Shown: positions 1 to 64,000 of the stretch, piece after piece | Layout: every line of letters starts with the position of its first letter | How positions within the stretch are numbered: the first letter of the stretch is position 1 | From: Pigmentibacter sp. JX0631 | GTDB lineage: Bacteria; Bdellovibrionota_B; Oligoflexia; Silvanigrellales; Silvanigrellaceae | Direction of reading: 5' to 3' | Length of the DNA stretch: 64,000 nt | NCBI RefSeq assembly: GCF_029873255.1 | Contig: NZ_CP123622.1 | Coordinates: 1,700,501-1,764,500, forward strand | The notes under the pieces: generated by a model | Databases searched by the model: none | Seen by the model: the letters and a program-made list of their open reading frames with translations, nothing else | Told to the model about the DNA's origin: nothing | Made by a program: the position numbers and the translations under genes

Positions 1-1
1 T

Positions 2-1465
2 CTTTTAAATTATGAGTTAAAAAAGTTGAATAATTCTTCTTCAGTTGAAGAAAATATGAAAAAAGCTATTTCTTCATTGGTTAAACAAATTCGTGGTGCA
101 TTTGCTTTTGGTATAATATGTACAGATGATCCAGAAACACTTTATGTAGTAAAATATGGTTCACCAATTGTATTGGGTATAGGCGAAAATGAAAATTATA
201 TGGCTTCAGGTATAACAGCCTTAGTAGACCATACTCGTGAAATAATAATTTTAGAAGATAATGAAATAGCTTATTTAAAAAAAGACTCTATAAAAATTGT
301 TAGTTTTTCAGGAGATGAAATTAAACGAGATCCAATAATAGTAAATTGGTCTTCTAATATGCTTGACAAAAATGGTTATGATCATTTTATGTTGAAAGAA
401 ATACATGAACAACCACAGGCAGTAGCGCAAACTATTAATGGTCGAATAGATAGAAATTCAGGAATTGTAGATTTAAAAGCTTATGGAATTGATAAAATTA
501 ATTTAAAACAAATTGATAGAATTCAAATAATTGCTTGTGGAACAAGTTATTATGTAAGTTGTTTAGCTAAATATTATATAGAAGAATTTACTCAAATTCC
601 AGTTGAAGTTGATCTTGCAAGTGAGTATCGCTACCGTACATCAACTGTGAATGAGCACACGCTTTGTATCGCTGTTTCTCAAAGCGGAGAAACCATTGAT
701 ACTCTTCAAGCAATTAAATTTGCAAAAGAAAATAAAGCAAAAACATTAGCAATAGTAAATGCACCAGGAAGTAGTATTGCGCATGTCTGCGATGATGAAA
801 GTTTAATATATGCAGGTCCTGAAATTGGAGTGGCAAGTACAAAAGCTTTATCAGCCCAATTATCTTCATTAATTTTATTAGCTTTAGGTATCTCTCAAGA
901 GAAAAACAAAAAAAATAAAACCTTTATTGCTAATTGCTTAGAGGAATTATCAAAAGTTCCAAGTTTAATAGAAAAAACTCTTACTCTTTCTAAATCTATT
1001 AAAGAAATTACTTTAAAATACCAACATATGGATAATTTATTATTTATTGGTAGAGGACAACAATGGCCAGTTGCGTTGGAAGGGGCTTTAAAATTAAAAG
1101 AATTATCTTATATTCATGCAGAAGGTTATGCGGCTGGTGAACTAAAACACGGACCAATTGCATTAATAGATGAAAATATGAGTGTAGTTTGTTTAGCCCC
1201 CAAAGATCAGTATTATGAAAAAACGATTAGTAATATTGAAGAAATTAGAGCAAGAGGAGGTAAAATTCTCGCTATAGGTACAGAAGGCGATACTTCTTTA
1301 CAAGCTATTTCGGATGATTTTATACCTGTGACAGAGTGCTCTAGTATTGCGTTACCTTTTTTAACCACAGTTCCAATGCATTTATTTGCTTACTGGATAG
1401 CTGTAAGAAGAGGTAACGATGTAGATCAACCTAGAAATTTAGCGAAAAGTGTTACTGTAGAATAA
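2..1465 (+). CDS. glmS: Glutamine-fructose-6-phosphate aminotransferase (isomerizing), 5' partial
   Basis: GlmS makes glucosamine-6-phosphate from fructose-6-phosphate and glutamine, the first committed step to UDP-GlcNAc for peptidoglycan and LPS. The frame is open to the left edge, so the start and the catalytic N-terminal Cys lie outside the window; a TTG at 26 is only an internal codon. What is visible is the end of the glutaminase domain (the KYGSPIVLGIG and MASGITAL stretches), then two SIS sugar-isomerase domains with the SQSGET motif, the ELKHGPIALID motif and the family-typical C-terminus DQPRNLAKSVTVE. mgsA follows after 25 bases on the same strand. Identification is certain; only the N-terminus is missing. 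Confidence 0.96.
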   Translation, partial: LLNYELKKLNNSSSVEENMKKAISSLVKQIRGAFAFGIICTDDPETLYVVKYGSPIVLGIGENENYMASGITALVDHTREIIILEDNEIAYLKKDSIKIVSFSGDEIKRDPIIVNWSSNMLDKNGYDHFMLKEIHEQPQAVAQTINGRIDRNSGIVDLKAYGIDKINLKQIDRIQIIACGTSYYVSCLAKYYIEEFTQIPVEVDLASEYRYRTSTVNEHTLCIAVSQSGETIDTLQAIKFAKENKAKTLAIVNAPGSSIAHVCDDESLIYAGPEIGVASTKALSAQLSSLILLALGISQEKNKKNKTFIANCLEELSKVPSLIEKTLTLSKSIKEITLKYQHMDNLLFIGRGQQWPVALEGALKLKELSYIHAEGYAAGELKHGPIALIDENMSVVCLAPKDQYYEKTISNIEEIRARGGKILAIGTEGDTSLQAISDDFIPVTECSSIALPFLTTVPMHLFAYWIAVRRGNDVDQPRNLAKSVTVE

Positions 1466-1490
1466 TTCTATTTATAATTGAAAGTTATAT

Positions 1491-1955
1491 ATGAATAAAA
1501 CAAAATATAAAGAAATTATTGTACCTGAAAAAAAAAGAATTGTCTTGATAGCTCATGATAATAAGAAAAAAGAATTATTAGATTGGGCAGTAGAACATAG
1601 TAATAAACTAGCTGATCATGAATTATTTGCAACTGGTACAACTGGGAAATTATTAGAACGAGAAACGGGATTTAAAGTAACATGCTTTGAAAGTGGTCCA
1701 TTAGGTGGAGATATGCAGGCTGGTGCCCACATATCTGAAGGAAAATTAGACATGGTACTTTTTTTCTGGGATCCTTTAGCAGCTCAACCTCATGATCCTG
1801 ATGTGCGTGCTTTACTAAGAGTAGCTGTTGTGTGGAATATACCTTTAGCTTGCAATAAAGCTTCAGCTGATTTTCTAATAAGCTCTCCCTTTTTTTCTAA
1901 CTCTTACAAAAGACAAATTACAGACTTTTCTGGTTATAAAGGAAGAAGTATTTAG
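1491..1955 (+). CDS. mgsA: Methylglyoxal synthase
   Basis: Converts dihydroxyacetone phosphate to methylglyoxal and phosphate, a bypass of lower glycolysis when phosphate is scarce. The 154-residue protein has the usual length for the family. Hallmarks seen are the phosphate-binding ATGTTGKL stretch, the SGPLGGDMQAG motif that carries the catalytic Asp, and FFWDPLAAQPHDPDV followed by NIPLACNKASADF. It lies 25 bases behind glmS, so the two may be cotranscribed, and it converges on the S41 protease gene across a dyad that probably ends both transcripts. Confidence 0.96.
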   Translation: MNKTKYKEIIVPEKKRIVLIAHDNKKKELLDWAVEHSNKLADHELFATGTTGKLLERETGFKVTCFESGPLGGDMQAGAHISEGKLDMVLFFWDPLAAQPHDPDVRALLRVAVVWNIPLACNKASADFLISSPFFSNSYKRQITDFSGYKGRSI

Positions 1956-1958
1956 AAA

Positions 1959-1996
1959 TTAAATCGATAGAATAAAAACTTTTTTTATCGATTTAA
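1959..1996. terminator. Bidirectional terminator between mgsA and the S41 protease gene
   Basis: A perfect 11-bp inverted repeat (TTAAATCGATA at 1959-1969 and TATCGATTTAA at 1986-1996) encloses an A/T-run loop that could extend the stem. It sits between two converging genes and covers the stop codon of the minus-strand gene. The stem is AT-rich, so strength is uncertain. Confidence 0.55.
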
Positions 1997-3880
1997 ATAG
2001 AATTTTTTACTATTACTTGGATCGAGCATGTCGTCCATAATATTATTTAATATTCTTGAACTATTGTTTAAAGCATCTTCTTCTGTTGGTTTATAAACAT
2101 AATCAGCTAGAACTCCTATACCTTCGATATATTGTTCGTATTTGCTGTTATTATAACGTTTTATTTTATTCCAAGCGAAACGAATTTCAGCTCCTTTTGG
2201 TAGCGGTTTTGCATTAGGAATCATAGTAGTTAAGCTGCCTCGCTCGTCAATTACTACGGGTGTTAAAAAGTCGTTCCACTCAATTACATTTGCGCCACCA
2301 CCACCAGTATGAGCTGTTTCACCATAAATTTTAGCTATTTTAAAATCTTTAAAGATAGCAGTAAAAACATCACAAGCAGAATAACAATTACTATTTGTTA
2401 ATACAGCAATAGGTTTTGTTGTTAATATTGGTTTCAAAATTTCAGTAGTTTCTTTGTTGTAATAAGAAGGTAGAGAATCATTTTCATCTCCATCATATCT
2501 ATCATCTTCTTTTAATAGTAATTCTCTTTTTTTCACGGATTCTTTTGTAAATTTTCCTTTAATCAATTTTTCCATAGAATATACTGTATCAAGTATAGGA
2601 TTTATAAGAGGGTCTGAGGTGTTTTTTCTTGAAATATATCTAGACATTTCTAAATTATAAAATGTTTCTTTGTTAACTTCGGATACTAAAGGTTTTACTA
2701 GCATATTTGAAACAAATTGATTAGTAAACATATTAGCTAATAATTGCGGATAACTACCATATCCTCCTCCATTTCCTCTGATATCAAAAATAACTCCTTC
2801 GATATTATCTTTATTATTTCTGATATAATTTCTAATAATATTTACTTCTTCATTTATTTTTTCTCGTGCTTCAAGATAGTTATAAAAATCATAATCAGCG
2901 CTTGGTATAAAATAATTTAAATGTATAAGCGCAAAACTTTTTCCACCCCTTTGAATTTGTGTAATAGATACATTATCTTTTCCATTGCTTCTGTTATTTA
3001 CAAATTCATTACTTTCAACTGATTTGGAATATTTGATTAAATTTGTCGCATTAGTAGTACTTAATATATTCATATTTCTATTGTTACAAATTGCAGAGTT
3101 TGATTTTGTTTGTACCCAAGGAAAAGTAAATTCATAAATTTGATTATCTTTTTTATTTTTAACTTCTATAGTAAAATTTCCAACTGCAGGTTGCATATAA
3201 GAGCCATTTCTATTAAAAAAATTCTGAACAGCTCTTGTGATAAATGCATCTTCATTTGCTCCACGATAAAAAGCACCAATTTCTAGTAGTGCAGATTTAG
3301 TTGTATATTTTTTAAAAGAAGAACTTCCTTCTAAACCAATATTTTTAATAGATAATATTTCGTCTCCTAGGTTTAACTTATTATAGTTTTTGTTTAGTAA
3401 ATCATTATTAAAATTAGGGTTATCCAACTTTTGTGTAATTATTAATTTTTCATTTTCTCCATTTTCATCATATATAAGTTTTGTGCTTAAAGGAAAAGAA
3501 GAACTATTACAGCGTGCAGGTATAGGATAAATAAATCCAGTATGTAAATCTCTTACATTTCTAAAAATTTTCATAGATTCAGAAAGTAAAATTTCTGAAC
3601 TCATCTGGTTATTCAGTTTATTTGCCTCTTTTAATGCGTCGTATTTATAGTCAGTTATTTTTTGTAATCTATTTACGTAAAAATCATTAAATACTGTTTT
3701 GACTGCAAAAATTAAATTATCTTTTTCCTCATCGGATAAATTTGGTAGGCTCCAGCTGTTAGAGTTATTAGACGATTTAGATTGAATTTTTGCTTGTTCA
3801 AAACTTTCTTTACTTTCTTTCTTTGAACAAGAAAAAATAACTAATGAACTTAAAAAAAATAAACTTTTTTTGATTTTCAT
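1985..3880 (-). CDS. S41-family (tail-specific type) serine protease, lipoprotein
   Basis: Predicted envelope-anchored protease of the S41/C-terminal processing family. The N-terminus MKIKKSLFFLSSLVIFSC has a basic start, a hydrophobic core and a lipobox ending IFSC, so Cys18 is probably lipidated. A weak PDZ-like stretch (LGDEILSIKNIGL) lies near residue 180. The S41 core includes GVIFDIRGNGGG near 370 and NSNCYSACD near 500; the Ser of the latter is the likely nucleophile, followed by GETAHTGGGG. At 631 residues it is larger than bacterial CtpA. The start is supported by AGGAG five bases before the ATG. The substrate is unknown. Confidence 0.8.
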   Translation of the reverse strand: MKIKKSLFFLSSLVIFSCSKKESKESFEQAKIQSKSSNNSNSWSLPNLSDEEKDNLIFAVKTVFNDFYVNRLQKITDYKYDALKEANKLNNQMSSEILLSESMKIFRNVRDLHTGFIYPIPARCNSSSFPLSTKLIYDENGENEKLIITQKLDNPNFNNDLLNKNYNKLNLGDEILSIKNIGLEGSSSFKKYTTKSALLEIGAFYRGANEDAFITRAVQNFFNRNGSYMQPAVGNFTIEVKNKKDNQIYEFTFPWVQTKSNSAICNNRNMNILSTTNATNLIKYSKSVESNEFVNNRSNGKDNVSITQIQRGGKSFALIHLNYFIPSADYDFYNYLEAREKINEEVNIIRNYIRNNKDNIEGVIFDIRGNGGGYGSYPQLLANMFTNQFVSNMLVKPLVSEVNKETFYNLEMSRYISRKNTSDPLINPILDTVYSMEKLIKGKFTKESVKKRELLLKEDDRYDGDENDSLPSYYNKETTEILKPILTTKPIAVLTNSNCYSACDVFTAIFKDFKIAKIYGETAHTGGGGANVIEWNDFLTPVVIDERGSLTTMIPNAKPLPKGAEIRFAWNKIKRYNNSKYEQYIEGIGVLADYVYKPTEEDALNNSSRILNNIMDDMLDPSNSKKFYLNR

Positions 3881-3967
3881 AATTTCTCCTATTATTTTAA
3901 AAAGATACTACATTTCATTTCTAAAACATGTCAATCTTAAAAAATAATTTTATGTTGAAATTATTAT

Positions 3968-4711
3968 TTACTTTTTATACCCATATTTTTTTTGAATAGA
4001 TTTTATTTTTTCGGTATTTTTTATTTTTTCAAAAGATTTTTCTAAAGAAGACACTAAATTTTTATCACTATTTTTGTTAAAAGCTAAATATAATCCAACT
4101 TCTTTTATTGTATAAGCTGGTACAAATGTTGTTTTATGTTCTTTAGCATGAAACAATCCTACTAATAGCCCAGTAGCCCAAATATCAATTCTATTTCTTT
4201 CTAATTTTGTAGGATTATATTTTTCTTCATTGACAAAATCTAAATTTTTATCTGGCTTAAAACCATTTTCTAGTAAATAGTTAGAAAGAGCACTTTGTTT
4301 GTAGACTCCTACTAAATGTTTTTTTGCATCATCCAATTTTTGTATTTTTATCTTAGAATTTTTTCTAGTAAAAAAAGTCCAATCATTTTTGATTAAAGGA
4401 CCAATCCAATAGAATGAATTTTCTCTATCAGGTGTTCTGGCTAAAGAATATAAACCTATATCTTTGTTTTTTGTAACAGTATCTAGAGCTCTTGCCCAAG
4501 GAAGAATTTCAATAGAATAATTAATGTGAGCATTTTTAAATATTTCCTCTACTATTTCACTAGATATACCTGTAACTTTACCATTTTTATCCTCAAAATT
4601 ATTTGGCGCCTTTTCTTCAGTATAAATTTTAATTTCATCAAAAGAAAAAGAATTAAATTGGATTAAATTTATTAATGCTATTATGAATAAATAATTTATT
4701 TTTCTAAACAT
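3968..4711 (-). CDS. Periplasmic substrate-binding protein, SBP_bac_3 type
   Basis: A 247-residue secreted protein of the family-3 solute-binding fold (amino-acid/polar solute type). It starts with a signal peptide (MFRKINYLFIIALINLIQFNSFSF), then IKIYTEEKAPNNFED with GKVTGISSEIVEEIF, the usual start of lobe 1, and ILPWARALD. It lies 13 bases downstream of prkA on the same strand and is probably cotranscribed with it. No ABC permease or ATPase genes are adjacent, so it may be an orphan binding protein or a sensor. The ligand cannot be inferred. Confidence 0.72.
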   Translation of the reverse strand: MFRKINYLFIIALINLIQFNSFSFDEIKIYTEEKAPNNFEDKNGKVTGISSEIVEEIFKNAHINYSIEILPWARALDTVTKNKDIGLYSLARTPDRENSFYWIGPLIKNDWTFFTRKNSKIKIQKLDDAKKHLVGVYKQSALSNYLLENGFKPDKNLDFVNEEKYNPTKLERNRIDIWATGLLVGLFHAKEHKTTFVPAYTIKEVGLYLAFNKNSDKNLVSSLEKSFEKIKNTEKIKSIQKKYGYKK

Positions 4712-4724
4712 ATTTTGCTCTTTG

Positions 4725-6977
4725 CTATTTTTTAATATTATTTAAAAATATCAAGCTTTCCCAGGCATTTTTTCTTGTATAATAGTAGTGTTTTTCTAAG
4801 TTGTTAAAAGTGTTTTCACAAAGACTATAAATTTCTCTTGATAATTTATTATAATCCTCGCTACCATGCATCATCATCGAATTTTTTATTTTTTTAATAT
4901 CATCTTCTTTACTTTCATAAATTCTTTTTGAAATTGTAGTTAATTCAGCTTCAAAAACTTTTGAAAAATTTAATTCATCATTTGGTCTTTCAACCCTCCA
5001 TGATGCAAGTTTTGCTACTAACCTTTCTCTTATCTCTCTTTTATTACCTGTAGCTCCCATAAGAGATTCCATTTCTTCCATTATATTTTCATTTGCTTCC
5101 TCATTTCTTCCTGTTATATCATTCTGTATTTTTTCTTTTTTGATGAAAGCAGTGACGTTTCGCATATATTTTTGTAGAGCATTTATATACTGTTGTTCAT
5201 CATAAAAATTTAATGCTGATAAAAATTCTTTGTGAAATTGTTGACAATATTGAATTTTTATATGCTTAATAAATTCTCGATAATCATGATATCCGCCGCG
5301 TGGCTCAAATTGTAGATAATCATAAATTGTTCTATCTCTAGTTAATTTTTCAATTTCATCAAAAAGCGCAATTGCTGAAAGTGAATCATGTCTTTCATTT
5401 TGTGCTGCAAAATAAAGTAACATTTTCATTTCTCTAGGACTTGCACCAAATCTACCTTCATATGCAACAGAACTTTGGCTTTCTTTCAGTATTTCTTCGA
5501 CATTTTTCTTTAATAGACCTTTTTCTGTTTCTGTAAATGTATTTGATGGTTCATTTCCGTCATATAATGCTTGTTTATCATAAGGGTCTAGTCGGGCAAT
5601 GATATTTCTAATTCCAGGTTCATAATAATCAGGATCTGGTTGGCGTAACCTAGTTAAAACAGCCCATTTTGCAAGTAATGATAAGGAGTGAGGTCCAATT
5701 TTTTTTGTTTTTTCAATGATTTTTATGTCTTCTTCGTATATTTTTTGTTCTAATTTTGCAGAAAGTAGATAAGGAACTCTCACCAATTCAAATCTACCTT
5801 TAAATGAAGGCCAATCTGGTGAGTTTTTAAAGGCATCAAGATGTTTTTCATTTGTACTTGCCATCATTATTAGATCTAAATCAGCTATTCCACTAGGGAG
5901 ATTAATACTCATTTTTTCAATAGTTGTTAACAGATATTTAAAGGCTTCTAAAGGCCGTTTTAGAAGATCCGCGAATTCAATAAATCCTCTATTTGCATCA
6001 ATTAATTCTCCTTGAGGTTCAAATATTCTTATATTTTGAAGGGCAGGGGGGATGTTTTGAATATTTCTTTCCATAGTAATTTGTCTATCTTGAGCATCTA
6101 TTGCCATTTGTGGTTCGACTGAAGCAATTCCTACTCTATAACGACCACTATAAAAAAATCTTTCAACCTGCACGTGCCGGAGTACTTTGTCTAAATCTCC
6201 TTTGTAGGCAACAAGAAGAGAATCAAATATTTTTTTACTTTTTGCTCCTAATGCACCCTCTTCTAAATAAATTGGGGTATCTTCAGGATATATATTATTA
6301 ATTGATATTTTTTTGAACAATTCAATACGTTCTTTTTTTGGTAAAACAAAGATAGGATTTTCTTTCATTTCACTAACTATTTTGCACATTATTTCGTCAT
6401 CTTCTAAATGTGCAAAAGTTTTATTTCCATTTTTGGTAGGAGGCTCATCACCAAAGCCAATATGTTTATTAAAATTATCACCTAATCCATCATAACCAAT
6501 TTTATCTGATGGAAAAATCCAATTAAATTTATAAACAACTCCGTGTTCTGTTTTTGAATACTCTTCTAAAGCGTTTGCTATTGCTTCAGCAGTAGAAGAT
6601 TTGCTTGAGCCATTTGGCCCGTGAAGTAAAATAAGTTTATCGACTTTCCCTTGTCTTACAAATTGTTCTAATACTCTATAAATGCTTTCATGGGCTTCTT
6701 CTTGTCCTGTGATTGCAGGTTTATTTTTTCCACGAATTCTTTCAAACAATTTAAAATGTCTCTTATTTATATTATGCGCATATTTAACATCACTAACACC
6801 GAAGAACTTAAACATATCTAGCATGTATTCAGCTGAATTTCTAATTAATTTTCTAGGTTCTTTTATAAAAACCTCTAAAAATTCATCGTATGAAAGAATA
6901 TATTTTTGCTCTTTAAATTCTCTTTTAACACTTTCTGAAACACTATTAAGCAGGTCTTTGGAGTGAGATGGTATCAT
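4725..6977 (-). CDS. prkA: PrkA-family AAA+ serine protein kinase
   Basis: PrkA/YeaG-family cytosolic ATPase-kinase involved in stress and starvation responses in other bacteria. The N-terminal PrkA AAA region contains the P-loop LLHGPNGSSKSSTAEAIANAL near residue 120, LIDANRGFIEFADLLKR near 320, and MMASTNEKHLDAF in the sensor-1 position; the C-terminal region is the PrkA kinase-like domain. At 750 residues it is about 100 longer than E. coli YeaG (about 640). The ATG at 6977 has AGGAG nine bases upstream. The usual partners YeaH and SpoVR are not in the window. It is divergent from phoH across a region with two dyads. Confidence 0.9.
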   Translation of the reverse strand: MIPSHSKDLLNSVSESVKREFKEQKYILSYDEFLEVFIKEPRKLIRNSAEYMLDMFKFFGVSDVKYAHNINKRHFKLFERIRGKNKPAITGQEEAHESIYRVLEQFVRQGKVDKLILLHGPNGSSKSSTAEAIANALEEYSKTEHGVVYKFNWIFPSDKIGYDGLGDNFNKHIGFGDEPPTKNGNKTFAHLEDDEIMCKIVSEMKENPIFVLPKKERIELFKKISINNIYPEDTPIYLEEGALGAKSKKIFDSLLVAYKGDLDKVLRHVQVERFFYSGRYRVGIASVEPQMAIDAQDRQITMERNIQNIPPALQNIRIFEPQGELIDANRGFIEFADLLKRPLEAFKYLLTTIEKMSINLPSGIADLDLIMMASTNEKHLDAFKNSPDWPSFKGRFELVRVPYLLSAKLEQKIYEEDIKIIEKTKKIGPHSLSLLAKWAVLTRLRQPDPDYYEPGIRNIIARLDPYDKQALYDGNEPSNTFTETEKGLLKKNVEEILKESQSSVAYEGRFGASPREMKMLLYFAAQNERHDSLSAIALFDEIEKLTRDRTIYDYLQFEPRGGYHDYREFIKHIKIQYCQQFHKEFLSALNFYDEQQYINALQKYMRNVTAFIKKEKIQNDITGRNEEANENIMEEMESLMGATGNKREIRERLVAKLASWRVERPNDELNFSKVFEAELTTISKRIYESKEDDIKKIKNSMMMHGSEDYNKLSREIYSLCENTFNNLEKHYYYTRKNAWESLIFLNNIKK

Positions 6978-7032
6978 TTCTTTTTTCTCCTACTTTGAAC
7001 TAAAAAAAAATGCTTCTTTCTGTTAACCTCTA

Positions 7033-7051
7033 ATCATTCTCATGGAATGAT
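7033..7051. promoter_or_regulatory. 7-bp inverted repeat between prkA and phoH (possible operator)
   Basis: ATCATTC at 7033-7039 and GAATGAT at 7045-7051 form a perfect dyad with a five-base spacer in the middle of the divergent prkA-phoH region. The form is typical of a dimeric repressor site, but no regulator can be assigned and chance is possible in AT-rich DNA. Confidence 0.35.
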
Positions 7052-7080
7052 AGAGTAAGAATTGATTTCTTGTAAGAGCG

Positions 7081-7098
7081 CGATCCCTCTTTGGATCG
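7081..7098 (+). promoter_or_regulatory. Hairpin in the phoH leader
   Basis: CGATCC at 7081-7086 and GGATCG at 7093-7098 form a 6-bp GC-richer stem with loop CTCTTT, ending 12 bases before the purine-rich ribosome binding site AAAGGGG (7111-7117). It could modulate ribosome access or be an operator. No T-run follows, so it is not a terminator. Confidence 0.35.
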
Positions 7099-7124
7099 AA
7101 TTATTTGTCGAAAGGGGTAAAGGG

Positions 7125-8456
7125 TTGAAAAAGAAATTTGTAATAGACACAAATGTGTTGCTATCTAATCCAAGTGCCATTTTCTCTTTTGAAGATAATG
7201 ATGTGTATATTCCCATTTCAGTTATTGAGGAACTAGACACTTTCAAAAAAGGATTGAGTGAAACTGGAAGGAATGCGCGTCATTTTTCAAGAATTCTTGA
7301 TGATCTGCGTGAAAGAGGTTCTCTAAGCAATGGAATACCCTTATTTGGAGATAAAAAAGATAGTGGTAAAGTCTATGTCGTCTTGGAATCTGATATGGCT
7401 CTTTTGCCTACTCATTTTGAAAGAAAGCCTGATAATTTAATACTAAGCGTTGCATTGATATTAAAAAAACAAGTAGCAAATATGCCTGTAATTTTAATAA
7501 CTAAGGACTCTAACCTGCGGATTAAAGCAGATGCGTTAGGAGTTAGTGTTTCAGATTTTGAAGCTGATAAAGTAAACATAGAGGAGCTTTACACAGGCAT
7601 AGTAGAATTTGAAGTTGAATCAGAAGTACTTAAAAAATATTTATCATCAGGTTCAGTTTCGTTAGAAGAATATGAACTCATGCCTAATCAATATGTTATT
7701 TTAAGAGATGCGAAAGATCCTTTGCAGTTTGTATATGGTAAATATGATCATGTTACAGGTAATTTAAAAAATTTAAATTTAGGTGGAAAAGACTTTGTTT
7801 GGGGAATATATCCTAGAAATTTAGAACAAAGTTTTGCTTTAGATTTGCTATTAGATGATGATGTTAAGCTTGTTACTTTAGTGGGAACGGCAGGAACAGG
7901 GAAAACCTTACTTGCAATAGCGGCAGGATTAGAAAAAACAACTGACGAATCGAAATATCAAAAATTATTGGTAAGTAGACCTATTTTTCCATTAGGCAGA
8001 GATGTTGGATATTTACCTGGAACATTGGAAGAAAAATTAAATCCTTGGATGCAGCCCATTTTCGATAATTTAGAACTATTATTAGGAGGTGTTTCTCAAG
8101 GAAGACAAAAAAGACTTTCTCAGAGTTATCATGAATTAATAAATCAAGGAATATTAGAGGTTGAACCTCTAACTTATATTCGTGGGCGTTCAATTCCAAA
8201 CCAATATTTCATTGTTGACGAAGCACAAAATTTAACTCCGCATGAAATTAAAACTATTTTAACTCGTGCTGGAGAAAACACCAAAATTATATTAACTGGA
8301 GATCCGTACCAAATTGATAATCCATATGTAGACGCAGCAAGCAATGGTTTAACTTATGTGGTTGAAAGAATGAAACAAGAAGCAATAGCTGGACATGTTA
8401 CTTTAGTTAAAGGGGAAAGATCTGCTTTAGCGACAATAGCTGCAAATTTACTTTAA
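7125..8456 (+). CDS. PIN domain-PhoH family ATPase (YlaK/PhoH2 type)
   Basis: A 443-residue PhoH2-type protein: an N-terminal PIN ribonuclease domain joined to a PhoH NTPase/helicase-like domain. The PIN domain opens with KKKFVIDTNVLLSNP, where Asp8 is the first metal ligand. The PhoH domain has Walker A GTAGTGKTLLA, RPIFPLGRDVGYLPG and Walker B FIVDEAQN, then LTGDPYQID. The frame is open upstream to a TTG at 7062, but the TTG at 7125 has a strong AAAGGGG eight bases before it and places the PIN motif at the usual distance from the N-terminus. In mycobacteria related proteins unwind and cleave RNA; the role here is inferred. It converges on parB. Confidence 0.88.
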   Translation: MKKKFVIDTNVLLSNPSAIFSFEDNDVYIPISVIEELDTFKKGLSETGRNARHFSRILDDLRERGSLSNGIPLFGDKKDSGKVYVVLESDMALLPTHFERKPDNLILSVALILKKQVANMPVILITKDSNLRIKADALGVSVSDFEADKVNIEELYTGIVEFEVESEVLKKYLSSGSVSLEEYELMPNQYVILRDAKDPLQFVYGKYDHVTGNLKNLNLGGKDFVWGIYPRNLEQSFALDLLLDDDVKLVTLVGTAGTGKTLLAIAAGLEKTTDESKYQKLLVSRPIFPLGRDVGYLPGTLEEKLNPWMQPIFDNLELLLGGVSQGRQKRLSQSYHELINQGILEVEPLTYIRGRSIPNQYFIVDEAQNLTPHEIKTILTRAGENTKIILTGDPYQIDNPYVDAASNGLTYVVERMKQEAIAGHVTLVKGERSALATIAANLL

Positions 8457-8478
8457 TTAATTTTTATCCACATTAATA

Positions 8479-9381
8479 TTAACTATTTTTGGGTGGGGGT
8501 ATTATATTCCCAAGAATAAGCTCAGAAATTCTTTCTAAATCATCTAGAGTATAATAACTGATTTCAATTTTTCCTTTATTCGTATCTCCTGTAATTTTAA
8601 CTTTTGTACCTAAATGACCCTTATATTGATCGCAGATATATCGAAGATCAGGAGAAATTGAATCTGTAAGAGTTTTGTGTGTTTTATCTAATTTTAAAGA
8701 TTTTATTAATTCTTCAGCCTGTCGAACAGAAAGCTTCTTTTTAACTATAATTGAGTGGGCTTTCAGTTGGAGTTTTTGATTTTCAATTGCGCATAAGGCG
8801 CGTGCATGCCCAGGTGAAATGATTTTTAAATTTAAATCATCTAAAATTTTATCTGGTAAAGACAATAATCTAATTGTGTTTGAAATTGTCGCTCTATTTT
8901 TCCCTATTCTAGAAGCTAATGTTTCTTGTGTATAATTATGTTCTTCTAAAAGCTTTTTATAAGTTTGAGCTTCTTCGACAGCTGATAATGCTTCTCTTTG
9001 AATATTTTCTATCAGTGCTAGTTCTAGGGATGAATGGTCATTTAAATCTCTAACTAAACAGGGAATTTTTTCTAACCCTGCAATTTGAGCGGCTTTCCAC
9101 CGTCTTTCTCCCGCAATAATTTTAATTTTTTCATTTTCATCTAAATAAACTATTACTGGCTGTAATATTCCGTAAGTTCTTATGCTTTGCGCTAATTCAT
9201 CTAAACTTTCAGGATCAAAAAAAGTTCTTGGCTGCTCCTCAAGAGGCTCTATGTTTTTAATTGGTATATATTCAATCACCTGATTTTGATAATAATTTTT
9301 AGATGCTTCATGAAATTTATGATTGAAAGTGACATGTTTGTTTTTGTCTTGTTTCAATAAATCATTATTATTTAGAGGCAT
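8479..9381 (-). CDS. parB: Chromosome partitioning protein ParB
   Basis: ParB/Spo0J-type CTPase that loads at parS and spreads on DNA to organise and segregate the origin region. The 300-residue protein has all three parts. The N-terminal ParB/sulfiredoxin-like CTP-binding domain has QPRTFFDPESLDELAQSI and the GERRWKAA box, then IENIQREALSAVEEA. The HTH region has YTQETLASRIGKNRATISN. The C-terminal dimerisation domain has KGKIEISYYTLDDLERI. Two parS sites lie 0.1 and 1 kb upstream, which supports the call. parA is not adjacent, unlike the common parAB pair. GGAG precedes the ATG. Confidence 0.95.
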   Translation of the reverse strand: MPLNNNDLLKQDKNKHVTFNHKFHEASKNYYQNQVIEYIPIKNIEPLEEQPRTFFDPESLDELAQSIRTYGILQPVIVYLDENEKIKIIAGERRWKAAQIAGLEKIPCLVRDLNDHSSLELALIENIQREALSAVEEAQTYKKLLEEHNYTQETLASRIGKNRATISNTIRLLSLPDKILDDLNLKIISPGHARALCAIENQKLQLKAHSIIVKKKLSVRQAEELIKSLKLDKTHKTLTDSISPDLRYICDQYKGHLGTKVKITGDTNKGKIEISYYTLDDLERISELILGNIIPPPKNS

Positions 9382-9405
9382 TTCATTCTCCTTCTGTGAA
9401 TAGAG

Positions 9406-9433
9406 ACCATAAATCTGAAAACTTTTTTTTCAA
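9406..9433 (-). promoter_or_regulatory. parB: Probable sigma-70 promoter of parB
   Basis: On the minus strand TTGAAA (9433-9428) and TATGGT (9411-9406) are separated by 16 bases and lie about 25 bases above the parB start codon. The match is fair (-35 good, -10 four of six), and poly-A/T surroundings make false matches likely. Confidence 0.35.
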
Positions 9434-9481
9434 GAGAAAATGAGTTTTTTCTTTTTAATCAAATAAATTCATAGTATTGAA

Positions 9482-9509
9482 CAAAAATGTTTCACGTGAA
9501 ACATTTTTG
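9482..9509. promoter_or_regulatory. parS centromere site 1
   Basis: The 16-bp core TGTTTCACGTGAAACA (9488-9503) is a perfect match to the conserved bacterial parS consensus that ParB binds. It is embedded in a 28-bp perfect palindrome (9482-9509) with A5/T5 arms, about 100 bp upstream of parB. Confidence 0.95.
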
Positions 9510-9575
9510 AATAACTTTCAATTGTGTCTATTTTAAGTCTTAGTGAATAGGTTTAACAAGATTTGAAAAATGTCA

Positions 9576-10322
9576 CTATTGTGGTTTGGCTTGATTGATT
9601 TCATTCATTTCGAGTTGTTTTTGCAAAATGTTTAATTCACCTGATTGTTCCATAGTGCTAAGAATTTTTTGCAATTCAGTAGCTTGTGATTGAAATTTAT
9701 TAGAAAGAAAATGGTATAAAGGCGTTCTAAACTTTTCTGGAGAATATGAATATTTAATTTTTGATTCAGTTCCCATTCGTTTCATTGTTATTATTGCATT
9801 AATGCGAGAAGTAATAAATAAGTCAATTCTATCAAGTAATAGCATTTGAATAAGCTGTTCGATAGAATTTACGGATTCAAGATTTTTCACTTTACTTAAG
9901 TAATCTTCGAATCCTGGTAATCCTTTTATGATACCCACTCTATAATCTTTAAATGTATCTTTGCTGATATCTTTTAGTTTTAAATCTTTAGTAGAAAAAA
10001 CAGTAGGTAAAATAAAATAAATAGGTGGCGTTATTTTTATTAGATTTGGATGCTCTTCAGCAAATTTAGTATATCTGCAAACTTCTCCATCAAGGTTACC
10101 TTTAAATGTTTCAAAAATTGATCTCCAACCAGGAAGAATATTTATATGATATGTAATTTTACCCTTTTCATATGCAGTACTGAGAATAGATGCACAGATT
10201 TTCTGGTGGGGTACATTAACAATTTGACCTAATTCAATAACTTTTTTTTCAATCCCAGAAGCATTTAATTTAGAACAAAAAGCAAAAGTTAAAATCATAA
10301 TTAGTTTTAATATTAAATTCAT
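9576..10322 (-). CDS. Periplasmic substrate-binding protein, SBP_bac_3-like
   Basis: A 248-residue exported protein with a signal peptide (MNLILKLIMILTFAFCSKLNASG) and the pattern of family-3 solute-binding proteins: ILPGWRSIFETFKGNLDGEVCRYTKFAEEHP, then a hinge stretch KDYRVGIIKGLPGFEDYL and LLLDRIDLFITSRINAIITMKRMG. The fold resembles the protein encoded at 3968-4711 but the sequences differ. It is a single gene enclosed by the two parS sites, with no transporter genes near it. The ligand is unknown; a sensor or uptake role is possible. Confidence 0.7.
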   Translation of the reverse strand: MNLILKLIMILTFAFCSKLNASGIEKKVIELGQIVNVPHQKICASILSTAYEKGKITYHINILPGWRSIFETFKGNLDGEVCRYTKFAEEHPNLIKITPPIYFILPTVFSTKDLKLKDISKDTFKDYRVGIIKGLPGFEDYLSKVKNLESVNSIEQLIQMLLLDRIDLFITSRINAIITMKRMGTESKIKYSYSPEKFRTPLYHFLSNKFQSQATELQKILSTMEQSGELNILQKQLEMNEINQAKPQ

Positions 10323-10637
10323 ATTTCCCTTTATCTCTTCTAAATACTACATTCACTTTTAATTTATCACTTATGAGGGTAAATATATATAATTACTATT
10401 AAAAGTAGCCAAATGTTTCACGTGAAACATTTTTACTTGGAAAGATCTCAATCTGAGTTTTAAAACAATGGAATGATAAAACTATTAAAAATTTCCTTTA
10501 TCAGATTATAAAGAACTATTTTAAAGTAAATGAATTTATAAAAAAATTTTCACTTTCATAGTTCTGTCAAGAATGCTTTTTTAAAGATTCAAAAAAATTT
10601 TAAATAATTGCTTGTTGAATTTTGAAAGGATATTTTC
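10323..10637. other. 315-bp intergenic region holding parS site 2
   Basis: Divergent spacer between the binding-protein gene (minus) and the HTH protein gene (plus). It contains the second parS palindrome; the rest is plain AT-rich DNA in which promoters for both genes must lie. I could not identify a convincing -35/-10 pair, RNA gene or further repeat. Confidence 0.7.
10411..10432. promoter_or_regulatory. parS centromere site 2
   Basis: A second perfect copy of the 16-bp parS core TGTTTCACGTGAAACA at 10414-10429, inside a 22-bp palindrome. Its centre is 926 bp from that of site 1. Together they mark this stretch as a ParB-loading region. Confidence 0.95.
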
Positions 10638-11465
10638 ATGCAAAAGTCAAAAGTTAAATTAATTAAAGAATTGGTCAATAAACGGCTAGAAGAAGATGTA
10701 AATCATATTCTTAATATTGTAAAAAGTGGTTTTGATGTTCATGTTAAAGTTGAGTCAAAAGAAATTCATGAAATCATTCTTGCAAGTTTAGAAACGGAAC
10801 AAAAAAATCAATTTCTATGTTTTAATATAGTAACAGATCCTCTCCAATTAGATGAAAAATATGAAACTCTCATTAGTAAAAAATCAACTATAATTCCAAC
10901 AGTATTGATTCATCCAGATACAATTAAATATGGTTTAGGTTTTATTCTCTATAAAGTTTCTTCTCCTGAACTTCTTATTTCGTCACCAGCAAATGCTATA
11001 GAAAAAATACTTGAACACTTTTCTCTTGATATTTACATAGATGTTTTTGATAGCGAAATTTTTAGAAAGCTTAAATTAGTAGCAAAATATTTAGGATTAA
11101 ATTGTTTTATTGATGCTGTAGTTCAAACAGCCTATTTAGGTGGCTTTAAAGGTTCTTACTCAAGTGCATCAGAATATCTAGATCACATACTAATTAACTA
11201 TGATGAATTATGTAGCAATATCGATATTTCGCTTGAAAAATGTGCAGAAAATTTATTTTCTTACACACTAATGCAGGGGCAAGATGCTCACGGTTTTATA
11301 AAAGCCGCATTGAGTTTTTATACAGTAAGAAAAAAAGGCTTTACTATGACGAAAGCAAGCCAGTTGCTTCAAATTTCGAGAACAACTTTGCAAGAACATC
11401 TTAAGTTGGCAGAAAAACTTGGGGTATCTAATTTTTTTGAGGGATATAGACAAAAAACACTTTAA
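10638..11465 (+). CDS. Unknown protein with C-terminal Fis-type helix-turn-helix
   Basis: I do not recognise this 275-residue protein. The last 45 residues (TMTKASQLLQISRTTLQEHLKLAEKLGV) have the form of a Fis/HTH_8 helix-turn-helix like that of sigma-54 activators, but no AAA+ domain precedes it. The remainder is a soluble alpha/beta region without signal peptide or membrane segment. The start ATG has AAAGGA nine bases upstream. It sits directly next to parS site 2 and upstream of the ATP synthase operon, separated from it by a terminator. A DNA-binding regulator is plausible from the HTH alone. Confidence 0.55.
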   Translation: MQKSKVKLIKELVNKRLEEDVNHILNIVKSGFDVHVKVESKEIHEIILASLETEQKNQFLCFNIVTDPLQLDEKYETLISKKSTIIPTVLIHPDTIKYGLGFILYKVSSPELLISSPANAIEKILEHFSLDIYIDVFDSEIFRKLKLVAKYLGLNCFIDAVVQTAYLGGFKGSYSSASEYLDHILINYDELCSNIDISLEKCAENLFSYTLMQGQDAHGFIKAALSFYTVRKKGFTMTKASQLLQISRTTLQEHLKLAEKLGVSNFFEGYRQKTL

Positions 11466-11552
11466 TTGAAAAATATTATTGCAAATTATGTGAGCGAGGG
11501 CTTGCAGAAACTCAAAGTTCACAGTAATAACAAGGCCAGATACAGGAACGAG

Positions 11553-11600
11553 CGGGTGCTGCTTGGGTTGCCGAACCTAAACAACACCGTTTTTGTTTTA
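11553..11600 (+). terminator. Rho-independent terminator upstream of the ATP synthase operon
   Basis: An imperfect hairpin, GC-rich for this genome: GGTG at 11555 pairs with CACC at 11585-11588, and TGGGTT with AACCTA around a GCCG loop. GTTTTTGTTTT follows. It probably ends transcription of the HTH protein gene. Confidence 0.55.
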
Positions 11601-11625
11601 GATATTTTTTATTTTCTTTTGATAA

Positions 11626-11645
11626 TTCAGCCTAAAATGGCTGAA
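11626..11645 (+). promoter_or_regulatory. Hairpin in the atp operon leader
   Basis: TTCAGCC (11626-11632) and GGCTGAA (11639-11645) form a perfect 7-bp stem with a six-base loop, ending nine bases before the GAGGTGGAG ribosome binding site of the first atp gene. It may affect translation or mRNA stability. No T-run follows. Confidence 0.35.
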
Positions 11646-11665
11646 CATGCCTTGAGGTGGAGTAA

Positions 11666-12673
11666 ATGGCAGGCTCTCTAGATATTTATCCGTTTCATGA
11701 TACAGAAGGTGCCTTAAGATTTGGTATTCAAGTAGGTATTTTCTTAGTAGGAGTGTATATAGCGCAAAAGCTTATAATTCAGCCTGCTGTAAAACTTCAT
11801 AATGAGCGTAGACGGAGAACGGTAGGAGCGACTGAAGCTTCTCGATTAGAAAATGATCGGGCAAGAAAGTTAGAAATGCAGTACCTAGAAGAACTTAAAA
11901 AAGGTGCTGAAGAAGCTAAGCGCTTAAAAGCAGAACAAATTTTTGCTGCTCAAAAAATTGCTACTGAACTAATTACTGAAAATCAAACGAAAGCTGAGAC
12001 TTACTTGGATGATGTTAAAGCTAAGTTGGAAGCTGAAAAAAACAAAGCTAAAAATGATCTTCCAAATCAAGTTAAAGAATTGGTGTCAACTATTTACAAA
12101 AAAATTGGGGTTGCATGTTTAAGTTTTATGCTTGGTTATCAATTATTAAACTCTAATGATGCATTTGCAACCGAGGGAAGCTCTGGAGGAGGCGCTTTCT
12201 GGTATGGTGTATTTTGGCCTTATTTTCAATTTGCTGTCTTTTTGGCTGCAATTATATTTTTTGCAAAAAAGCCAATATCAAACATGTTGGATAAAAACCG
12301 TACAGAATTACGCGCAAAACTTTCTGAAGCAAAAGAAGCTAGTTTATTAGCTGAAAGAAAAGTGAAAGAATATGAAGCTCAAATTGCTTCACTAGAAGAA
12401 GAAATTGCTAAATTAAAAGAGCAAAGTCTTTTTGATGCTAAAATTGAACGTGAAAAGATATTGAACGATGCGGCTAAACTATCTGAATCAATTTTGAAGG
12501 ATGCTCAAAGAGCTGCAAATGAAATGATTACAAGGACAAAGGAAGAAATTAAACACGAGTTGTTTAATTTAGCTTTACATGAAGTTGAAAAATCATTAAC
12601 TGCTGAGCAATTACATTCTTTAGATGCAAAGCTAAAGTCGGAAACAATTGAAGGCATTAGGTCTCTCAATTAA
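11666..12673 (+). CDS. atpF: Fused b'-b peripheral stalk subunit of F1Fo ATP synthase
   Basis: Peripheral stalk (stator) protein linking Fo to F1. The 335-residue frame contains two b-type subunits in a row. Residues 1-145 look like b': a short periplasmic N-terminus, membrane segment 19-37, then a charged coiled coil. Residues 169-335 look like a second b: membrane segment about 184-200 ending AKKPISNMLDKNRTEL, then coiled coil to the C-terminus. Between them, 141-168 read like a signal peptide (YKKIGVACLSFMLGYQLL, then A-F-A at 166-168). There is no stop in the joint. In-frame TTG and GTG codons 139-140 could be old or alternative starts but lack a good ribosome binding site. Cleavage after Ala168 would give separate b' and b chains. 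Confidence 0.85.
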   Translation: MAGSLDIYPFHDTEGALRFGIQVGIFLVGVYIAQKLIIQPAVKLHNERRRRTVGATEASRLENDRARKLEMQYLEELKKGAEEAKRLKAEQIFAAQKIATELITENQTKAETYLDDVKAKLEAEKNKAKNDLPNQVKELVSTIYKKIGVACLSFMLGYQLLNSNDAFATEGSSGGGAFWYGVFWPYFQFAVFLAAIIFFAKKPISNMLDKNRTELRAKLSEAKEASLLAERKVKEYEAQIASLEEEIAKLKEQSLFDAKIEREKILNDAAKLSESILKDAQRAANEMITRTKEEIKHELFNLALHEVEKSLTAEQLHSLDAKLKSETIEGIRSLN

Positions 12674-12715
12674 TTCATTCTTTTTTAATTTCTACTTATG
12701 TGGAGTTTGTAATTT

Positions 12716-13276
12716 ATGAATAAATTTTCAGGTCCTCTTGCCAGAAGGTATGGGACAGCTCTTTTTGAATGCGCATTAGATGCAGTTAAAAAGGGTATTT
12801 CTTTTAGCGAATTTGTAGACATAACAAGAATTTTGGCGTCATTTTTTACCCGAAAAATGACTGGTTTTTTTGTTAATCCAACTCTTTCTTTGGAAGAAAA
12901 ATTAATTTTATTAGATACAGTATTAGAAAAAATTCTTGGCGGAAGAAATGTTCCTTTAGAATTAAAGGAATTTCTTAAGTTGATGTTAGAAAATCATAGA
13001 TTTTCTGAAATTCAACCTGTTCTTAAAAACTTTCTTTTACGAGCTGATGAACACCTAGGTGTAGCAAGAGCCACAATTTCTTCTGCATCAAAGTTAAGTG
13101 AAAGTGGAGAAACTGAGTTTTCTTCTGTTTTAGAATCTGTTTTAAATAAAAAAATTATTCTTGAATCTAAGGTTGATGAATCCTTACGTTCGGGTTTTGT
13201 TATTAAAGTTGGAAATACAAATGTAGATGCAAGTCTGCGTTCTCGTCTTTTGAATCTTAAAGAGTCTTTGAGTTAG
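12716..13276 (+). CDS. atpH: ATP synthase F1 subunit delta
   Basis: Delta (OSCP) subunit that ties the b stalk to the top of F1. The length of 186 residues is normal for the family. It opens with [17 protein letters not shown], the usual N-terminal helical domain, and ends with the family pattern of [26 protein letters not shown]. It follows the fused b'-b gene and precedes atpA by 11 bases. GGAG lies upstream of the ATG. Unlike mycobacteria, delta is not fused to b here. Confidence 0.93.
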
Positions 13277-13287
13277 GAGTTATATTC

Positions 13288-14797
13288 ATGGAGCATATCC
13301 GGGTTGATGAAATAAGCCAGTTATTAAAACAAAAAATTCAAGCTTTTGGACAAAAGGCGGAAGTATCTGAAACTGGTACGGTTGTATCAATTGCAGATGG
13401 AATGGCACGCATTTATGGTCTAGAAAAAGCTTTAATTAGTGAACTTATTCAATTTGAAAATGGTGTTAAAGGAATCGTCCTTAACTTAGAAGAGGACAAT
13501 GTTGGTGTTGCGGTATTTTCTGGTTCTGAAACCATTCGTGAAGGAATGCAGGTTCGTAGAACTGGAAAAGTAAATAGTATACCAGTGGGATCACAACTTT
13601 TAGGAAGAGTTGTGAATGCTTTAGGTGAACCAATTGATGGATTAGGTGATCTTAATACAGAAGAACATTCTCCAGTTGAAATAAAAGCACCTGGTATTAT
13701 GGCGCGTAAAAGTGTGCATGAACCTCTTCAAACTGGGATTAAGTCAATCGACTCTATGATTCCAATTGGACGTGGGCAACGCGAATTAATTATTGGAGAC
13801 CGTCAAACAGGTAAAACTGCAATTGCAATTGATACTATTATCAACCAAAAAGGTAGTGGTGTGAAATGTATTTATGTTGCAATCGGTCAAAAGTACTCAA
13901 CTATTGCTCAAGTTGTGGAAAAACTCCGCAGAGCTGGAGCGTTAGAATATACAACCATAGTTGTTGCAGGAGCATCTGAAGCGGCAACATTGCAATTTAT
14001 GGCTCCATATACAGGTTGTACTATTGGTGAATATTTTAGAGATCGTGGTGAACATGCGGTCATTTTTTATGATGACTTGACTAAGCATGCACAAGCATAT
14101 CGTGAATTATCTCTTTTATTAAGAAGACCACCAGGTCGCGAAGCATATCCTGGAGACGTTTTTTATTTGCATAGTCGTTTATTGGAAAGAGCTTGTAAAT
14201 TAAGTGATGATCTTGGTGCTGGAAGTTTAACAGCATTCCCAATTATTGAAACACAAGCGAATGATATTTCCGCATACATTCCAACAAACGTTATTTCTAT
14301 TACTGATGGACAAATATTTCTTGAAGCAGATCTATTCAATGCAGGTATGCGTCCAGCCGTAAATGCGGGACTTTCTGTGTCTCGTGTTGGTGGCGCTGCT
14401 CAAACTGGTTCTATGAAACAAGTGGCTGGGAACTTACGTCTTGAATTAGCGCAATATAGAGAACTCGCTGCCTTTGCTCAGTTTGGTTCTGATCTAGACG
14501 CCGCAACACGTAAACAGATTAATCGTGGACAACGTTTAACTGAACTTTTGAAACAGGCTCAGTACTCTCCATTAGCAATGGAAAAGCAAGTACTCACAAT
14601 CTTCGCAGCTATTAATGGTTATTTAGATAATATAGAAGTTCGTTATGTTGGTACTTTTGAGCGCCAAATGCTGAACTATTTTGAAGCTACACATAAAAAT
14701 ATTTTAGATGAAATTGCTACTGGTAAGAAAATGAGTAGTGAATTGCAAACTGAAATTAAAAAAGCTCTTGATGATTTTGCAAAGAGGTTTGAACCAA

Positions 14798-14814
<17 letters not shown>
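13288..14814 (+). CDS. atpA: ATP synthase F1 subunit alpha
   Basis: Regulatory nucleotide-binding subunit of the F1 hexamer. The 508-residue protein is full length, with Walker [12 protein letters not shown] near residue 170, the family signature [35 protein letters not shown] region and the C-terminal helical domain. The ATG has GGAG eight bases before it. Its stop overlaps the start of atpG by 17 bases, so alpha and gamma translation are coupled. Confidence 0.98.
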
Positions 14815-17174
<2,360 letters not shown>

Positions 17175-17199
17175 TTAAAAGACTGGGGATTGTGTATTT

Positions 17200-17646
17200 A
17201 TGGTTGAAGCAAAAGGCAATATGCGAGTTGTTATCTTAACTCCTTATAAACGTCTCCTTGATCTTTCTGGTGTGACCGAGATCTATTTTCCAATCGATCA
17301 TGGAACTATAGGTGTATTGCCTGGACATGCACCAATGGTTTCAGCTGTTGGCACAGGTGTTGTCGTTTATACGCAGAATGAAGTAGCAGGCTTTTATAAA
17401 GTTTCTGGGGGAGTTGCTGAAATATCAGGCTCTTCTGTTACTTTATTAGTTGATGTAGGTGAGGATGCATCTACAATAGATCTTTCTAGAGCAAAGAGTG
17501 CTTTAGAAAGAGCACAAAATCGTCTTGCAGCTAAGGCATCGGATTTAATAGATATGAAAAGAGCTGAAGCTGCACGTGCTCGCGCTTTAGCGAGAATTGA
17601 AGCTGTTGAACTTCATGCTGGGAAGTCCTCAACACAAACAAAATAA
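17200..17646 (+). CDS. atpC: ATP synthase F1 subunit epsilon
   Basis: Rotor subunit that couples gamma to the c ring and can inhibit hydrolysis. It is 148 residues: the N-terminal beta sandwich contains ITEIYFP-like VTEIYFPIDHGTIGVLPGHAPMVSAV, and the C-terminal helical pair is Ala/Arg rich. It is the last gene of the cluster and is followed by a strong terminator. No atpB, atpE or atpI gene lies in the window, so the a and c subunits must be encoded elsewhere. Confidence 0.95.
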   Translation: MVEAKGNMRVVILTPYKRLLDLSGVTEIYFPIDHGTIGVLPGHAPMVSAVGTGVVVYTQNEVAGFYKVSGGVAEISGSSVTLLVDVGEDASTIDLSRAKSALERAQNRLAAKASDLIDMKRAEAARARALARIEAVELHAGKSSTQTK

Positions 17647-17743
17647 TAGTAATTTGATTTGTTGACTCTCTTTTCAAGTTATTTTTTTGATTGTGTTTGA
17701 AGATTCAGGTATAATTTTCAATTCAAAATTATGCTACCATTAT

Positions 17744-17776
17744 AAGGAAGGGTTTATTTGAGCTCTTCCTTTTTTA
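17744..17776 (+). terminator. Terminator of the ATP synthase operon
   Basis: AAGGAAG (17744-17750) pairs with CTTCCTT (17765-17771) around a 14-base loop and runs into a T-tract, about 100 bases after the atpC stop. Confidence 0.75.
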
Positions 17777-17806
17777 TTCTTTGATTAATTTTACGGTGAA
17801 CATACG

Positions 17807-19273
17807 ATGACGAATTTGTCGACTTTGCAAAACGAAGCTAATTTAAAAGAAAATTCTGATATTGTATGGCTTGCTATTGATTCTAGATCTGCTCAATCGG
17901 GAATTGTCTCTGGGATATCAAGATTTGTCATTGGATTAACTAGAGCTTTAGCAATTGAGTTAAATAAAAGAAATTTACTTCTCCAAAAAAATAAAAAAAG
18001 ATTAAAAATTCTTATAGTTTCAAAGTCTGAACCTTCTCAATGGATTATCGATTTAATTCATAGTTATCCTGATACCGTCTCGTTTTGGAGCGGCGGTCCT
18101 GGAGCTTTACAAAAATCTTATGATAAACCAATTTGGTTATGGCCAACTTTTGCTTTAAAAAGAATACAAAAATTAACATCAAATCATGTTATTTGGTTAG
18201 CTCCTGCTAATTTTGATAGGCCGCTTTTCATATCAAGAAACAATATGTCATCCAGAGTTATTCAAGTAGTTCATGATAGTATTCCATTTATGCCAGTGAA
18301 AGGTGTGGGATTCATATTCAAAAGACAATTTCGATTTTTAGTTAAAAGAGCTTTATCTCGTCTCCCTTATGTTTCTACCGTATCAAATCATTCAGCAAAA
18401 ATTCTTCAAAGTTTAGTTAAAAAAAGAACATCACCTTTATATGTCATAGGCGATGCTGTGGATTTGCATTTTGGTAGTCAAGCAAAAATCACAGACACAG
18501 ATCAATTAACAATATTAAGAAAAAAATTTTTTGAAGATGTTTCTCTTGAAAAGGATTCAGAAAAATTTAATTCATTTGTCGAAAAAATAATTCAAGGTCA
18601 ATGGATACTTGGTGTTGGAAGAAATCAAAAATATAAATGCTGGGATGTTGCTTTACAGGCAGTATCAAAAGTTGCATCTGAAAATAATGCTTTAAATATT
18701 TGGTTTATTAGAATCGGTTCTGATCCTAAAGAAATTTCAAGTTTTTTAAAAAGATGCCCTATGAAAGAAATAGGTCGAATTAAATTTTTTGAAAATCTAC
18801 GAACAATCGTTTTGCCTACTCTATCTGATTTTGAACTTGCTGATATTTATAGATTTTCTAATTTGTTGGTACATCCTTCTGTAGCTGAGGGTTTTGGTTT
18901 GCCCCCTTTAGAGTCAGCTTTAAGTGGAACTCCAGTTATTTATAGAACATCAACAGCGGTCGATCAGCACTTTGATTCAGGAGTTCTACCAACAAACTTT
19001 TGGTGTGGATTAGATAATGGATACTCAGCTATTTGGGCAAAACAAATAGAAAAAATATTACAAGATAAAAAAGATTCTGTATTTTATAAAGATCTTTACA
19101 AGGCAAAATCTACTCGACAATTTATTGTTGAAAAGGCTAATGGTAAAAGTTTTGAATGGAATGAATCAGCAGTATCACTTTTGGATTGGTTGTTAAGTGA
19201 TATGGGAATGGTAAGTAAAATTAATAAAAAGACCATTAGTATAGCTTCAAATATTGAAACAAAAACAATTTAA
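17807..19273 (+). CDS. GT4-type glycosyltransferase (group 1)
   Basis: Predicted cytosolic, GT-B fold retaining glycosyltransferase that uses a nucleotide sugar. The N-terminal lobe has SAQSGIVSGISRFVIGLTRAL, a glycine-rich acceptor loop, and VVHDSIPF. The C-terminal lobe starts with ILGVGRNQKYKCWDVALQAV and contains the ADIYRFSNLLVHPSVAEGFGLPPLESALSGTPVI block, with the E-x7-E motif that binds the donor sugar phosphate. It is 488 residues. It begins a two-gene unit with the unknown gene at 19290 (16-base gap). The acceptor is unknown; LPS or another surface glycan is likely from the family. Confidence 0.82.
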   Translation: MTNLSTLQNEANLKENSDIVWLAIDSRSAQSGIVSGISRFVIGLTRALAIELNKRNLLLQKNKKRLKILIVSKSEPSQWIIDLIHSYPDTVSFWSGGPGALQKSYDKPIWLWPTFALKRIQKLTSNHVIWLAPANFDRPLFISRNNMSSRVIQVVHDSIPFMPVKGVGFIFKRQFRFLVKRALSRLPYVSTVSNHSAKILQSLVKKRTSPLYVIGDAVDLHFGSQAKITDTDQLTILRKKFFEDVSLEKDSEKFNSFVEKIIQGQWILGVGRNQKYKCWDVALQAVSKVASENNALNIWFIRIGSDPKEISSFLKRCPMKEIGRIKFFENLRTIVLPTLSDFELADIYRFSNLLVHPSVAEGFGLPPLESALSGTPVIYRTSTAVDQHFDSGVLPTNFWCGLDNGYSAIWAKQIEKILQDKKDSVFYKDLYKAKSTRQFIVEKANGKSFEWNESAVSLLDWLLSDMGMVSKINKKTISIASNIETKTI

Positions 19274-19289
19274 ATAGGATTGCTCAATC

Positions 19290-20240
19290 ATGAAGATTGG
19301 TGTTTTATTTTGGGGATTTAATGATCTTGATTTTATTTCAAAATGTTCGAAAACTATTAAAGAAAAACATGATATAAAAGAATTTTATATACAAATCTCT
19401 CACTCTGAGAAAACGATTTCTTTAATTGATCTTTTTCCTGAAGAAATTATTAGATCTGAATCTGATGATCTTAGTATTCTATATAAATGGCTGGCTAAGA
19501 ATCATAAAAAAAATATAATCGTTACAGTTAATATCTGGGGTTTATTAAGTAAAAAAAATTTTCAAGAAAAATTAACACAATTAAAAGAAATATTAAACGA
19601 ACCTTTTCAATTTATATTGTCATGTCCTAGAAATATTCATGAGCCTATTTTTTTTGAAGATAATAAAAAGTTGACTGGTTTAATTGAAAAAAATTCTGAT
19701 TTTTTTCGCAATACAGCAGACTTCTTTAATTTAACATTAAATTGTTCTAGTCCTATTATGATTTTAATGCATTCTCCACATATTAGTTTTTTAAATAGTA
19801 TTTGTAGTGATGATATTTTTGCAATTAAAAAAGTAGGTTTCTTTAACGTTTTACCTTCAATTTTATATGATTTTTCGTCTATATTTGTTTCAACTAATAA
19901 TTTAACTAATTGTATTGAAAATAAAATAGAATATATTTCTAAATTAATTCAGAATGCTAAAAACAAAAAAGACTTAGACTTGCTTTTTAATAATGAGATT
20001 GTTGCCGACTTTGGAAATCCTAATGATAAAAATGATTTAAATAAGAAAAAAATAAAAGGATTCTTAGTTAGTTCGTCTTTAGAGCATGTGTTTCATTTTA
20101 AAAATAAAGAAGAATCAAGGTTTTTATCTTGGTTGTTATTTTTAGGTATTTATGAAAAATACTATTATCAAGAAAGTAAACAAAACAATTCTATTGAAGA
20201 AAATTCTTCTTTAGAATTGTTTTCAAGTAGCTTTATGTGA
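19290..20240 (+). CDS. Unknown protein downstream of a glycosyltransferase
   Basis: I do not recognise this 316-residue protein. It begins [18 protein letters not shown], similar in style to the first beta-alpha unit of a Rossmann or glycosyltransferase-like fold, and has no signal peptide or clear membrane segment. AGGA lies upstream of the ATG. It is 16 bases behind the GT4 gene, so a role in the same glycan pathway is possible. Its 3' end overlaps that of ftsZ on the other strand by 18 bases. Confidence 0.6.
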
Positions 20241-21998
20241 ATCTTCTTTTCTTCTCATGAATGCAGGTGTTTCAAAATCAGTATCATCAATTTCTATATC
20301 CGATAATTCTTTTGCAAGTTTTAGCGCTGTTTCAGCCGCATCTTCAGAATTCTGATCATCATGATTCTTTACAGCAGACGATGCTCCCATGACTTTTTGA
20401 TCTTTTGATACATGTTGTTGGTTAGCCATATCAAAAGTCCACTTCGTAAGCTCTTCTAAGTCACTAGGAGAATTATCTGTTCTTGACGTTTGTTGATTAG
20501 ACCATGCTGGCGGTTGTGTAGCGTGATTTTCATGAGATTTTGCTTGTACAGCTTGACTGTTATGATGTGAATTTAAATTAGAATTACGATGCTCAATATT
20601 GTTTACTGGTGAACGAAATATATTTGAATTTAAATTTGAATGAGTTGAATTATTTACTTCGTTATTCGCAGTATTACTCAATCTTGAAGCTTGTGAAGAA
20701 GTATTTAAGTTTTGATTATATGGATTTTGTTGAGACATATCTCTTCCATATTGATTGCGATTAAACGGGCTTGGTTGTTGAGCATTATTTATTTGTTGAT
20801 TAAAAGAAGAATTTTGGTGAATTGGAGAATTCATTTGCCCAGAATTTCTTACTTCATAAGGATTTACGGCTGGAATATTTTGTCCAAATCCTTGTTGAGG
20901 ACGTTGAGTATTCATATTTCCAAAATTTTGTTGTGCAGGCTGTTGATTAGGCACATTTTGTTGAATGTATGACTGTTGATTATTAGCTTGTAATGCATTA
21001 AAACCATGTGCATTTTCAGGAAATGAAACTCTTGCCTGATCAAACCCTGTAGCAATAACAGTGACTCTGATAGTATCTCCCATATTTTCATCAATAACTG
21101 CACCGAATATAATGTTAGCTTCTTCATGAGCGGCTTCTTGTATCAAAGTAGAAGCTTCGCTGATTTCGTGGAGCGTCATTGAACTTGTACCAGTGATATT
21201 AATTAAAATACCAGTAGCACCCTCAATATCGATATCTTCTAAAAGAGGAGAATTGATTGCTGCTCTTGCTGCTTCTGCGGCTCTATTTGGACCAGTTGCC
21301 GTACCAATTCCCATTAGTGCCATGCCCATTTCGGACATAATTGTTTTCACATCAGCAAAGTCAACATTCACTCTACCTGGAATATTAATGATGTCTGAAA
21401 TACCCTTAACCGCATTTAATAAAACTTCGTCAGCGAGTTTAAACCCTTCCAGCATAGACATTTCTGGAGGAGCAATACTGAGTAGTCTTTGATTAGGAAT
21501 AGTTATTAAAGTATCAACAGATTGGCGAAGAGATTGAATACCATGTTCTGATTGTTGTTTTCTTCTTTTGCCTTCAAAAGAAAAAGGTTTTGTAACAACA
21601 CCAACAGTAAGAGCTCCGAGCTCCCTTGCCACTTGGGCAATAATTGGTGCAGCACCAGTACCGGTACCTCCACCCATACCGCCTGTTACAAAAACCATAT
21701 CTGCTCCACTTAAAACTTCTTGCAAAATTGCTTTGTCTTCTAGAGCTGCATTTCTTCCAACCTCAGGGTTTGCGCCTGCACCTAATCCTTTTGTTAGTTC
21801 TCTTCCTAATTGGATTTTAATAGGAGCCAGATTTGATTGAAGTGCTTGTACATCAGTATTTGCAGCTATAAATTCTACTCCACTGAGTCCTGATTCAATC
21901 ATTGTATTGAGAGCGTTACCTCCACCACCGCCAACACCAATAACTTTTATGATAGCGTTAGATGAGTATTTATTATTCTTCTCCGCTCTTTCACTCAT
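20223..21998 (-). CDS. ftsZ: Cell division protein FtsZ with long Asn/Gln-rich linker
   Basis: Tubulin-like GTPase that forms the cytokinetic Z-ring. The globular domain (about 1-325) has GVGGGGGNA (21-29), the GTP-binding [10 protein letters not shown] loop (106-115) and the T7 loop around [11 protein letters not shown]. The chain then becomes a linker of about 245 residues rich in Asn, Gln, Ser and His, ending with the conserved tail [15 protein letters not shown] that binds FtsA and other partners. At 591 residues it is far longer than E. coli FtsZ (383). GGAGG precedes the ATG. It is the last gene of the dcw cluster. Confidence 0.97.
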
Positions 21999-22039
21999 TT
22001 TTAAAATCCTCCATTTTCTTTTATTTTAATTATTGTATA

Positions 22040-23350
22040 TTATCTTGAAGCAAAAGGTTCCTTTAATTTATGCCATATTTTTGTTGCAAAGGATCCTATT
22101 TTTTTTGTCTCTTCAATTTGAAATGAATTTTGTTCTCCATGAATTGAAGCAAAAAGTGGTGATAAAGTACCAACTCCAGATGCCCAAATAGGAGACTTTA
22201 AACCTTCAATTACTCCTGTAATATTTACAGGTAAACCAACTCTAGCATGTAACGAAAAAACTTCCTCTGTAGCTAAAGCCATACCGCTTAGTAGTGCTCC
22301 GCCGCCTGATAAAACGATTCCCTTTGAAGTTTTAGTTATTAATTTCGATCTTTTTAAATCAAAATAAATTGTATTTAAAATTTCTCTAACTCTTGGTTCG
22401 ATTATTTGATTTATTTCTTTTCTGGTCACAAAACGAGTATGATTACCATCAATACTACATATTTCAATTTTTTCATTTTTATCTTTAGCAGAAAACTCAA
22501 TTGCTTTTCCTAATTCTTTTTTTACTCTTTCTGCTTCTGCCTGAGTAGTTCTTAAACCAATTGATAAATCTTTTGTGATATGATGCGATCCAATAGGATA
22601 TTCTTTTGAATAAACAGGAATATTTCCAAGATAAACACAAGCATGAGTTAAATGAGCCCCAATTGAAAGTGAAATGCAACCAAATTCTTTTTCATCTTTT
22701 GTGAGAACACCTTCCGCAGCAGCTAAAGGCTCGAAAGCAAAACTTTGAACCCTTATACCTGCATTATTACAAGATCTGACAATATTATGCAGATCTGCCT
22801 GAGGATAAAATACTCTGTGATGCATTATTGAGAGTTGTGAACCTTGCATGCCAATTGGATTTTGAATTCCATGTTTCCCATCAACAGAATAAGAACTTGG
22901 TATCATGTGAATAAATTCATATCCCATGGGAGGTTTTTGATTTCTTACTGCTGCAGAGACTCTTTCTAGATCAGCGGCTTTAATTTCTTCGCCTTTAATA
23001 TGGCAAGATTCAATATGATTATCAAACTGAGCTGCGCTTCCTGCAATACAGACACGGACAGATTCAATTTCAATTCCAGATTGTCTTTCCACTTCATCAA
23101 TAGCTTCAAGAATGGAGGAAGTTAAAGCTTCAATACTTGAAACTACGCCTTTTTTTATAGCGCCATTATTATTTAATCTTGCAGCTCCTAAAATTTGTAT
23201 GCGAGGTAGTTCTCTTTCACCTAGCATTAGAGCATCCGAATTTTGCGAATTGAATGCAATCTTACTTTCGTAACTAGCTGCAATGAGCCCAGTATGTGTA
23301 GAGCCTAGTGAAAGGGAAATACAAATATTTTTATTAAGAGATGTTTTCAT
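22040..23350 (-). CDS. ftsA: Cell division protein FtsA
   Basis: Actin-like ATPase that tethers FtsZ to the membrane and recruits later division proteins. The 436-residue chain has the N-terminal phosphate loop SLSLGSTHTG, ARLNNNGAIKKGVVSSIEA typical of FtsA, GCISLSIGAHLTHACVY and GIVLSGGGALLSGM. The C-terminus KIWHKLKEPFASR is the expected amphipathic membrane-binding helix. The ATG has no clear Shine-Dalgarno sequence. A gap of 107 bases separates it from ftsQ, where most other genes of this cluster touch or overlap, so it may have its own promoter. Confidence 0.95.
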   Translation of the reverse strand: MKTSLNKNICISLSLGSTHTGLIAASYESKIAFNSQNSDALMLGERELPRIQILGAARLNNNGAIKKGVVSSIEALTSSILEAIDEVERQSGIEIESVRVCIAGSAAQFDNHIESCHIKGEEIKAADLERVSAAVRNQKPPMGYEFIHMIPSSYSVDGKHGIQNPIGMQGSQLSIMHHRVFYPQADLHNIVRSCNNAGIRVQSFAFEPLAAAEGVLTKDEKEFGCISLSIGAHLTHACVYLGNIPVYSKEYPIGSHHITKDLSIGLRTTQAEAERVKKELGKAIEFSAKDKNEKIEICSIDGNHTRFVTRKEINQIIEPRVREILNTIYFDLKRSKLITKTSKGIVLSGGGALLSGMALATEEVFSLHARVGLPVNITGVIEGLKSPIWASGVGTLSPLFASIHGEQNSFQIEETKKIGSFATKIWHKLKEPFASR

Positions 23351-23369
23351 GTCAATTTAACTTTGCATG

Positions 23370-23392
23370 CAAAATGTTTAAATAGCATTTTG
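23370..23392. promoter_or_regulatory. Dyad in the ftsQ-ftsA spacer
   Basis: CAAAATG (23370-23376) and CATTTTG (23386-23392) form a 7-bp stem; it adjoins a 12-bp palindrome TTTGCATGCAAA at 23362-23373. This is the widest spacer in the dcw run, so a promoter or operator for ftsA-ftsZ is plausible. The evidence is only the symmetry. Confidence 0.3.
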
Positions 23393-23457
23393 TGAACGCG
23401 CTCTCTTTAAACTTACACAAACAAAAAATAAAAGTCATTAGCAAGTATTAAAAATCC

Positions 23458-24573
23458 CTACAAAGAAGATTTTGAGTTTAAGCCTTGAGTCTTAAAGCTT
23501 GCTTTGTCCGTAAAGTCAAGATCGATTTTATTTGGATAAATTTTTTTATTTCCTAATTCTTTTAGAAGAGTCCTAAGTCGATCTAGTTTTTCTTTTAAAT
23601 TATTTTCTCCAATCAATGCCACTAAAAAGTCAGTGTCTTGTTGAGTTGTGTTTTGAGATAAAGTTTCTTCACTTTTTCTTTTCTCTTGGTTTTTATTGTT
23701 CAATAATTGATTATTTCTAATTATTTTTAAGGTAAAACCTAAATTTGAGTCCCATGATATTTTATTAAGTGTATAGCCAGTACCTAATTTCAAAATTTCA
23801 GAATTTATAAATTTAGTTTGAGACAGCAACCAAGTAAAATTAACGGGAGTATTAACATTTGTCTGTTTATTAGTTGAATCTTCGTTATTATTTTTTTTGT
23901 TTTTTCCTATGTAATTTTTGGGTTTCCAATTGATTTTTAATTCAGGCGCTTCAAGTTTTATTAATGAATTATATTGGTTTGGATTTGGGTTTTTTGCGAT
24001 TATTTTCATATTATTACTAATTACATAACGATCGTTGTTTTTTGCTTCAATTAACATAATAGGAATTTGCATGATTGCACTTACTTGCAGTTTACCATCT
24101 AAACCTAATCTTATCCAATATTGATCAATTGTATCGATAGAATTCAAAATTTCGTTAACGTTGTTTAAAAAAACAGATCTTTTTTCTTTTTGAATTTTTG
24201 CTTTTTCAATTTCAATATAGATAAGTCGGTATAGTTCAAATGTAACTAATTTGTTGTCGGTGTCTACCTGTACCTTTGTGGGTAGAATTTTTTCGCTATA
24301 AATATCAACAAAATATAGACTTATTTTAAAACAAAATAATGATATAAATAAAACTGATAAAACATAAGTTAATTTAGGTCTACTTTTTATTGCTTTATAC
24401 ACCACTAAAATTAGATTTCTAATTACTTTTGTTATGGAGAAAAAAAATAAACTATACCAATTGCTTGAATTGCTTATTTTTTTATTTTTTTTTACTCCCT
24501 TACGACTTCTTAAGTCAATCTTTTGTGAAGCTAATAAATTAACTTTTTTCTGTTTCTTGTTATTCACATTCAA
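23458..24573 (-). CDS. ftsQ: Cell division protein FtsQ/DivIB
   Basis: Bitopic membrane protein that scaffolds the divisome in the periplasm. The N-terminus is strongly basic, a membrane segment (LTYVLSVLFISLFCFKISLYF) spans about 69-89, and the rest is periplasmic: a POTRA-like part followed by the FtsQ beta domain, where YWIRLGLDGKLQVSAIMQIPIMLIEAKNNDRYVISNNMKIIAK matches the family pattern. A 371-residue length is on the long side because of Lys/Asn-rich inserts. Assignment rests on this pattern plus position between murC and ftsA. It starts with TTG, overlapping the murC end by 14 bases. Confidence 0.82.
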   Translation of the reverse strand: MNVNNKKQKKVNLLASQKIDLRSRKGVKKNKKISNSSNWYSLFFFSITKVIRNLILVVYKAIKSRPKLTYVLSVLFISLFCFKISLYFVDIYSEKILPTKVQVDTDNKLVTFELYRLIYIEIEKAKIQKEKRSVFLNNVNEILNSIDTIDQYWIRLGLDGKLQVSAIMQIPIMLIEAKNNDRYVISNNMKIIAKNPNPNQYNSLIKLEAPELKINWKPKNYIGKNKKNNNEDSTNKQTNVNTPVNFTWLLSQTKFINSEILKLGTGYTLNKISWDSNLGFTLKIIRNNQLLNNKNQEKRKSEETLSQNTTQQDTDFLVALIGENNLKEKLDRLRTLLKELGNKKIYPNKIDLDFTDKASFKTQGLNSKSSL

Positions 24574-25969
24574 GATTTAATTTCTCCATTAGAGTATAAC
24601 CAACTTGTCTAACATCACCTGCGCCTAACGTTAGAACTATTGCTCCTTTTTTAAGATCTACATATTTTAAAATAGATTGTACTTTGTGAACAGCGTCATT
24701 TAAATTTTCTGCGACAAATGTTGAATTAGGAGAATTATTGAAACTATTTAACTTTATTTGATGGCATAAACTTGTAGGAGTAATTCCTGGAATTTCATTT
24801 TCTCCTGCAGCATATATAGGAGTAACAACTAAATAATCTGCGTCTTTAAAACAATTTGCGAATTCTTCTAACTGATTCTTAACTCTAGAGTACCTATGTG
24901 GCTGAAAAATAGCTATGATATCTTTATCTGGAAAACTTTCTTTTGTTCCTTTTAGCACAGTTTCTATTTTTTTAGGATTATGGGCGTAATCATCTACAAT
25001 TATAATATTACTTTTTTCTCCAATAACTGTATATCTATGTTGCACACCTTCAAACTTTGAAATTGATTCTGATATTTGATTAATATTTAAATCTAAAACT
25101 GCCGCCACAGCATAAGTTGCTAAAGAATTTGTTAAGTTATAATACCCAGGCATTTTTAAAGATACATTTGGATATTCTTTACCAAAAAGTTTTGGAATAA
25201 AAGTTGTATTTAAACCCGCTGTTTTTTTCTGAATTGCAGTGATATCTGCATCTTGTCTAAGTCCATAAGTTATCAACTTTCTTCTTATCTTAGGCAGTAT
25301 TAATTGGACGATAGGATCATCAATGCAAGCACAAATTGCTCCATAAAAAGGAACTTTATCAATAAATTTTTCAAATGCTTTAACAATATCCTCAAGGTTT
25401 TCATAATGATCTAAGTGATCCCTATCAATATTGGTAATTATAGCAATAGTTGGTGTTAGGCGTAAAAAGCTACCATCACTCTCATCAGCTTCAGCAACAA
25501 ATAAATCGCCTTTTCCTAATTTTGCATTGCTCTCAAAAGAATTAATTTTTCCACCTATTACTACAGTAGGATCTAAACCAATATCGTGGAGAGCAGAAGC
25601 TAATATACTGGTCGTTGTAGTTTTGCCATGTGTTCCAGCTACTATAATTCCATATTTCATTCGCATTAATTCGCTTAACATTTCACTTCTATGAATAATA
25701 GGAATCCTAGAATTTTGTGCTTCAATAATTTCAGGATTATGTTTATTTATTGCGCTACTAACAACAAGAACTTGAGCATTTTTAACGTTACTCGAATTGT
25801 GTCCAATATAAATTTTTGCTCCCATTTTTTCTAGTTTTTCAGTAATTGGAGTTTTTTTTATATCACTACCAGAAACTTCATAATTAGAATTTAGCAAAAC
25901 TTCTGCTATACCAGACATTCCGCTTCCTCCAATACCGACAAAATGAACTCTTTTTATTGCATTGAACAT
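24560..25969 (-). CDS. murC: UDP-N-acetylmuramate-L-alanine ligase
   Basis: First Mur ligase: adds L-Ala to UDP-MurNAc in the cytosol with ATP. I prefer the ATG at 25969 over an upstream in-frame ATG at 25984: GGAAG lies eight bases before it, and the protein then starts MFNAIKRVHFVGIGGSGMSG, as MurC normally does. The 469 residues include GTHGKTTTTSILASAL (ATP P-loop), EADESDGSFLRLTP, NIDRDHLDHYEN, HRYTVIGEKSNIIIVDDYAHNPKKI and FQPHRYSR. It follows ftsW directly and overlaps ftsQ. Confidence 0.96.
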   Translation of the reverse strand: MFNAIKRVHFVGIGGSGMSGIAEVLLNSNYEVSGSDIKKTPITEKLEKMGAKIYIGHNSSNVKNAQVLVVSSAINKHNPEIIEAQNSRIPIIHRSEMLSELMRMKYGIIVAGTHGKTTTTSILASALHDIGLDPTVVIGGKINSFESNAKLGKGDLFVAEADESDGSFLRLTPTIAIITNIDRDHLDHYENLEDIVKAFEKFIDKVPFYGAICACIDDPIVQLILPKIRRKLITYGLRQDADITAIQKKTAGLNTTFIPKLFGKEYPNVSLKMPGYYNLTNSLATYAVAAVLDLNINQISESISKFEGVQHRYTVIGEKSNIIIVDDYAHNPKKIETVLKGTKESFPDKDIIAIFQPHRYSRVKNQLEEFANCFKDADYLVVTPIYAAGENEIPGITPTSLCHQIKLNSFNNSPNSTFVAENLNDAVHKVQSILKYVDLKKGAIVLTLGAGDVRQVGYTLMEKLNLECE

Positions 25970-25987
25970 AATATTATCTTCCATAAA

Positions 25988-27178
25988 TTAATTATTATCA
26001 GTATAAATTCTTCTAGATATTTGGGATAAAAGTCCTATTATAAAAAAATTGGCGACTAGGGCAGTTCCGCCATTAGATATAAATGGTAAAGGTAATCCTT
26101 TATTTGGTAAGGCGCCAGCAACCACTCCCATATTTATTACTGTAGTAGTTACAAGCATAGCAAAAGCTCCAGTTGCTAGTAGACGGTCTCTGTGATTTTT
26201 TCCAAATATAACAAGTCTTAATATAGCATAATAAAGAACTGAATAAAGAATAGCTAAAACTAATATTCCAATAAATCCCATTTCTTCAGTGATAACAGCT
26301 AAAATAAAATCAGTATGAGCTTCGGGTAAAAAGAAAAGTTTTTGTTGACTTTCACCAATACCTCTTCCAAAAAGACCACCATTTGCTACAGCAACAAAAC
26401 TTTGAATTACTTGAAATCCAGACCCAAGTGGATCTTTAAATGGATCTAGAAATGTCATAATCCGCGATATTCTATAAGGCTCAATTAGAATAGCAGTTGT
26501 TAATCCTGTAACTATAAATGCAAAAATACCTGCGAAATATCTTTTAGGTAAACCATTCATAAATAAAATGGCAACAATTCCAGAAATGACAACAACTGTT
26601 GAGCCGAAATCTTTTTGCGAAATAATAGCTATAGGAGCAATAAATAATAAAAAAAACTCAATTAAATTAGAATATCTTGTTGGTTCATTTTTTTGGTAGT
26701 TACCAGCTGAAGAAGTAAATATCCATGTAAGTAACATAATAGTAAATATTTTTAAAAATTCTGATGGTTGTATTGCTGGCAATGGCCCTAAAGCAATCCA
26801 CCTAGAGGCACCGCTTACGGTTTTTCCAATAAATGGTAAATGCGTGGCAAAAGTTAAAAGTACAAAAGCAAAAAATAAATGTCTGATATATTTATAATAC
26901 ATCTCAAAAGGAACTTTAGCTCCTATAATTGCAGCAGCTACAGCAGGAATTAAATAAATAGCCTGCCTTTTAGCGTAGTAGAATTCAGTTCCAAAATGCT
27001 GCGATGAATATACTGATGAAGAACTATAAACAAATAAAATTCCAAAACCTGTTAGGGCAATAACCGGAACCCATAAAACATTTCCACCATAAGTGATCCA
27101 AGTGCTAATTTTTTGAGAATCTAAATTATTAGGATCAGATTCTTTCTCGCTATACTTATTTTCATTAATGTTATTCAC
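25988..27178 (-). CDS. ftsW: Peptidoglycan glycosyltransferase FtsW
   Basis: SEDS-family septal peptidoglycan polymerase that works with FtsI. The polytopic protein has about ten membrane segments and the family blocks GASRWIALGPLPAIQPSEFLKI, QKDFGSTVV, GSGFQVIQSFVAVANGGLFGRGIGESQQKLFFLPEAHTDFILAVITEEMGFIG and the C-terminal GLPLPFISNGGTALV. I start it at GTG 27178, eight bases after AAAAGGA and just past the murD stop; an in-frame TTG at 27211 would overlap murD and has no better signal. Confidence 0.95.
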   Translation of the reverse strand: MNNINENKYSEKESDPNNLDSQKISTWITYGGNVLWVPVIALTGFGILFVYSSSSVYSSQHFGTEFYYAKRQAIYLIPAVAAAIIGAKVPFEMYYKYIRHLFFAFVLLTFATHLPFIGKTVSGASRWIALGPLPAIQPSEFLKIFTIMLLTWIFTSSAGNYQKNEPTRYSNLIEFFLLFIAPIAIISQKDFGSTVVVISGIVAILFMNGLPKRYFAGIFAFIVTGLTTAILIEPYRISRIMTFLDPFKDPLGSGFQVIQSFVAVANGGLFGRGIGESQQKLFFLPEAHTDFILAVITEEMGFIGILVLAILYSVLYYAILRLVIFGKNHRDRLLATGAFAMLVTTTVINMGVVAGALPNKGLPLPFISNGGTALVANFFIIGLLSQISRRIYTDNN

Positions 27179-27183
27179 AGTTT

Positions 27184-28740
27184 TTATCCTTTTAAATGTG
27201 ATAACGCCCAACTCCGAAAGATATTTCCTCTATGCTCAAAATTTTTGAATTCATCAAAACTGCTACAAGCAGGAGATAATAATATTATTTCATTATCTTG
27301 AGCTTCTGTTAAAGCAAGATCAGCGGCTATTATCAATTTTTCAGAAGTATTTGCTATATAATTTTTAAAATCTTTTAATTCAGCTACTATTTGGGGAGCG
27401 GCTTGTCCAAATGGATATATTTTTACCACATTTCGTCCAAAAAAATCGGCTATCGGAAGGTAAGAATCTCCTTTAGCTTCGCCCCCTATTAAAAGTCTAA
27501 TCGGGTTGTTAAAAGATTTTAATGCGACTAAAGTACTTTCCACATTTGTTGCTTTGGAATCATTAATTATTAATAAATTTTTTTGATATTTGTTTTCATC
27601 AATATATGTTTGATATTTTAAATTAATTTTTTCTAATCTATGCGGTAAATGTTGATAGTTTGTTGAAGTTTCTTCCCATTGATTTAGTATTTGTTCTTCC
27701 GACATACCTAAATACAATCCGCATAAACTAGCAGCAAGAATATTATACATGTTATGTTTACCTGGTAAACAAGGTTGTTTAATAATCCAAGTAGTTTTTC
27801 CTGTAACTGAATTAAACTGAATTTTTAAAGAATTATTACTAAAATATATTGCTTTAACTGCTAAGTATTGATTTGGTAATAATATTGAATAAATATCTAA
27901 GTTTTTTAAATTTTTATAGAGTGCATTAGGAAGAATTTTAGAATTGTAAAATCGTGAATAATTTATAATTGATTTTTTCATTTCAGAAAATTCTTTAGTA
28001 TCATCATCGAGAATAATTATTTTGGCTTTTGGCATTGATAGACCATGTAAAATTGCTAGTTTTAAAACTTCTTTTTCAATTATTACATAACCATTGTCGT
28101 CAGTTAGTAAAACGAGTCTCCATTTTGCTTTTAAATATTCGGAAATATTTTCGTATCTTTGTAAGTGGTCATTTTGTATATTTAAAAAAATAGAACAGAA
28201 TGGTTTTAAAGTCAAAGTTGATTCTAATTGATAGCTACTTAATTCAATTACATAAGTATTTCTGTCGTTTGAATTTAAAATAACTTCAGATAAAGATATT
28301 CCAATGTTCCCACAAGCAACTGCTTTATAATCTTTATTTAAAAGTTGTGATAAATAATTTGTAGTTGAACTTTTTCCATTCGTACCAGTTACAGCGATAA
28401 TTTTATGTGTTTTTGGTATAAACCATGAGGCTGCTTCTATTTCGCTTATGACAGGAATATTATTACATTTACAAGCTAAAATTAAAGGATTATTTAATAA
28501 TATACCAGGTGAAATAATTAAAATATGACAATTTTTAATTAATTTATCTGAATCTTGAAATGATTCTTCAAAAGAGATTCCTAATTCCTTAAGTTGTGTT
28601 TTAGCATTGTCTTGTATTGTTTTTTCTTCAATTAAAAATACATTAATACTATTTTTTTTTAATAATTTAGCAATAGCAATTCCGCTTACTCCAGCTCCTG
28701 CAACATAAAAATTTAAATCTTTTAAATCTTCAATAGACAT
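27184..28740 (-). CDS. murD: UDP-N-acetylmuramoyl-L-alanine-D-glutamate ligase
   Basis: Second Mur ligase: adds D-Glu to UDP-MurNAc-L-Ala. The N-terminal Rossmann part has YVAGAGVSGIAIAKLL; the ATP-binding domain has VTGTNGKSSTTNYLSQLL, CGNIGISLSEVIL, ELSSYQLE and NIQNDHLQRYENISEY; the C-terminal domain has INDSKATNVESTLVAL, LLIGGEAKGDSY and LSPACSSFDEFKNFEHRGNIF, all typical of MurD. At 518 residues it is longer than the usual 440-450 because of an insert of roughly 60 residues around 230-300. Confidence 0.95.
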   Translation of the reverse strand: MSIEDLKDLNFYVAGAGVSGIAIAKLLKKNSINVFLIEEKTIQDNAKTQLKELGISFEESFQDSDKLIKNCHILIISPGILLNNPLILACKCNNIPVISEIEAASWFIPKTHKIIAVTGTNGKSSTTNYLSQLLNKDYKAVACGNIGISLSEVILNSNDRNTYVIELSSYQLESTLTLKPFCSIFLNIQNDHLQRYENISEYLKAKWRLVLLTDDNGYVIIEKEVLKLAILHGLSMPKAKIIILDDDTKEFSEMKKSIINYSRFYNSKILPNALYKNLKNLDIYSILLPNQYLAVKAIYFSNNSLKIQFNSVTGKTTWIIKQPCLPGKHNMYNILAASLCGLYLGMSEEQILNQWEETSTNYQHLPHRLEKINLKYQTYIDENKYQKNLLIINDSKATNVESTLVALKSFNNPIRLLIGGEAKGDSYLPIADFFGRNVVKIYPFGQAAPQIVAELKDFKNYIANTSEKLIIAADLALTEAQDNEIILLSPACSSFDEFKNFEHRGNIFRSWALSHLKG

Positions 28741-28744
28741 TAAT

Positions 28745-29860
28745 TTACCTTAATTTAAGAGTTAGAATACTAAGTAAGGCAAGAATAAAACTTATAATCC
28801 ATATTCTTACAGTTATTTTTTGTTCTGGCCAACCTTTTTTCTGATAATGATGATGAACTGGTGCCATTCTAAAAACTCTCTTACCTCTTGTTTTAAAAGA
28901 AGCAACTTGGATAATAACGCTTAGTGCTTCTGCAACAAATATTCCTCCCATTAGAACTAGTAAAATTTCATGACCTGTAATAATTGCAACAGTTCCTAAT
29001 ATTCCACCTAAAGCTAATGCGCCTGAATCTCCCATGAAGATTTGAGCGGGAAATGTATTATACCAGAGAAACCCAATAGAAGCTCCAATTAGAGCTGATA
29101 AAAAGACACTAATTTCACCAGAACCAGGAATAGAATGATAAATTAGATATTTTGATATAACAATATTACCCGTTACATAGCTAAGAATTGTTAATGTTAA
29201 AGCACAAGTTATTACTGGTCCTATTGCAAGACCATCTAAGCCATCTGTTAAGTTAACAGCATTACTAGAACCTACTATTACTAATATTGCAAATGGAGCG
29301 TAAAAAATTCCTAAGTTTATTACTAAGTTTTTAAAAAATGGAATATTTACAGAAGTCGGATTAAGCACATAAGCAGAAGGGTTTGAAATTTGTAAAGCTG
29401 TCCACAAATGCCAAGTAACAGCAATAGTTCCAAAAAATAATAAGCCAATCATTTTCTTTTTACTAGACAATCCATCAGTATTTTTCTTTGAAATTTTAAG
29501 ATAGTCATCTATAAAACCAATGAAACCATATCCAACAGTAACTATAAGTAGAGTTGTAAAATGCCGATTTGTAATATCCATCCACAGAAACGCACTGAAT
29601 AAAGTTGCAAAAATAATAACAACTCCCCCCATAGTTGGAGTTCCTTTTTTTTGCATTTGTTCTTCCAATCCTAATTCACGAATAGGTTGGCCAGCCTTTA
29701 GTGATCGTAACAACCGTATTGCCTTGGGATATAGCAGCATTGATACTATTATACTTGTTATTAAAGCTAGAATAGTTCTGCTTGAAAGATAAGAGAATGC
29801 TTTTAATCCTGAAAGTTTAGGATTAATCATAATTAATTTTATTATAAGTAAGTAAAGCAT
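28745..29860 (-). CDS. mraY: Phospho-N-acetylmuramoyl-pentapeptide transferase MraY
   Basis: Integral membrane enzyme that moves phospho-MurNAc-pentapeptide to undecaprenyl phosphate, forming lipid I. The 371-residue chain has about ten membrane segments with the family blocks KKGTPTMGGVVII, GFIDDYLKISKKNTDGLS (catalytic Asp pair), NAVNLTDGLDGLAIGP and FMGDSGALALGG, and the C-terminal MAPVHHHYQKKGW. The ATG at 29860 lies 12 bases after AGGAG; another ATG at 29830 is possible. murF, often found just before mraY, is absent. Confidence 0.97.
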   Translation of the reverse strand: MLYLLIIKLIMINPKLSGLKAFSYLSSRTILALITSIIVSMLLYPKAIRLLRSLKAGQPIRELGLEEQMQKKGTPTMGGVVIIFATLFSAFLWMDITNRHFTTLLIVTVGYGFIGFIDDYLKISKKNTDGLSSKKKMIGLLFFGTIAVTWHLWTALQISNPSAYVLNPTSVNIPFFKNLVINLGIFYAPFAILVIVGSSNAVNLTDGLDGLAIGPVITCALTLTILSYVTGNIVISKYLIYHSIPGSGEISVFLSALIGASIGFLWYNTFPAQIFMGDSGALALGGILGTVAIITGHEILLVLMGGIFVAEALSVIIQVASFKTRGKRVFRMAPVHHHYQKKGWPEQKITVRIWIISFILALLSILTLKLR

Positions 29861-29863
29861 TTC

Positions 29864-31534
29864 TTAAAACTTCTCCTTTTTTAAAATAGATAATGCAATT
29901 TGAGGATCAGAAAAAGGAAATTTCTTATCACCTATTATTTGATAATCCTCATGACCTTTACCTGCAACTAAAACAATATCAAATTCAGTGCTTGAGTTGA
30001 TTGCTAACTCAATTGCTTTTTTGCGATCTTTTTCACGAATACAATTCTCAGAGTTTGTAGTAATTCCAGAAAAAATGTCATCAATTATAAGATCAGGATC
30101 TTCAGTACGTGGGTTATCAGATGTTACTATAACTCTATGTGATAAACTTGTAGCTATTTGTCCCATTAAAGGTCTTTTACTTTTATCACGATCTCCACCA
30201 CAACCAAAGACGGTAACAAGATTTCCTTTTTCTTCAGTTTTTAAAATTTCTAAACAAACATGAATAGCTTTTTCTAATGCGTCAGGTGAATGTGCATAAT
30301 CAATTATAACAGTTGGTTGGTTCATTATTTCTTTTTCAGAATCTTTTACTACTTCTAATCTTCCAGGTATATTTTTTAAATTAATTAGACTTTCACAAAT
30401 AGATTCAATTTCAAATTCTTTATAAATCATAGCAGCAACTGAGCATAATATATTGTATAGCTGAAATTGACCTATAAGAGGAGTTTTAATTTCAAATTCT
30501 TTTATTACTTTTTCTTGGTCTTTAAAAATAATAGAAGCGAAGTTTCCCGATAAATTAGATTTTGAGTCTTTGATTTCAATATAAAAAATATTTTTAAATT
30601 GGTTTGAATATTTTTCAAAAAAAATTTTATTTTGCTGTGCTTCTCCAATTCCTATAGCTGTTCTGCTTGGCGATTTAGCTGCTTCACAAAAGAAATTCCA
30701 TTCAGAATTATTTAAACAAAAAATAGCACATCCATTATGCTTTAAATGCGATTTGAATAGCCTTAATTTTGCATCTCTATATGATTCCATAGTTCCATGA
30801 TAATCTAAATGATCTTGAGTTAAATTAGTAAATATTGCTATATCCACTAACCATTTTCCAATTCTATTTTCACTTAAACCATGAGATGTTGTTTCCATAA
30901 TAATTTGATTAATATTAGAGGTGTTGCAGTAATTTAATATTTGAAGAAATGTAGGATAGTCTGGTGTTGTAACATGTGAAGATTCAATAAATTTGTCTTT
31001 TATTTGCAAACCTAAAGTACCAATTCTTAATGAACTTTTCTTTGTCACATTTTCGTAAATTTGTGAACAAATTTGTACTGTAGAGGTTTTACCATTTGTG
31101 CCAGTTACTGCAATCGTATTAAATTTCTGATTATCAATTTTGAAAATAATTTCTAAAATTTTATTAATACTTTCTTCCATATTTTCAACTACTAAAAAGA
31201 ACTCATGTGATAATATATTACTTGTAACTTCATCACTAAGTCTGTTTTTCGAAGCAAATAGCATTAAATTTTTCTTAGTACTTACTATGTAATTATTTGA
31301 ATTTAGTATTTCCTCAATTAAAGAATTTCCATCAAATTTATTTCCAACTCTTGCAAAATAAACAAAAGAGTTTTCTATATAAGTATTTGTATTTTTCTTG
31401 TATTTGTGAAGTTCTTTTGAGTTTATAACAATTTCAAATTTATCTTCTTTAGAATTTTTAACTTTTTTACTAGTTATTCTATTAAGCTCTTCTGCTGTGC
31501 AATGCGGTGTTTGTAAAATTATTGAATTTAGCAT
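29864..31534 (-). CDS. murE: UDP-MurNAc-L-Ala-D-Glu-2,6-diaminopimelate ligase
   Basis: Third Mur ligase. The ATP-binding motif VTGTNGKTSTVQICSQI and ETTSHGLSENRI, TNLTQDHLDYHGTMESY and VIDYAHSPDALEKAI are typical. The C-terminal TSDNPRTEDP contains the DNPR motif that selects meso-diaminopimelate, so the peptidoglycan is probably the mDAP type of Gram-negatives. At 556 residues it is longer than E. coli MurE (495), mostly in the N-terminal domain. It starts one base after the ftsI stop. Confidence 0.95.
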   Translation of the reverse strand: MLNSIILQTPHCTAEELNRITSKKVKNSKEDKFEIVINSKELHKYKKNTNTYIENSFVYFARVGNKFDGNSLIEEILNSNNYIVSTKKNLMLFASKNRLSDEVTSNILSHEFFLVVENMEESINKILEIIFKIDNQKFNTIAVTGTNGKTSTVQICSQIYENVTKKSSLRIGTLGLQIKDKFIESSHVTTPDYPTFLQILNYCNTSNINQIIMETTSHGLSENRIGKWLVDIAIFTNLTQDHLDYHGTMESYRDAKLRLFKSHLKHNGCAIFCLNNSEWNFFCEAAKSPSRTAIGIGEAQQNKIFFEKYSNQFKNIFYIEIKDSKSNLSGNFASIIFKDQEKVIKEFEIKTPLIGQFQLYNILCSVAAMIYKEFEIESICESLINLKNIPGRLEVVKDSEKEIMNQPTVIIDYAHSPDALEKAIHVCLEILKTEEKGNLVTVFGCGGDRDKSKRPLMGQIATSLSHRVIVTSDNPRTEDPDLIIDDIFSGITTNSENCIREKDRKKAIELAINSSTEFDIVLVAGKGHEDYQIIGDKKFPFSDPQIALSILKKEKF

Positions 31535-31535
31535 T

Positions 31536-33416
31536 TTAGTGTTCCTGACGAGAATTTCTTTCGGACTGAATTGGTGCTAAAGCTGACTTTTGTAATTTTA
31601 ATTGAATTTCAGAATTTTGTTTATATTTGTTCTTTAAATAAGCATTTTCGTATGGAATAACATTAAATATTCCTCTTGAGTTGAGATAATTCACCGTTCT
31701 TTTTCCTATATCTGCAAACACTGGTCCAGCTAATGGACCCCCATATGCTGGTCTTACTCCAGCTTCATCAATGACTACAACAATAACTAATTTAGGATTA
31801 TCTGAGGGTATAACTCCTTCAAAAACAGCTGTTCTTCCAGAATAAGCATGATCTTTTTGTGACCAAATTTGGGCTGTTCCGGTTTTACCAGAGACCAAAA
31901 TCCCAGGAATACGAGCTGGAGAACCAGTCCCCCCCTCTTCTTCTACAACTGATTCCATCATTTTCGCTATTTTTTGGCTAGTTTCGTTTGAGATATATTT
32001 CAAAGGAGGGCCAATAAAATCTGAATTTTTATTTGTGTTAATAGAAATTAGATTAACTCCATGATCAGCTCCATCTCCTACAATGATTGATAATGCATGT
32101 GCTAGTTGTAGAGGTGAAATAGCAAATCCTTGTCCAAAAGCCATATTTGCAAAGTTCATTTCTCTCCATAAATTTAAGTTTTTAATTCTTCCATTCCATT
32201 CCCCTGGTAAGCCTGTTCCAGGGGCTCTGCCAAAGCCAATTTTCATTAAAGAATCATAGAAAGTTTCACGTCCTATTTTTTGAACTACTTTATAGGCTCC
32301 AATATTACTGCTTACCTTCAAAACTTCTTCAGGTGTAATCCAGCCATGTGGATGAGTGTCATGGATGATTCCTCCTGGGAGAGACATTTGACCATTTTCC
32401 GCATAAACTTTAGTTTCTTGATTGATAACTTTAATATCAAGAGCTTTTGCTATCCACATAGGTTTTACAACTGATCCTAATTCAATAGCATCCATAACTG
32501 GTCTAAATCTTCTTGCAGAAGGATCATTTTCGGGGGGATTATTTAAGTCGTAACTGGGATAACTAGCTATGGCTAAAAGCTCTCCTGTTTTTACATCCAT
32601 AACAATTGCGCTACCACCTTTGGCTTTAGCTTTTAACACCCCTTCTTTTAATGCATTTTGAGTAAATTCTTGAATGGAAAGATCTATTGATAGCTTTAAG
32701 TTTGGAGCTTTTTGTTCTGGTTTAGAAGCATCATTTGGTACTGACATGACAAGTCTTCCACGCGCATCTTTCATTACTTCAGATTTTAAAGGTTTTAAAT
32801 TTAGTCTTGAATTATATATTTTTTCAATTCCTTCTAAACCATTTCCTTCTGAGCCAACAAAACCAATAAGTTGTGCAGCAAGATCTTTTTCTGGATAAAA
32901 TCTTTTTGATTCATCAATAATACCAATGAAATCTTGCCACTTTTTTAGTGAACCCATTTTATGAAATTCATTGAAACTAATTTGCCTTTTTAGCCAAATA
33001 AAATTTCTTTTTTCTGTTGAATATTTCAGTAAATCTTGCAGAGGAATATTTATTTGAGTTGCTACTTTAGTCAGTATTTGAACATCATTTGGCATTTTTT
33101 TTGTCAGTAAATAAATACTTGGTCTTGCAATACTTACTGCTAATATTCGCCCATTTCTGTCGGTAATTGACGCTCTTGGTGGAGCTATCATAAGATTTGT
33201 TTCAAATTGTTTGGAACCTGTTGAAATTAATTTATTTCTTAAGGGAGTAGGAAAGAATGTTATCCAAGCATATCGTGTTAAAATTATAATTAAAAAAGAA
33301 CAATATATGAGACTCATCACATATGCTCTTACTTTATAGTTTACAATACGTTTATTATCTGTTTTTTGAAAGCCTAATAAAAATTTAGAAAGTCCTAATA
33401 ATGTTTTTATTTTCAT
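31536..33416 (-). CDS. ftsI: Septal transpeptidase FtsI (penicillin-binding protein 3 type)
   Basis: Class B penicillin-binding protein that cross-links septal peptidoglycan with FtsW. One membrane anchor lies at about 31-55, then the dimerisation/pedestal domain with PPRASITDRNGRILAVS, then the transpeptidase: SVVK with Ser315 as nucleophile, SSN at 369-371 and KTG at 511-513. The 626-residue length fits the family. It lies between ftsL and murE as in most dcw clusters. Confidence 0.95.
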   Translation of the reverse strand: MKIKTLLGLSKFLLGFQKTDNKRIVNYKVRAYVMSLIYCSFLIIILTRYAWITFFPTPLRNKLISTGSKQFETNLMIAPPRASITDRNGRILAVSIARPSIYLLTKKMPNDVQILTKVATQINIPLQDLLKYSTEKRNFIWLKRQISFNEFHKMGSLKKWQDFIGIIDESKRFYPEKDLAAQLIGFVGSEGNGLEGIEKIYNSRLNLKPLKSEVMKDARGRLVMSVPNDASKPEQKAPNLKLSIDLSIQEFTQNALKEGVLKAKAKGGSAIVMDVKTGELLAIASYPSYDLNNPPENDPSARRFRPVMDAIELGSVVKPMWIAKALDIKVINQETKVYAENGQMSLPGGIIHDTHPHGWITPEEVLKVSSNIGAYKVVQKIGRETFYDSLMKIGFGRAPGTGLPGEWNGRIKNLNLWREMNFANMAFGQGFAISPLQLAHALSIIVGDGADHGVNLISINTNKNSDFIGPPLKYISNETSQKIAKMMESVVEEEGGTGSPARIPGILVSGKTGTAQIWSQKDHAYSGRTAVFEGVIPSDNPKLVIVVVIDEAGVRPAYGGPLAGPVFADIGKRTVNYLNSRGIFNVIPYENAYLKNKYKQNSEIQLKLQKSALAPIQSERNSRQEH

Positions 33417-33443
33417 GTTTTATTACCTTCTAAAACAAAAAAA

Positions 33444-33731
33444 TTATTCGGCTCGTAAAACACGTTTAGGATCTGGTAAAATATATCTAGATTTACCATT
33501 TATATCTTTTTGCGAAAGTAAATTATCTCTAACACTTTTTTCGGTAGCGGCAAGTTCAGATTGAAGCTCAACTTGTCGTTGCCTAAGCAATTTTTCTTTC
33601 GCTTTAAGACTTGCTATTTCGTATCCTACTGAATAAGTTTTTGATCTCATTGTTATAACTATTATACCTACAATAATGGTTAAAAAAATAATTGCAATAA
33701 TGGCATCGAAACCTTTCAAAAATTTTAACAC
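33444..33731 (-). CDS. ftsL: Cell division protein FtsL-like
   Basis: A 95-residue bitopic protein with a short cytosolic start, a membrane segment (AIIAIIFLTIIVGIIVITM, about 10-28) and a periplasmic coiled coil rich in Glu, Lys and Leu. Sequence identity in FtsL is always low; the call rests on topology and the position between rsmH and ftsI. It starts with GTG eight bases after GAGG, three bases behind the rsmH stop. Confidence 0.8.
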   Translation of the reverse strand: MLKFLKGFDAIIAIIFLTIIVGIIVITMRSKTYSVGYEIASLKAKEKLLRQRQVELQSELAATEKSVRDNLLSQKDINGKSRYILPDPKRVLRAE

Positions 33732-33734
33732 TTT

Positions 33735-34808
33735 CTATTCCTCTTTTATATTAGAAAATTCAAAACATCTTAATCTTGCTGATCGAGATCGTGAATTTTC
33801 ATTACATTCTTTGTCTGAGGCTGTTATGCCTCCTCTAGGAATTTCTTTTCCAAAACCTTTTGTTTGATTTTCTTCTAAAAGGAGCTGCATATGCAAGGGG
33901 AGATGAAACTCTTTCTGCGTATTCATTTTTTCATTAGCATTTTTACCTTTTTGCCAATTTCTCATAGCATGTTTGACTAGTCGATCTTCAAGTGAATGGA
34001 ATGAAATAAAAGCTACTTTCGCAAAAGAACTGACTATTTTGGGAATGTCTTCAAGAAGATTATGAATTGAGTCCAACTCTTGATTAACTTCGATTCTTAG
34101 AGCTTGAAATGTGCGGGTTGCGGGATGAATTCGGCTATTGGGGTAAGAAAGAACTCTTTTCACATAATCAGCAAATTGAGTGGTTCCTTCTACGGGAAGA
34201 GTTCCCTTTTTTCTATCAAAAATAATTGCTTTTGCTAATTTTCTAGCTTTGGGTTCTTCACCGTAATCAAAAAAAATTTTAGTGAGTTCTTCTTCTGAGT
34301 ATTCTTCTAAAATAATTTTTGCTGTTAATTCTGAATTAATATCCATTCGCATATCTAAGGGACCAGAGTGCATTAAAGAAAAGCCTCTTTGACCAACGTC
34401 TAATTGAGGTGAGCTTACTCCAAAGTCAGCATATAAAGCATGGATTTTTTCACCTTTAAATTTGGTGTCGATAATTTCTTTAATATTTCGAAAATTTGTA
34501 TTTTCATAAAAAATACTTAAATTATTGCTTTCTAGGGCGTATTTCTTCAATTTATTTCTTGAATATTCTATTGCATTTATATCTTGATCAAAAAAAATAA
34601 AGTTTTTTTTAAAATTTTTAAGTAATGGATTGCTTATAATATTATTTAAGAGTGCTTCCGCATGACCTCCTCCACCTAAGGTTGCGTCCACAAAATTTAA
34701 TGTTTCTAATGAATTTTTTTCGATATGAGTCAAAAGTGACTGTGTAGGAAGGATGTTTAATATTGTCTCATTTTTTAGAACAGAAAAATGATTAAATGTA
34801 GAACTCAT
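33735..34808 (-). CDS. rsmH: 16S rRNA (cytosine-1402-N4) methyltransferase
   Basis: RsmH (MraW) methylates C1402 in the ribosomal P-site with S-adenosylmethionine. I start it at ATG 34808 (AGAGG five bases upstream; protein MSSTFNHFSVLKNETIL) rather than the ATG at 34856, whose extra 16 residues do not fit the family. Visible blocks are VDATLGGGGHAEALL, YADFGVSSPQLDVGQRGFSLMHSGPLDMRMD, GEEPKARKLAKAI, HPATRTFQALRIEVNQEL and FISFHSLEDRLVKHAM. It is the first gene of the dcw cluster; mraZ, its usual neighbour, is missing. Confidence 0.96.
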   Translation of the reverse strand: MSSTFNHFSVLKNETILNILPTQSLLTHIEKNSLETLNFVDATLGGGGHAEALLNNIISNPLLKNFKKNFIFFDQDINAIEYSRNKLKKYALESNNLSIFYENTNFRNIKEIIDTKFKGEKIHALYADFGVSSPQLDVGQRGFSLMHSGPLDMRMDINSELTAKIILEEYSEEELTKIFFDYGEEPKARKLAKAIIFDRKKGTLPVEGTTQFADYVKRVLSYPNSRIHPATRTFQALRIEVNQELDSIHNLLEDIPKIVSSFAKVAFISFHSLEDRLVKHAMRNWQKGKNANEKMNTQKEFHLPLHMQLLLEENQTKGFGKEIPRGGITASDKECNENSRSRSARLRCFEFSNIKEE

Positions 34809-34966
34809 TGAAGCCTCTTTAATAGAATGCAAAAAAAACCGTACAATCTTTAACATTTAGTCAAAAGTGTGGCACAGTCATTCGTGCCTAAATCATTTAA
34901 CTTCAAATTCTTAAGACCGATAATGATCGTGAAAAAGAGATCAACGGTTGTAGAAAGAAAATTGCC

Positions 34967-35803
34967 ATGATTACAAGATTTATGCAAAAAATGGCTGAAA
35001 AAAATAAGAAATTAGTTTTTCTAATTTCTATAGTTATTTTATCACTATCTGTCTTTAGTTGTATGACAAGATCAGGTCAAATTGAAGATCAAAATGTAAA
35101 TGAAGCCAAGTTGGATGTTTTAGACAATAAAGATAACCCAGATTTTGCTGAAGGCCTTTTACCTCCAACAAATCAGAATATTTTATTACCCTACTATGTA
35201 CAAGCTGGAGACAATTTAGCTAAAATATCAAAGAAAATATATGGAAAAGCAAGTAATTGGAAAAAAATAGCTGAATTAAATAAGCTTTCAGATGCTAATA
35301 GAATATATGCGGGAGATGTTATTTATTATCAATTAAGTAGTGACTCGAAAATGTTTGCTGAGAAGTATGAAAGTGCCCCAAAAGCTAAAATTATAGTAAA
35401 AAGAGGAGATACGTTAACCAGCATTTCAAGAGCGGTTTTTGGAAAAGCAAAGGATTGGCGTGTTCTGTGGAAAGAAAATCCTCATATAGTAAATCCTGAT
35501 AGAATTAAAGAAGGTGTTGCAGTATATTTTAGACCAAAAGCACTAACCGCAGACATCAAAGGTTATGGAATACCTGAACAAAAGGCAAAAGCTAGTGATC
35601 AAGTAGCATCCGAAGATAAAAAAGAAAATACTGTGTCTGTTAAAGAAACAGAAAATCCAAAAGATAAAGTTGAAGATAAAAATAAAGGAAATATAAATAA
35701 TAGTAATTCATTAAGTGAAGAAGACTTAAAAGCTATTCAGTCAGGTACTTCAGAAAACTTTGTTCATCCTGAAGATAATCCTAAAGAAAGAAATGATGAG
35801 TAG
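34967..35803 (+). CDS. Lipoprotein with two LysM peptidoglycan-binding domains
   Basis: A 278-residue predicted lipoprotein. After a basic start, a hydrophobic segment ends in SVFSC, a lipobox with Cys as the acylated residue (about 27). Two LysM domains follow: YYVQAGDNLAKISKKIYG...AGDVIYY (about 75-123) and IIVKRGDTLTSISRAVFG...KEGVAVYF (about 140-188). The C-terminal 90 residues are low-complexity Lys/Glu/Asn. It is likely an envelope protein that holds peptidoglycan. It is divergent from the dcw cluster. The exact start among three nearby ATGs is uncertain. Confidence 0.82.
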   Translation: MITRFMQKMAEKNKKLVFLISIVILSLSVFSCMTRSGQIEDQNVNEAKLDVLDNKDNPDFAEGLLPPTNQNILLPYYVQAGDNLAKISKKIYGKASNWKKIAELNKLSDANRIYAGDVIYYQLSSDSKMFAEKYESAPKAKIIVKRGDTLTSISRAVFGKAKDWRVLWKENPHIVNPDRIKEGVAVYFRPKALTADIKGYGIPEQKAKASDQVASEDKKENTVSVKETENPKDKVEDKNKGNINNSNSLSEEDLKAIQSGTSENFVHPEDNPKERNDE

Positions 35804-35831
35804 ATTTATATGCAATTTTCGAAGATATAAT

Positions 35832-36374
35832 TTATTCATTCTCATCTTTTTTAGTCAATTGTAAATTGCGAAAATTCAAAACTCGTTTTGAAATAATTAA
35901 GTAATCAGCTAATTCTTTTAATTTATCATTTTCAAATTGTACTTCTTCTTTAGCATGAGGATTTATAACATGAAAATGTGTAATATGAGCGTCGCTAAAA
36001 AATCTTTTAATATAATCATATTCATCTACAAACCGGATATCATCAATTACGACAAAATCTAAATTACTATGAGATTTATGATAGTTAATTACATCTATAA
36101 GCTCTTTTGCCCAGTATGTAGAGTTTTTTATCTTTCTTTCTGTTCCTCTATCAATTAACATTTCATGAACAGATTTATTTGTTTCAGCGACAATAGTATA
36201 TGTTTTATATCGTGGTTCTTTGTTATACCAGTCATATTTAGGATATTCTTTTTCTAGTTCTTGTCTTATCATATTTGCAACTGAAAATATTTGTGGCAAA
36301 CCACTTGCAATTTTTTTTGCTAAGTAAGTTTTACCAGCACCATGTCCATCACCTGATATAAATATGATACGCAT
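35832..36374 (-). CDS. Small P-loop kinase, dNMP-kinase-like
   Basis: A 180-residue cytosolic protein with a P-loop near the start (MRIIFISGDGHGAGKTYLAKKIA) and FVVIDDIRFVDEYDYIKRFF, a pattern like the Asp-Arg segment of deoxynucleoside-monophosphate kinases. I do not recognise a precise family; the substrate is unknown. I start it at ATG 36374, six bases after GGAAGGA, not at the ATG at 36392. It follows the murU-like gene within about 20 bases and is probably its operon partner, which suggests a substrate linked to sugar or nucleotide phosphate metabolism. Confidence 0.6.
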   Translation of the reverse strand: MRIIFISGDGHGAGKTYLAKKIASGLPQIFSVANMIRQELEKEYPKYDWYNKEPRYKTYTIVAETNKSVHEMLIDRGTERKIKNSTYWAKELIDVINYHKSHSNLDFVVIDDIRFVDEYDYIKRFFSDAHITHFHVINPHAKEEVQFENDKLKELADYLIISKRVLNFRNLQLTKKDENE

Positions 36375-36392
36375 ATTTAGTCCTTCCATCAT

Positions 36393-37376
36393 CTATATAA
36401 TAAAATAGAAGTAATTATCATCTAAGTTACTGCTCGAATTTTTAAAAGTGAATAAATTATTACTCGTAGCAGATTTAAATTTTAAGATTACTTTATTTTT
36501 TATATTTGTTTCTTTCAATGGAATTAAATTATTTTTTAAATCTTCTGGTATTGTTGAGTGAAAAAAATTTATCACTAAATTATCATTTAAATATTCAAAA
36601 TTTCTATGGATTTTTGAGAAGAAATTTATACAATTTAAATAATCAATAGGCGTTCCGATATCAAACCAGTAATTGTTTTCAGGATAATTAAAATTCATTA
36701 TTTTTAGTTTTTTTTCAAGAATTTTTCTATAAATAAGGTTTATACTAGAGGATTTTTCTATAGAAGTAATTTCTAATATTTTATGTGAAATTATTTGATG
36801 TGTTGTAAAAACAGAAGAAATGCATTCATTTTTATTTATATAGTTTTCTCCAAAACCAACGATATAATTCCCTGTTTTATCCAACCAAGTTGCATCTTTT
36901 CTAGTATAGTTTAGTTTTTTTGTGGCCATTAATGCTAATGATTCAGTTTTTTTTTGCTCCCACTGAAATATCATTTCTTTCAAAGGAAAATCTGCAGCAA
37001 TATCTCCGGATACTACTATTGCATCTCTTTTTAATTTACTGTTTTCTGTTACTTCTTTATAAATTCTAGTGATCCCACCACCTGTATCAAGTAAATCGTT
37101 TTCATGCCAAAATTTAATACAGTTTGAATTATAGCCATGATATTCTGCTGCTTTAATTAATTCTTCTTTCACTTGTTCAGAAAGATAATGAGTATTACAA
37201 TGAATTTCTTTAAATCCGGCTTTTAAAAATATTTCAATTGATAAGAAGGCGACTGGTTTATCGATTATTGGACAAGTTACTTTTGGGAGATAATTTGTCA
37301 ATGGTTTTAGTCTAGTTCCAAATCCGGCACATAAGACTATGGGGATATATTTTTCATTTTCAATTTTATAATTCAT
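36393..37376 (-). CDS. murU: Nucleotidyltransferase, probable N-acetylmuramate-1-phosphate uridylyltransferase
   Basis: A 327-residue sugar-nucleotide pyrophosphorylase. It begins with IPIVLCAGFGTRLKPLTNYLPKVTCPIIDKPV, the family G-x-G-T/R-x-P nucleotide loop with the catalytic Lys, and has LLDTGGGITR and VVSGDIAADF. The gene directly follows an AmgK-like kinase, as murU follows amgK in Pseudomonas, where the pair turns recycled MurNAc into UDP-MurNAc without MurA/MurB. The function is inferred from family plus neighbour; a mannose- or glucose-1-phosphate enzyme is the alternative. The C-terminal 90 residues are Asn-rich and poorly conserved. Confidence 0.68.
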   Translation of the reverse strand: MNYKIENEKYIPIVLCAGFGTRLKPLTNYLPKVTCPIIDKPVAFLSIEIFLKAGFKEIHCNTHYLSEQVKEELIKAAEYHGYNSNCIKFWHENDLLDTGGGITRIYKEVTENSKLKRDAIVVSGDIAADFPLKEMIFQWEQKKTESLALMATKKLNYTRKDATWLDKTGNYIVGFGENYINKNECISSVFTTHQIISHKILEITSIEKSSSINLIYRKILEKKLKIMNFNYPENNYWFDIGTPIDYLNCINFFSKIHRNFEYLNDNLVINFFHSTIPEDLKNNLIPLKETNIKNKVILKFKSATSNNLFTFKNSSSNLDDNYFYFII

Positions 37377-37393
37377 ACTTTACCAAAATAAAC

Positions 37394-38539
37394 CTATTTA
37401 AAATTTTTTATTTTTTCATTTAATATTTCTTCTAGTGAACCATTATATAAATCATAAAGAAGTTTGAATAAATTTGGAAGCATTGCCTTTATATCAGTCT
37501 CTTCGTGAATTTGTGCCTCTTTTGAGCATAAAATACTCAGAGTTTGTCTTACATATCTCAAATAATTTGGTTTATTTTTTTTAGTAGCCAAATATCCAAA
37601 GCTTCCAATTGCTTTAATATTTCTTTGTAATCCCATTAGAAGTAATTCAAGGTTAAAACTTATGCTAGATATATTATTTAAATTATTTTTTTCTCGAATT
37701 TTATTAAGTTTTTCAATATAGTAATCATACAAATGCTTTCTGGTTTTCCAAGTAATTTGTACGTAACTATCCCGTACTAAGCTGACAACATCGTATGCAT
37801 GTGGACCCATTCTCGCATCTTGGAAATCAATCCAGTACAAATCTTTATCTTTTAACATGATATTTCTGACATGATAATCTCTGTGACAAAGTACTCTTTC
37901 ACATGAATCTAATTTTTTGCATAATAATTTTAGGTCTTGATAAAGGTTGATGTACTCAAGATTTTCTTCAGATACATTTAAATTTAAAAAACCATTAAGA
38001 AAATGGGTAATAAAAAAATTCATTTCGTAGTATAATTTTTCATAATCAAAAAATCGATTGATAGCAGGATGATCTATTTTTACTTGAGGATATTGAGCTT
38101 TTATTAAAAGATCTAATGCTTGTTTATAGTAATTTATAGCCTGGTTACATTTATGATCATCAATATCAAGAATTTCATCATTAATAATTGAAGTTAGAAA
38201 TATATCGCCAAGATCTTCAGTCCAAATACATGAATTAGTTTCGTCGATTTCTATAATTTTAGGAACAGGAAGCTCCATTTTTGAAAGGGCGTTGTGCATT
38301 CCAATCCAGCTAATAGGGTCTCCTCCATATCCACCTTCCCATTTAGGAAATTGCATACAAATTGCGCTAATTTCTTTATTTATAAGACGAAAAAACTTTC
38401 TATCACTAGCATCACCAGCAATTAATATAAGAACTGGCTCTTGAATCGTATGTATTTGATCGGAATTTATAATTTTAAAGTCTTGAATTCTAAGCATAAG
38501 CTGTTCCGATTCTAATGGAAGTGTGAAAGTTCCTGACAT
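37394..38539 (-). CDS. amgK: Aminoglycoside-phosphotransferase-fold kinase, probable anomeric MurNAc/GlcNAc kinase
   Basis: A 381-residue kinase of the APH fold. It has GDASDRKFFRL in place of the glycine-rich loop, RVLCHRDYHVRNIMLKD with the catalytic Asp, and YWIDFQDARMGPHAYDVVSLVRDSYV with the metal-binding DFQDA. These blocks match the AmgK pattern (HRDYH, DFQDA, GP-YD-SLLRD). AmgK phosphorylates recycled MurNAc or GlcNAc at the anomeric carbon; MurU next door would then make UDP-MurNAc. AAGGAA precedes the ATG. The gene is divergent from the UvrA-like gene. Confidence 0.75.
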   Translation of the reverse strand: MSGTFTLPLESEQLMLRIQDFKIINSDQIHTIQEPVLILIAGDASDRKFFRLINKEISAICMQFPKWEGGYGGDPISWIGMHNALSKMELPVPKIIEIDETNSCIWTEDLGDIFLTSIINDEILDIDDHKCNQAINYYKQALDLLIKAQYPQVKIDHPAINRFFDYEKLYYEMNFFITHFLNGFLNLNVSEENLEYINLYQDLKLLCKKLDSCERVLCHRDYHVRNIMLKDKDLYWIDFQDARMGPHAYDVVSLVRDSYVQITWKTRKHLYDYYIEKLNKIREKNNLNNISSISFNLELLLMGLQRNIKAIGSFGYLATKKNKPNYLRYVRQTLSILCSKEAQIHEETDIKAMLPNLFKLLYDLYNGSLEEILNEKIKNFK

Positions 38540-38675
38540 TATTTTTCCTTAAATTTTAATTCTAAGAATTGAGATAACCTAATAATTAAAGAAAGTGATC
38601 TCATCTTTTAATTGTGTTATATAGGTGTGTATTTCGTCAACCCTTGTTCAAGATTTCCTGATGAAAGGATTTGTG

Positions 38676-41159
38676 GTGTCATTTATTTCAGTTCGAGGAG
38701 CACAAGAACATAATCTAAAAAATATAGATGTTGATATTCCTAAAAATTCTTTGATAGCATTTACAGGAGTTAGTGGTTCTGGGAAAAGTAGTTTAGTTTT
38801 TGACACTATTTATGCAGAAGCTTTTAGAAGATTTGTAGATTCAACTCAAGCACCTGTTTACATGCTAGGTGGAGCAAATTGGAGAAAATCAGCTCGTGCT
38901 AAATTTAGTTCGATAAAAGGTCTTCCTCCTGCTCTGGGTTTATCACAACGACAAGGGGTTGCTGGAAAATTATCTACAGTTGGCACCATTATTGGCGTAA
39001 CTGATTTATTTAGAGTTTACTTTGCAGCTTTTGGAGATGTTTTTTGTCATAATTGTGATATTCCTTTAAAATCAATATCATTTCCTGAATTAATTAATAA
39101 AATATTTACTGATTTCTTGAATAAAAAAATTTATTTTATTGCACCAATATGTGAAAAAAGAAAAGGTTCTTTTACTAAAGAAATTGAAAATTTCAAAGAT
39201 TTAGGATACTCTAAATTGAGAATTAATGGTGAAATGTATGATTTGCAAGAAGAGCAAAAAAAATTCAAAATAGATGCAAAAAAATTAAATACTATAGATG
39301 TTGTCATAGATTTTGTTAATATTTCAATAGAAAAAAAATTAAGAATAGAACGTAGTATTTATCAAGCATTAGAGCATGGAAAAGGAATTTTAAAAATAGA
39401 GTATCTAGAGGAACAATATAAATTTAATACTAAATCAAGCTGTCCTCAATGTGGTGAAAGTGCACCAAAACTAGATCCTCGTTACTTTAGCCACTCTTCA
39501 TTGGGTAAATGCAAAAATTGTGAAGGGGAAGGATCTGAAAAAATTGGTTTGCCTTCTGATATATTTCCTTGCAAAGTTTGTCAAGGAAGTCGCTTAGATT
39601 CAAATATTCCTATTGTAAGAATTTGTAATACAACCTTTATGGAACTACATAGAAAATCTTTTCCTGAATTATTTTTATTTGTTTCTACTCAATTAAAAGA
39701 AAATGCTGGAAATGATAAAGCAAAATTAAAAGTATATTTAGAAATTCAGAGACTTTTAAAAAGTATGCATTTACTTACACTTGATCATTTAGTTTTAAAT
39801 CGTTCAGGAAATTCTTTATCACCAGGAGATTTGCAAAGATTACGTCTTGCGTCAATGATTTCAAATCGATTAAAAGGAGTCCTTTATGCAATCGATGAAC
39901 CCTGCCAAGGATTAACTGCGGAAGAAGTTAAGCGGCTAGTTTTTGTGCTGCAAGAACTTGTAAAAGATGGCGCAAGCATAATATCCGTGGAGCACCACCC
40001 TGTATTTTTATCTTTTTGTGAGAAAATTTTTTTAATGGGCCCGGGCGCAGGTGTGCATGGTGGACAAGTTGTATCCAAAGCCACTGCCCCTGAGGGTTTA
40101 GCTGATACATCTTTATCACATAATTATGAAAAAAATTTATCCAAATTTCTACTTCAAGAGCAAGGGACGGAGTTATTATTAAGGAAATCCAAGGGGAGAA
40201 TTTTAAATCAAAATGTTGATAATTCATCTATAAATTCCTCTATTGAAAACTCTTCTATACATTTTTCGGAAATTGCTGTAAGAAATTTAAGTCTGAATAA
40301 AATCTTGATAAAACAAGGTATTATAAACATAATTCGTGGAAAATCAGGTTCTGGGAAGACATCGTTTACTCAACTTTGCCTCATTCCTTATTTATTATCT
40401 CTTGGAAAAATTAATTTAGAGGGGGATGATTTTTCAGATATTCCATACAAACTTTTCTGTAAAGTTAAGGATGAAGGAGATATTTTAGTAAACATCGTAA
40501 GTTATGTTAAGCCGGGGAGTATTACGAGAAGTTCAAAACGTTCAGTGGCTTCTGCATTAGATGTTATTAAACCGATAAGAGATCTTTTTACTAAAATTCC
40601 TGCGAGTCAAATAATGGGACTAACTGAAAGTCATTTTTCTTGGAATTCAAAACTTGGTAAATGTGAATACTGTGAAGGAAAAGGTTATAAAGAATTACCT
40701 CAAAGATACTCTGAACCGGTACGTATAGAATGTGAAAATTGTTTAGGTGCTAAATTAAATCCAAGAAGTTTATTACCAAGATTTAAGGGATTAAATTTAG
40801 CAGATATTATGAATTTAAGCCTAGATCAAGCATTAAATATATTTGAAAATCACAAATTAATTTCATCTAGAATTTTTAAAGCCTGTCAATTTGGATTGGG
40901 ATATGTCAGATTAGGTCAAGGAATGGAAACTTTAAGTGGTGGAGAAGTCCAAAGATTAAATTTGACTCTTCATTTAAAAAGGTCAAATTTGCATGGGGCT
41001 TGGTTTATATTAACTCATCCGAGTACAGGATTACATGCTCCAGATATTGAAATCTTAGGAAATTTAATGAAAGTAATGACATCAAAAGGGGCATCTTTTG
41101 TATTAATAGAAAATAGAGAAGAATTTCTCCCATTTTCACAGCACATAGTGGAATTTTAA
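38676..41159 (+). CDS. UvrA-like ABC ATPase with degenerate second ATPase site
   Basis: An 827-residue UvrA paralogue, shorter than true UvrA (about 940). I start it at GTG 38676, six bases after AAAGGA, giving MSFISVRGAQEHNLKNID. The first half has Walker A GVSGSGKSS, the variant signature LSPGDLQRLRLA and Walker B LYAIDEP. Zinc-finger cysteines are present (CPQC, CKNC, CKVC; later CEYC, CENC). The second half has Walker A GKSGSGKTS and signature LSGGEVQRLNLT, but the Walker B reads WFILTHPSTGLH, with Asp-Glu replaced by Thr-His, and the H-loop reads LIENREEF. It is a DNA-repair or resistance-type paralogue of unknown role, not the canonical UvrA. Confidence 0.8.
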   Translation: MSFISVRGAQEHNLKNIDVDIPKNSLIAFTGVSGSGKSSLVFDTIYAEAFRRFVDSTQAPVYMLGGANWRKSARAKFSSIKGLPPALGLSQRQGVAGKLSTVGTIIGVTDLFRVYFAAFGDVFCHNCDIPLKSISFPELINKIFTDFLNKKIYFIAPICEKRKGSFTKEIENFKDLGYSKLRINGEMYDLQEEQKKFKIDAKKLNTIDVVIDFVNISIEKKLRIERSIYQALEHGKGILKIEYLEEQYKFNTKSSCPQCGESAPKLDPRYFSHSSLGKCKNCEGEGSEKIGLPSDIFPCKVCQGSRLDSNIPIVRICNTTFMELHRKSFPELFLFVSTQLKENAGNDKAKLKVYLEIQRLLKSMHLLTLDHLVLNRSGNSLSPGDLQRLRLASMISNRLKGVLYAIDEPCQGLTAEEVKRLVFVLQELVKDGASIISVEHHPVFLSFCEKIFLMGPGAGVHGGQVVSKATAPEGLADTSLSHNYEKNLSKFLLQEQGTELLLRKSKGRILNQNVDNSSINSSIENSSIHFSEIAVRNLSLNKILIKQGIINIIRGKSGSGKTSFTQLCLIPYLLSLGKINLEGDDFSDIPYKLFCKVKDEGDILVNIVSYVKPGSITRSSKRSVASALDVIKPIRDLFTKIPASQIMGLTESHFSWNSKLGKCEYCEGKGYKELPQRYSEPVRIECENCLGAKLNPRSLLPRFKGLNLADIMNLSLDQALNIFENHKLISSRIFKACQFGLGYVRLGQGMETLSGGEVQRLNLTLHLKRSNLHGAWFILTHPSTGLHAPDIEILGNLMKVMTSKGASFVLIENREEFLPFSQHIVEF

Positions 41160-41285
41160 ATATTTATCCTTGCATTTTTTTCTTAGAAAAAATTTTCCCA
41201 AAAAATATATAACATTACCTTAATAAATTTTTTTTTATATCAACCGAATTTGAAAAAGGAGCAAACTTTTGCTTTAGGAGTTAAC

Positions 41286-42404
41286 ATGCAAAAAGATATT
41301 CAGTCATTTGATGTAAAATATTTAGAAAGTGCATCGAATTCATTTTGGAGAGAAATTAATCCTTCAGCAAAATCTTGTATTTCACTAATTAAATTACTGG
41401 AAATATATGCATCCCATGAAGAGTGGGAAAAAATTATCAATCTATCCTCGAGAGCAGTACTACATTTAACAAAATTTTATGACAGAGCTGATTTTTATCA
41501 TATCTGGATTTGTGCATTGAAAGAAACATTTGATCATGGAGCGTTAATTTCTCTTGGAAAACATTTACTAAAAATGAGAAATTATCATCCTGTTTTCTTA
41601 TCACTGGCACTTATTGCCTTTCATTTTGCATCATGTAGTAAAGTAAGTTTAAAAATATTTAAGTATTTAAGAAATTCTAAAGGAGTTGAAAACAGATTTG
41701 CTTTTGAAGCTTGCGGATTACTATTAGCCTCTTCAAAAAATTCAGAAAATATAAATAAAGGTATTAATTTAATAGAAAAAGTTTGCCAGGACAAAAAAGC
41801 AAGTTACTTTACTTGGAGAAATTACTTAAGAAAACTTTCTGAGAATAATCTAATAGAAAAAATGAGTGAAACTTATAATCTAATTCATGAAAAATTTCCG
41901 TTTGCACAAGAACCCTATTTAGTAGCAGTATTAATATCAATGTATGAAAAAGATTGGAATGAATCAATAAGAATTTTAGGGCAAATTTTGCGGGATAATC
42001 CAAAAAATACGAATGCCATACTTGCGATGGCAGACTGTTACCTTGAAAATGGAGATTTCATAAAATCTTTGAGTCTGCTAACACTAAAAGAATACCTATT
42101 CTTAGATAATGATTTTGATTATCATCTTTTATTAGGTAAATCAATTAAGTACATTATAGAAGGTGAATATGATTCTAATCTTTATGAAACTGCTTTTAGG
42201 CATTTAAATAAAGCTATAGCTATTGCAAAATCCTTAAATTTAAATTCAAGTGAACCTGAAAAAGAAATTCATAGCCTTAAAATTTTAAATAGTATTAACA
42301 CACAGAAAGAAGCAATTATTGAAGAGGACAACATTATTAAAATTCATGCTGAAAATAACGCTATTGATTTGGAAAAAATGTATATAGAAAGAAAAGTTAG
42401 TTAG
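41286..42404 (+). CDS. TPR-like helical repeat protein
   Basis: A 372-residue cytosolic protein predicted to be almost all helical, with repeats of TPR type, the clearest being NESIRILGQILRDNPKNTNAILAMADCYLENGDFIKSLSLL near 230-275. I start it at ATG 41286, five bases after AGGAG, instead of an upstream TTG at 41250. It opens a run of six same-strand genes with a histidine kinase and several receivers, and another TPR protein closes the run, so it is likely a scaffold or output of that signalling system. No enzyme domain is visible. Confidence 0.62.
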   Translation: MQKDIQSFDVKYLESASNSFWREINPSAKSCISLIKLLEIYASHEEWEKIINLSSRAVLHLTKFYDRADFYHIWICALKETFDHGALISLGKHLLKMRNYHPVFLSLALIAFHFASCSKVSLKIFKYLRNSKGVENRFAFEACGLLLASSKNSENINKGINLIEKVCQDKKASYFTWRNYLRKLSENNLIEKMSETYNLIHEKFPFAQEPYLVAVLISMYEKDWNESIRILGQILRDNPKNTNAILAMADCYLENGDFIKSLSLLTLKEYLFLDNDFDYHLLLGKSIKYIIEGEYDSNLYETAFRHLNKAIAIAKSLNLNSSEPEKEIHSLKILNSINTQKEAIIEEDNIIKIHAENNAIDLEKMYIERKVS

Positions 42405-42430
42405 TTTTAAAATTTATGATGAGGTAAATT

Positions 42431-44239
42431 GTGATTTTTGAGTTGATTAAATATTTGAAAAACATTAAAAAAAAATATCTTTTAATACCTTTTTTTGTTT
42501 TTTTTCTTTTACTAATAGTAACAATTTACACTTGGAATGAAACAAAAAAAAATAGCTACTATTATTCTTCACTGCAATTTGATGGAATTGCAGAAAAAGC
42601 AAATCTAGCTTTAATCAGTCAAATGTTAGCATATACTCAAGTTTTAATAGGAGCGAAAAGTTTTTTTTATACAAATAATAATAGTGTTACTAGAGAACAA
42701 TGGAAAAAATTTATAGAAAATCTTGATTTACAAAAAAGTTACCCAGGAATTCAAGGGATTGGAATAAATAAATTTGTCAAAAAAAATGAAAAAGAAAACC
42801 ATATTCGTGATATTAGAAGATCTGGTTTTCAAGAATACAATATAAAACCACCTGGAGAAAGGGAAGGATATTTTCCTGTTGTATATATTGAGCCATTTAT
42901 AAATAGAAATATGCGAGCTTTTGGATTCGATGTGTTTTCTGAAACAATAAGAAAAGAAGCTATATTAAAGGCAATAGATACTGGACAAGCTTTTGCAACT
43001 GGAAAAATAACTTTAGTACAAGAAACTGGGAAAGATGTGCAAAATGGTTTTTTGGTATTCTTACCACTGTATAAAAATTATGAAATACCAAAATTAAAAG
43101 AATTAAGAATGGATTCAATTTATGGTCTAGTTTCAGCTGTTTTTAGAATGAATGATTTAATTCAAGGTATATATAGCGAAAAATTTGAAAATTTTAATTT
43201 AAAAATATATGATGGGAATTCAAAAGAAAAAGTAAATCTATTGTTTTCAAATTTAGCAGAGAACTTTAACTCAAAATCTGAATTTAAAAGAGTTTTTATA
43301 GAAGATATAAATAATCACCCTTGGACGGTTGAATTTAGTTCAACAGAAGCTTTCGAAGATTTAACAAAAAGTGGAGTATCACTGCTTTTACTAATTTCTG
43401 GAATAATTTTTTCATTTTTAATTTCAATAATTATTCTTTTTTTAATTAGCTTATTTGAACAAACTAAAACAGTACTCCAATCAAATAACGATTTAAAAAA
43501 TACACAAATGCAGTTAATTCAATCAGCTAAATTTGCCGCTTTGGGTGAAATGGCAGGTGGAGTGGCTCATGAAATAAATAATCCTTTAACTGTAATTAGT
43601 GGTAAAGCGTATAAGTTAGTAAGAATGGCTAAAAAAAATCAGTTAGATATTAATATTGTCGAAGAAAATGCAGTAGCAATAGAAAATATAGTTAAGCATA
43701 TTTCAAAAATAACGCTAGGGCTGTTAACATACTCTAGAGAGTCAGAAGAAGATCAATTAGAATTTGAAGATATTGATAAAATCATTGAACAAGCAACAAT
43801 TCTTTGTAATGAAAAATTTAAAAATAACGGTGTTCAACTTATTATTGCAAAAAATTGCCAAAGTAGTAACATTTATTGCAGTGGTATCCAGATTTCCCAA
43901 GTATTACTAAATCTTCTTAATAATGCATTTGATGCAATAAAAAACTTAAGTAATAAATGGATTAAATTAGATGTTATTGACGATAGTAAAAATATTTTTT
44001 TCCGAGTATCAGATTGTGGCCCCCCTATTCCCGATGATGTAAAAGAAAAAATAATGCAGCCTTTTTTTACAACAAAAAAAATTGGTGAAGGAACAGGCTT
44101 AGGTTTATCAGTTAGTAGAGGAATTATTGAAAAGCATAAAGGGGAATTTTATTTAGATAAAAATGTTAAAGAAACAACATTTGTAATAAAGCTACCAAAA
44201 ATTGCGGAAAAAAATATTAAAATTGAGGATGCTTCATGA
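42431..44239 (+). CDS. CHASE-domain sensor histidine kinase
   Basis: Membrane sensor kinase of 602 residues. Membrane segment 15-34, then a periplasmic CHASE domain (about 45-300; YPGIQGIGINKFV, REGYFPVVYIEPF, GFDVFSETIRKEAILKAIDTG), second membrane segment 316-341, a short coiled coil, HisKA with His380 in LGEMAGGVAHEINNPL, and HATPase with NNAFDAI, DCGPPI and GEGTGLGLS. All kinase boxes look intact. GTG start with GAGG six bases upstream. Its last bases overlap the ATG of the next receiver gene, so the two are translationally coupled and likely partners. CHASE ligands are usually small molecules; this one is unknown. Confidence 0.9.
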   Translation: MIFELIKYLKNIKKKYLLIPFFVFFLLLIVTIYTWNETKKNSYYYSSLQFDGIAEKANLALISQMLAYTQVLIGAKSFFYTNNNSVTREQWKKFIENLDLQKSYPGIQGIGINKFVKKNEKENHIRDIRRSGFQEYNIKPPGEREGYFPVVYIEPFINRNMRAFGFDVFSETIRKEAILKAIDTGQAFATGKITLVQETGKDVQNGFLVFLPLYKNYEIPKLKELRMDSIYGLVSAVFRMNDLIQGIYSEKFENFNLKIYDGNSKEKVNLLFSNLAENFNSKSEFKRVFIEDINNHPWTVEFSSTEAFEDLTKSGVSLLLLISGIIFSFLISIIILFLISLFEQTKTVLQSNNDLKNTQMQLIQSAKFAALGEMAGGVAHEINNPLTVISGKAYKLVRMAKKNQLDINIVEENAVAIENIVKHISKITLGLLTYSRESEEDQLEFEDIDKIIEQATILCNEKFKNNGVQLIIAKNCQSSNIYCSGIQISQVLLNLLNNAFDAIKNLSNKWIKLDVIDDSKNIFFRVSDCGPPIPDDVKEKIMQPFFTTKKIGEGTGLGLSVSRGIIEKHKGEFYLDKNVKETTFVIKLPKIAEKNIKIEDAS

Positions 44240-44595
44240 AGCAAGTATTAATAGTAGACGATAATAAAGATATTGTTGATGTAATTAAAGAAGAATTATT
44301 TGAGAAAAATTTAGTAATAATTACATCAAATAATGGGAAAGATGCATTTGAAATAATAAAAAATAACAGTATTGATTTTGTAATTTCTGATATTAGAATG
44401 CCAGATGGAGATGGTGTAGAATTACTAAGAAATATAAATAGTCTAAAAGATAAAAAACCAAAAATTATATTAATGACAGGTTTTGCTGAGATATCAAAAG
44501 AAGAAGCTTTAAAAAATGGATGCTATGCATTTTTAAAAAAACCACTTGATTGGGAAGAACTTTCAAACCTTGCAGATAAATTGCTGAAAGAGTAG
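44236..44595 (+). CDS. Stand-alone response regulator receiver (CheY-like)
   Basis: A 119-residue single receiver domain: VDDN with Asp8-Asp9, phospho-acceptor Asp52 in ISDIRMPDGDG, MTG switch Thr and KKP with the conserved Lys. There is no output domain, so it must act through protein contact or as a phosphotransfer step. It overlaps the histidine kinase gene by four bases and is the probable first target of that kinase. Confidence 0.9.
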   Translation: MKQVLIVDDNKDIVDVIKEELFEKNLVIITSNNGKDAFEIIKNNSIDFVISDIRMPDGDGVELLRNINSLKDKKPKIILMTGFAEISKEEALKNGCYAFLKKPLDWEELSNLADKLLKE

Positions 44596-44599
44596 AATT

Positions 44600-45316
44600 A
44601 TGAGTGATTTTAAAACAGTTGTTATAGCAGATGATGTACCTGATATTCGTGAATATCTGAAAGATATTGTCGAAGAAATGGGGTTAACTACTATTTGTTG
44701 TGCAACGGGAAAGGAGCTAGTAGATGTCATAAAAAATGAAAATCTTACAAAAGATCTTATATTTTTAGATCTTTCTATGCCTGAAATGAATGGGTTAGAA
44801 ATTTTAAAAATAATTCCAGAATATAAACAAAAACAAAAATTTAAAGTATGTGTTTTAAGTGGTCATAAAGAACAAAAAATAATTGACAAAGCATTGGAAT
44901 TAAAAATTGATGACTATATCTCTAAACCATTTGATAGAGATATTTTAATAAATAGAATTAGAAATTTACTGGGAATAGACAAATCTTCTATAGTAACCTT
45001 TGCCTTTGCTAAGGTAGAATTTAAATGCAAAACTTTAAATTTACCTGCTGTAATTGAATTTTCTTTAGTGGGTTTGTCTGAAGAAGGGACTATAATAGAA
45101 AGTCCAGTTAATTTTAAAGAACAATCTATTCTTTCTTTTTCTTGTAGTGAATTGCATAAAATTGCTAATATGCCAAAGGATGATTACAAAATAAAAGTTA
45201 TGAAATCTGCATTAAAAAAAGACAATATTTATGAGGTCACAACGGTATTTGTAAGTATGCCAGAATTTGTTGCGCAAAGAATCAGGTCATTTGCAATAAA
45301 AAATGTAAAAGTATAG
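44600..45316 (+). CDS. Response regulator with C-terminal PilZ-like domain
   Basis: A 238-residue protein with a full receiver (Asp11-Asp12, phospho-acceptor Asp57 in FLDLSMPEMNG, SKPF Lys) and a C-terminal domain of about 105 residues that begins FAKVEFKCKTLNLPAVIEFSLVGLSEEGTIIES. The latter has the beta-rich, S-x-x-G feel of PilZ domains but lacks a clear RxxxR c-di-GMP motif. The output is therefore unsure. It is four bases behind the single receiver, in the same operon. Confidence 0.75.
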   Translation: MSDFKTVVIADDVPDIREYLKDIVEEMGLTTICCATGKELVDVIKNENLTKDLIFLDLSMPEMNGLEILKIIPEYKQKQKFKVCVLSGHKEQKIIDKALELKIDDYISKPFDRDILINRIRNLLGIDKSSIVTFAFAKVEFKCKTLNLPAVIEFSLVGLSEEGTIIESPVNFKEQSILSFSCSELHKIANMPKDDYKIKVMKSALKKDNIYEVTTVFVSMPEFVAQRIRSFAIKNVKV

Positions 45317-45325
45317 GATTATTTT

Positions 45326-46042
45326 GTGAGAAATGATAAATATATTTACATAATTGATGATAATGATGAGTATTCTCTATATTTAAAAAAACTTCTTGAA
45401 AATAATGGTTACAATTGTATTCTTTTTAAAGATCCTACAGAATTTTTTTATGAGCTAGAAATTAAAATAATTAAACCAGATGTTATTTTAATTGACTTAT
45501 CAATGCCTGAAATAAATGGTTTAGATATAATAAAATATTTGAATTCTAGTAAAACCCTAAAAAAATTAAAAAAAGTAATTGTTAGCGCTAAAACAGATTT
45601 AATGACTAGAGATGAATTTAAAGACATAACTTTTCTCTCTAAACCAATTAACGAAGATAATTTTATAAATAAAATTGATAATATGACATTAATTAAAAGA
45701 GAAAATATAAAAATTATAGAAGAAAGTAGTAGAGAGTGCCAAATATTTTGTTTTTTAGAGAGTTCTTCATTTTACAGTAAAATTGTTATAACTAAAATGT
45801 TTCCTAGTAAAGTTGAATTTTTATCTGACATCAAATTTCACTTTGGAGCAGAATTAAAATTTCATTCAAGATCATTTTTTGATATAACAGGAGTTAGTTG
45901 TGATTTTAAAATAAAGATTAATCAAATAAAAAAAAGAGATGAAAAATATATTTGTGATGGAGAACTTATTTTTGAAAATAAAAATGATTATGAAAAAATC
46001 AGTAATTTTATAAATGCTAAAAATATTGGTGTTGCTTCATGA
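45326..46042 (+). CDS. Response regulator with divergent C-terminal beta domain
   Basis: A 238-residue protein with the same layout as its upstream neighbour: receiver (Asp11-Asp12, phospho-acceptor Asp57 in LIDLSMPEING, Lys in SKPI) and a C-terminal domain of about 105 residues. The C-terminal sequence (SKIVITKMFPSKVEFLSDIKFHFGAELKFHS) is quite different from the neighbour but probably of the same fold. The equal length and order suggest an old gene duplication. GTG start with AGGA upstream. It overlaps the next gene by four bases. Confidence 0.7.
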   Translation: MRNDKYIYIIDDNDEYSLYLKKLLENNGYNCILFKDPTEFFYELEIKIIKPDVILIDLSMPEINGLDIIKYLNSSKTLKKLKKVIVSAKTDLMTRDEFKDITFLSKPINEDNFINKIDNMTLIKRENIKIIEESSRECQIFCFLESSSFYSKIVITKMFPSKVEFLSDIKFHFGAELKFHSRSFFDITGVSCDFKIKINQIKKRDEKYICDGELIFENKNDYEKISNFINAKNIGVAS

Positions 46043-47250
46043 GTGATATTGAAAAACTCAGTATTCTTTTAATTGATGGAAATTCTGAAAATAGAAGTTA
46101 CTTCTCCATGTTTTTTTCTAATTTAATAAACAAATATAATTTTATAACTGCAGAAAATATCCAAGAAACACAGATGGTGATTAATGCAAGTAAATTAGAT
46201 GAGATTCATTTTGTCATTTTAAATAGTCAATCTAATGAATCTATTCTATGTACAGCATTGACTATTCTAAAAAATCACCCTTCTTCTTTACTTGCAACAA
46301 TTATAGTAATTTCTGATAATTTAGATAAAGAAACAGAATTTTTATTAGGAGAGTTTTCAGTAGCAAAAATATTTGCACAAGACTTTGATGCGCAAGACGT
46401 TATTAATTTAATAGAAAAGGGTTTTGAAGAGAAAAACAAAAACTTATTATTCAAAGATGAGTTAGGAAAATTCTGTCAAGCTGTTTTAGCAAAAGATATT
46501 TCTACATGCTCAACACTTTTAGAGAGTAAGAATTTTTCAAAAATTGTAATGAACTCTATCGAAACAATTCATTACTATGGAGAATATTTAATTCTAATTG
46601 GAAAGTATGATCAATGCATAGAGGAAATGGAATTATCTTTAGCAACAATAAATGAAGGAGATATTAATAATTTTCAAATATCAAATATTTTAAATTGCAA
46701 AGCAAAAGCATTGTGTTTATGTAATCAATATGATGATGCTTTAAAAATTTATCAAGAAATGTCTGAAAAAAGTCCTAAAAATTTAAATCACAAAATTAAC
46801 TTAGGTTCTGTTCATGTTGCCAAAGGAAATTGGAAATCAACTATAGAAATTATTGACAATGTATTAAAAATAGATCCTAAAAATAAAAATGCAAATTTAT
46901 TAAATGCTCAAGCATATGCTGGTTTAGGTGAAATTGAAAATGCAAATTTATTTTTGGAAAAAGTTGCTGGAACTATAGAATTCCATTCAATAGCAAGTTT
47001 TTTTAACAATCGAGGGGTTGCTTTTGCACAAAAGAAAGATTTCAAAAAAGCTTTAGAATTTTACAATAATGCGTTATTTTTTACAAAAAACGATATACAT
47101 AAAATTCAGTTTAACATTTCTCTTGCATTAAAAAAGCAAGGAAAATTAAAAGAAGCTGGAAAAATATTAAATAAAATTAAAAATACAAAATTTTATAAAG
47201 AAAAAATTAAAAGCAGTAAAATAGAAGTAGATAGTTTTGAAAATTTATAG
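46039..47250 (+). CDS. Pseudo-receiver-TPR protein
   Basis: A 403-residue protein with an N-terminal receiver-like domain and C-terminal TPR repeats. The receiver-like part has LSILLIDGNSENRSYF (only one of the two acidic residues), and the phospho-acceptor position reads FVILNSQSNES, with Asn62 where Asp is expected, so it probably cannot be phosphorylated. From about 190 on, TPR units are clear (YDDALKIYQEMSEKSPKNLNHKINLGSVHVAKGNWKSTIEIIDNVLKIDPKN, then FNNRGVAFAQKKDFKKALEFYNNAL). It closes the signalling operon and may act as adaptor. Its end overlaps the SurA-like gene by six bases. Confidence 0.75.
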   Translation: MSDIEKLSILLIDGNSENRSYFSMFFSNLINKYNFITAENIQETQMVINASKLDEIHFVILNSQSNESILCTALTILKNHPSSLLATIIVISDNLDKETEFLLGEFSVAKIFAQDFDAQDVINLIEKGFEEKNKNLLFKDELGKFCQAVLAKDISTCSTLLESKNFSKIVMNSIETIHYYGEYLILIGKYDQCIEEMELSLATINEGDINNFQISNILNCKAKALCLCNQYDDALKIYQEMSEKSPKNLNHKINLGSVHVAKGNWKSTIEIIDNVLKIDPKNKNANLLNAQAYAGLGEIENANLFLEKVAGTIEFHSIASFFNNRGVAFAQKKDFKKALEFYNNALFFTKNDIHKIQFNISLALKKQGKLKEAGKILNKIKNTKFYKEKIKSSKIEVDSFENL

Positions 47251-48315
47251 TCTTGTAAATTTAATTGGCCTGATATTTGCCTTTAATTTAGTTCTTTCAG
47301 CTTTTAAATATTCGCTAAGTCTTTCATTGAACTTAATATCCTGCAATTTATTTTTCCAAGTATTAAAATTTTTCTGGAATTCATTATCAGCAGTTAATTC
47401 CACTCCTAAATATTGAAAGTAAAACACAGAGCTACCTAATACAATAGGACCAATTATATCATTAACGTTTATATTCATGAGTTTAGTTCTTACTTGCTCA
47501 GGTAGTTCATGAATAGGCTTTGGAGGTAATAAGCCCCCTGTTTTTTCAACATCTGATGCCATGGAATATTGTTTAACTAACGCAGAGAAATCTGATTTTT
47601 CAGATATTTTTTCATTAACAATTTTAACTAATTTTGAACTTAAAATATCATCTTTTTCATTGTCAGGTATTTTTATCATTAAACTTCTAAGTTTTATAGT
47701 ACTTATTTGTTTAATACTTCCTGTTTGCTGTATATAAAAACTTTTTACTTCTTCTTCACTAACATTAACTAGAGGGGTAATTACTCTGGCAATTAAAGAT
47801 TGTTTTAAAATTTCAGTTTTAAATTCTTTTCTGTAGTCTTCTACTGTTTTTCCTGATTTTTCTAGTTGTTCCTTTAAATCTTCTTCAGAAAATCCTCTTT
47901 GTTTTAAAAATTCATTAATTCTTTGGGATAATTCATCTTCTGGGATATCAATACCAAGTTCAAGTGTTTTTGCTCGCAGAACTGTTTGATTTATTAATGA
48001 ATCCAATACCAGGTAAGCTTGTTGGGTAGACATATTACCACCCACTAAAAGACCATTTGGAAGAAGTTTTGTTTGTCCATTGGAAGCAATAAATATTGCC
48101 TGCTGCAAATCGCTAAGTAAAATAACTTGATCTGTTATTGTGGCTAGAATTCCATCGATTGTATTTGATTCAAATGGTTTATTTGGTGCAAGTGATGTAA
48201 TAGTTTGTGATGGAGTAGAATTTAAAGGACGAGTATTAGTTGATGTACAGGCATAAAACATGAAAATAGACTGCAATGATAAGGCAATAAAATGTTTTTT
48301 ATTAATGAATTTCAT
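47245..48315 (-). CDS. SurA/PpiC-like peptidyl-prolyl isomerase lipoprotein
   Basis: A 356-residue periplasmic folding factor. I start it at ATG 48315, five bases after GGGGA, not the TTG at 48327. The signal peptide ends in MFYAC, a lipobox. The N-terminal SurA-like chaperone part has ILATITDQVILLSDLQQAI, RISEFLKQRGFSEEDLKEQL-type helices and YRKEFKTEILKQSLIARVI. A parvulin-like domain follows, with FSALVKQYSMASDVEKTGGLLPPKPIHELPEQVRTKLMNINVNDIIGPI. It probably assists outer-membrane protein folding. Lipid anchoring is unlike E. coli SurA. Confidence 0.8.
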   Translation of the reverse strand: MKFINKKHFIALSLQSIFMFYACTSTNTRPLNSTPSQTITSLAPNKPFESNTIDGILATITDQVILLSDLQQAIFIASNGQTKLLPNGLLVGGNMSTQQAYLVLDSLINQTVLRAKTLELGIDIPEDELSQRINEFLKQRGFSEEDLKEQLEKSGKTVEDYRKEFKTEILKQSLIARVITPLVNVSEEEVKSFYIQQTGSIKQISTIKLRSLMIKIPDNEKDDILSSKLVKIVNEKISEKSDFSALVKQYSMASDVEKTGGLLPPKPIHELPEQVRTKLMNINVNDIIGPIVLGSSVFYFQYLGVELTADNEFQKNFNTWKNKLQDIKFNERLSEYLKAERTKLKANIRPIKFTRL

Positions 48316-48517
48316 GAAAATCCCCAAAAGAAAAGGCGTGTTGGAAAAACACTCCCAAGTATTTAGTTTCTTAAACTATTACATTAGAAAAAGCAAAGAA
48401 GAAGTAATTTTTAATTAAATACTTATGTATTAGTATTATAAAGTCTTTTAATATCATGCTTGTTTTATGTTTTTAAATTAAAAATTCATTTTATCCGATA
48501 TGTAATAGGAGGATGAA

Positions 48518-48970
48518 ATGAGGGTAAATGTTTTTTCTCCATTGTCTTATACTTGGGAGAAGTTTGCTGAACTACAGCATCAATATGCAATGTTAAGAAG
48601 ACGAAGAGATGTTAGGCATGCTGATATATTGTCTGAGCATAAGCTAAAAGAGATGTACGATGATAAAGCTACTTCTAAAGAAATAATAAGTAGAAATATT
48701 TTTAAAAATATTTACTTAAAAAAATTACTTCATAAAATAACAATAAAAAGAGAAATTATACGTGAGCTTAAAAGAATTAAATTTGAAAGAGAGTTTTTAG
48801 AAAATTTAAGAATTGTTGGAAATAAAATTAAGGAACATGTTAAAGATGTAAAATATATTCATAAAGTTTCTTTAGATAAATATATTCATCAAATGAGAAT
48901 AGAACAGGAAATTCATGTGCAAAAGGATTTAGAAAAAACTGTAGGCAGAAAAAAGCACGAGAAATTTTAA
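48518..48970 (+). CDS. Small basic helical protein, unknown
   Basis: A 150-residue protein that I do not recognise. It is rich in Lys, Arg, Glu and His with heptad-like spacing, so mostly helical or coiled coil, with no Cys, signal peptide or membrane segment. A strong AGGAGG lies before the ATG, which supports that it is a real, well-translated gene. It is a single gene between two minus-strand genes. A nucleic-acid-binding or structural role could be guessed from its charge only. Confidence 0.55.
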   Translation: MRVNVFSPLSYTWEKFAELQHQYAMLRRRRDVRHADILSEHKLKEMYDDKATSKEIISRNIFKNIYLKKLLHKITIKREIIRELKRIKFEREFLENLRIVGNKIKEHVKDVKYIHKVSLDKYIHQMRIEQEIHVQKDLEKTVGRKKHEKF

Positions 48971-48975
48971 TTTTA

Positions 48976-50907
48976 TTAAATTAATGAAGTATTATATAAA
49001 CTTTCAAGCTCTAAAAAATCGATCCATTCACCTTCACCTTTTCGATTATGTAACCAGTATGAAAAAAGTTCCATATCAGAACAAACGTCATCTGTGAAAA
49101 CAATAGGAGATAAAAGAGAATTTATTTCATCATAATAGTTTTCAAATAATCTAGTAAAATATCTAGAACTTTTTAGTCTTTCTGCTTGCTCAAAAGGTAA
49201 ACGGGTTTTCTTTGCAACTCTTCCATTAACAATGATTGCTATATCAAATTCTTTAAAATCATTATTTGAAATTAAACACAATCCTGATTTCGGTTTTAAG
49301 CCGACAATATTTTGGTTTATTTTTTCTTTGATATATTTAATTTGTCTTAGTAAGTTTAAATTTCTAAGCCATTTTGAAAAGTTTTTTATAGCTTTCGTTT
49401 TTTTACTAGATTTTTCAATGCGATAAATTTCTTCATCTATATTTCCATTTAATAAGGAAATAATAACTCTTAAATGAGAAAATCTTTCATGCATTGTGTA
49501 AGTATTGTATTCAAAAGGAAAGAAACTTATTAGTTCTAGTAATTCTGCTAGTGCTACTTTAGGTTGAGGAAAAGGGCCAAAGCAGTATCCAATTCCTTCT
49601 TTTAAGTGTCCTATTCTAACATGTGATTCATTGTCAGCATTACGAAGTCTTGATAATTTAAATTTTTCAGATTTATAAATAGAGGAAATTTTCCTAGTTC
49701 TAGTAATAGGAATTACACTTTCATCTTGTTCTCCAAAAGTAACATAAAGGTTACTATTGGTTTTATTTTCATGGATATATGTTTCATTATCATCAAAATC
49801 TTGAATATGTAATTCCCCTTGCTGAGGAATTAAAAAAGGAATTTTTTCAGGAAATACTTTTGAATATTCAACCATGTCATCAGGGATAAATATTTGTAAA
49901 AAGTTTTCACTTCGGCTTTGGCTTTTTCTAGGATCAATGGATAATGAAATTCGTTTTAATTCCTTTTTCTCTTGAATTAATGCTTCTAATAAACTAGCGC
50001 ATCTTTCAAACTTAAAGCCTGAAGCATCGACAACTATTTTATTCATTTCTTTATCTTGACCAATTTCAGTTAATAACTGTAATGATTTTTTTAAATTTTG
50101 GCTGGCTGTTAAATAAGAAATTTCATGATGAGAATTTAAAACAAAAAGAATACCAGGAGTTGTTGGTATATTTTCTACAATTGCAGGATTAATTCCCGGT
50201 CCTAATTTTCTTACAGTTTCTGCATCAGATTGTAACTTTAGAATATCATCACAAGATTTAAATCCATTTTTTTCACAAACTTCAATAATTTTCCAAAATA
50301 CGTTTGCTGTCATTTCGGCGTCTGCTAGAGCAGTATGAGCATCTAAAACAGGTATATTAAAATATTCAGCAACTCCTGATAAAGTTTTAGATGGAATTTC
50401 GTTCAAAATGTTTGTTACTAATATATGCGTACAGAAATAAAAATTTTTGAAATCTTCATTTTTAAATTCTCGCATATGATACGCTAAATAAGCTATATCA
50501 CCTTGAGCTCCATGTGCTACTATAATTGAATTTCCTACAAATTTGATGAAATCGTCAAATACATCTTTGATAGTAGGGGCTTTAGATACCATTTCATTAT
50601 TTATTTTTGTAATTTTTTGTACAATGCTTGGAATGTGCCTTTTTGGATTAATTAGCGTTTCAAAACGAGCGACTTCGACACCTTGGCTGTATTTTATAGC
50701 TCCGATTTCAATGATAGAACTATTATATGGATTTCCGCCAGTAGTTTCTAAATCAAAAAAAACAATGTCCATTTGTGAGGGCAAAAGATTTAACCACTGA
50801 GGTCTATTTGGATTACTAATGATTTCAGAGGGTAGAGAGGATTGGTCTCTCCTTGGTGGTTTGTAATTGAATTTAAATGGGCGATTGTTCTTATTTTGAA
50901 ATGTCAT
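48976..50907 (-). CDS. DnaQ-like 3'-5' exonuclease fused to a degenerate GIY-YIG (UvrC/Cho-like) module
   Basis: A 643-residue protein. Residues about 45-210 form a DEDDh exonuclease: FFDLETTGG with Asp52 and Glu54, AHGAQGDIAYL with Asp137, and DAHTALADAE with His191 and Asp196. From 251, PGILFVLNSHHEISYLTASQNLKKSLQLL aligns with the start of a GIY-YIG nuclease domain, but the motif is lost (GIY reads GIL, YIG reads YLT). Near 450, YCFGPFPQPKVALAELLELI follows the pattern of DnaQ-UvrC/Cho fusion proteins. The exonuclease looks active and the endonuclease looks dead. The role is probably DNA repair. Confidence 0.75.
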   Translation of the reverse strand: MTFQNKNNRPFKFNYKPPRRDQSSLPSEIISNPNRPQWLNLLPSQMDIVFFDLETTGGNPYNSSIIEIGAIKYSQGVEVARFETLINPKRHIPSIVQKITKINNEMVSKAPTIKDVFDDFIKFVGNSIIVAHGAQGDIAYLAYHMREFKNEDFKNFYFCTHILVTNILNEIPSKTLSGVAEYFNIPVLDAHTALADAEMTANVFWKIIEVCEKNGFKSCDDILKLQSDAETVRKLGPGINPAIVENIPTTPGILFVLNSHHEISYLTASQNLKKSLQLLTEIGQDKEMNKIVVDASGFKFERCASLLEALIQEKKELKRISLSIDPRKSQSRSENFLQIFIPDDMVEYSKVFPEKIPFLIPQQGELHIQDFDDNETYIHENKTNSNLYVTFGEQDESVIPITRTRKISSIYKSEKFKLSRLRNADNESHVRIGHLKEGIGYCFGPFPQPKVALAELLELISFFPFEYNTYTMHERFSHLRVIISLLNGNIDEEIYRIEKSSKKTKAIKNFSKWLRNLNLLRQIKYIKEKINQNIVGLKPKSGLCLISNNDFKEFDIAIIVNGRVAKKTRLPFEQAERLKSSRYFTRLFENYYDEINSLLSPIVFTDDVCSDMELFSYWLHNRKGEGEWIDFLELESLYNTSLI

Positions 50908-50967
50908 TTGATATCATTCCAGAGAATTTAATAATTATGTATATCGCTAAAAGCAAAATATAGCACT

Positions 50968-50998
50968 CAAGTGATATTATCTCCCATAATATCACTTG
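50968..50998. terminator. Hairpin at the end of the MBL-fold gene
   Basis: CAAGTGATATT (50968-50978) and AATATCACTTG (50988-50998) are an 11-bp perfect inverted repeat covering the stop codon of the minus-strand gene. No strong T-run follows, so it may be a terminator or an mRNA 3' stabiliser. Confidence 0.4.
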
Positions 50999-51933
50999 TC
51001 AGTCAATAACGTTTGTAATTGACTAATGTTCAGGGTTTGGTATTCAGCAGACAAAAAACTATTTTTGAAGATGGATTGAGCTTCAGTTAGGATTTTATTT
51101 TCGAGATATTCATCACTACTTGATGGATCGTGATGATAAATTGCATAATATTTTACATTAGAATTCTTAGCAATACTAGCACCAGCTTTGGCAGTAGAAT
51201 GCCCCCAACCAACAAAATTTTTATAGTTACTATCAGAATATGTAGTATCATAAATTAACAAATCGGCATTCTTTATAAATTTCTCTAATTCAAAGTCTTT
51301 TATGCTACCATGTTCGTGGTCAGAAGCGTAAACAACACAGTTTTTCTTATGAAAATCCCATACTTTATAAGCTAGAGCTTCTTGAGGGTGGTTTAGAGCT
51401 TGAATTTCAATCGAAATATTATCAATTTCTATTGATTTTAAATTATTTAATTCATGAAAAAATATTTTATTTAAAGCTGGTAATTGATAGAATTCTACAG
51501 GAAAAAAAGGGGCTGAAAAAAATTTTTGAAATATTTCCTTTAAAGATAGACCAAATTTTGCCTGTCCGTAGATATTGATAACGCAATCATTGCGGAAAAA
51601 AGGAATGAATTTTGTGAGGCCTATCATATGATCATAATGCATATGGCTCAGAAATAAATGAAATATTCTATCCCCTCGTAATAGGGCGTTTTCAGCGCAC
51701 TTTATAAGTCCAGTGCCAGCGTCTATAATGATGGCCTTAGAATCCTTATCATTAATAGATAAAACCTCAACGCAAGAGGTATTTCCTCCGTATTTCAGCA
51801 TTTTATCGTTGGGGATAGGAATGGTTCCTCTAGTACCCCAAAAAGTGACATACTGCTCATAGGTAATAGGAGTTTCTTTTGTTGTATTTCTGCTGTTAAT
51901 CTGATATTTGACCCTATTATGGACTTGGGCCAC
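50992..51933 (-). CDS. Metallo-beta-lactamase-fold hydrolase
   Basis: A 313-residue protein of the MBL superfamily. It begins with YVTFWGTRGTIPIPNDKMLKYGGNTSCVEV, the start seen in RNase Z-like and PhnP-like hydrolases, then IIIDAGTGL, the metal motif LFLSHMHYDHMIG (H-x-H-x-D-H), LNHPQEALAYKV and YASDHEHG with further ligands, and YAIYHHDPSSSD near the end. It is probably a cytosolic phosphodiesterase-type enzyme; the substrate is unknown. It sits upstream of the DnaQ-like gene on the same strand. Confidence 0.75.
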   Translation of the reverse strand: MAQVHNRVKYQINSRNTTKETPITYEQYVTFWGTRGTIPIPNDKMLKYGGNTSCVEVLSINDKDSKAIIIDAGTGLIKCAENALLRGDRIFHLFLSHMHYDHMIGLTKFIPFFRNDCVINIYGQAKFGLSLKEIFQKFFSAPFFPVEFYQLPALNKIFFHELNNLKSIEIDNISIEIQALNHPQEALAYKVWDFHKKNCVVYASDHEHGSIKDFELEKFIKNADLLIYDTTYSDSNYKNFVGWGHSTAKAGASIAKNSNVKYYAIYHHDPSSSDEYLENKILTEAQSIFKNSFLSAEYQTLNISQLQTLLTDK

Positions 51934-51986
51934 ATTTTCTCCTTCCTAAATCAATTATTACATGCTACGGCACAGAATGTTTGAAG

Positions 51987-52014
51987 TTGATACCTAGGCT
52001 TTCTGTCCTATTCT
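51987..52014 (+). promoter_or_regulatory. Possible sigma-70 promoter ahead of the 52103 gene
   Basis: TTGATA (51987-51992) and TATTCT (52009-52014) with 16-base spacing, about 90 bases before the start codon. The -35 is five of six and the -10 four of six to consensus. It would drive the unit that leads into mnmA-rnc-era. Confidence 0.35.
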
Positions 52015-52102
52015 AATAAAGATGTGATATCCACTTTATATTTAAATACTCTAAATATTAGACTGCCTGTTTCTCGGTATTTAGGTCAAGGAGTTGGAAA
52101 AA

Positions 52103-53938
52103 ATGTTCATGGTTTACACGCCAAAAAATTTGTCTGAAGAGATGGAGTCTTTAAGGCTTTCTCAGAATTCAAGCTCTTTACAGAAGATAACACCTCAATC
52201 TGCTTGGAAATTATTGGAACCAGAAAATCCCTTGGCTCCAGCTGTATTAGATGTAAACTGGCTTATAACTCAACCATTGTTACCATTTTTAGTTCAAGTT
52301 GCCCCAGCACATCTTATTTTTAGAAGCATTATGGTTCAAGGGATGGAAGATTCTCTAGAAGTTATAGAATGGATAAGAGGTGAGCAATTACAGAAGGTTC
52401 TAGATTTTGATCTTTGGCAATCTCCTTTAGAGCACAGTTCTGGAGAAATTTCTTTTGCGAGAGCTGTCTCATGGATTAGAGCTTGGCTCGAAATAGGCTC
52501 AAATTTTGCTGCAAAACGGTTTTTTGAATTAGACGAAGAAACTATTGTACTAGTTTTATCAAAGCTTTTTCAAATTGTCCCTGAGGGTGTTGGTATTATT
52601 TCTGAGGACATCCGTGAAAACTGGCTTAAAACTATGGATAATAGGTTTTATTTACAGATCAACGACGAAGATTCTGAAACTTATGAGATATTAAAGCCTT
52701 TTATTGACGATTTATACTCCTATAATCCTAGAATAGCGGCTTCTACTTTTGCGCATGCAGCCATGCTAATTAGGCAAGAATCCTTGGCTGATGGTTTAAA
52801 ATGGAAAGAAGCGAGATTATCCGATCAAGGATTTGTATCAAAAGAAGATGCGCTAGAAATATTAAAACCAAAAGATTTTCTTGAGTTAAAAAAATCATTA
52901 GCTTTTGAAATTGAGTTGGAAAAGAAAAAACAAGAAGTTTTAACAAAATATCCAAAGAAAACTTTAGATAGTGCAAATATAAACTATGACTCAGAAGTAA
53001 CAGATCAAGTAGTTCATTTTTTAGGTACTTTAGAACCAGAAGATGGTATACGCTATATGCAATTGGCTTTGGGAATGGATGAATTAAAAAAGATTTCAGG
53101 CTCAAGCAATATAGATCCTAGTTACTTTTATGAAGATGAAGACTTTATTGCTGAAACTGCAGAAAAAATTGTAAACTTATGTAATAAAATTTTAACTAAA
53201 ATTGAGTTTCATAAGGTTAACACAAAGCAGGCTTACGAAGCTTTACTTATAGAAGAAGTGTTTGCTTACATTGTAAAACAAAATATGCAACAAGCAATGC
53301 TATTAAAAGAAAGAATAGCTAGAACATCTAACGTAATTGTATCGGCTTTTATGCAAAATATTGATAATCAATCCATATCTTATGCTTTGCAAGTTGAAAG
53401 AGGAGCTTTGAACATTGGGCTACAATATATGCTACAAAATAAATCAGAATTTTCTGTTTTAGATGGGAAAATATTGCCAGATGTTGAATTAGCTGCTTAC
53501 TTTATAAGCACAGTAGGCCCTGAGTTCGTATTTCATTTGGGCTGGAACATGATTCATTCTATACCGAAAGAATTGAGTAAAGAAATTCTTTTTCTTGATG
53601 CAGCTCATGAAAATTTGAGAAATAAGTTAAAAACTATTCAAACAATTAAAATGTCTGATGGAACAGAGTTCTCTATTGGTCTTGATAAATTAGTAGAAAA
53701 GCATAGATTTGCTGATGTAAAAAAGTGGTTATCTAGTATTGAGGGACTTTTACCTATTGAAATATATTTAGTTCTTGAAGGTTTTTTTGATAGAGTTCCA
53801 ATGCTCTGTGAGTTAATTACTACAAAAACTAAATTTTCAAATAAACTATCACCTACAACAAAACCATTTGAAACTTTGCAAGAGATAAATATGGCTAAAG
53901 AATTTATTCAGAATATTGGTTATAATTTTGGGGTATGA
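52103..53938 (+). CDS. Unknown large cytosolic protein, DUF6178-like
   Basis: A 611-residue protein without signal peptide or membrane segment, largely helical. The stretch FVQVAPAHL-like FLVQVAPAHLIFRSIM, LWQSPLEHSSGEISFARAVSWIRAWLEIG and LKWKEARLSDQGFVSKEDALEIL is reminiscent of the uncharacterised deltaproteobacterial DUF6178 family; this is recalled, not checked. I start it at ATG 52103, nine bases after AAGGAG; the TTG at 52094 abuts the ribosome binding site. It is followed after nine bases by the unknown gene at 53948, then by mnmA-rnc-era. Function unknown. Confidence 0.6.
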   Translation: MFMVYTPKNLSEEMESLRLSQNSSSLQKITPQSAWKLLEPENPLAPAVLDVNWLITQPLLPFLVQVAPAHLIFRSIMVQGMEDSLEVIEWIRGEQLQKVLDFDLWQSPLEHSSGEISFARAVSWIRAWLEIGSNFAAKRFFELDEETIVLVLSKLFQIVPEGVGIISEDIRENWLKTMDNRFYLQINDEDSETYEILKPFIDDLYSYNPRIAASTFAHAAMLIRQESLADGLKWKEARLSDQGFVSKEDALEILKPKDFLELKKSLAFEIELEKKKQEVLTKYPKKTLDSANINYDSEVTDQVVHFLGTLEPEDGIRYMQLALGMDELKKISGSSNIDPSYFYEDEDFIAETAEKIVNLCNKILTKIEFHKVNTKQAYEALLIEEVFAYIVKQNMQQAMLLKERIARTSNVIVSAFMQNIDNQSISYALQVERGALNIGLQYMLQNKSEFSVLDGKILPDVELAAYFISTVGPEFVFHLGWNMIHSIPKELSKEILFLDAAHENLRNKLKTIQTIKMSDGTEFSIGLDKLVEKHRFADVKKWLSSIEGLLPIEIYLVLEGFFDRVPMLCELITTKTKFSNKLSPTTKPFETLQEINMAKEFIQNIGYNFGV

Positions 53939-53947
53939 AAAAAATAT

Positions 53948-54427
53948 ATGCAAAAACTATCTTATTTAGATGCATCAAAAACTAAACCAATTTGGGAAAT
54001 AGAAGAAAAATCTAGAATTGAAATTCTCTTAAATAAAAAGCATTCATTGTATCTTGAGAATGAAATATTTACTTTAGAAGCCGAAAAAACAAAGGAACAA
54101 ATTCAAATAAAAATGTCTTTAGATAAAAAAGATAATTCTTTTCATTATCCAATTGAATGTGTATATATAAAAGAATCATTTGATGAAAATGAGCAAGAAA
54201 TTGCTTTAAATATAATAGATTATTTAGATCTTTATTGGGGTAATTACTTTAATGAAGAAAGAAATGTTTTTATTCCTATCGATTGGAGTAAGCATGAATT
54301 TGAAGGAAAGTTTTTTTATTTAAGAGGATTTGTAAGAAATTTATCTTTAGAAAATGAGGCTGATGCTTTCTTAAAAAAGTATGGCCTTGGCGAATACGAC
54401 ATACATTCAATAACTTCTGAGACGTAA
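53948..54427 (+). CDS. Unknown acidic protein upstream of mnmA
   Basis: A 159-residue protein that I do not recognise. It has a beta-rich first half (SRIEILLNKKHSLYLENEIFTLEAEKTKEQIQIKM) and a helical, aromatic-rich second half (ALNIIDYLDLYWGNYFNEE). No catalytic motif, signal or membrane segment is visible. It is nine bases behind the DUF6178-like gene and one base ahead of mnmA, so it belongs to the same operon and may act with the larger protein. Confidence 0.55.
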   Translation: MQKLSYLDASKTKPIWEIEEKSRIEILLNKKHSLYLENEIFTLEAEKTKEQIQIKMSLDKKDNSFHYPIECVYIKESFDENEQEIALNIIDYLDLYWGNYFNEERNVFIPIDWSKHEFEGKFFYLRGFVRNLSLENEADAFLKKYGLGEYDIHSITSET

Positions 54428-54428
54428 T

Positions 54429-55523
54429 ATGAAAAAAAGAGTTCTTGTCGCAATGTCAGGTGGCGTTGATAGTTCAGTAGCAGCAGCTTTATTAGTTGAA
54501 AAAGGATATGATGTTATTGGGGTAACAATGCAATTATGGGATTATTCTCTGAATGAAACCAGTTGTGATCCGAATAGTAAATTTGATACATGCTGCAGCT
54601 TAGATGATGTTGCAGATGCAAGAATGGTAGCTCATAAATTGGGTATTCCTTTTTATGTTTTTGATTATCAAGATGACTTTAAAGAAAATGTAGTTGATTA
54701 TTTTACCGATGAGTATCTTAAAGGTAGAACACCAAATCCATGTGTTGCATGTAATACTTTTCTTAAATTTGACCATTTATTGGATAGAGCACAACGCTTA
54801 GGATGTGATTACGTTGCAACAGGACATTATGCGAAAATTGTTTATGACGATGCATATGATCAATATAAATTATTAAAAGGCCTTGATTCTCATAAAGATC
54901 AAAGTTATTTTTTATACTCTATGACTCAAGAAAGACTAGCAAAAGTATTATTTCCATTAGGTGAATTAACAAAGCCAGAGGTTCGGGTCATTGCTGAAAA
55001 ATATGGTTTGATAAATGCTTCAAAAAAAGAAAGCATGGAAATTTGTTTTATTCCAAATAATGATTATGCAAAGTTTATTGCAAATAGAGTCCAAGAATCT
55101 GATTTGATTAAAGGCTGTATTAAACATGAGGATGGTCAAATACTTAGCGATCATGATGGGATACATCAATTTACAGTAGGGCAAAGAAAAGGATTGAAAA
55201 TTTCTTATCCTAGTCCTCTTTATGTTACCCGGATTGATTCTGAGACTGGGACAGTTTTTGTAGGTGAAGAAAAGTATCTTTATCGTACAGGTTTTTCATT
55301 CAAAAAATTTCATTCAATTCGAAATTTGCGAAACGAATCACAATATGAAGTAAAAATTCGCTATCGTTCTACGCCCTGTCCTGCTATAATAGATATGAGC
55401 TCTGATAAAGTTACTTTAAAATTTATATCTCCTCAAAAATCTGTAACACCGGGTCAAATTGCTGTTCTATACAAGGATGATGAAGTTCTTGGTGGTGGAT
55501 TTATTGATAAGGTTTTTGAGTAA
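54429..55523 (+). CDS. mnmA: tRNA-specific 2-thiouridylase MnmA
   Basis: Thiolates U34 of Lys, Glu and Gln tRNAs using sulfur passed from a cysteine desulfurase. The 364-residue protein has the PP-loop MSGGVDSSVAAALL near residue 9, GRTPNPCVACNTFLKF with the first catalytic Cys, ATGHYAKI, SHKDQSYFLYSMTQE and KKESMEICFIPNNDY with the second catalytic Cys. Its stop shares one base with the rnc start (TAATG), so translation is coupled. Confidence 0.97.
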   Translation: MKKRVLVAMSGGVDSSVAAALLVEKGYDVIGVTMQLWDYSLNETSCDPNSKFDTCCSLDDVADARMVAHKLGIPFYVFDYQDDFKENVVDYFTDEYLKGRTPNPCVACNTFLKFDHLLDRAQRLGCDYVATGHYAKIVYDDAYDQYKLLKGLDSHKDQSYFLYSMTQERLAKVLFPLGELTKPEVRVIAEKYGLINASKKESMEICFIPNNDYAKFIANRVQESDLIKGCIKHEDGQILSDHDGIHQFTVGQRKGLKISYPSPLYVTRIDSETGTVFVGEEKYLYRTGFSFKKFHSIRNLRNESQYEVKIRYRSTPCPAIIDMSSDKVTLKFISPQKSVTPGQIAVLYKDDEVLGGGFIDKVFE

Positions 55524-56350
55524 TGTTAGAGAAGCGTCTCTCCTTATTAAAAATTCATTTGCGTGAGTTTAACTTTAATAAGTTAAGTAAAGTGTTTCCG
55601 CAAATTGAAGCAAATATTGACAAATTAGGTGAAATTCAAGGCCATCGTTATGTCGACAAGAAATTAGCTGCTATTTCTTTAGTTCATCGTTCATCGTTAG
55701 TTTATTGGCCTAATGATAAATCAGGAATTTTTTCAAATGAAAGACTTGAATTTCTAGGGGACGCTTTTTTAAGTTTCTTTATAGCTTCAGAAGCAATGAT
55801 TCAGCACAAATCGCTACAAGAGGGCGATTTATCAAGATTAAGAGCAGCTATTGTTGGAACAGAAAATTTAGCTTCAAAAAGTCGAGACCTTGGTGTAGGT
55901 GATTGTCTCCTAGTAGGAAAAGCTGAAATGAACTCTAATCCTCAAAGAAGAGACAACGTTTTAGCTGATGCTTTTGAATCAATTACAGCTGCTCTTTTGT
56001 TGGATGCTGGTGAGGAAAAGGTTCATTCTTGGTTATTAAAAGTATTTGCAGAAGATATTGAGGAAGGTCCCAATATCCTGCTAAAATTCGATGCTAAAAG
56101 TAAATTACAGCAGTGGACTCAGGGGATTATCGGAGTACCTCCAGTTTATAAAACCATTGGTACTGAAGGAACGCCCCAAGAGACGTTTTTCATTGTAGCT
56201 GCCTTTATTGGGAATACTGAAATTGGTCGGGCTGTAGCGGCTAGCAAAAGGGAAGCAAGTAAAAAAGTGGCTGAAAATATCGTTAATAAAATTGAAACTG
56301 GAAAATTAACAAAAGAAATGGTTATAAGTTTTTTTGGAAGGGAAAAATGA
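55523..56350 (+). CDS. rnc: Ribonuclease III
   Basis: Double-strand RNA endonuclease for rRNA and mRNA processing. The signature FSNERLEFLGDAFLSFFIASE and LADAFESITAALLLDAG carry the four acidic metal ligands. The C-terminal double-stranded RNA-binding domain follows from about 195 (DAKSKLQQWTQGIIGVPPVYKTI...GRAVAASKREASKKVAENI). At 275 residues it is about 45 longer than the E. coli enzyme, with an extended N-terminus. It overlaps both mnmA (1 base) and era (4 bases). Confidence 0.96.
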   Translation: MLEKRLSLLKIHLREFNFNKLSKVFPQIEANIDKLGEIQGHRYVDKKLAAISLVHRSSLVYWPNDKSGIFSNERLEFLGDAFLSFFIASEAMIQHKSLQEGDLSRLRAAIVGTENLASKSRDLGVGDCLLVGKAEMNSNPQRRDNVLADAFESITAALLLDAGEEKVHSWLLKVFAEDIEEGPNILLKFDAKSKLQQWTQGIIGVPPVYKTIGTEGTPQETFFIVAAFIGNTEIGRAVAASKREASKKVAENIVNKIETGKLTKEMVISFFGREK

Positions 56351-57309
56351 CAAAAAATTGCGGATATGTAGCATTATTGGGGCGTCCTAATGCAGGAAAA
56401 AGTACTCTTTTGAATGCCTTATTAGGAACAAAATTGGCTGTTGTAAGTAACAAACCTCAAACAACACGGAATAAGATTTTAGGAGTTTGCTCTGAAGGAA
56501 ATAATCAAGCTCTACTCTTAGATACCCCTGGGATACACAAATCTGAGAATCTTCCAAAAATGAATCAAGTTATGAATAAAGTAGCATGGAGTGTTTTAAA
56601 AGATGCTGACTTGGTTTGTTACTTGATTGACGTAACAAATGGCTGGCATGAAGAAGATACCCTTTGGCTAGATGGAATTTTAAAAAAGTTTGAGAAAAAG
56701 CTTCTAGTCCTTGCAACTAAAACAGATAAGGTTAAGATAGAGGAAGTAGAGCACGGAAGGCAAAATATTGTAAATCGATTTCAAGACCTGATTGAGGGTG
56801 TCAAATCAGCATCTGAATTAAAATGCCAATTAATTGGAGAAGTCCCATTAATGGTTTCATCAAAGCGACCTCAAGAAGTTGCGTCGCTAAGAAATTATAT
56901 TTTATCTCAGATGCCTGAAGGTGAATGGCTATTTGGTGAAGATGATCTCACTGATAGGTCACAAAGATTTGTCTGCGCTGAAATTATTCGTGAACAAATT
57001 TTTCGTCAATTAGGTCAAGAGCTTCCTTATAAAATTGCAGTCGTAATCGATCTATTTGAAAACAAAAATAATGTTACAAATATTTCTGCTACTATTGTGG
57101 TTGAACGTGATTCTCATAAGGGAATTGTGATAGGTAAAAAAGGTTCTAGACTAAAAAGTATTGGGACTGATGCAAGAATTTCTTTGGAAAGACATCTTGA
57201 TAGAAAGGTGTTTTTAGAACTTTTTGTTAAAGTTAAATCTGGTTGGACCGAGAACTTAAATATGCTTTCAGAATATGCTGATTTGCAAGATCCTAATGAT
57301 GTAAATTAA
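56347..57309 (+). CDS. era: GTPase Era
   Basis: GTPase that binds 16S rRNA during 30S subunit maturation. G1 is GRPNAGKST, G2 QTTRNK, G3 DTPGIH; G4 reads TKTD where most Era proteins have NKxD. The C-terminal KH domain has VERDSHKGIVIGKKGSRLKSIGTDARISLERHLDRKVFLELFVKV. The 320-residue length is normal. rnc-era order with overlap is common in proteobacteria. Confidence 0.96.
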   Translation: MTKNCGYVALLGRPNAGKSTLLNALLGTKLAVVSNKPQTTRNKILGVCSEGNNQALLLDTPGIHKSENLPKMNQVMNKVAWSVLKDADLVCYLIDVTNGWHEEDTLWLDGILKKFEKKLLVLATKTDKVKIEEVEHGRQNIVNRFQDLIEGVKSASELKCQLIGEVPLMVSSKRPQEVASLRNYILSQMPEGEWLFGEDDLTDRSQRFVCAEIIREQIFRQLGQELPYKIAVVIDLFENKNNVTNISATIVVERDSHKGIVIGKKGSRLKSIGTDARISLERHLDRKVFLELFVKVKSGWTENLNMLSEYADLQDPNDVN

Positions 57310-57523
57310 TTAAAAGCTTACCATCTAGGAACTATTTTCCTTTTCAGTTGCTTTTAAGAACTTGTTTTAAGAGTTCAATTATGGGATTGTATATGAAGCG
57401 AGAAAATCTCTCCTTCTATATGTTCAAGTTTTTTAATTGCATAGGAATTTTTTTATTGAGATTCTGCCTGAATTTTTAAATTATTAAATAACTTTTTTGT
57501 TTCTTTATATTTGGAGTATCGTC

Positions 57524-58507
57524 GTGATTAATTTTCACTCTCGTAGGTATGTTTCTTTGTCCCTTTTTGAAGAAAGTTCAAAAGATACTATGTTAGAATC
57601 CGCACCTGTTAAACGTGGGAGAGGTCGTCCCCCCAAGTTAAAAGCAATAGGCAATGAAATTTCTGATAAAAATGAAAATGCCAATGAAAGTTTCATACCT
57701 GCATCTTTTTCGAGTGAAACTGAATTAAATCCTTTAAAAGAAATGGAGAATATTGTGGCACTAAGTCCCGCTGAAGATAATTTGGAAGAAGCAGCTTCTA
57801 CAGAAGAAGTTAATTCAGAAAATAGTTGGGAAACAGAGCAAAATAATTCCTTTGATATAGAAGATGACGCACAAATTTTTGATGAAAATTATGATGAAAC
57901 TTTTGGAGAAGAAGAAGCCACAGAGGTAAGAGATTTTTCTCAAAATTCTGTCAGTGTTTCATTTTCATGGTCCCTTATGAATCAATTAAGACAAATGTCT
58001 AAAATGGAAGGAATTTCTGTTGAGGATTTATTAGTTGAATTAGTGGCGGAAGGTGTAACAAAAAGAGTCTTTGAAGAACTATCTCGCCCAACTCCAAGCC
58101 ATTTGATGACTAGAACTGGTTATGTTCATTCTGATGGAACGCAAACAAGTCCGCAGCCGCATTTAAGTCATCATATGATGAATAATTCTCGCCAACAGCA
58201 AAATAATGTTCAAAATCGTAATAGATTTGGCTTTCAGCAAAGAAATCAACAGCATGTTCCGCAAAATATGAATAATAGAAATAATGTAAATAGAAATTAT
58301 CAACAAAATAATTCAAGACAACAAAATTTAGGTCAAAATGGTTTTAGAAACCAATACCAAAATAATAATACTCAACAACAAAGATTTAATAATACTAGAT
58401 CAAATAACAATTACCAAAATTCACAACGTTTCTATGATGAACAATCATCAAATACTAACAATAATAATCAATACAATAGACAACAACGTGATAATAATAA
58501 ACGTTAA
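57524..58507 (+). CDS. AT-hook and ribbon-helix-helix-like protein with Asn/Gln-rich tail
   Basis: A 327-residue protein that I do not recognise as a named family. I start it at GTG 57524, seven bases after GGAG. It has an AT-hook-like KRGRGRPPK at 30-38, an acidic low-complexity stretch (about 45-138), a segment VSVSFSWSLMNQLRQMSKMEGISVEDLLVELVAEGVTKRVFEEL (about 143-186) with the strand-helix-helix form of ribbon-helix-helix proteins, and a tail from about 213 made mainly of Asn, Gln, Arg and Tyr. It lies between era and coaE, six bases ahead of coaE. Likely a DNA- or RNA-binding protein able to self-associate; this is inference from composition. Confidence 0.65.
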   Translation: MINFHSRRYVSLSLFEESSKDTMLESAPVKRGRGRPPKLKAIGNEISDKNENANESFIPASFSSETELNPLKEMENIVALSPAEDNLEEAASTEEVNSENSWETEQNNSFDIEDDAQIFDENYDETFGEEEATEVRDFSQNSVSVSFSWSLMNQLRQMSKMEGISVEDLLVELVAEGVTKRVFEELSRPTPSHLMTRTGYVHSDGTQTSPQPHLSHHMMNNSRQQQNNVQNRNRFGFQQRNQQHVPQNMNNRNNVNRNYQQNNSRQQNLGQNGFRNQYQNNNTQQQRFNNTRSNNNYQNSQRFYDEQSSNTNNNNQYNRQQRDNNKR

Positions 58508-58513
58508 TTAAAT

Positions 58514-59125
58514 ATGGCAAAAAAAATAGTAATAACTGGTGGTATAGGATCAGGAAAATCATTGCTATCGAAAATGCTTTCAATGCGAGGATATTGTGTC
58601 TGGGATGCTGACATTATTTCTCGAGAAGTTTTATTTTATCCAGCAGTTCAGGCAAGAATAAAATCTGTATTTGGTGAAGAAGTTTTTGTAGGTAATGGTA
58701 TTTTAAATAGAGAATATGTCAGAAAACTTATTTTTTCTGATCCTAAATTGAAAAAATTATTTGAAAAAATAATGCATCCTGCAATGTATGATCATTTTAA
58801 TTTTAAATTTCAAACTTTAAATAAATTAGCCCCTACTGCTTGGATTTTTTATGAAGCTTCTTTAATTTTAGAGCTAAATAGAAAAGATGAGTTTGATTAC
58901 TGCATTGTAGTTACAGCGCAGGAAGAAATAAAATTAAAACGCCTAAAAGAAAATAGAAATTTAGATGAGAATGATGCAAAAAAAATTATGGCATCGCAAA
59001 TGCCTGATGCTGAAAAAATTTCCTATGCTGATTATGTAATTGACAACTCTTCATCTATTGAAAATCTTGAAAAAAATGTTGAAATACTAATTAATTTATT
59101 GTCCTTAAAATTATCTGTTTTATAA
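58514..59125 (+). CDS. coaE: Dephospho-CoA kinase
   Basis: Last step of coenzyme A synthesis: phosphorylates dephospho-CoA at the 3' hydroxyl. The 203-residue protein has the P-loop ITGGIGSGKSLLSKML, VWDADIISREV with the catalytic Asp, IMHPAMYDHF, FYEASLILELN and the lid/adenine region VVTAQEEIKLKRLKENRNLDENDAKKIMASQMP, all typical of CoaE. There is no clear ribosome binding site; translation may be coupled to the upstream gene, whose stop is six bases away. Confidence 0.93.
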   Translation: MAKKIVITGGIGSGKSLLSKMLSMRGYCVWDADIISREVLFYPAVQARIKSVFGEEVFVGNGILNREYVRKLIFSDPKLKKLFEKIMHPAMYDHFNFKFQTLNKLAPTAWIFYEASLILELNRKDEFDYCIVVTAQEEIKLKRLKENRNLDENDAKKIMASQMPDAEKISYADYVIDNSSSIENLEKNVEILINLLSLKLSVL

Positions 59126-59215
59126 AATTGACATCTCTATTATTTTTTATTCTTTAATATTTTTTTTTAATCTTGTATTCTTTAATTAATTTAATGAAAA
59201 TGAGGTTTTCTTTAA

Positions 59216-60304
59216 ATGTTTGAAGTATCTTGTGCGTCTTGCCAAGCATCATTTGATTATAATCCAGATGATTACATTCATCTTTGCCCATTTTGTTCGG
59301 CGGGGTTTATTATTGATCCTGAAGAAGGGGCAAAAGACTTAATTGGTGATCACTATATCATTCCATCAACAATTCAAAAAGAGAATTTAGAAGGAATTTT
59401 TAATGATTGGATAACAAAAAGATATCATAATCCAGGAAAAATAAAGAGTGAGTTTAATATTTTAGGATCTTATGGAGTTTTGTTACCTTATTGGGTCATA
59501 TCTGCTGAAGCTCACACTTTTTGGAGTGGGCATAGTGCAAAAAAGAATTTATACCCAGGAAGAGTTCGTGATCTAGCTTCAGGATTTTTAAAAGAAGAAG
59601 GTCGTTTTAGTAGACGTTACAGATGGGCAATATTAGCAAGAAAATCACCGAAAGAGCATTGGGGGTTAGAACGTCTGCATCATCCTAGAGAAAGCGTTAA
59701 TGTGGATTGGGAAGGATTTCCATTAGATGAGACAATGGGAGTGCAAGACGAAGGATTAAAAGCAATTTATGAAGCAAAAGTACCATTTAAGTATGAACAA
59801 ACGAATGAAATTGCAGTAGCAAGCATTCAAACAAGAGAAACCTCAGCAGTCGCTAGAGCGAAAGACCAAATCAATGAGTACCACAGGAGAATGGTAAAAA
59901 CCAAAGTTGGTACTTTATATGAGCATAGAACTGAAATAGAAGTAGTTGGATTGCATATAGTTCACATACCATTTTGGTATATTCGTTATTCATTTTCACC
60001 AAACAGTTTATTTAAGTTTTTCACTACAGTGAGAGAAAGAAGAATTCTAATTCAAGGTTATACAAAAGCCGTTCTTGATGCTGAATTACCTCTTAATAAT
60101 TCAGATAAAGTTATGACAAATATGGTTGTATGTGGAATTCTAGGTTTCATTTCTCTGACATTATCCGTTTTTATTCACCCTTTATTTTATATTTTATTTG
60201 TAATGTTTATTATAATAGTCGGTCTATCTACTTGGAAAATAATAAATAGAGAAAAAATAGACCCAGAGATTATAAAAGGCCACGAAAACACTGAACCTGC
60301 TTGA
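59216..60304 (+). CDS. Zinc-ribbon membrane protein, unknown function
   Basis: A 362-residue protein with an N-terminal zinc ribbon (Cys6, Cys9, Cys24, Cys27), a long soluble middle with many aromatic and basic residues (FKYEQTNEIAVASIQTRETSAVARAKDQINEYHRRM), and two hydrophobic segments near the C-terminus (about 300-317 and 321-338) as a hairpin anchor. I do not recognise the family. GAGG lies before the ATG. It is a single gene converging on the GNAT-like gene across a terminator. Confidence 0.6.
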   Translation: MFEVSCASCQASFDYNPDDYIHLCPFCSAGFIIDPEEGAKDLIGDHYIIPSTIQKENLEGIFNDWITKRYHNPGKIKSEFNILGSYGVLLPYWVISAEAHTFWSGHSAKKNLYPGRVRDLASGFLKEEGRFSRRYRWAILARKSPKEHWGLERLHHPRESVNVDWEGFPLDETMGVQDEGLKAIYEAKVPFKYEQTNEIAVASIQTRETSAVARAKDQINEYHRRMVKTKVGTLYEHRTEIEVVGLHIVHIPFWYIRYSFSPNSLFKFFTTVRERRILIQGYTKAVLDAELPLNNSDKVMTNMVVCGILGFISLTLSVFIHPLFYILFVMFIIIVGLSTWKIINREKIDPEIIKGHENTEPA

Positions 60305-60332
60305 AGCTAGAACAAACTTCAAGAATAATTTT
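60300..60332. terminator. Terminator between converging genes
   Basis: CTTGAAG (60300-60306) and CTTCAAG (60317-60323) form a 7-bp stem followed on the plus strand by AATAATTTTT. It ends the zinc-ribbon gene transcript and may also serve the minus-strand gene. Confidence 0.55.
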
Positions 60333-60963
60333 TAAGTAAATTTAATAATCTAACTGCATTTTTTTCAGAATTATTATAAAGATTTTTACTAAATTCTACA
60401 TTACCACAACGATAAAAAAATGCTTTTTTCAGATCTTCATGGAGGAAATGACATAGCCATCCAATTTGACCATATTCAGCGTGCGTTTCAATTCCAGTTA
60501 AATAAAAATCTTTTTTAATTTTTGTCCGATAAATATTTATATTAGATAAAACAAAACAACTAATAATTTGTAAGAACCCTCTTTCTTTACAATAATGGAT
60601 AATTTTATCTAAATAATCGTTATAAATTCCATATTTTCTATATTCTCTTTTAACAATAGCATGGCGCATGTAATAGATATCTATGGATTTTTGTTCTCCT
60701 CTGAACAATGCGATATTTAAATTGCCATCCATTACTTTAATATAGTTTTCAATTTTGTTGAATTGATAACGTTCTTCAAGTAATTGTCTTTTTACTTTTT
60801 GCTCATCTGTTAATAATGCTTCACGAATAAAAGTCATTTTATTTAGTTCTTCATTAGGAAATTCATCATAAAAAATTTCCCAATATTCTTTTGGAGTGAT
60901 TCTTTCTACTTTGTATTTATCTAAAATTCCATTTTTGAAAATGTTATCAAAAACCAAATCCAT
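60319..60963 (-). CDS. GNAT-like acetyltransferase, tentative
   Basis: A 214-residue cytosolic protein. I start it at ATG 60963, five bases after AAGGAG; the upstream in-frame codon at 60990 is not needed. The central part (LNIALFRGEQKSIDIYYMRHAIVKREYRKYGIYNDYLDKIIHYCKERGFLQIISCFVLSNINIYRTKIKKDF) has the strand, V-x-x-x-x-R-x-x-G-turn and helix order of GNAT acetyltransferases, with R-E-Y-R-K-Y-G as a loose acetyl-CoA loop. The match is weak. Substrate unknown. Confidence 0.5.
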   Translation of the reverse strand: MDLVFDNIFKNGILDKYKVERITPKEYWEIFYDEFPNEELNKMTFIREALLTDEQKVKRQLLEERYQFNKIENYIKVMDGNLNIALFRGEQKSIDIYYMRHAIVKREYRKYGIYNDYLDKIIHYCKERGFLQIISCFVLSNINIYRTKIKKDFYLTGIETHAEYGQIGWLCHFLHEDLKKAFFYRCGNVEFSKNLYNNSEKNAVRLLNLLKNYS

Positions 60964-61122
60964 TTGGTCTCCTTCTGGTTTAAAATTCAAATTTAATATA
61001 ACGAGAATTACTATAGTTATAAATGGTGGAAATAATTTTTTTACATATTTTGTAAGATATTGAAATTTAAATAATTAAATTTTTTAGAGTGATCGTAAAT
61101 CAATGCTGTTTTAAGTTACTAT

Positions 61123-63195
61123 TTAACTTTTAAGATTAGGTTTGCTAGCTGTACCTGGAAGGATTTCAAAATTTGCTTCAAATTTATCTAACATTGAATC
61201 TATTTGGGCAAGTATTTCTTTATCGCCTGTAACTATTAACTTTCCTTCTTTAATTTTTGCTTCAAAAGTACTTTTACCAGTAATTACATCTTCTAAATCA
61301 GCTCTATTTATTGTCATTGCTAAATGAGGATTGTCAGCTAAAAAACCTTTAATATTTGTTAATGAAGAATTGCTTAATTCAAGGACAAATTTTTCATTAT
61401 TATCGGGTGTCGTTAAATTAATAATATAATTTTTCCCTTCTGCTTTTGCACTATTTAACCTAATTGCCATATAGTCGAACCAAAGCTCAGTTGGCATAGC
61501 AGCTATCATATCTGTACTTGTAGATTTTCCTTTTCCACCTGAAGGAATTCCTGTTCTGAGTTCTAGGGAAGCTGCTAAAAAACTATTTCTCAGGCTTGTG
61601 CTTTCTTGTTGATACCCAATTTGTTCAAATACATCAGCTAATAAATATTTAGCCTCAATATTTTGAGGCTGTGCATAAATTAATTTATTTAAAATTTCAG
61701 CTGCATAAAAATATTTTCCTTCATTAAACAATTGATTTGCTTTTAGAATTATTTTTTCAGATCCACCCATCATTTCAACATAAAGAGGAGCGGAATCTTT
61801 TGGAGATAAAGGTAACAAAGTTGTAGGATTTGCATCCCAATATCCAAGGTAACGATTGATCACCGCACGACTATTGTGAGCCACAGATCCATGATAACTT
61901 CTAGCTGCCCATTGATTTTGAAGACTTTTTGGTGGTTTATATTCATTTTGAATTTGATTTATTGTTACACCTTTGTTTGCTAAATTTAAAACTCCATTAT
62001 TTAAATTTGCATACACATCTCGTTGCGCACGCATAAATTCTTGGATACGTGCATTACCCCATTTCGGCCAATTGTGCGATGCAAACATCACTTCTGCCTG
62101 TTTTCCATATTTATATAAAGATTCATTAATATGTTTTGACCAACTAAGTGCGTCTCTAACTAGCGCTCCTCTTAAAGTGTAGATATTATGAACAGTGCTA
62201 GTTATATTTTCAGCTGCCCAAAAGGCTTTCCATTCTGGAAAATAAATATTCATTTCAGCCGGAGCTTCTGTTCCTGGTGTATTTTGAAATTCTAATTTAA
62301 CTCCATCTATTGTCATTGTTTCAAAATCGTTTGTAACTATATAATTTGGAGCGATTAATCCAACTGTGCCAGCTGAGGTCATTTTTCCTATGGCCTGATC
62401 AACATGCCCCCGTTCATTTCTTGGCAAATACAATCCGTATTGGTAAAACAGTCTTCTATTCATAACCGTACCGGCATACACATTTTCAGAAACAGCGGCT
62501 TCCATAAAACCTTTGGGAGCAATAACTTTAACGCTTCCATTTTTAGCGTCATTTTCATTAATTACGCCATGAACTCCGCCAAAATGATCACTATGTGAGT
62601 GTGAGTAAATGACTGCTTTTATGGGAAGAACACCGAAATAATGATTTAATAAATTAATTGCTGCTTGAGCTGTTTCTTTTGAGGTCAAGACATCAATTAA
62701 TATCCAGCCATTTTGCGTTCTAATTGCAGTTAAATTTGCTAAATCATACCCTCTTACTTGATAAATTTTATTTGGCATGACTTCGAATAATCCATATTCC
62801 ATATTGAGTATAGCTTGTCTATACAATGAAGGATGGATACTTCCTGTATTTGCAGATGTTTTTAGAAAATCATAAAAATGAAAATCCCAAATAATATTTC
62901 CATTATCTCCTTTTATAAACCTCTCACTTGGTTTTATTAATAAACCTTTCATAGATTCTTCAAAATCTCTTTTGTCATTAAAAGGCAATATTAATTTTTG
63001 TTGTTCTTGATAATTGATAGTGAAGTTTGATGGTGGCTTTGTTTGGTTATTAAATTTCGGGGGTTGGGAAGTTTTTTTATTTGTGCTTTTATTTTTTTTA
63101 ATATTCAAGGTTTCTGGATAAGCAAAGCTTGGTATTATTAAAAAAGAATTTATGATTAATGGGGCTAATATAAATGGACAAAACTTTTTTAGCAT
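61123..63195 (-). CDS. Alkyl/aryl-sulfatase of the metallo-beta-lactamase fold (SdsA/YjcS type)
   Basis: A 690-residue secreted enzyme that would cleave sulfate from alkyl sulfates such as SDS. A signal peptide ends at about SFA-YP (25), then a Lys/Pro/Asn-rich spacer. The MBL domain has YSHSHSDHFGGVHG (His199, His201, Asp203, His204), NMEYGLFEVMPNKIYQVRGYDLANLTAI, TPGTEAPAEMNIYFPEWKAFWAAENI and FASHNWPKWGN, all typical of SdsA1-like proteins. An alkylsulfatase dimerisation region and a C-terminal SCP2-like domain (about 565-680) complete the architecture. It is a single gene. Confidence 0.9.
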   Translation of the reverse strand: MLKKFCPFILAPLIINSFLIIPSFAYPETLNIKKNKSTNKKTSQPPKFNNQTKPPSNFTINYQEQQKLILPFNDKRDFEESMKGLLIKPSERFIKGDNGNIIWDFHFYDFLKTSANTGSIHPSLYRQAILNMEYGLFEVMPNKIYQVRGYDLANLTAIRTQNGWILIDVLTSKETAQAAINLLNHYFGVLPIKAVIYSHSHSDHFGGVHGVINENDAKNGSVKVIAPKGFMEAAVSENVYAGTVMNRRLFYQYGLYLPRNERGHVDQAIGKMTSAGTVGLIAPNYIVTNDFETMTIDGVKLEFQNTPGTEAPAEMNIYFPEWKAFWAAENITSTVHNIYTLRGALVRDALSWSKHINESLYKYGKQAEVMFASHNWPKWGNARIQEFMRAQRDVYANLNNGVLNLANKGVTINQIQNEYKPPKSLQNQWAARSYHGSVAHNSRAVINRYLGYWDANPTTLLPLSPKDSAPLYVEMMGGSEKIILKANQLFNEGKYFYAAEILNKLIYAQPQNIEAKYLLADVFEQIGYQQESTSLRNSFLAASLELRTGIPSGGKGKSTSTDMIAAMPTELWFDYMAIRLNSAKAEGKNYIINLTTPDNNEKFVLELSNSSLTNIKGFLADNPHLAMTINRADLEDVITGKSTFEAKIKEGKLIVTGDKEILAQIDSMLDKFEANFEILPGTASKPNLKS

Positions 63196-63278
63196 AATTT
63201 CATTCCTTTAAATATTAAGCAATTAGTAAACAGAATTTATTACTTAATATAAAAAGCAAAAAAAAAACAATTAAATTA

Positions 63279-63821
63279 TTATGTTGAACTTATTTTTTGG
63301 ATTAAAATATTAAGTTCTTCTTTATTTTCAAAAAAAACTCTCAATTCACCTTGCCCTTGTTTGTTAAAAGAAATCCTGCAATGTAAATTAATTTTACTTT
63401 TAATTAAATTTTCAAATTTTATTGCTTCATTTAATTCTAATCTAGGATCTGTTTTAATCACTTTTCTTTTTTTTAATACACTCTTTTTTTTCATAATATT
63501 TAAATTTGGTTTTGTGCCTTGCCCTAACTCAATCATTTTTTTAACTTCTATCCTTAACTTTTTAAAGTTGTCTTTTTCACATTGTTTTCTTTTAGCTGCA
63601 AAAGTATCTATTAATACTTTTCTTGAAAATAATTCAGGGTAAGCTAGTATTTCCTGTTTTACAGAGTCTGGTATTCTTGCTAGCCAAATTGCACGACTGA
63701 TTGTTTGAGGATTTTGTTTTACTTCGATTGCAATTTCTGGGACAGACTTGCCGCTTAAAAAAGCAGTTCTCCAAGATTCTCCCAAAGCAAAAAATCGAAC
63801 ACCTGAAAGTCTCGTAGACAT
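63279..63821 (-). CDS. ParB-like protein lacking the N-terminal CTPase domain
   Basis: A 180-residue basic protein. Residues about 22-75 (FLSGKSVPEIAIEVKQNPQTISRAIWLARIPDSVKQEILAYPELFSRKVLIDTFAAK) match the ParB helix-turn-helix region. The last 45 residues (LHCRISFNKQGQGELRVFFENKEELNILIQKI) resemble the ParB C-terminal dimerisation domain, compare KGKIEISYYTLDDLERI in the parB product of this window. The GERR-type ParB/sulfiredoxin CTP-binding domain is absent. GGAG precedes the ATG. It may bind DNA without spreading. No parA or parS is near it. Confidence 0.65.
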   Translation of the reverse strand: MSTRLSGVRFFALGESWRTAFLSGKSVPEIAIEVKQNPQTISRAIWLARIPDSVKQEILAYPELFSRKVLIDTFAAKRKQCEKDNFKKLRIEVKKMIELGQGTKPNLNIMKKKSVLKKRKVIKTDPRLELNEAIKFENLIKSKINLHCRISFNKQGQGELRVFFENKEELNILIQKISST

Positions 63822-64000
63822 GAGTTCTCCTTTTTTTATTAAAACTCATCTTTTTTTAATCTTTAAATTAAAAAAATCTAATAAAATAAACATTAAATAA
63901 AAATTTTGAGTTTTGAAAGAGATTTTTATAGATTTTTTTTCAGAAAATAAACTAAGTCTAAAATTAGACTAAAATAATGTTACTTTAATTTAGAGTTTAC
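63822..64000. other. AT-rich window end, no gene seen
   Basis: The final 179 bases are very AT-rich upstream DNA of the ParB-like gene and hold no open reading frame or dyad that I can support; a promoter for the ParB-like gene is expected here. Confidence 0.5.

Follow-up and report, generated by a model that had tools for sequence, protein, structure and literature searches.

Few architectures in biology are more conserved than that of ATP synthase; the b'b form of its peripheral stalk is known as two gene products. In the alphaproteobacteria, cyanobacteria, chloroplasts, and delta/epsilon groups that use this form, the gene for b' precedes that for b, the pair lies next to atpH, and each subunit consists of a single membrane helix at the N-terminus followed by a long stalk helix. 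The locus described here, from Pigmentibacter sp. JX0631 of the order Silvanigrellales, has the same gene order, the same neighbor, and the same subunit plan, but b' and b occupy one frame, with a signal-peptide-like joint that is found in neither of the separate genes of the class. Fusion of a stalk subunit with another stator subunit in one chain occurs also in the mycobacterial ATP synthase, whose b-delta fusion is, as far as we are aware, stable; the partner there is a different one, however, and no signal peptide separates the parts. The fbcH gene of Bradyrhizobium, which encodes cytochrome b and c1 as one precursor that is cleaved at an internal signal peptide, likewise joins two subunits of a bioenergetic membrane complex in one chain, but the complex is another one, and b'-b has to cope with a leftover hydrophobic core that would be attached to a long cytoplasmic stalk. 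Chloroplast CF0 subunit I is a b-type subunit with a cleavable prepeptide, and a processed N-terminus is also what we predict for the b half of the fusion; that prepeptide, unlike the b'-b joint, forms the very N-terminus of a protein with a gene of its own. Nothing on point was found in the literature searched, either for a b'-b fusion or for ATP synthase in Silvanigrella, and we regard the fusion as a variant of the b'b stalk that is undescribed in that literature and the principle of which has a precedent in fbcH. The duplication of b and b' itself has been described as ancient (PMC4154653).

A single unbroken frame at 11666-12673 on the forward strand of the window, i.e., the whole stretch of 64,000 nucleotides analysed, encodes both the b' and the b subunit of F-type ATP synthase, each in full. 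The frame has the coordinates and the length of 335 codons that had been claimed for it and ends with a TAA stop codon (12671-12673); its ATG is preceded by a strong ribosome-binding site, GAGGTGGAG (11654-11662, forward strand); among the seven distinct genus-level loci, five have it ahead of the ATG. The b' half, residues 1-143 (11666-12094, forward strand), consists of an N-terminal membrane helix at about residues 17-38 and a long stalk helix, as delineated by PF00430, AlphaFold2, and the NCBIfam B' models, which align with residues 25-147. The b half, residues 184-335 (12215-12670, forward strand), has a membrane helix beginning with WPYFQF, in which W184, P185, Y186, Q188, and F189 are invariant, followed by its stalk, and aligns with chloroplast b of solved structures (6fkf). 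With the PF00430 (ATP-synt_B) profile, whose cut-off is 28 bits, the halves score 40.9 and 29.4 bits and the whole protein 58.2. The earlier reading of two b-type subunits in the order b'-b is supported. Their plan of one membrane helix and then a long stalk helix is visible in the hydrophobic N-terminal segments and in an AlphaFold2 prediction made from an alignment of 14 sequences, where b' forms one helix from 13 to 143, the joint at 145-185 is unordered with pLDDT below 50, and the b helix spans 189-310. A PF00430 search of the genome revealed no further b or b' gene, the sole matches being the two halves of the fusion, which leaves it as the only possible source of both stalk chains. The fused gene is located in the ATP synthase operon and followed on the same strand by atpH for delta (12716-13276; PF00213) and by atpA, atpG, atpD, and atpC (13288-17646), open reading frames of which gamma was assigned by PF00231 and alpha, beta, and epsilon by recognizable sequence. 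It is thus confirmed that the gene encodes the b' and b subunits of F-type ATP synthase in one chain. The genes for subunits a and c are on the other strand, at a distance of about 56 kb and outside the window (G000:C1, about 1655250-1656680; loci L090 and L091).

The surroundings of the operon deserve a brief mention. Directly upstream of b'-b lies a gene (10638-11465, forward strand) whose product has a Fis-type helix-turn-helix end (HTH_8, below the cut-off), and a homolog is also upstream in the genus-level loci L002-L007. The parB gene (8479-9381, reverse strand) is two genes from the operon and is read in the opposite direction; several other members of the class have parB directly upstream of b' and in the same direction as it.

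The same open frame was found in all of the 15 Silvanigrellales genomes examined, 14 of the family and one other genome of the order, with carriers that include loci titled Spirobacillus cienkowskii and Fluviispira multicolorata; the fusions represent 14 distinct sequences, and their identity ranges from 92 down to 25%. A PF00430 search of 52 genomes of the phylum detected no frames with two PF00430 domains outside Silvanigrellales, and class members that do not belong to the order have two adjacent genes, one for b' and one for b. A fusion that is order-wide, together with separate genes outside the order, speaks for a derived trait and not an error, and, as judged from this distribution, the b'-b fusion is a shared derived trait of the order within the phylum searched. 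The original prediction had named a missed stop codon or frameshift as what would overturn it; when the relatives within the order were checked, all had an open joint, and the fusion is real. A sequencing or assembly error that deleted a stop codon is ruled out by the joint being open in 15 genomes, both complete and draft, at 25-92% identity. A search for relatives on plasmids gave no match. Since the unfused b of the class relatives, in the loci read, starts directly with its membrane helix and has no signal peptide, the signal-peptide-like joint was acquired together with the fusion or just before it.

The end of b', at about residues 143-147, matches the end of unfused b', and nothing in the separate genes of class relatives clearly corresponds to residues 148-183. 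The joint had been proposed to resemble a complete signal peptide, and the features named are present: K145-K146 and a hydrophobic core at 147-161 constitute a putative n- and h-region (12098-12148, forward strand), and A166-F167-A168 (12161-12169, forward strand) form a predicted signal peptidase I site, with the cut after 12169. Comparison of the 14 distinct sequences in an unguided alignment, in which kinship makes the counts not independent, showed that K or R occupies position 146 in 13 of them and that the core drifts in sequence while keeping its hydrophobicity. A strict A-x-A motif exists at 166-168 in 10 of the 14, and the other four have A-L-S, G-Q-A, A-Q-G, and A-F-S, so that small residues suiting the -3 and -1 positions are found in all 14. 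Conservation is 0.60 at both 166 and 168, which are the top two of columns 148-178, the next column reaching 0.41 and column 167 only 0.04; that the top two of 31 columns are the very pair first named from one sequence would, with conservation scattered at random over the columns, happen once in 465 cases. The codons of Ala166 and Ala168 vary synonymously between close relatives. Downstream of the site, residues 169-183 (12170-12214, forward strand) make up a fast-evolving periplasmic loop, with almost no K or R across the 14 sequences, that is predicted to become the new N-terminus of b. Between loci L001 and L002, pN is 0.39 in this loop versus 0.04 in the core, i.e., protein-level change about nine times faster, and pN/pS is 0.54 versus 0.07, values that come from small counts and indicate purifying selection on the core and relaxation in the loop. 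The A-x-A motif of one genome taken alone was rejected as a discriminator because a crude count in 302 other proteins of this genome found it after 9 of the 76 comparable hydrophobic segments at N-termini and after 8 of the 76 internal ones, figures that do not separate the two classes; the motif is therefore informative through its conservation and not in a single sequence. Conserved 166 and 168 with a free 167, synonymous alanine codons, and a relaxed loop together give the pattern of a cleaved signal peptide, and it is strongly supported by these comparisons that the joint acts as an internal Sec signal peptide.

The handling of other subunits of the complex agrees with such a role. In this genome, subunit a has a typical N-terminal signal peptide, MKRKIINILTLFPIVVAQAAYA/ESSG (ending in VVAQAAYA/ESSG), and so does subunit c, MKRKLALISASAATALIVSMPALA/NEAA (ending in VSMPALA/NEAA). 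A signal peptide is present on c in the loci of the order that were read and on a in most of the loci where a was seen, the a of L094 being without one, and some c subunits in other families of the class also carry it. In this lineage, F0 subunits thus appear to pass by way of signal peptidase I, the signal peptide of b lying within a longer chain, and, given the ordinary signal peptides on a and c, this peptidase probably already handles the ATP synthase complex. Three signal peptidase I homologs are encoded in the genome (G000:C1 1071511-1072110, 2420456-2421058, and 3031213-3031785), along with one RseP-like M50 protease. RseP cleaves type II membrane segments once a periplasmic cut has been made and also disposes of leftover signal peptides (PMC10470546, PMC8144685), and its substrates share no common sequence motif (PMC8144685); the predicted topology of the joint, a type II segment, fits such a substrate. 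As a separate observation on subunit c, genome G001 contains a second, shorter c-type frame of 88 amino acids (L106, G001:C76), which may be contamination.

Because the frame has no stop codon at the joint, translation primarily yields the fusion, and its halves can come apart through proteolysis alone. We propose that this product is probably a polyprotein, the precursor of both chains of the heterodimeric b'b peripheral stalk, matured by a signal peptidase I cut after Ala168 and by a second cut. On insertion of the b' part, the N-terminus would come to lie outside and the stalk would remain cytoplasmic, and the joint would then enter the Sec channel as an internal signal peptide, with KK inside, the core across the membrane, and A-F-A outside. 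The short loop would be exported, and the b membrane helix would stop transfer and return the b stalk to the cytoplasm, so that the topology argued originally, with the N-terminus outside, the b' stalk inside, the joint leading out, and the b helix leading in, is supported. Signal peptidase I likely cleaves after Ala168, which would free b with Thr169 as its N-terminus. The second cut, for which an RseP-type site-2 protease is the most plausible enzyme, would remove the leftover signal peptide from the C-terminus of b', and b' could then stand upright beside b. Such a design would yield one b' per b and co-localize their assembly.

The second cut is a reasoned prediction from stalk geometry, and RseP is plausibly, by inference, its protease. 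With about 100 residues beyond the end of the membrane helix near residue 40, at 1.5 Å each, the C-terminus of b', predicted as a straight helix of ~130 residues, would lie some 150 Å from the membrane. An upright b' and a membrane-embedded joint core starting at 147 would consequently be incompatible with the chain either intact or cleaved after Ala168 alone, and a straight b' helix would call for a second cut before or inside the core; otherwise b' would have to be bent, which is suggested neither by the structure prediction nor by its ordinary length. The claim that one cut after Ala168 frees two stalk chains consequently held up only in part: the site has the character expected for signal peptidase I, but b' would retain the signal peptide at its C-terminus and be anchored in the membrane by it.

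The same geometry bears on the two strongest alternatives. One is that the chain stays uncleaved and the joint serves as a permanent third membrane helix of a stator in which b' and b are covalently linked. The topology works for such a stator, and in several sequences the hydrophobicity of the joint core comes close to that of the membrane helices of b' and b. Its b', however, has about the length of unfused b' and is predicted to be a straight helix up to 143 with the core only four residues later, which would put the joint about 150 Å from the membrane, and a plain membrane helix leaves the conserved 166 and 168, the free 167, and the relaxed loop unexplained. This arrangement is disfavoured on these grounds and seems improbable. 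The other is a single signal peptidase I cut, after which b' would keep the signal peptide as a C-terminal anchor, either as a hairpin or by partly following b. All the sequence evidence for the first cut applies to it, and no second protease is required, but AlphaFold2 shows no break in the b' helix, and b' retains the length and the C-terminal pattern of its unfused class relatives; we consider it unlikely.

Separation of b by routes other than proteolysis fares worse. Internal initiation could provide a separate b with a signal peptide alongside the fusion, and TTG139-GTG140 in the window gene and GTG140 in L002 are candidate starts, but a start codon is conserved at no position of the joint, the joint of L003 contains no ATG, GTG, or TTG, Shine-Dalgarno-like sequences before the candidates are sporadic, and the route would not produce free b'. 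The internal start at codons 139-140 was rejected as a mechanism of the family for its lack of conservation, and this reading is very unlikely. An A7 run is situated at the lysine codons of the joint (window 12097-12104). Transcriptional or ribosomal slippage on A7 at codons 145-146, ending b' early in some products, would draw on its presence in five of the seven distinct genus-level sequences, but is scarcely credible, as the run is lost in L007 (AAG AAG) and L008, and no sequence outside the genus has it, the fusion persisting throughout. Neither internal initiation nor slippage would give free b' and free b in all members.

A single gene for b'-b has a 1:1 subunit ratio built in. If the internal signal peptide is real, the fusion would be one of the rare polyproteins of bacteria, placed within a core energy machine and distributed throughout an order; if the chain stays uncut, the geometry of the stalk must be unusual, and both outcomes are informative. 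A further possibility, which we put forward only tentatively, is that the whole order matures its stalk polyprotein by signal peptidase I and then a site-2 protease, which would make intramembrane proteolysis an obligatory step in ATP synthase assembly. The b'-b fusion makes it testable whether a site-2 protease, a type of enzyme known for signaling and clean-up, may be required to assemble a housekeeping complex.

Follow-up and report, generated by a model that had tools for sequence, protein, structure and literature searches.

A conserved UvrA paralogue of the Silvanigrellales with one degenerate ATP site and no insertion domain

The forward strand of the window (the whole 64,000-nucleotide stretch of Pigmentibacter sp. 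JX0631 DNA analysed here, to which coordinates without a contig label refer) carries at 38676..41159 a gene for an 827-aa UvrA paralogue, termed type C below, in which the motifs of one of two ATPase sites are heavily altered. The question raised by this locus is what such a lopsided UvrA could do, and with which partner. A first-pass annotation had described the asymmetry as unusual and had proposed a regulatory or DNA-clamp role; that account stands in part, having overlooked that the insertion domain is gone, that the genome has no canonical UvrA and that a second paralogue, termed type B, co-occurs.

Identity, domains and setting of the type C protein

The assignment of this protein to UvrA rests on sequence and on predicted fold. 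Its 11 top sequence matches are UvrA chains, and the predicted structure (pLDDT 82.5, pTM 0.77) retrieves UvrA in all of its top 39 fold matches, the best being 3uwx_A (E 1.8e-60); two NBDs, the UvrA zinc modules and the UvrA fold, which define the UvrA-type ABC ATPase superfamily, are all present. The frame opens with GTG at 38676, a position at which Met is aligned in three orthologues (L006, L015 and L024). The score of 541.5 bits lies below the NCBIfam UvrA equivalog cut-off of 729.8, and by the features tested the protein appears to be a UvrA by descent that belongs to none of classes I, II or III. Its nearest relative overall (L006) is 89% identical, and the closest named relative found, Spirobacillus cienkowskii, matches the protein at 63% identity. 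All 15 genomes of the order Silvanigrellales (hereafter the order) retain the gene, G001 as an N-terminal fragment at a contig end; counts for the order refer to the 14 full-length orthologues, S. cienkowskii included and the G001 fragment left out.

The domain make-up is distinctive. The UvrB-binding domain (Pfam UvrA_inter, residues 138-244, 39087..39407) is matched at 80.2 bits against a cut-off of 23.3 and is found in 29/29 type C proteins, while the insertion domain (UvrA_DNA-bind), which in E. coli UvrA serves damage recognition (PMC3025350), has no match in the Pfam scan of the protein. The place from which it is missing lies between C282 and C299 (39522..39569), within a second zinc module whose Cys pairs are spaced 20 residues apart, start to start, in 14/14 order members and 20-41 in type C proteins of other orders, as against 110-139 in canonical-type and 110-123 in type B comparison rows. 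The third zinc module (C663, C666, C686 and C689; 40662..40742) is intact and invariant in alignment A1.

Altered domains are also found in class II UvrA paralogues, and C might on that ground be taken for a DNA- or drug-lesion-binding ATPase akin to the resistance proteins Ecm16 and DrrC, with no part in repair. Class II proteins, however, are described as being without the UvrB-binding domain and as needing the insertion domain for DNA (PMC10192343), the reverse of the arrangement in C, and in Pfam and NCBIfam scans the nearest neighbours are cell-wall-recycling-like, TPR and sensor-kinase genes, with no biosynthesis or efflux gene among them. We regard this reading as very improbable, and class II identity as such was rejected on the presence of the UvrB-binding domain.

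The surroundings of the locus are themselves conserved in the order, with divergent sugar-kinase and nucleotidyltransferase genes upstream and a TPR gene downstream in 11/12 neighbourhoods compared, and are absent in both genomes fetched from other orders (n=2). The TPR-repeat gene (41250-42404) follows C on the same strand and is matched at 23-90% identity in those 11 of the 12 order neighbourhoods, with no match seen at the G014 locus; it is a possible operon partner of C. Beyond it, a block comprising a CHASE-domain sensor kinase and a response regulator (42431-47250) is present in G002; G006 lacks it and has the homologue of the gene at 47245 immediately after the TPR gene (L120 vs L121). 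The divergent pair upstream (36393-38539) resembles MurU (74.5 bits, cut-off 250) and AmgK (99.2 bits, cut-off 550); with scores far below these equivalog cut-offs, it may represent a diverged cell-wall-recycling pair or belong to some other sugar pathway.

State and conservation of the two composite ATP sites

ATP sites in UvrA are composite: the proximal site combines ATP-binding motifs of half I with signature II, and the distal site those of half II with signature I (PMC6486640). Read in this way, the motifs singled out by the first-pass annotation, all of which we confirmed, sort into one intact and one degenerate site. The proximal site of C is fully consensus, comprising Walker A I (GVSGSGKSS, 31-39; 38766..38792), the Q-loop Gln91 (38946..38948; invariant in A1), the Walker B Asp-Glu-Pro (407-409; 39894..39902), the switch His440 within VEHH (438-441; 39993..39995), signature II (LSGGE, 753-757; 40932..40946) and the adenine-contact Gln. 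At the distal site every motif is altered, with two residues excepted: the Lys of Walker A and the Arg that stacks on adenine. These two residues, Lys561 of Walker A II (GKSGSGKTS, 555-563; 40338..40364) and Arg376 (39801..39803; five residues before signature I, its role as given in PMC6486640), are retained in 14/14 order members. Around them, the Walker B Asp-Glu is replaced by Thr780-His781 (in FILTHPSTGLH; 41013..41018), the switch His by Asn813 in an H-loop that reads Glu-Asn-Arg (812-814, in LIENREEF, 810-817; 41109..41117), the Q-loop Gln by Pro613 (40512..40514), and signature I reads LSPGD (381-385; 39816..39830), its first Gly having become Pro383 and its Glu Asp385.

Since the sites are composite, the LSPGD change falls in the same distal site as the loss of Walker B II, and the idea of signature I as a separate second lesion was rejected. 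It had been proposed that Walker A and signature of the second half remain; this holds for the half as a linear stretch, but its ATP site is completed by the first signature, which is altered, and the Q-loop Gln of that site is lost as well. By its motifs, then, the protein would have one dead (distal) and one intact (proximal) site, and the earlier expectation of binding without hydrolysis at one of them is borne out to the extent that motifs can predict it.

These replacements are largely fixed. Glu to His, switch His to Asn, Q-loop Gln to Pro and the first signature Gly to Pro are each seen in 14/14 order members, and the signature Glu is Asp in 13/14. The suggested Thr-His motif is conserved in its His and not in its Thr, the Walker B Asp position being occupied by Thr in six of the orthologues, Met in four, Val in two, and Leu and Phe in one each. 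In 6/14 the Walker A II Ser/Thr after the Lys is also replaced, by Gly or Ala; the window protein keeps its Thr. Outside the order, a joint alignment (14/15 order type C genes, 24 of about 40 from other orders, 38/51 type B genes, and canonical-type rows made up of 13 genes of the class and four named ones, the short L155 and L156 being left out) shows the distal catalytic Glu retained in 24/24 type C proteins of other orders, 38/38 of type B and 17/17 of canonical type, and it is missing in 0/49 other UvrA units from named genomes, in keeping with the earlier impression that the asymmetry is unusual. (The 267-aa fragment L024 and L037, the same gene as L018, were excluded from some alignments and trees, and L011, a near copy of L010, from alignments A1 and A2.) With the Asp-Glu kept in 0/14 members of the order, and Glu in 24/24 and Asp in 22/24 type C proteins outside it, the distal-site loss is a lineage-specific, conserved replacement within the order. 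A local mutation or sequencing error, which the first-pass annotation had named as the outcome that would undo its reading, is ruled out by the fixation of the changes in all 14 order members.

The other orders are part-altered already: the Q-loop Gln is Arg in 24/24, and 10/24 have lost the first signature Gly and 3/24 the switch His, which argues for a stepwise weakening of the distal site in type C proteins, of which the order would thus represent the end state. Such partial losses could also be expected if the second site were simply eroding under neutrality. Against this, the same substitutes stand fixed even in sequences that share as little as 45% identity, and the order has retained the gene throughout, with a single fragment among its 15 genomes. 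In addition, dN/dS against L006 is 0.05 for half II and 0.08 for half I, and half II gives 0.19 against L007 and 0.16 against L008, ratios that are rough because synonymous sites are near saturation; values this low (0.05 against L006) argue against decay of half II. Neutral erosion accordingly retains the slightest of chances, and pseudogene decay was rejected on the range of 0.05-0.19 over the three comparisons.

The invariance of His781 in 14/14, as if the residue were functional, invites a further proposal, that slow hydrolysis persists at the distal site, with His781 or a nearby residue standing in for the catalytic Glu. We consider this improbable, for the site has also lost the Q-loop Gln, the signature Gly, the switch His and the Asp that binds Mg, and in 6/14 the Walker A Ser/Thr. 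From the motifs, loss of distal hydrolysis in C is the deduction we adopt. The pattern is that of degenerate-site ABC proteins: the Walker B Glu and the partner signature are altered in one site and the other site is canonical in 14/14, and the altered residues are conserved across orthologues.

A separate observation concerns an insertion-less UvrA from a Planctomycetia MAG (L083:349-3012), in which the distal signature reads LPDGV and the H-loop END, with the Walker B DEP kept; perhaps this is an independent start of distal-site loss.

UvrA complement of the class and kinship with tandem UvrAs

The host genome, a single contig of 3.65 Mb, encodes UvrB, UvrC and Mfd, each of which exceeds its curated cut-off (1038.6, 474.1 and 963.8 bits, respectively). 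The search for a canonical uvrA proposed at first pass found none over the 729.8-bit cut-off in this genome, types B and C being the only UvrAs found. Type B (L035:5196-7973) is a 932-aa frame scoring 635.5 bits, likewise below the UvrA equivalog cut-off, and its gene is not adjacent to that of C, lying about 0.24 Mb away. The UvrA set of S. cienkowskii also consists of B and C only. Across the class (n=58 genomes, the same 58 that make up the phylum-level sample), canonical UvrA occurs in 17 genomes, type B in 51 and type C in 55, with 48 genomes having both B and C; in the good-quality subset (n=39) the corresponding figures are 11, 36, 38 and 35, presence and absence having been read by eye from bit scores and tallied by script. 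One genome of the order's 15, G009, has a canonical UvrA (L151:550-3411; 1354 bits). B occurs without C in three genomes (G035, G040 and G041), and C with no B found in G020, G046, G048 and G055, with G001, G032 and G057 doubtful; since genomes with one of the two exist, the pair is possibly not obligate, unless these assemblies are incomplete.

Type B proteins keep all catalytic residues of both sites (38/38), and carry UvrA_DNA-bind in 13/16 and the UvrB-binding domain in 16/16, the latter being weaker in the host genome's copy (26.7 bits). A predicted model of B (pTM 0.54) was used for no claim. B is not unchanged in the order, where 14/14 have lost the Gln that contacts adenine and precedes signature II, Gln being present in 23/24 elsewhere; this change is in the proximal site, opposite to the site of the type C changes. 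Both paralogues lie on stretched branches there, the ratio of order-class to class-class tree distance being 1.95 for C and 2.09 for B, compared with 1.35 for UvrB, computed over the 30 genomes for which C, B and UvrB sequences were all available.

The kinship of the two paralogues was approached through trees that included class III UvrAs, in which two units are joined in tandem. A FastTree LG tree places B and C next to each other as basal long branches; because long branches are in play, mixture-model trees (13 C, 12 B and 6/53 tandem proteins) are preferred. In the careful mixture-model tree, B clusters with the tandem N-terminal halves (97/92), and C lies opposite, in a group (86/96) that also takes in canonical UvrA, the C-terminal halves and three single proteins that have no insertion domain. 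A grouping of C with the C-terminal halves alone is weak, reaching 83 in the quick tree and not recovered as resolved in the careful one. A recent duplication giving rise to B and C inside the class was rejected, the two standing apart in the better-modelled trees, though B and C as a single clade are not rejected by the AU test (p-AU 0.072). Common ancestry with the class III proteins is likely for B and may or may not hold for C. In domain content the resemblance extends to both: among 14 of the 53 tandem proteins, examined as split halves (L099 did not split), 11 have the insertion domain in exactly one half, and nine of these have it in the N-terminal half with the UvrB region in both. From this matching make-up, B plus C looks like a two-gene class III UvrA.

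A possible division of labour, and its parallels

Engineered E. coli UvrA provides the analogy on which a functional proposal can be built. The E858A mutant, dead in distal hydrolysis, is efficient in recruiting UvrB whether or not damage is present, but it binds DNA excessively and is defective in NER. K646A, in which distal ATP binding is blocked, can no longer recognize damage, and the release of UvrA has been proposed to depend on hydrolysis at the distal site (PMC5007444). The regulatory or DNA-clamp role suggested at first pass is compatible, by analogy, with these distal mutant data. In transporters, too, degenerate sites are conserved, and they are believed to keep ATP bound (PMC7756269).

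The reading that we favour, at a probability of roughly 0.5, is that C is an insertion-less, UvrB-binding UvrA whose distal site holds nucleotide and does not hydrolyse it, whose proximal site works, and which probably acts in repair as a B:C heterodimer. The distal composite site (Walker A and B of half II with signature I) would keep ATP parked, and the proximal one (Walker A and B of half I with signature II) would carry out turnover and recruit UvrB; C, if it behaves like the E. coli distal hydrolysis mutant, would stay tightly on DNA, be poor at letting go, and need help for both lesion sensing and release. B, with its insertion domain and intact distal site, could supply the two functions, and the heterodimer would then be a two-gene counterpart of the class III tandem UvrA. 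A joint machine is favoured because B has both items that are missing from C. Against the proposal stand the distance between the two genes, the genomes with only one of the pair, the repair defect of the E858A mutant, which predicts a similar defect for C by itself, and the UvrB-binding domain of B, with which B could act alone.

The main rival to this proposal dispenses with the heterodimer. It holds that C is a homodimeric UvrA dedicated to transcription-coupled repair, brought by Mfd to stalled RNA polymerase, with B serving global repair; because Mfd would deliver it, C would need neither the insertion domain nor the distal ATPase, and could do with its proximal site and the domain that binds UvrB and Mfd. 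The losses in C are exactly these two, with UvrA_inter kept, and insertion-less E. coli UvrA is reported to retain Mfd-dependent repair (PMC3025350). On the other hand, engagement of UvrA with the Mfd-RNAP complex is reported to depend on the distal site (PMC7835731), and Mfd does not track C, occurring in 51/56 class genomes, the three without C among them. The presence of Mfd in the host genome over its cut-off fits a B/C machine and the transcription-coupled alternative alike, and we hold the latter to be unlikely.

A bolder form of the B:C heterodimer reading, which we advance tentatively and with some doubt, is that in the order a two-gene heterodimeric UvrA has replaced canonical UvrA, in which B would sense lesions through its insertion domain and cycle its distal site, and C would bind UvrB/Mfd and cycle its proximal site only, the distal site of C serving as a permanent, ATP-held joint. 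If true, this would be a bacterial UvrA that is heterodimeric by nature, with functionally unequal subunits, and would give DNA repair its own version of the asymmetric ABC proteins of the CFTR/TAP type. The roles of UvrA's two ATP sites are still debated and have so far been probed only by engineered mutants, while here a predicted "hydrolysis-dead" distal form has arisen by evolution and been kept across an order, alongside loss of the insertion domain. Should C act in repair, nature would have set up a test of two questions: whether a subunit can manage with a single hydrolysing site, and whether UvrA can work as a heterodimer. In the portions of the open-access literature covered, we found no natural degenerate-site UvrA and no two-gene UvrA, a weak negative, and no report on a Silvanigrella UvrA.

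Of the systems already described, the canonical UvrA of class I (E. coli; G. stearothermophilus, 2R6F and 3UWX) shares with C the fold, domain order, UvrB-binding domain, zinc modules and an intact proximal ATP site; C differs in being without the insertion domain and, at the distal site, without the Q-loop Gln, the Walker B Asp/Glu, the switch His and a consensus signature. In the laboratory mutants E. coli E858A and G. stearothermophilus E854A the distal Glu is gone and the proximal site intact, as in C (PMC5007444, PMC6486640), but C is natural and conserved, carries four further distal motif changes and has no insertion domain. Class II UvrAs (Ecm16, 7SH1; D. radiodurans UvrA2, 2VF8) are, like C, UvrA paralogues with a domain deletion, though of the opposite kind, the UvrB-binding domain being lacking and the insertion domain kept. 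Class III tandem UvrAs (e.g. L045 from Limnobacter and L048 from a Betaproteobacteria MAG) combine one unit with and one without the insertion, like B plus C, in a single polypeptide rather than two genes, of which C, at 827 aa, would correspond to one unit; the distal catalytic Glu, lost in C, is kept in every tandem unit examined. The asymmetry of the ATP sites has a parallel outside DNA repair, in the ABC exporters, where it is well known: in CFTR, TAP and Pdr5 the Walker B, signature and H-loop of one composite site are altered and conserved in that state, and the other site is canonical, as in C (PMC7756269). The exporters differ in that their sites form between the two NBDs of one dimer, whereas a UvrA monomer has two sites of its own and acts on DNA.
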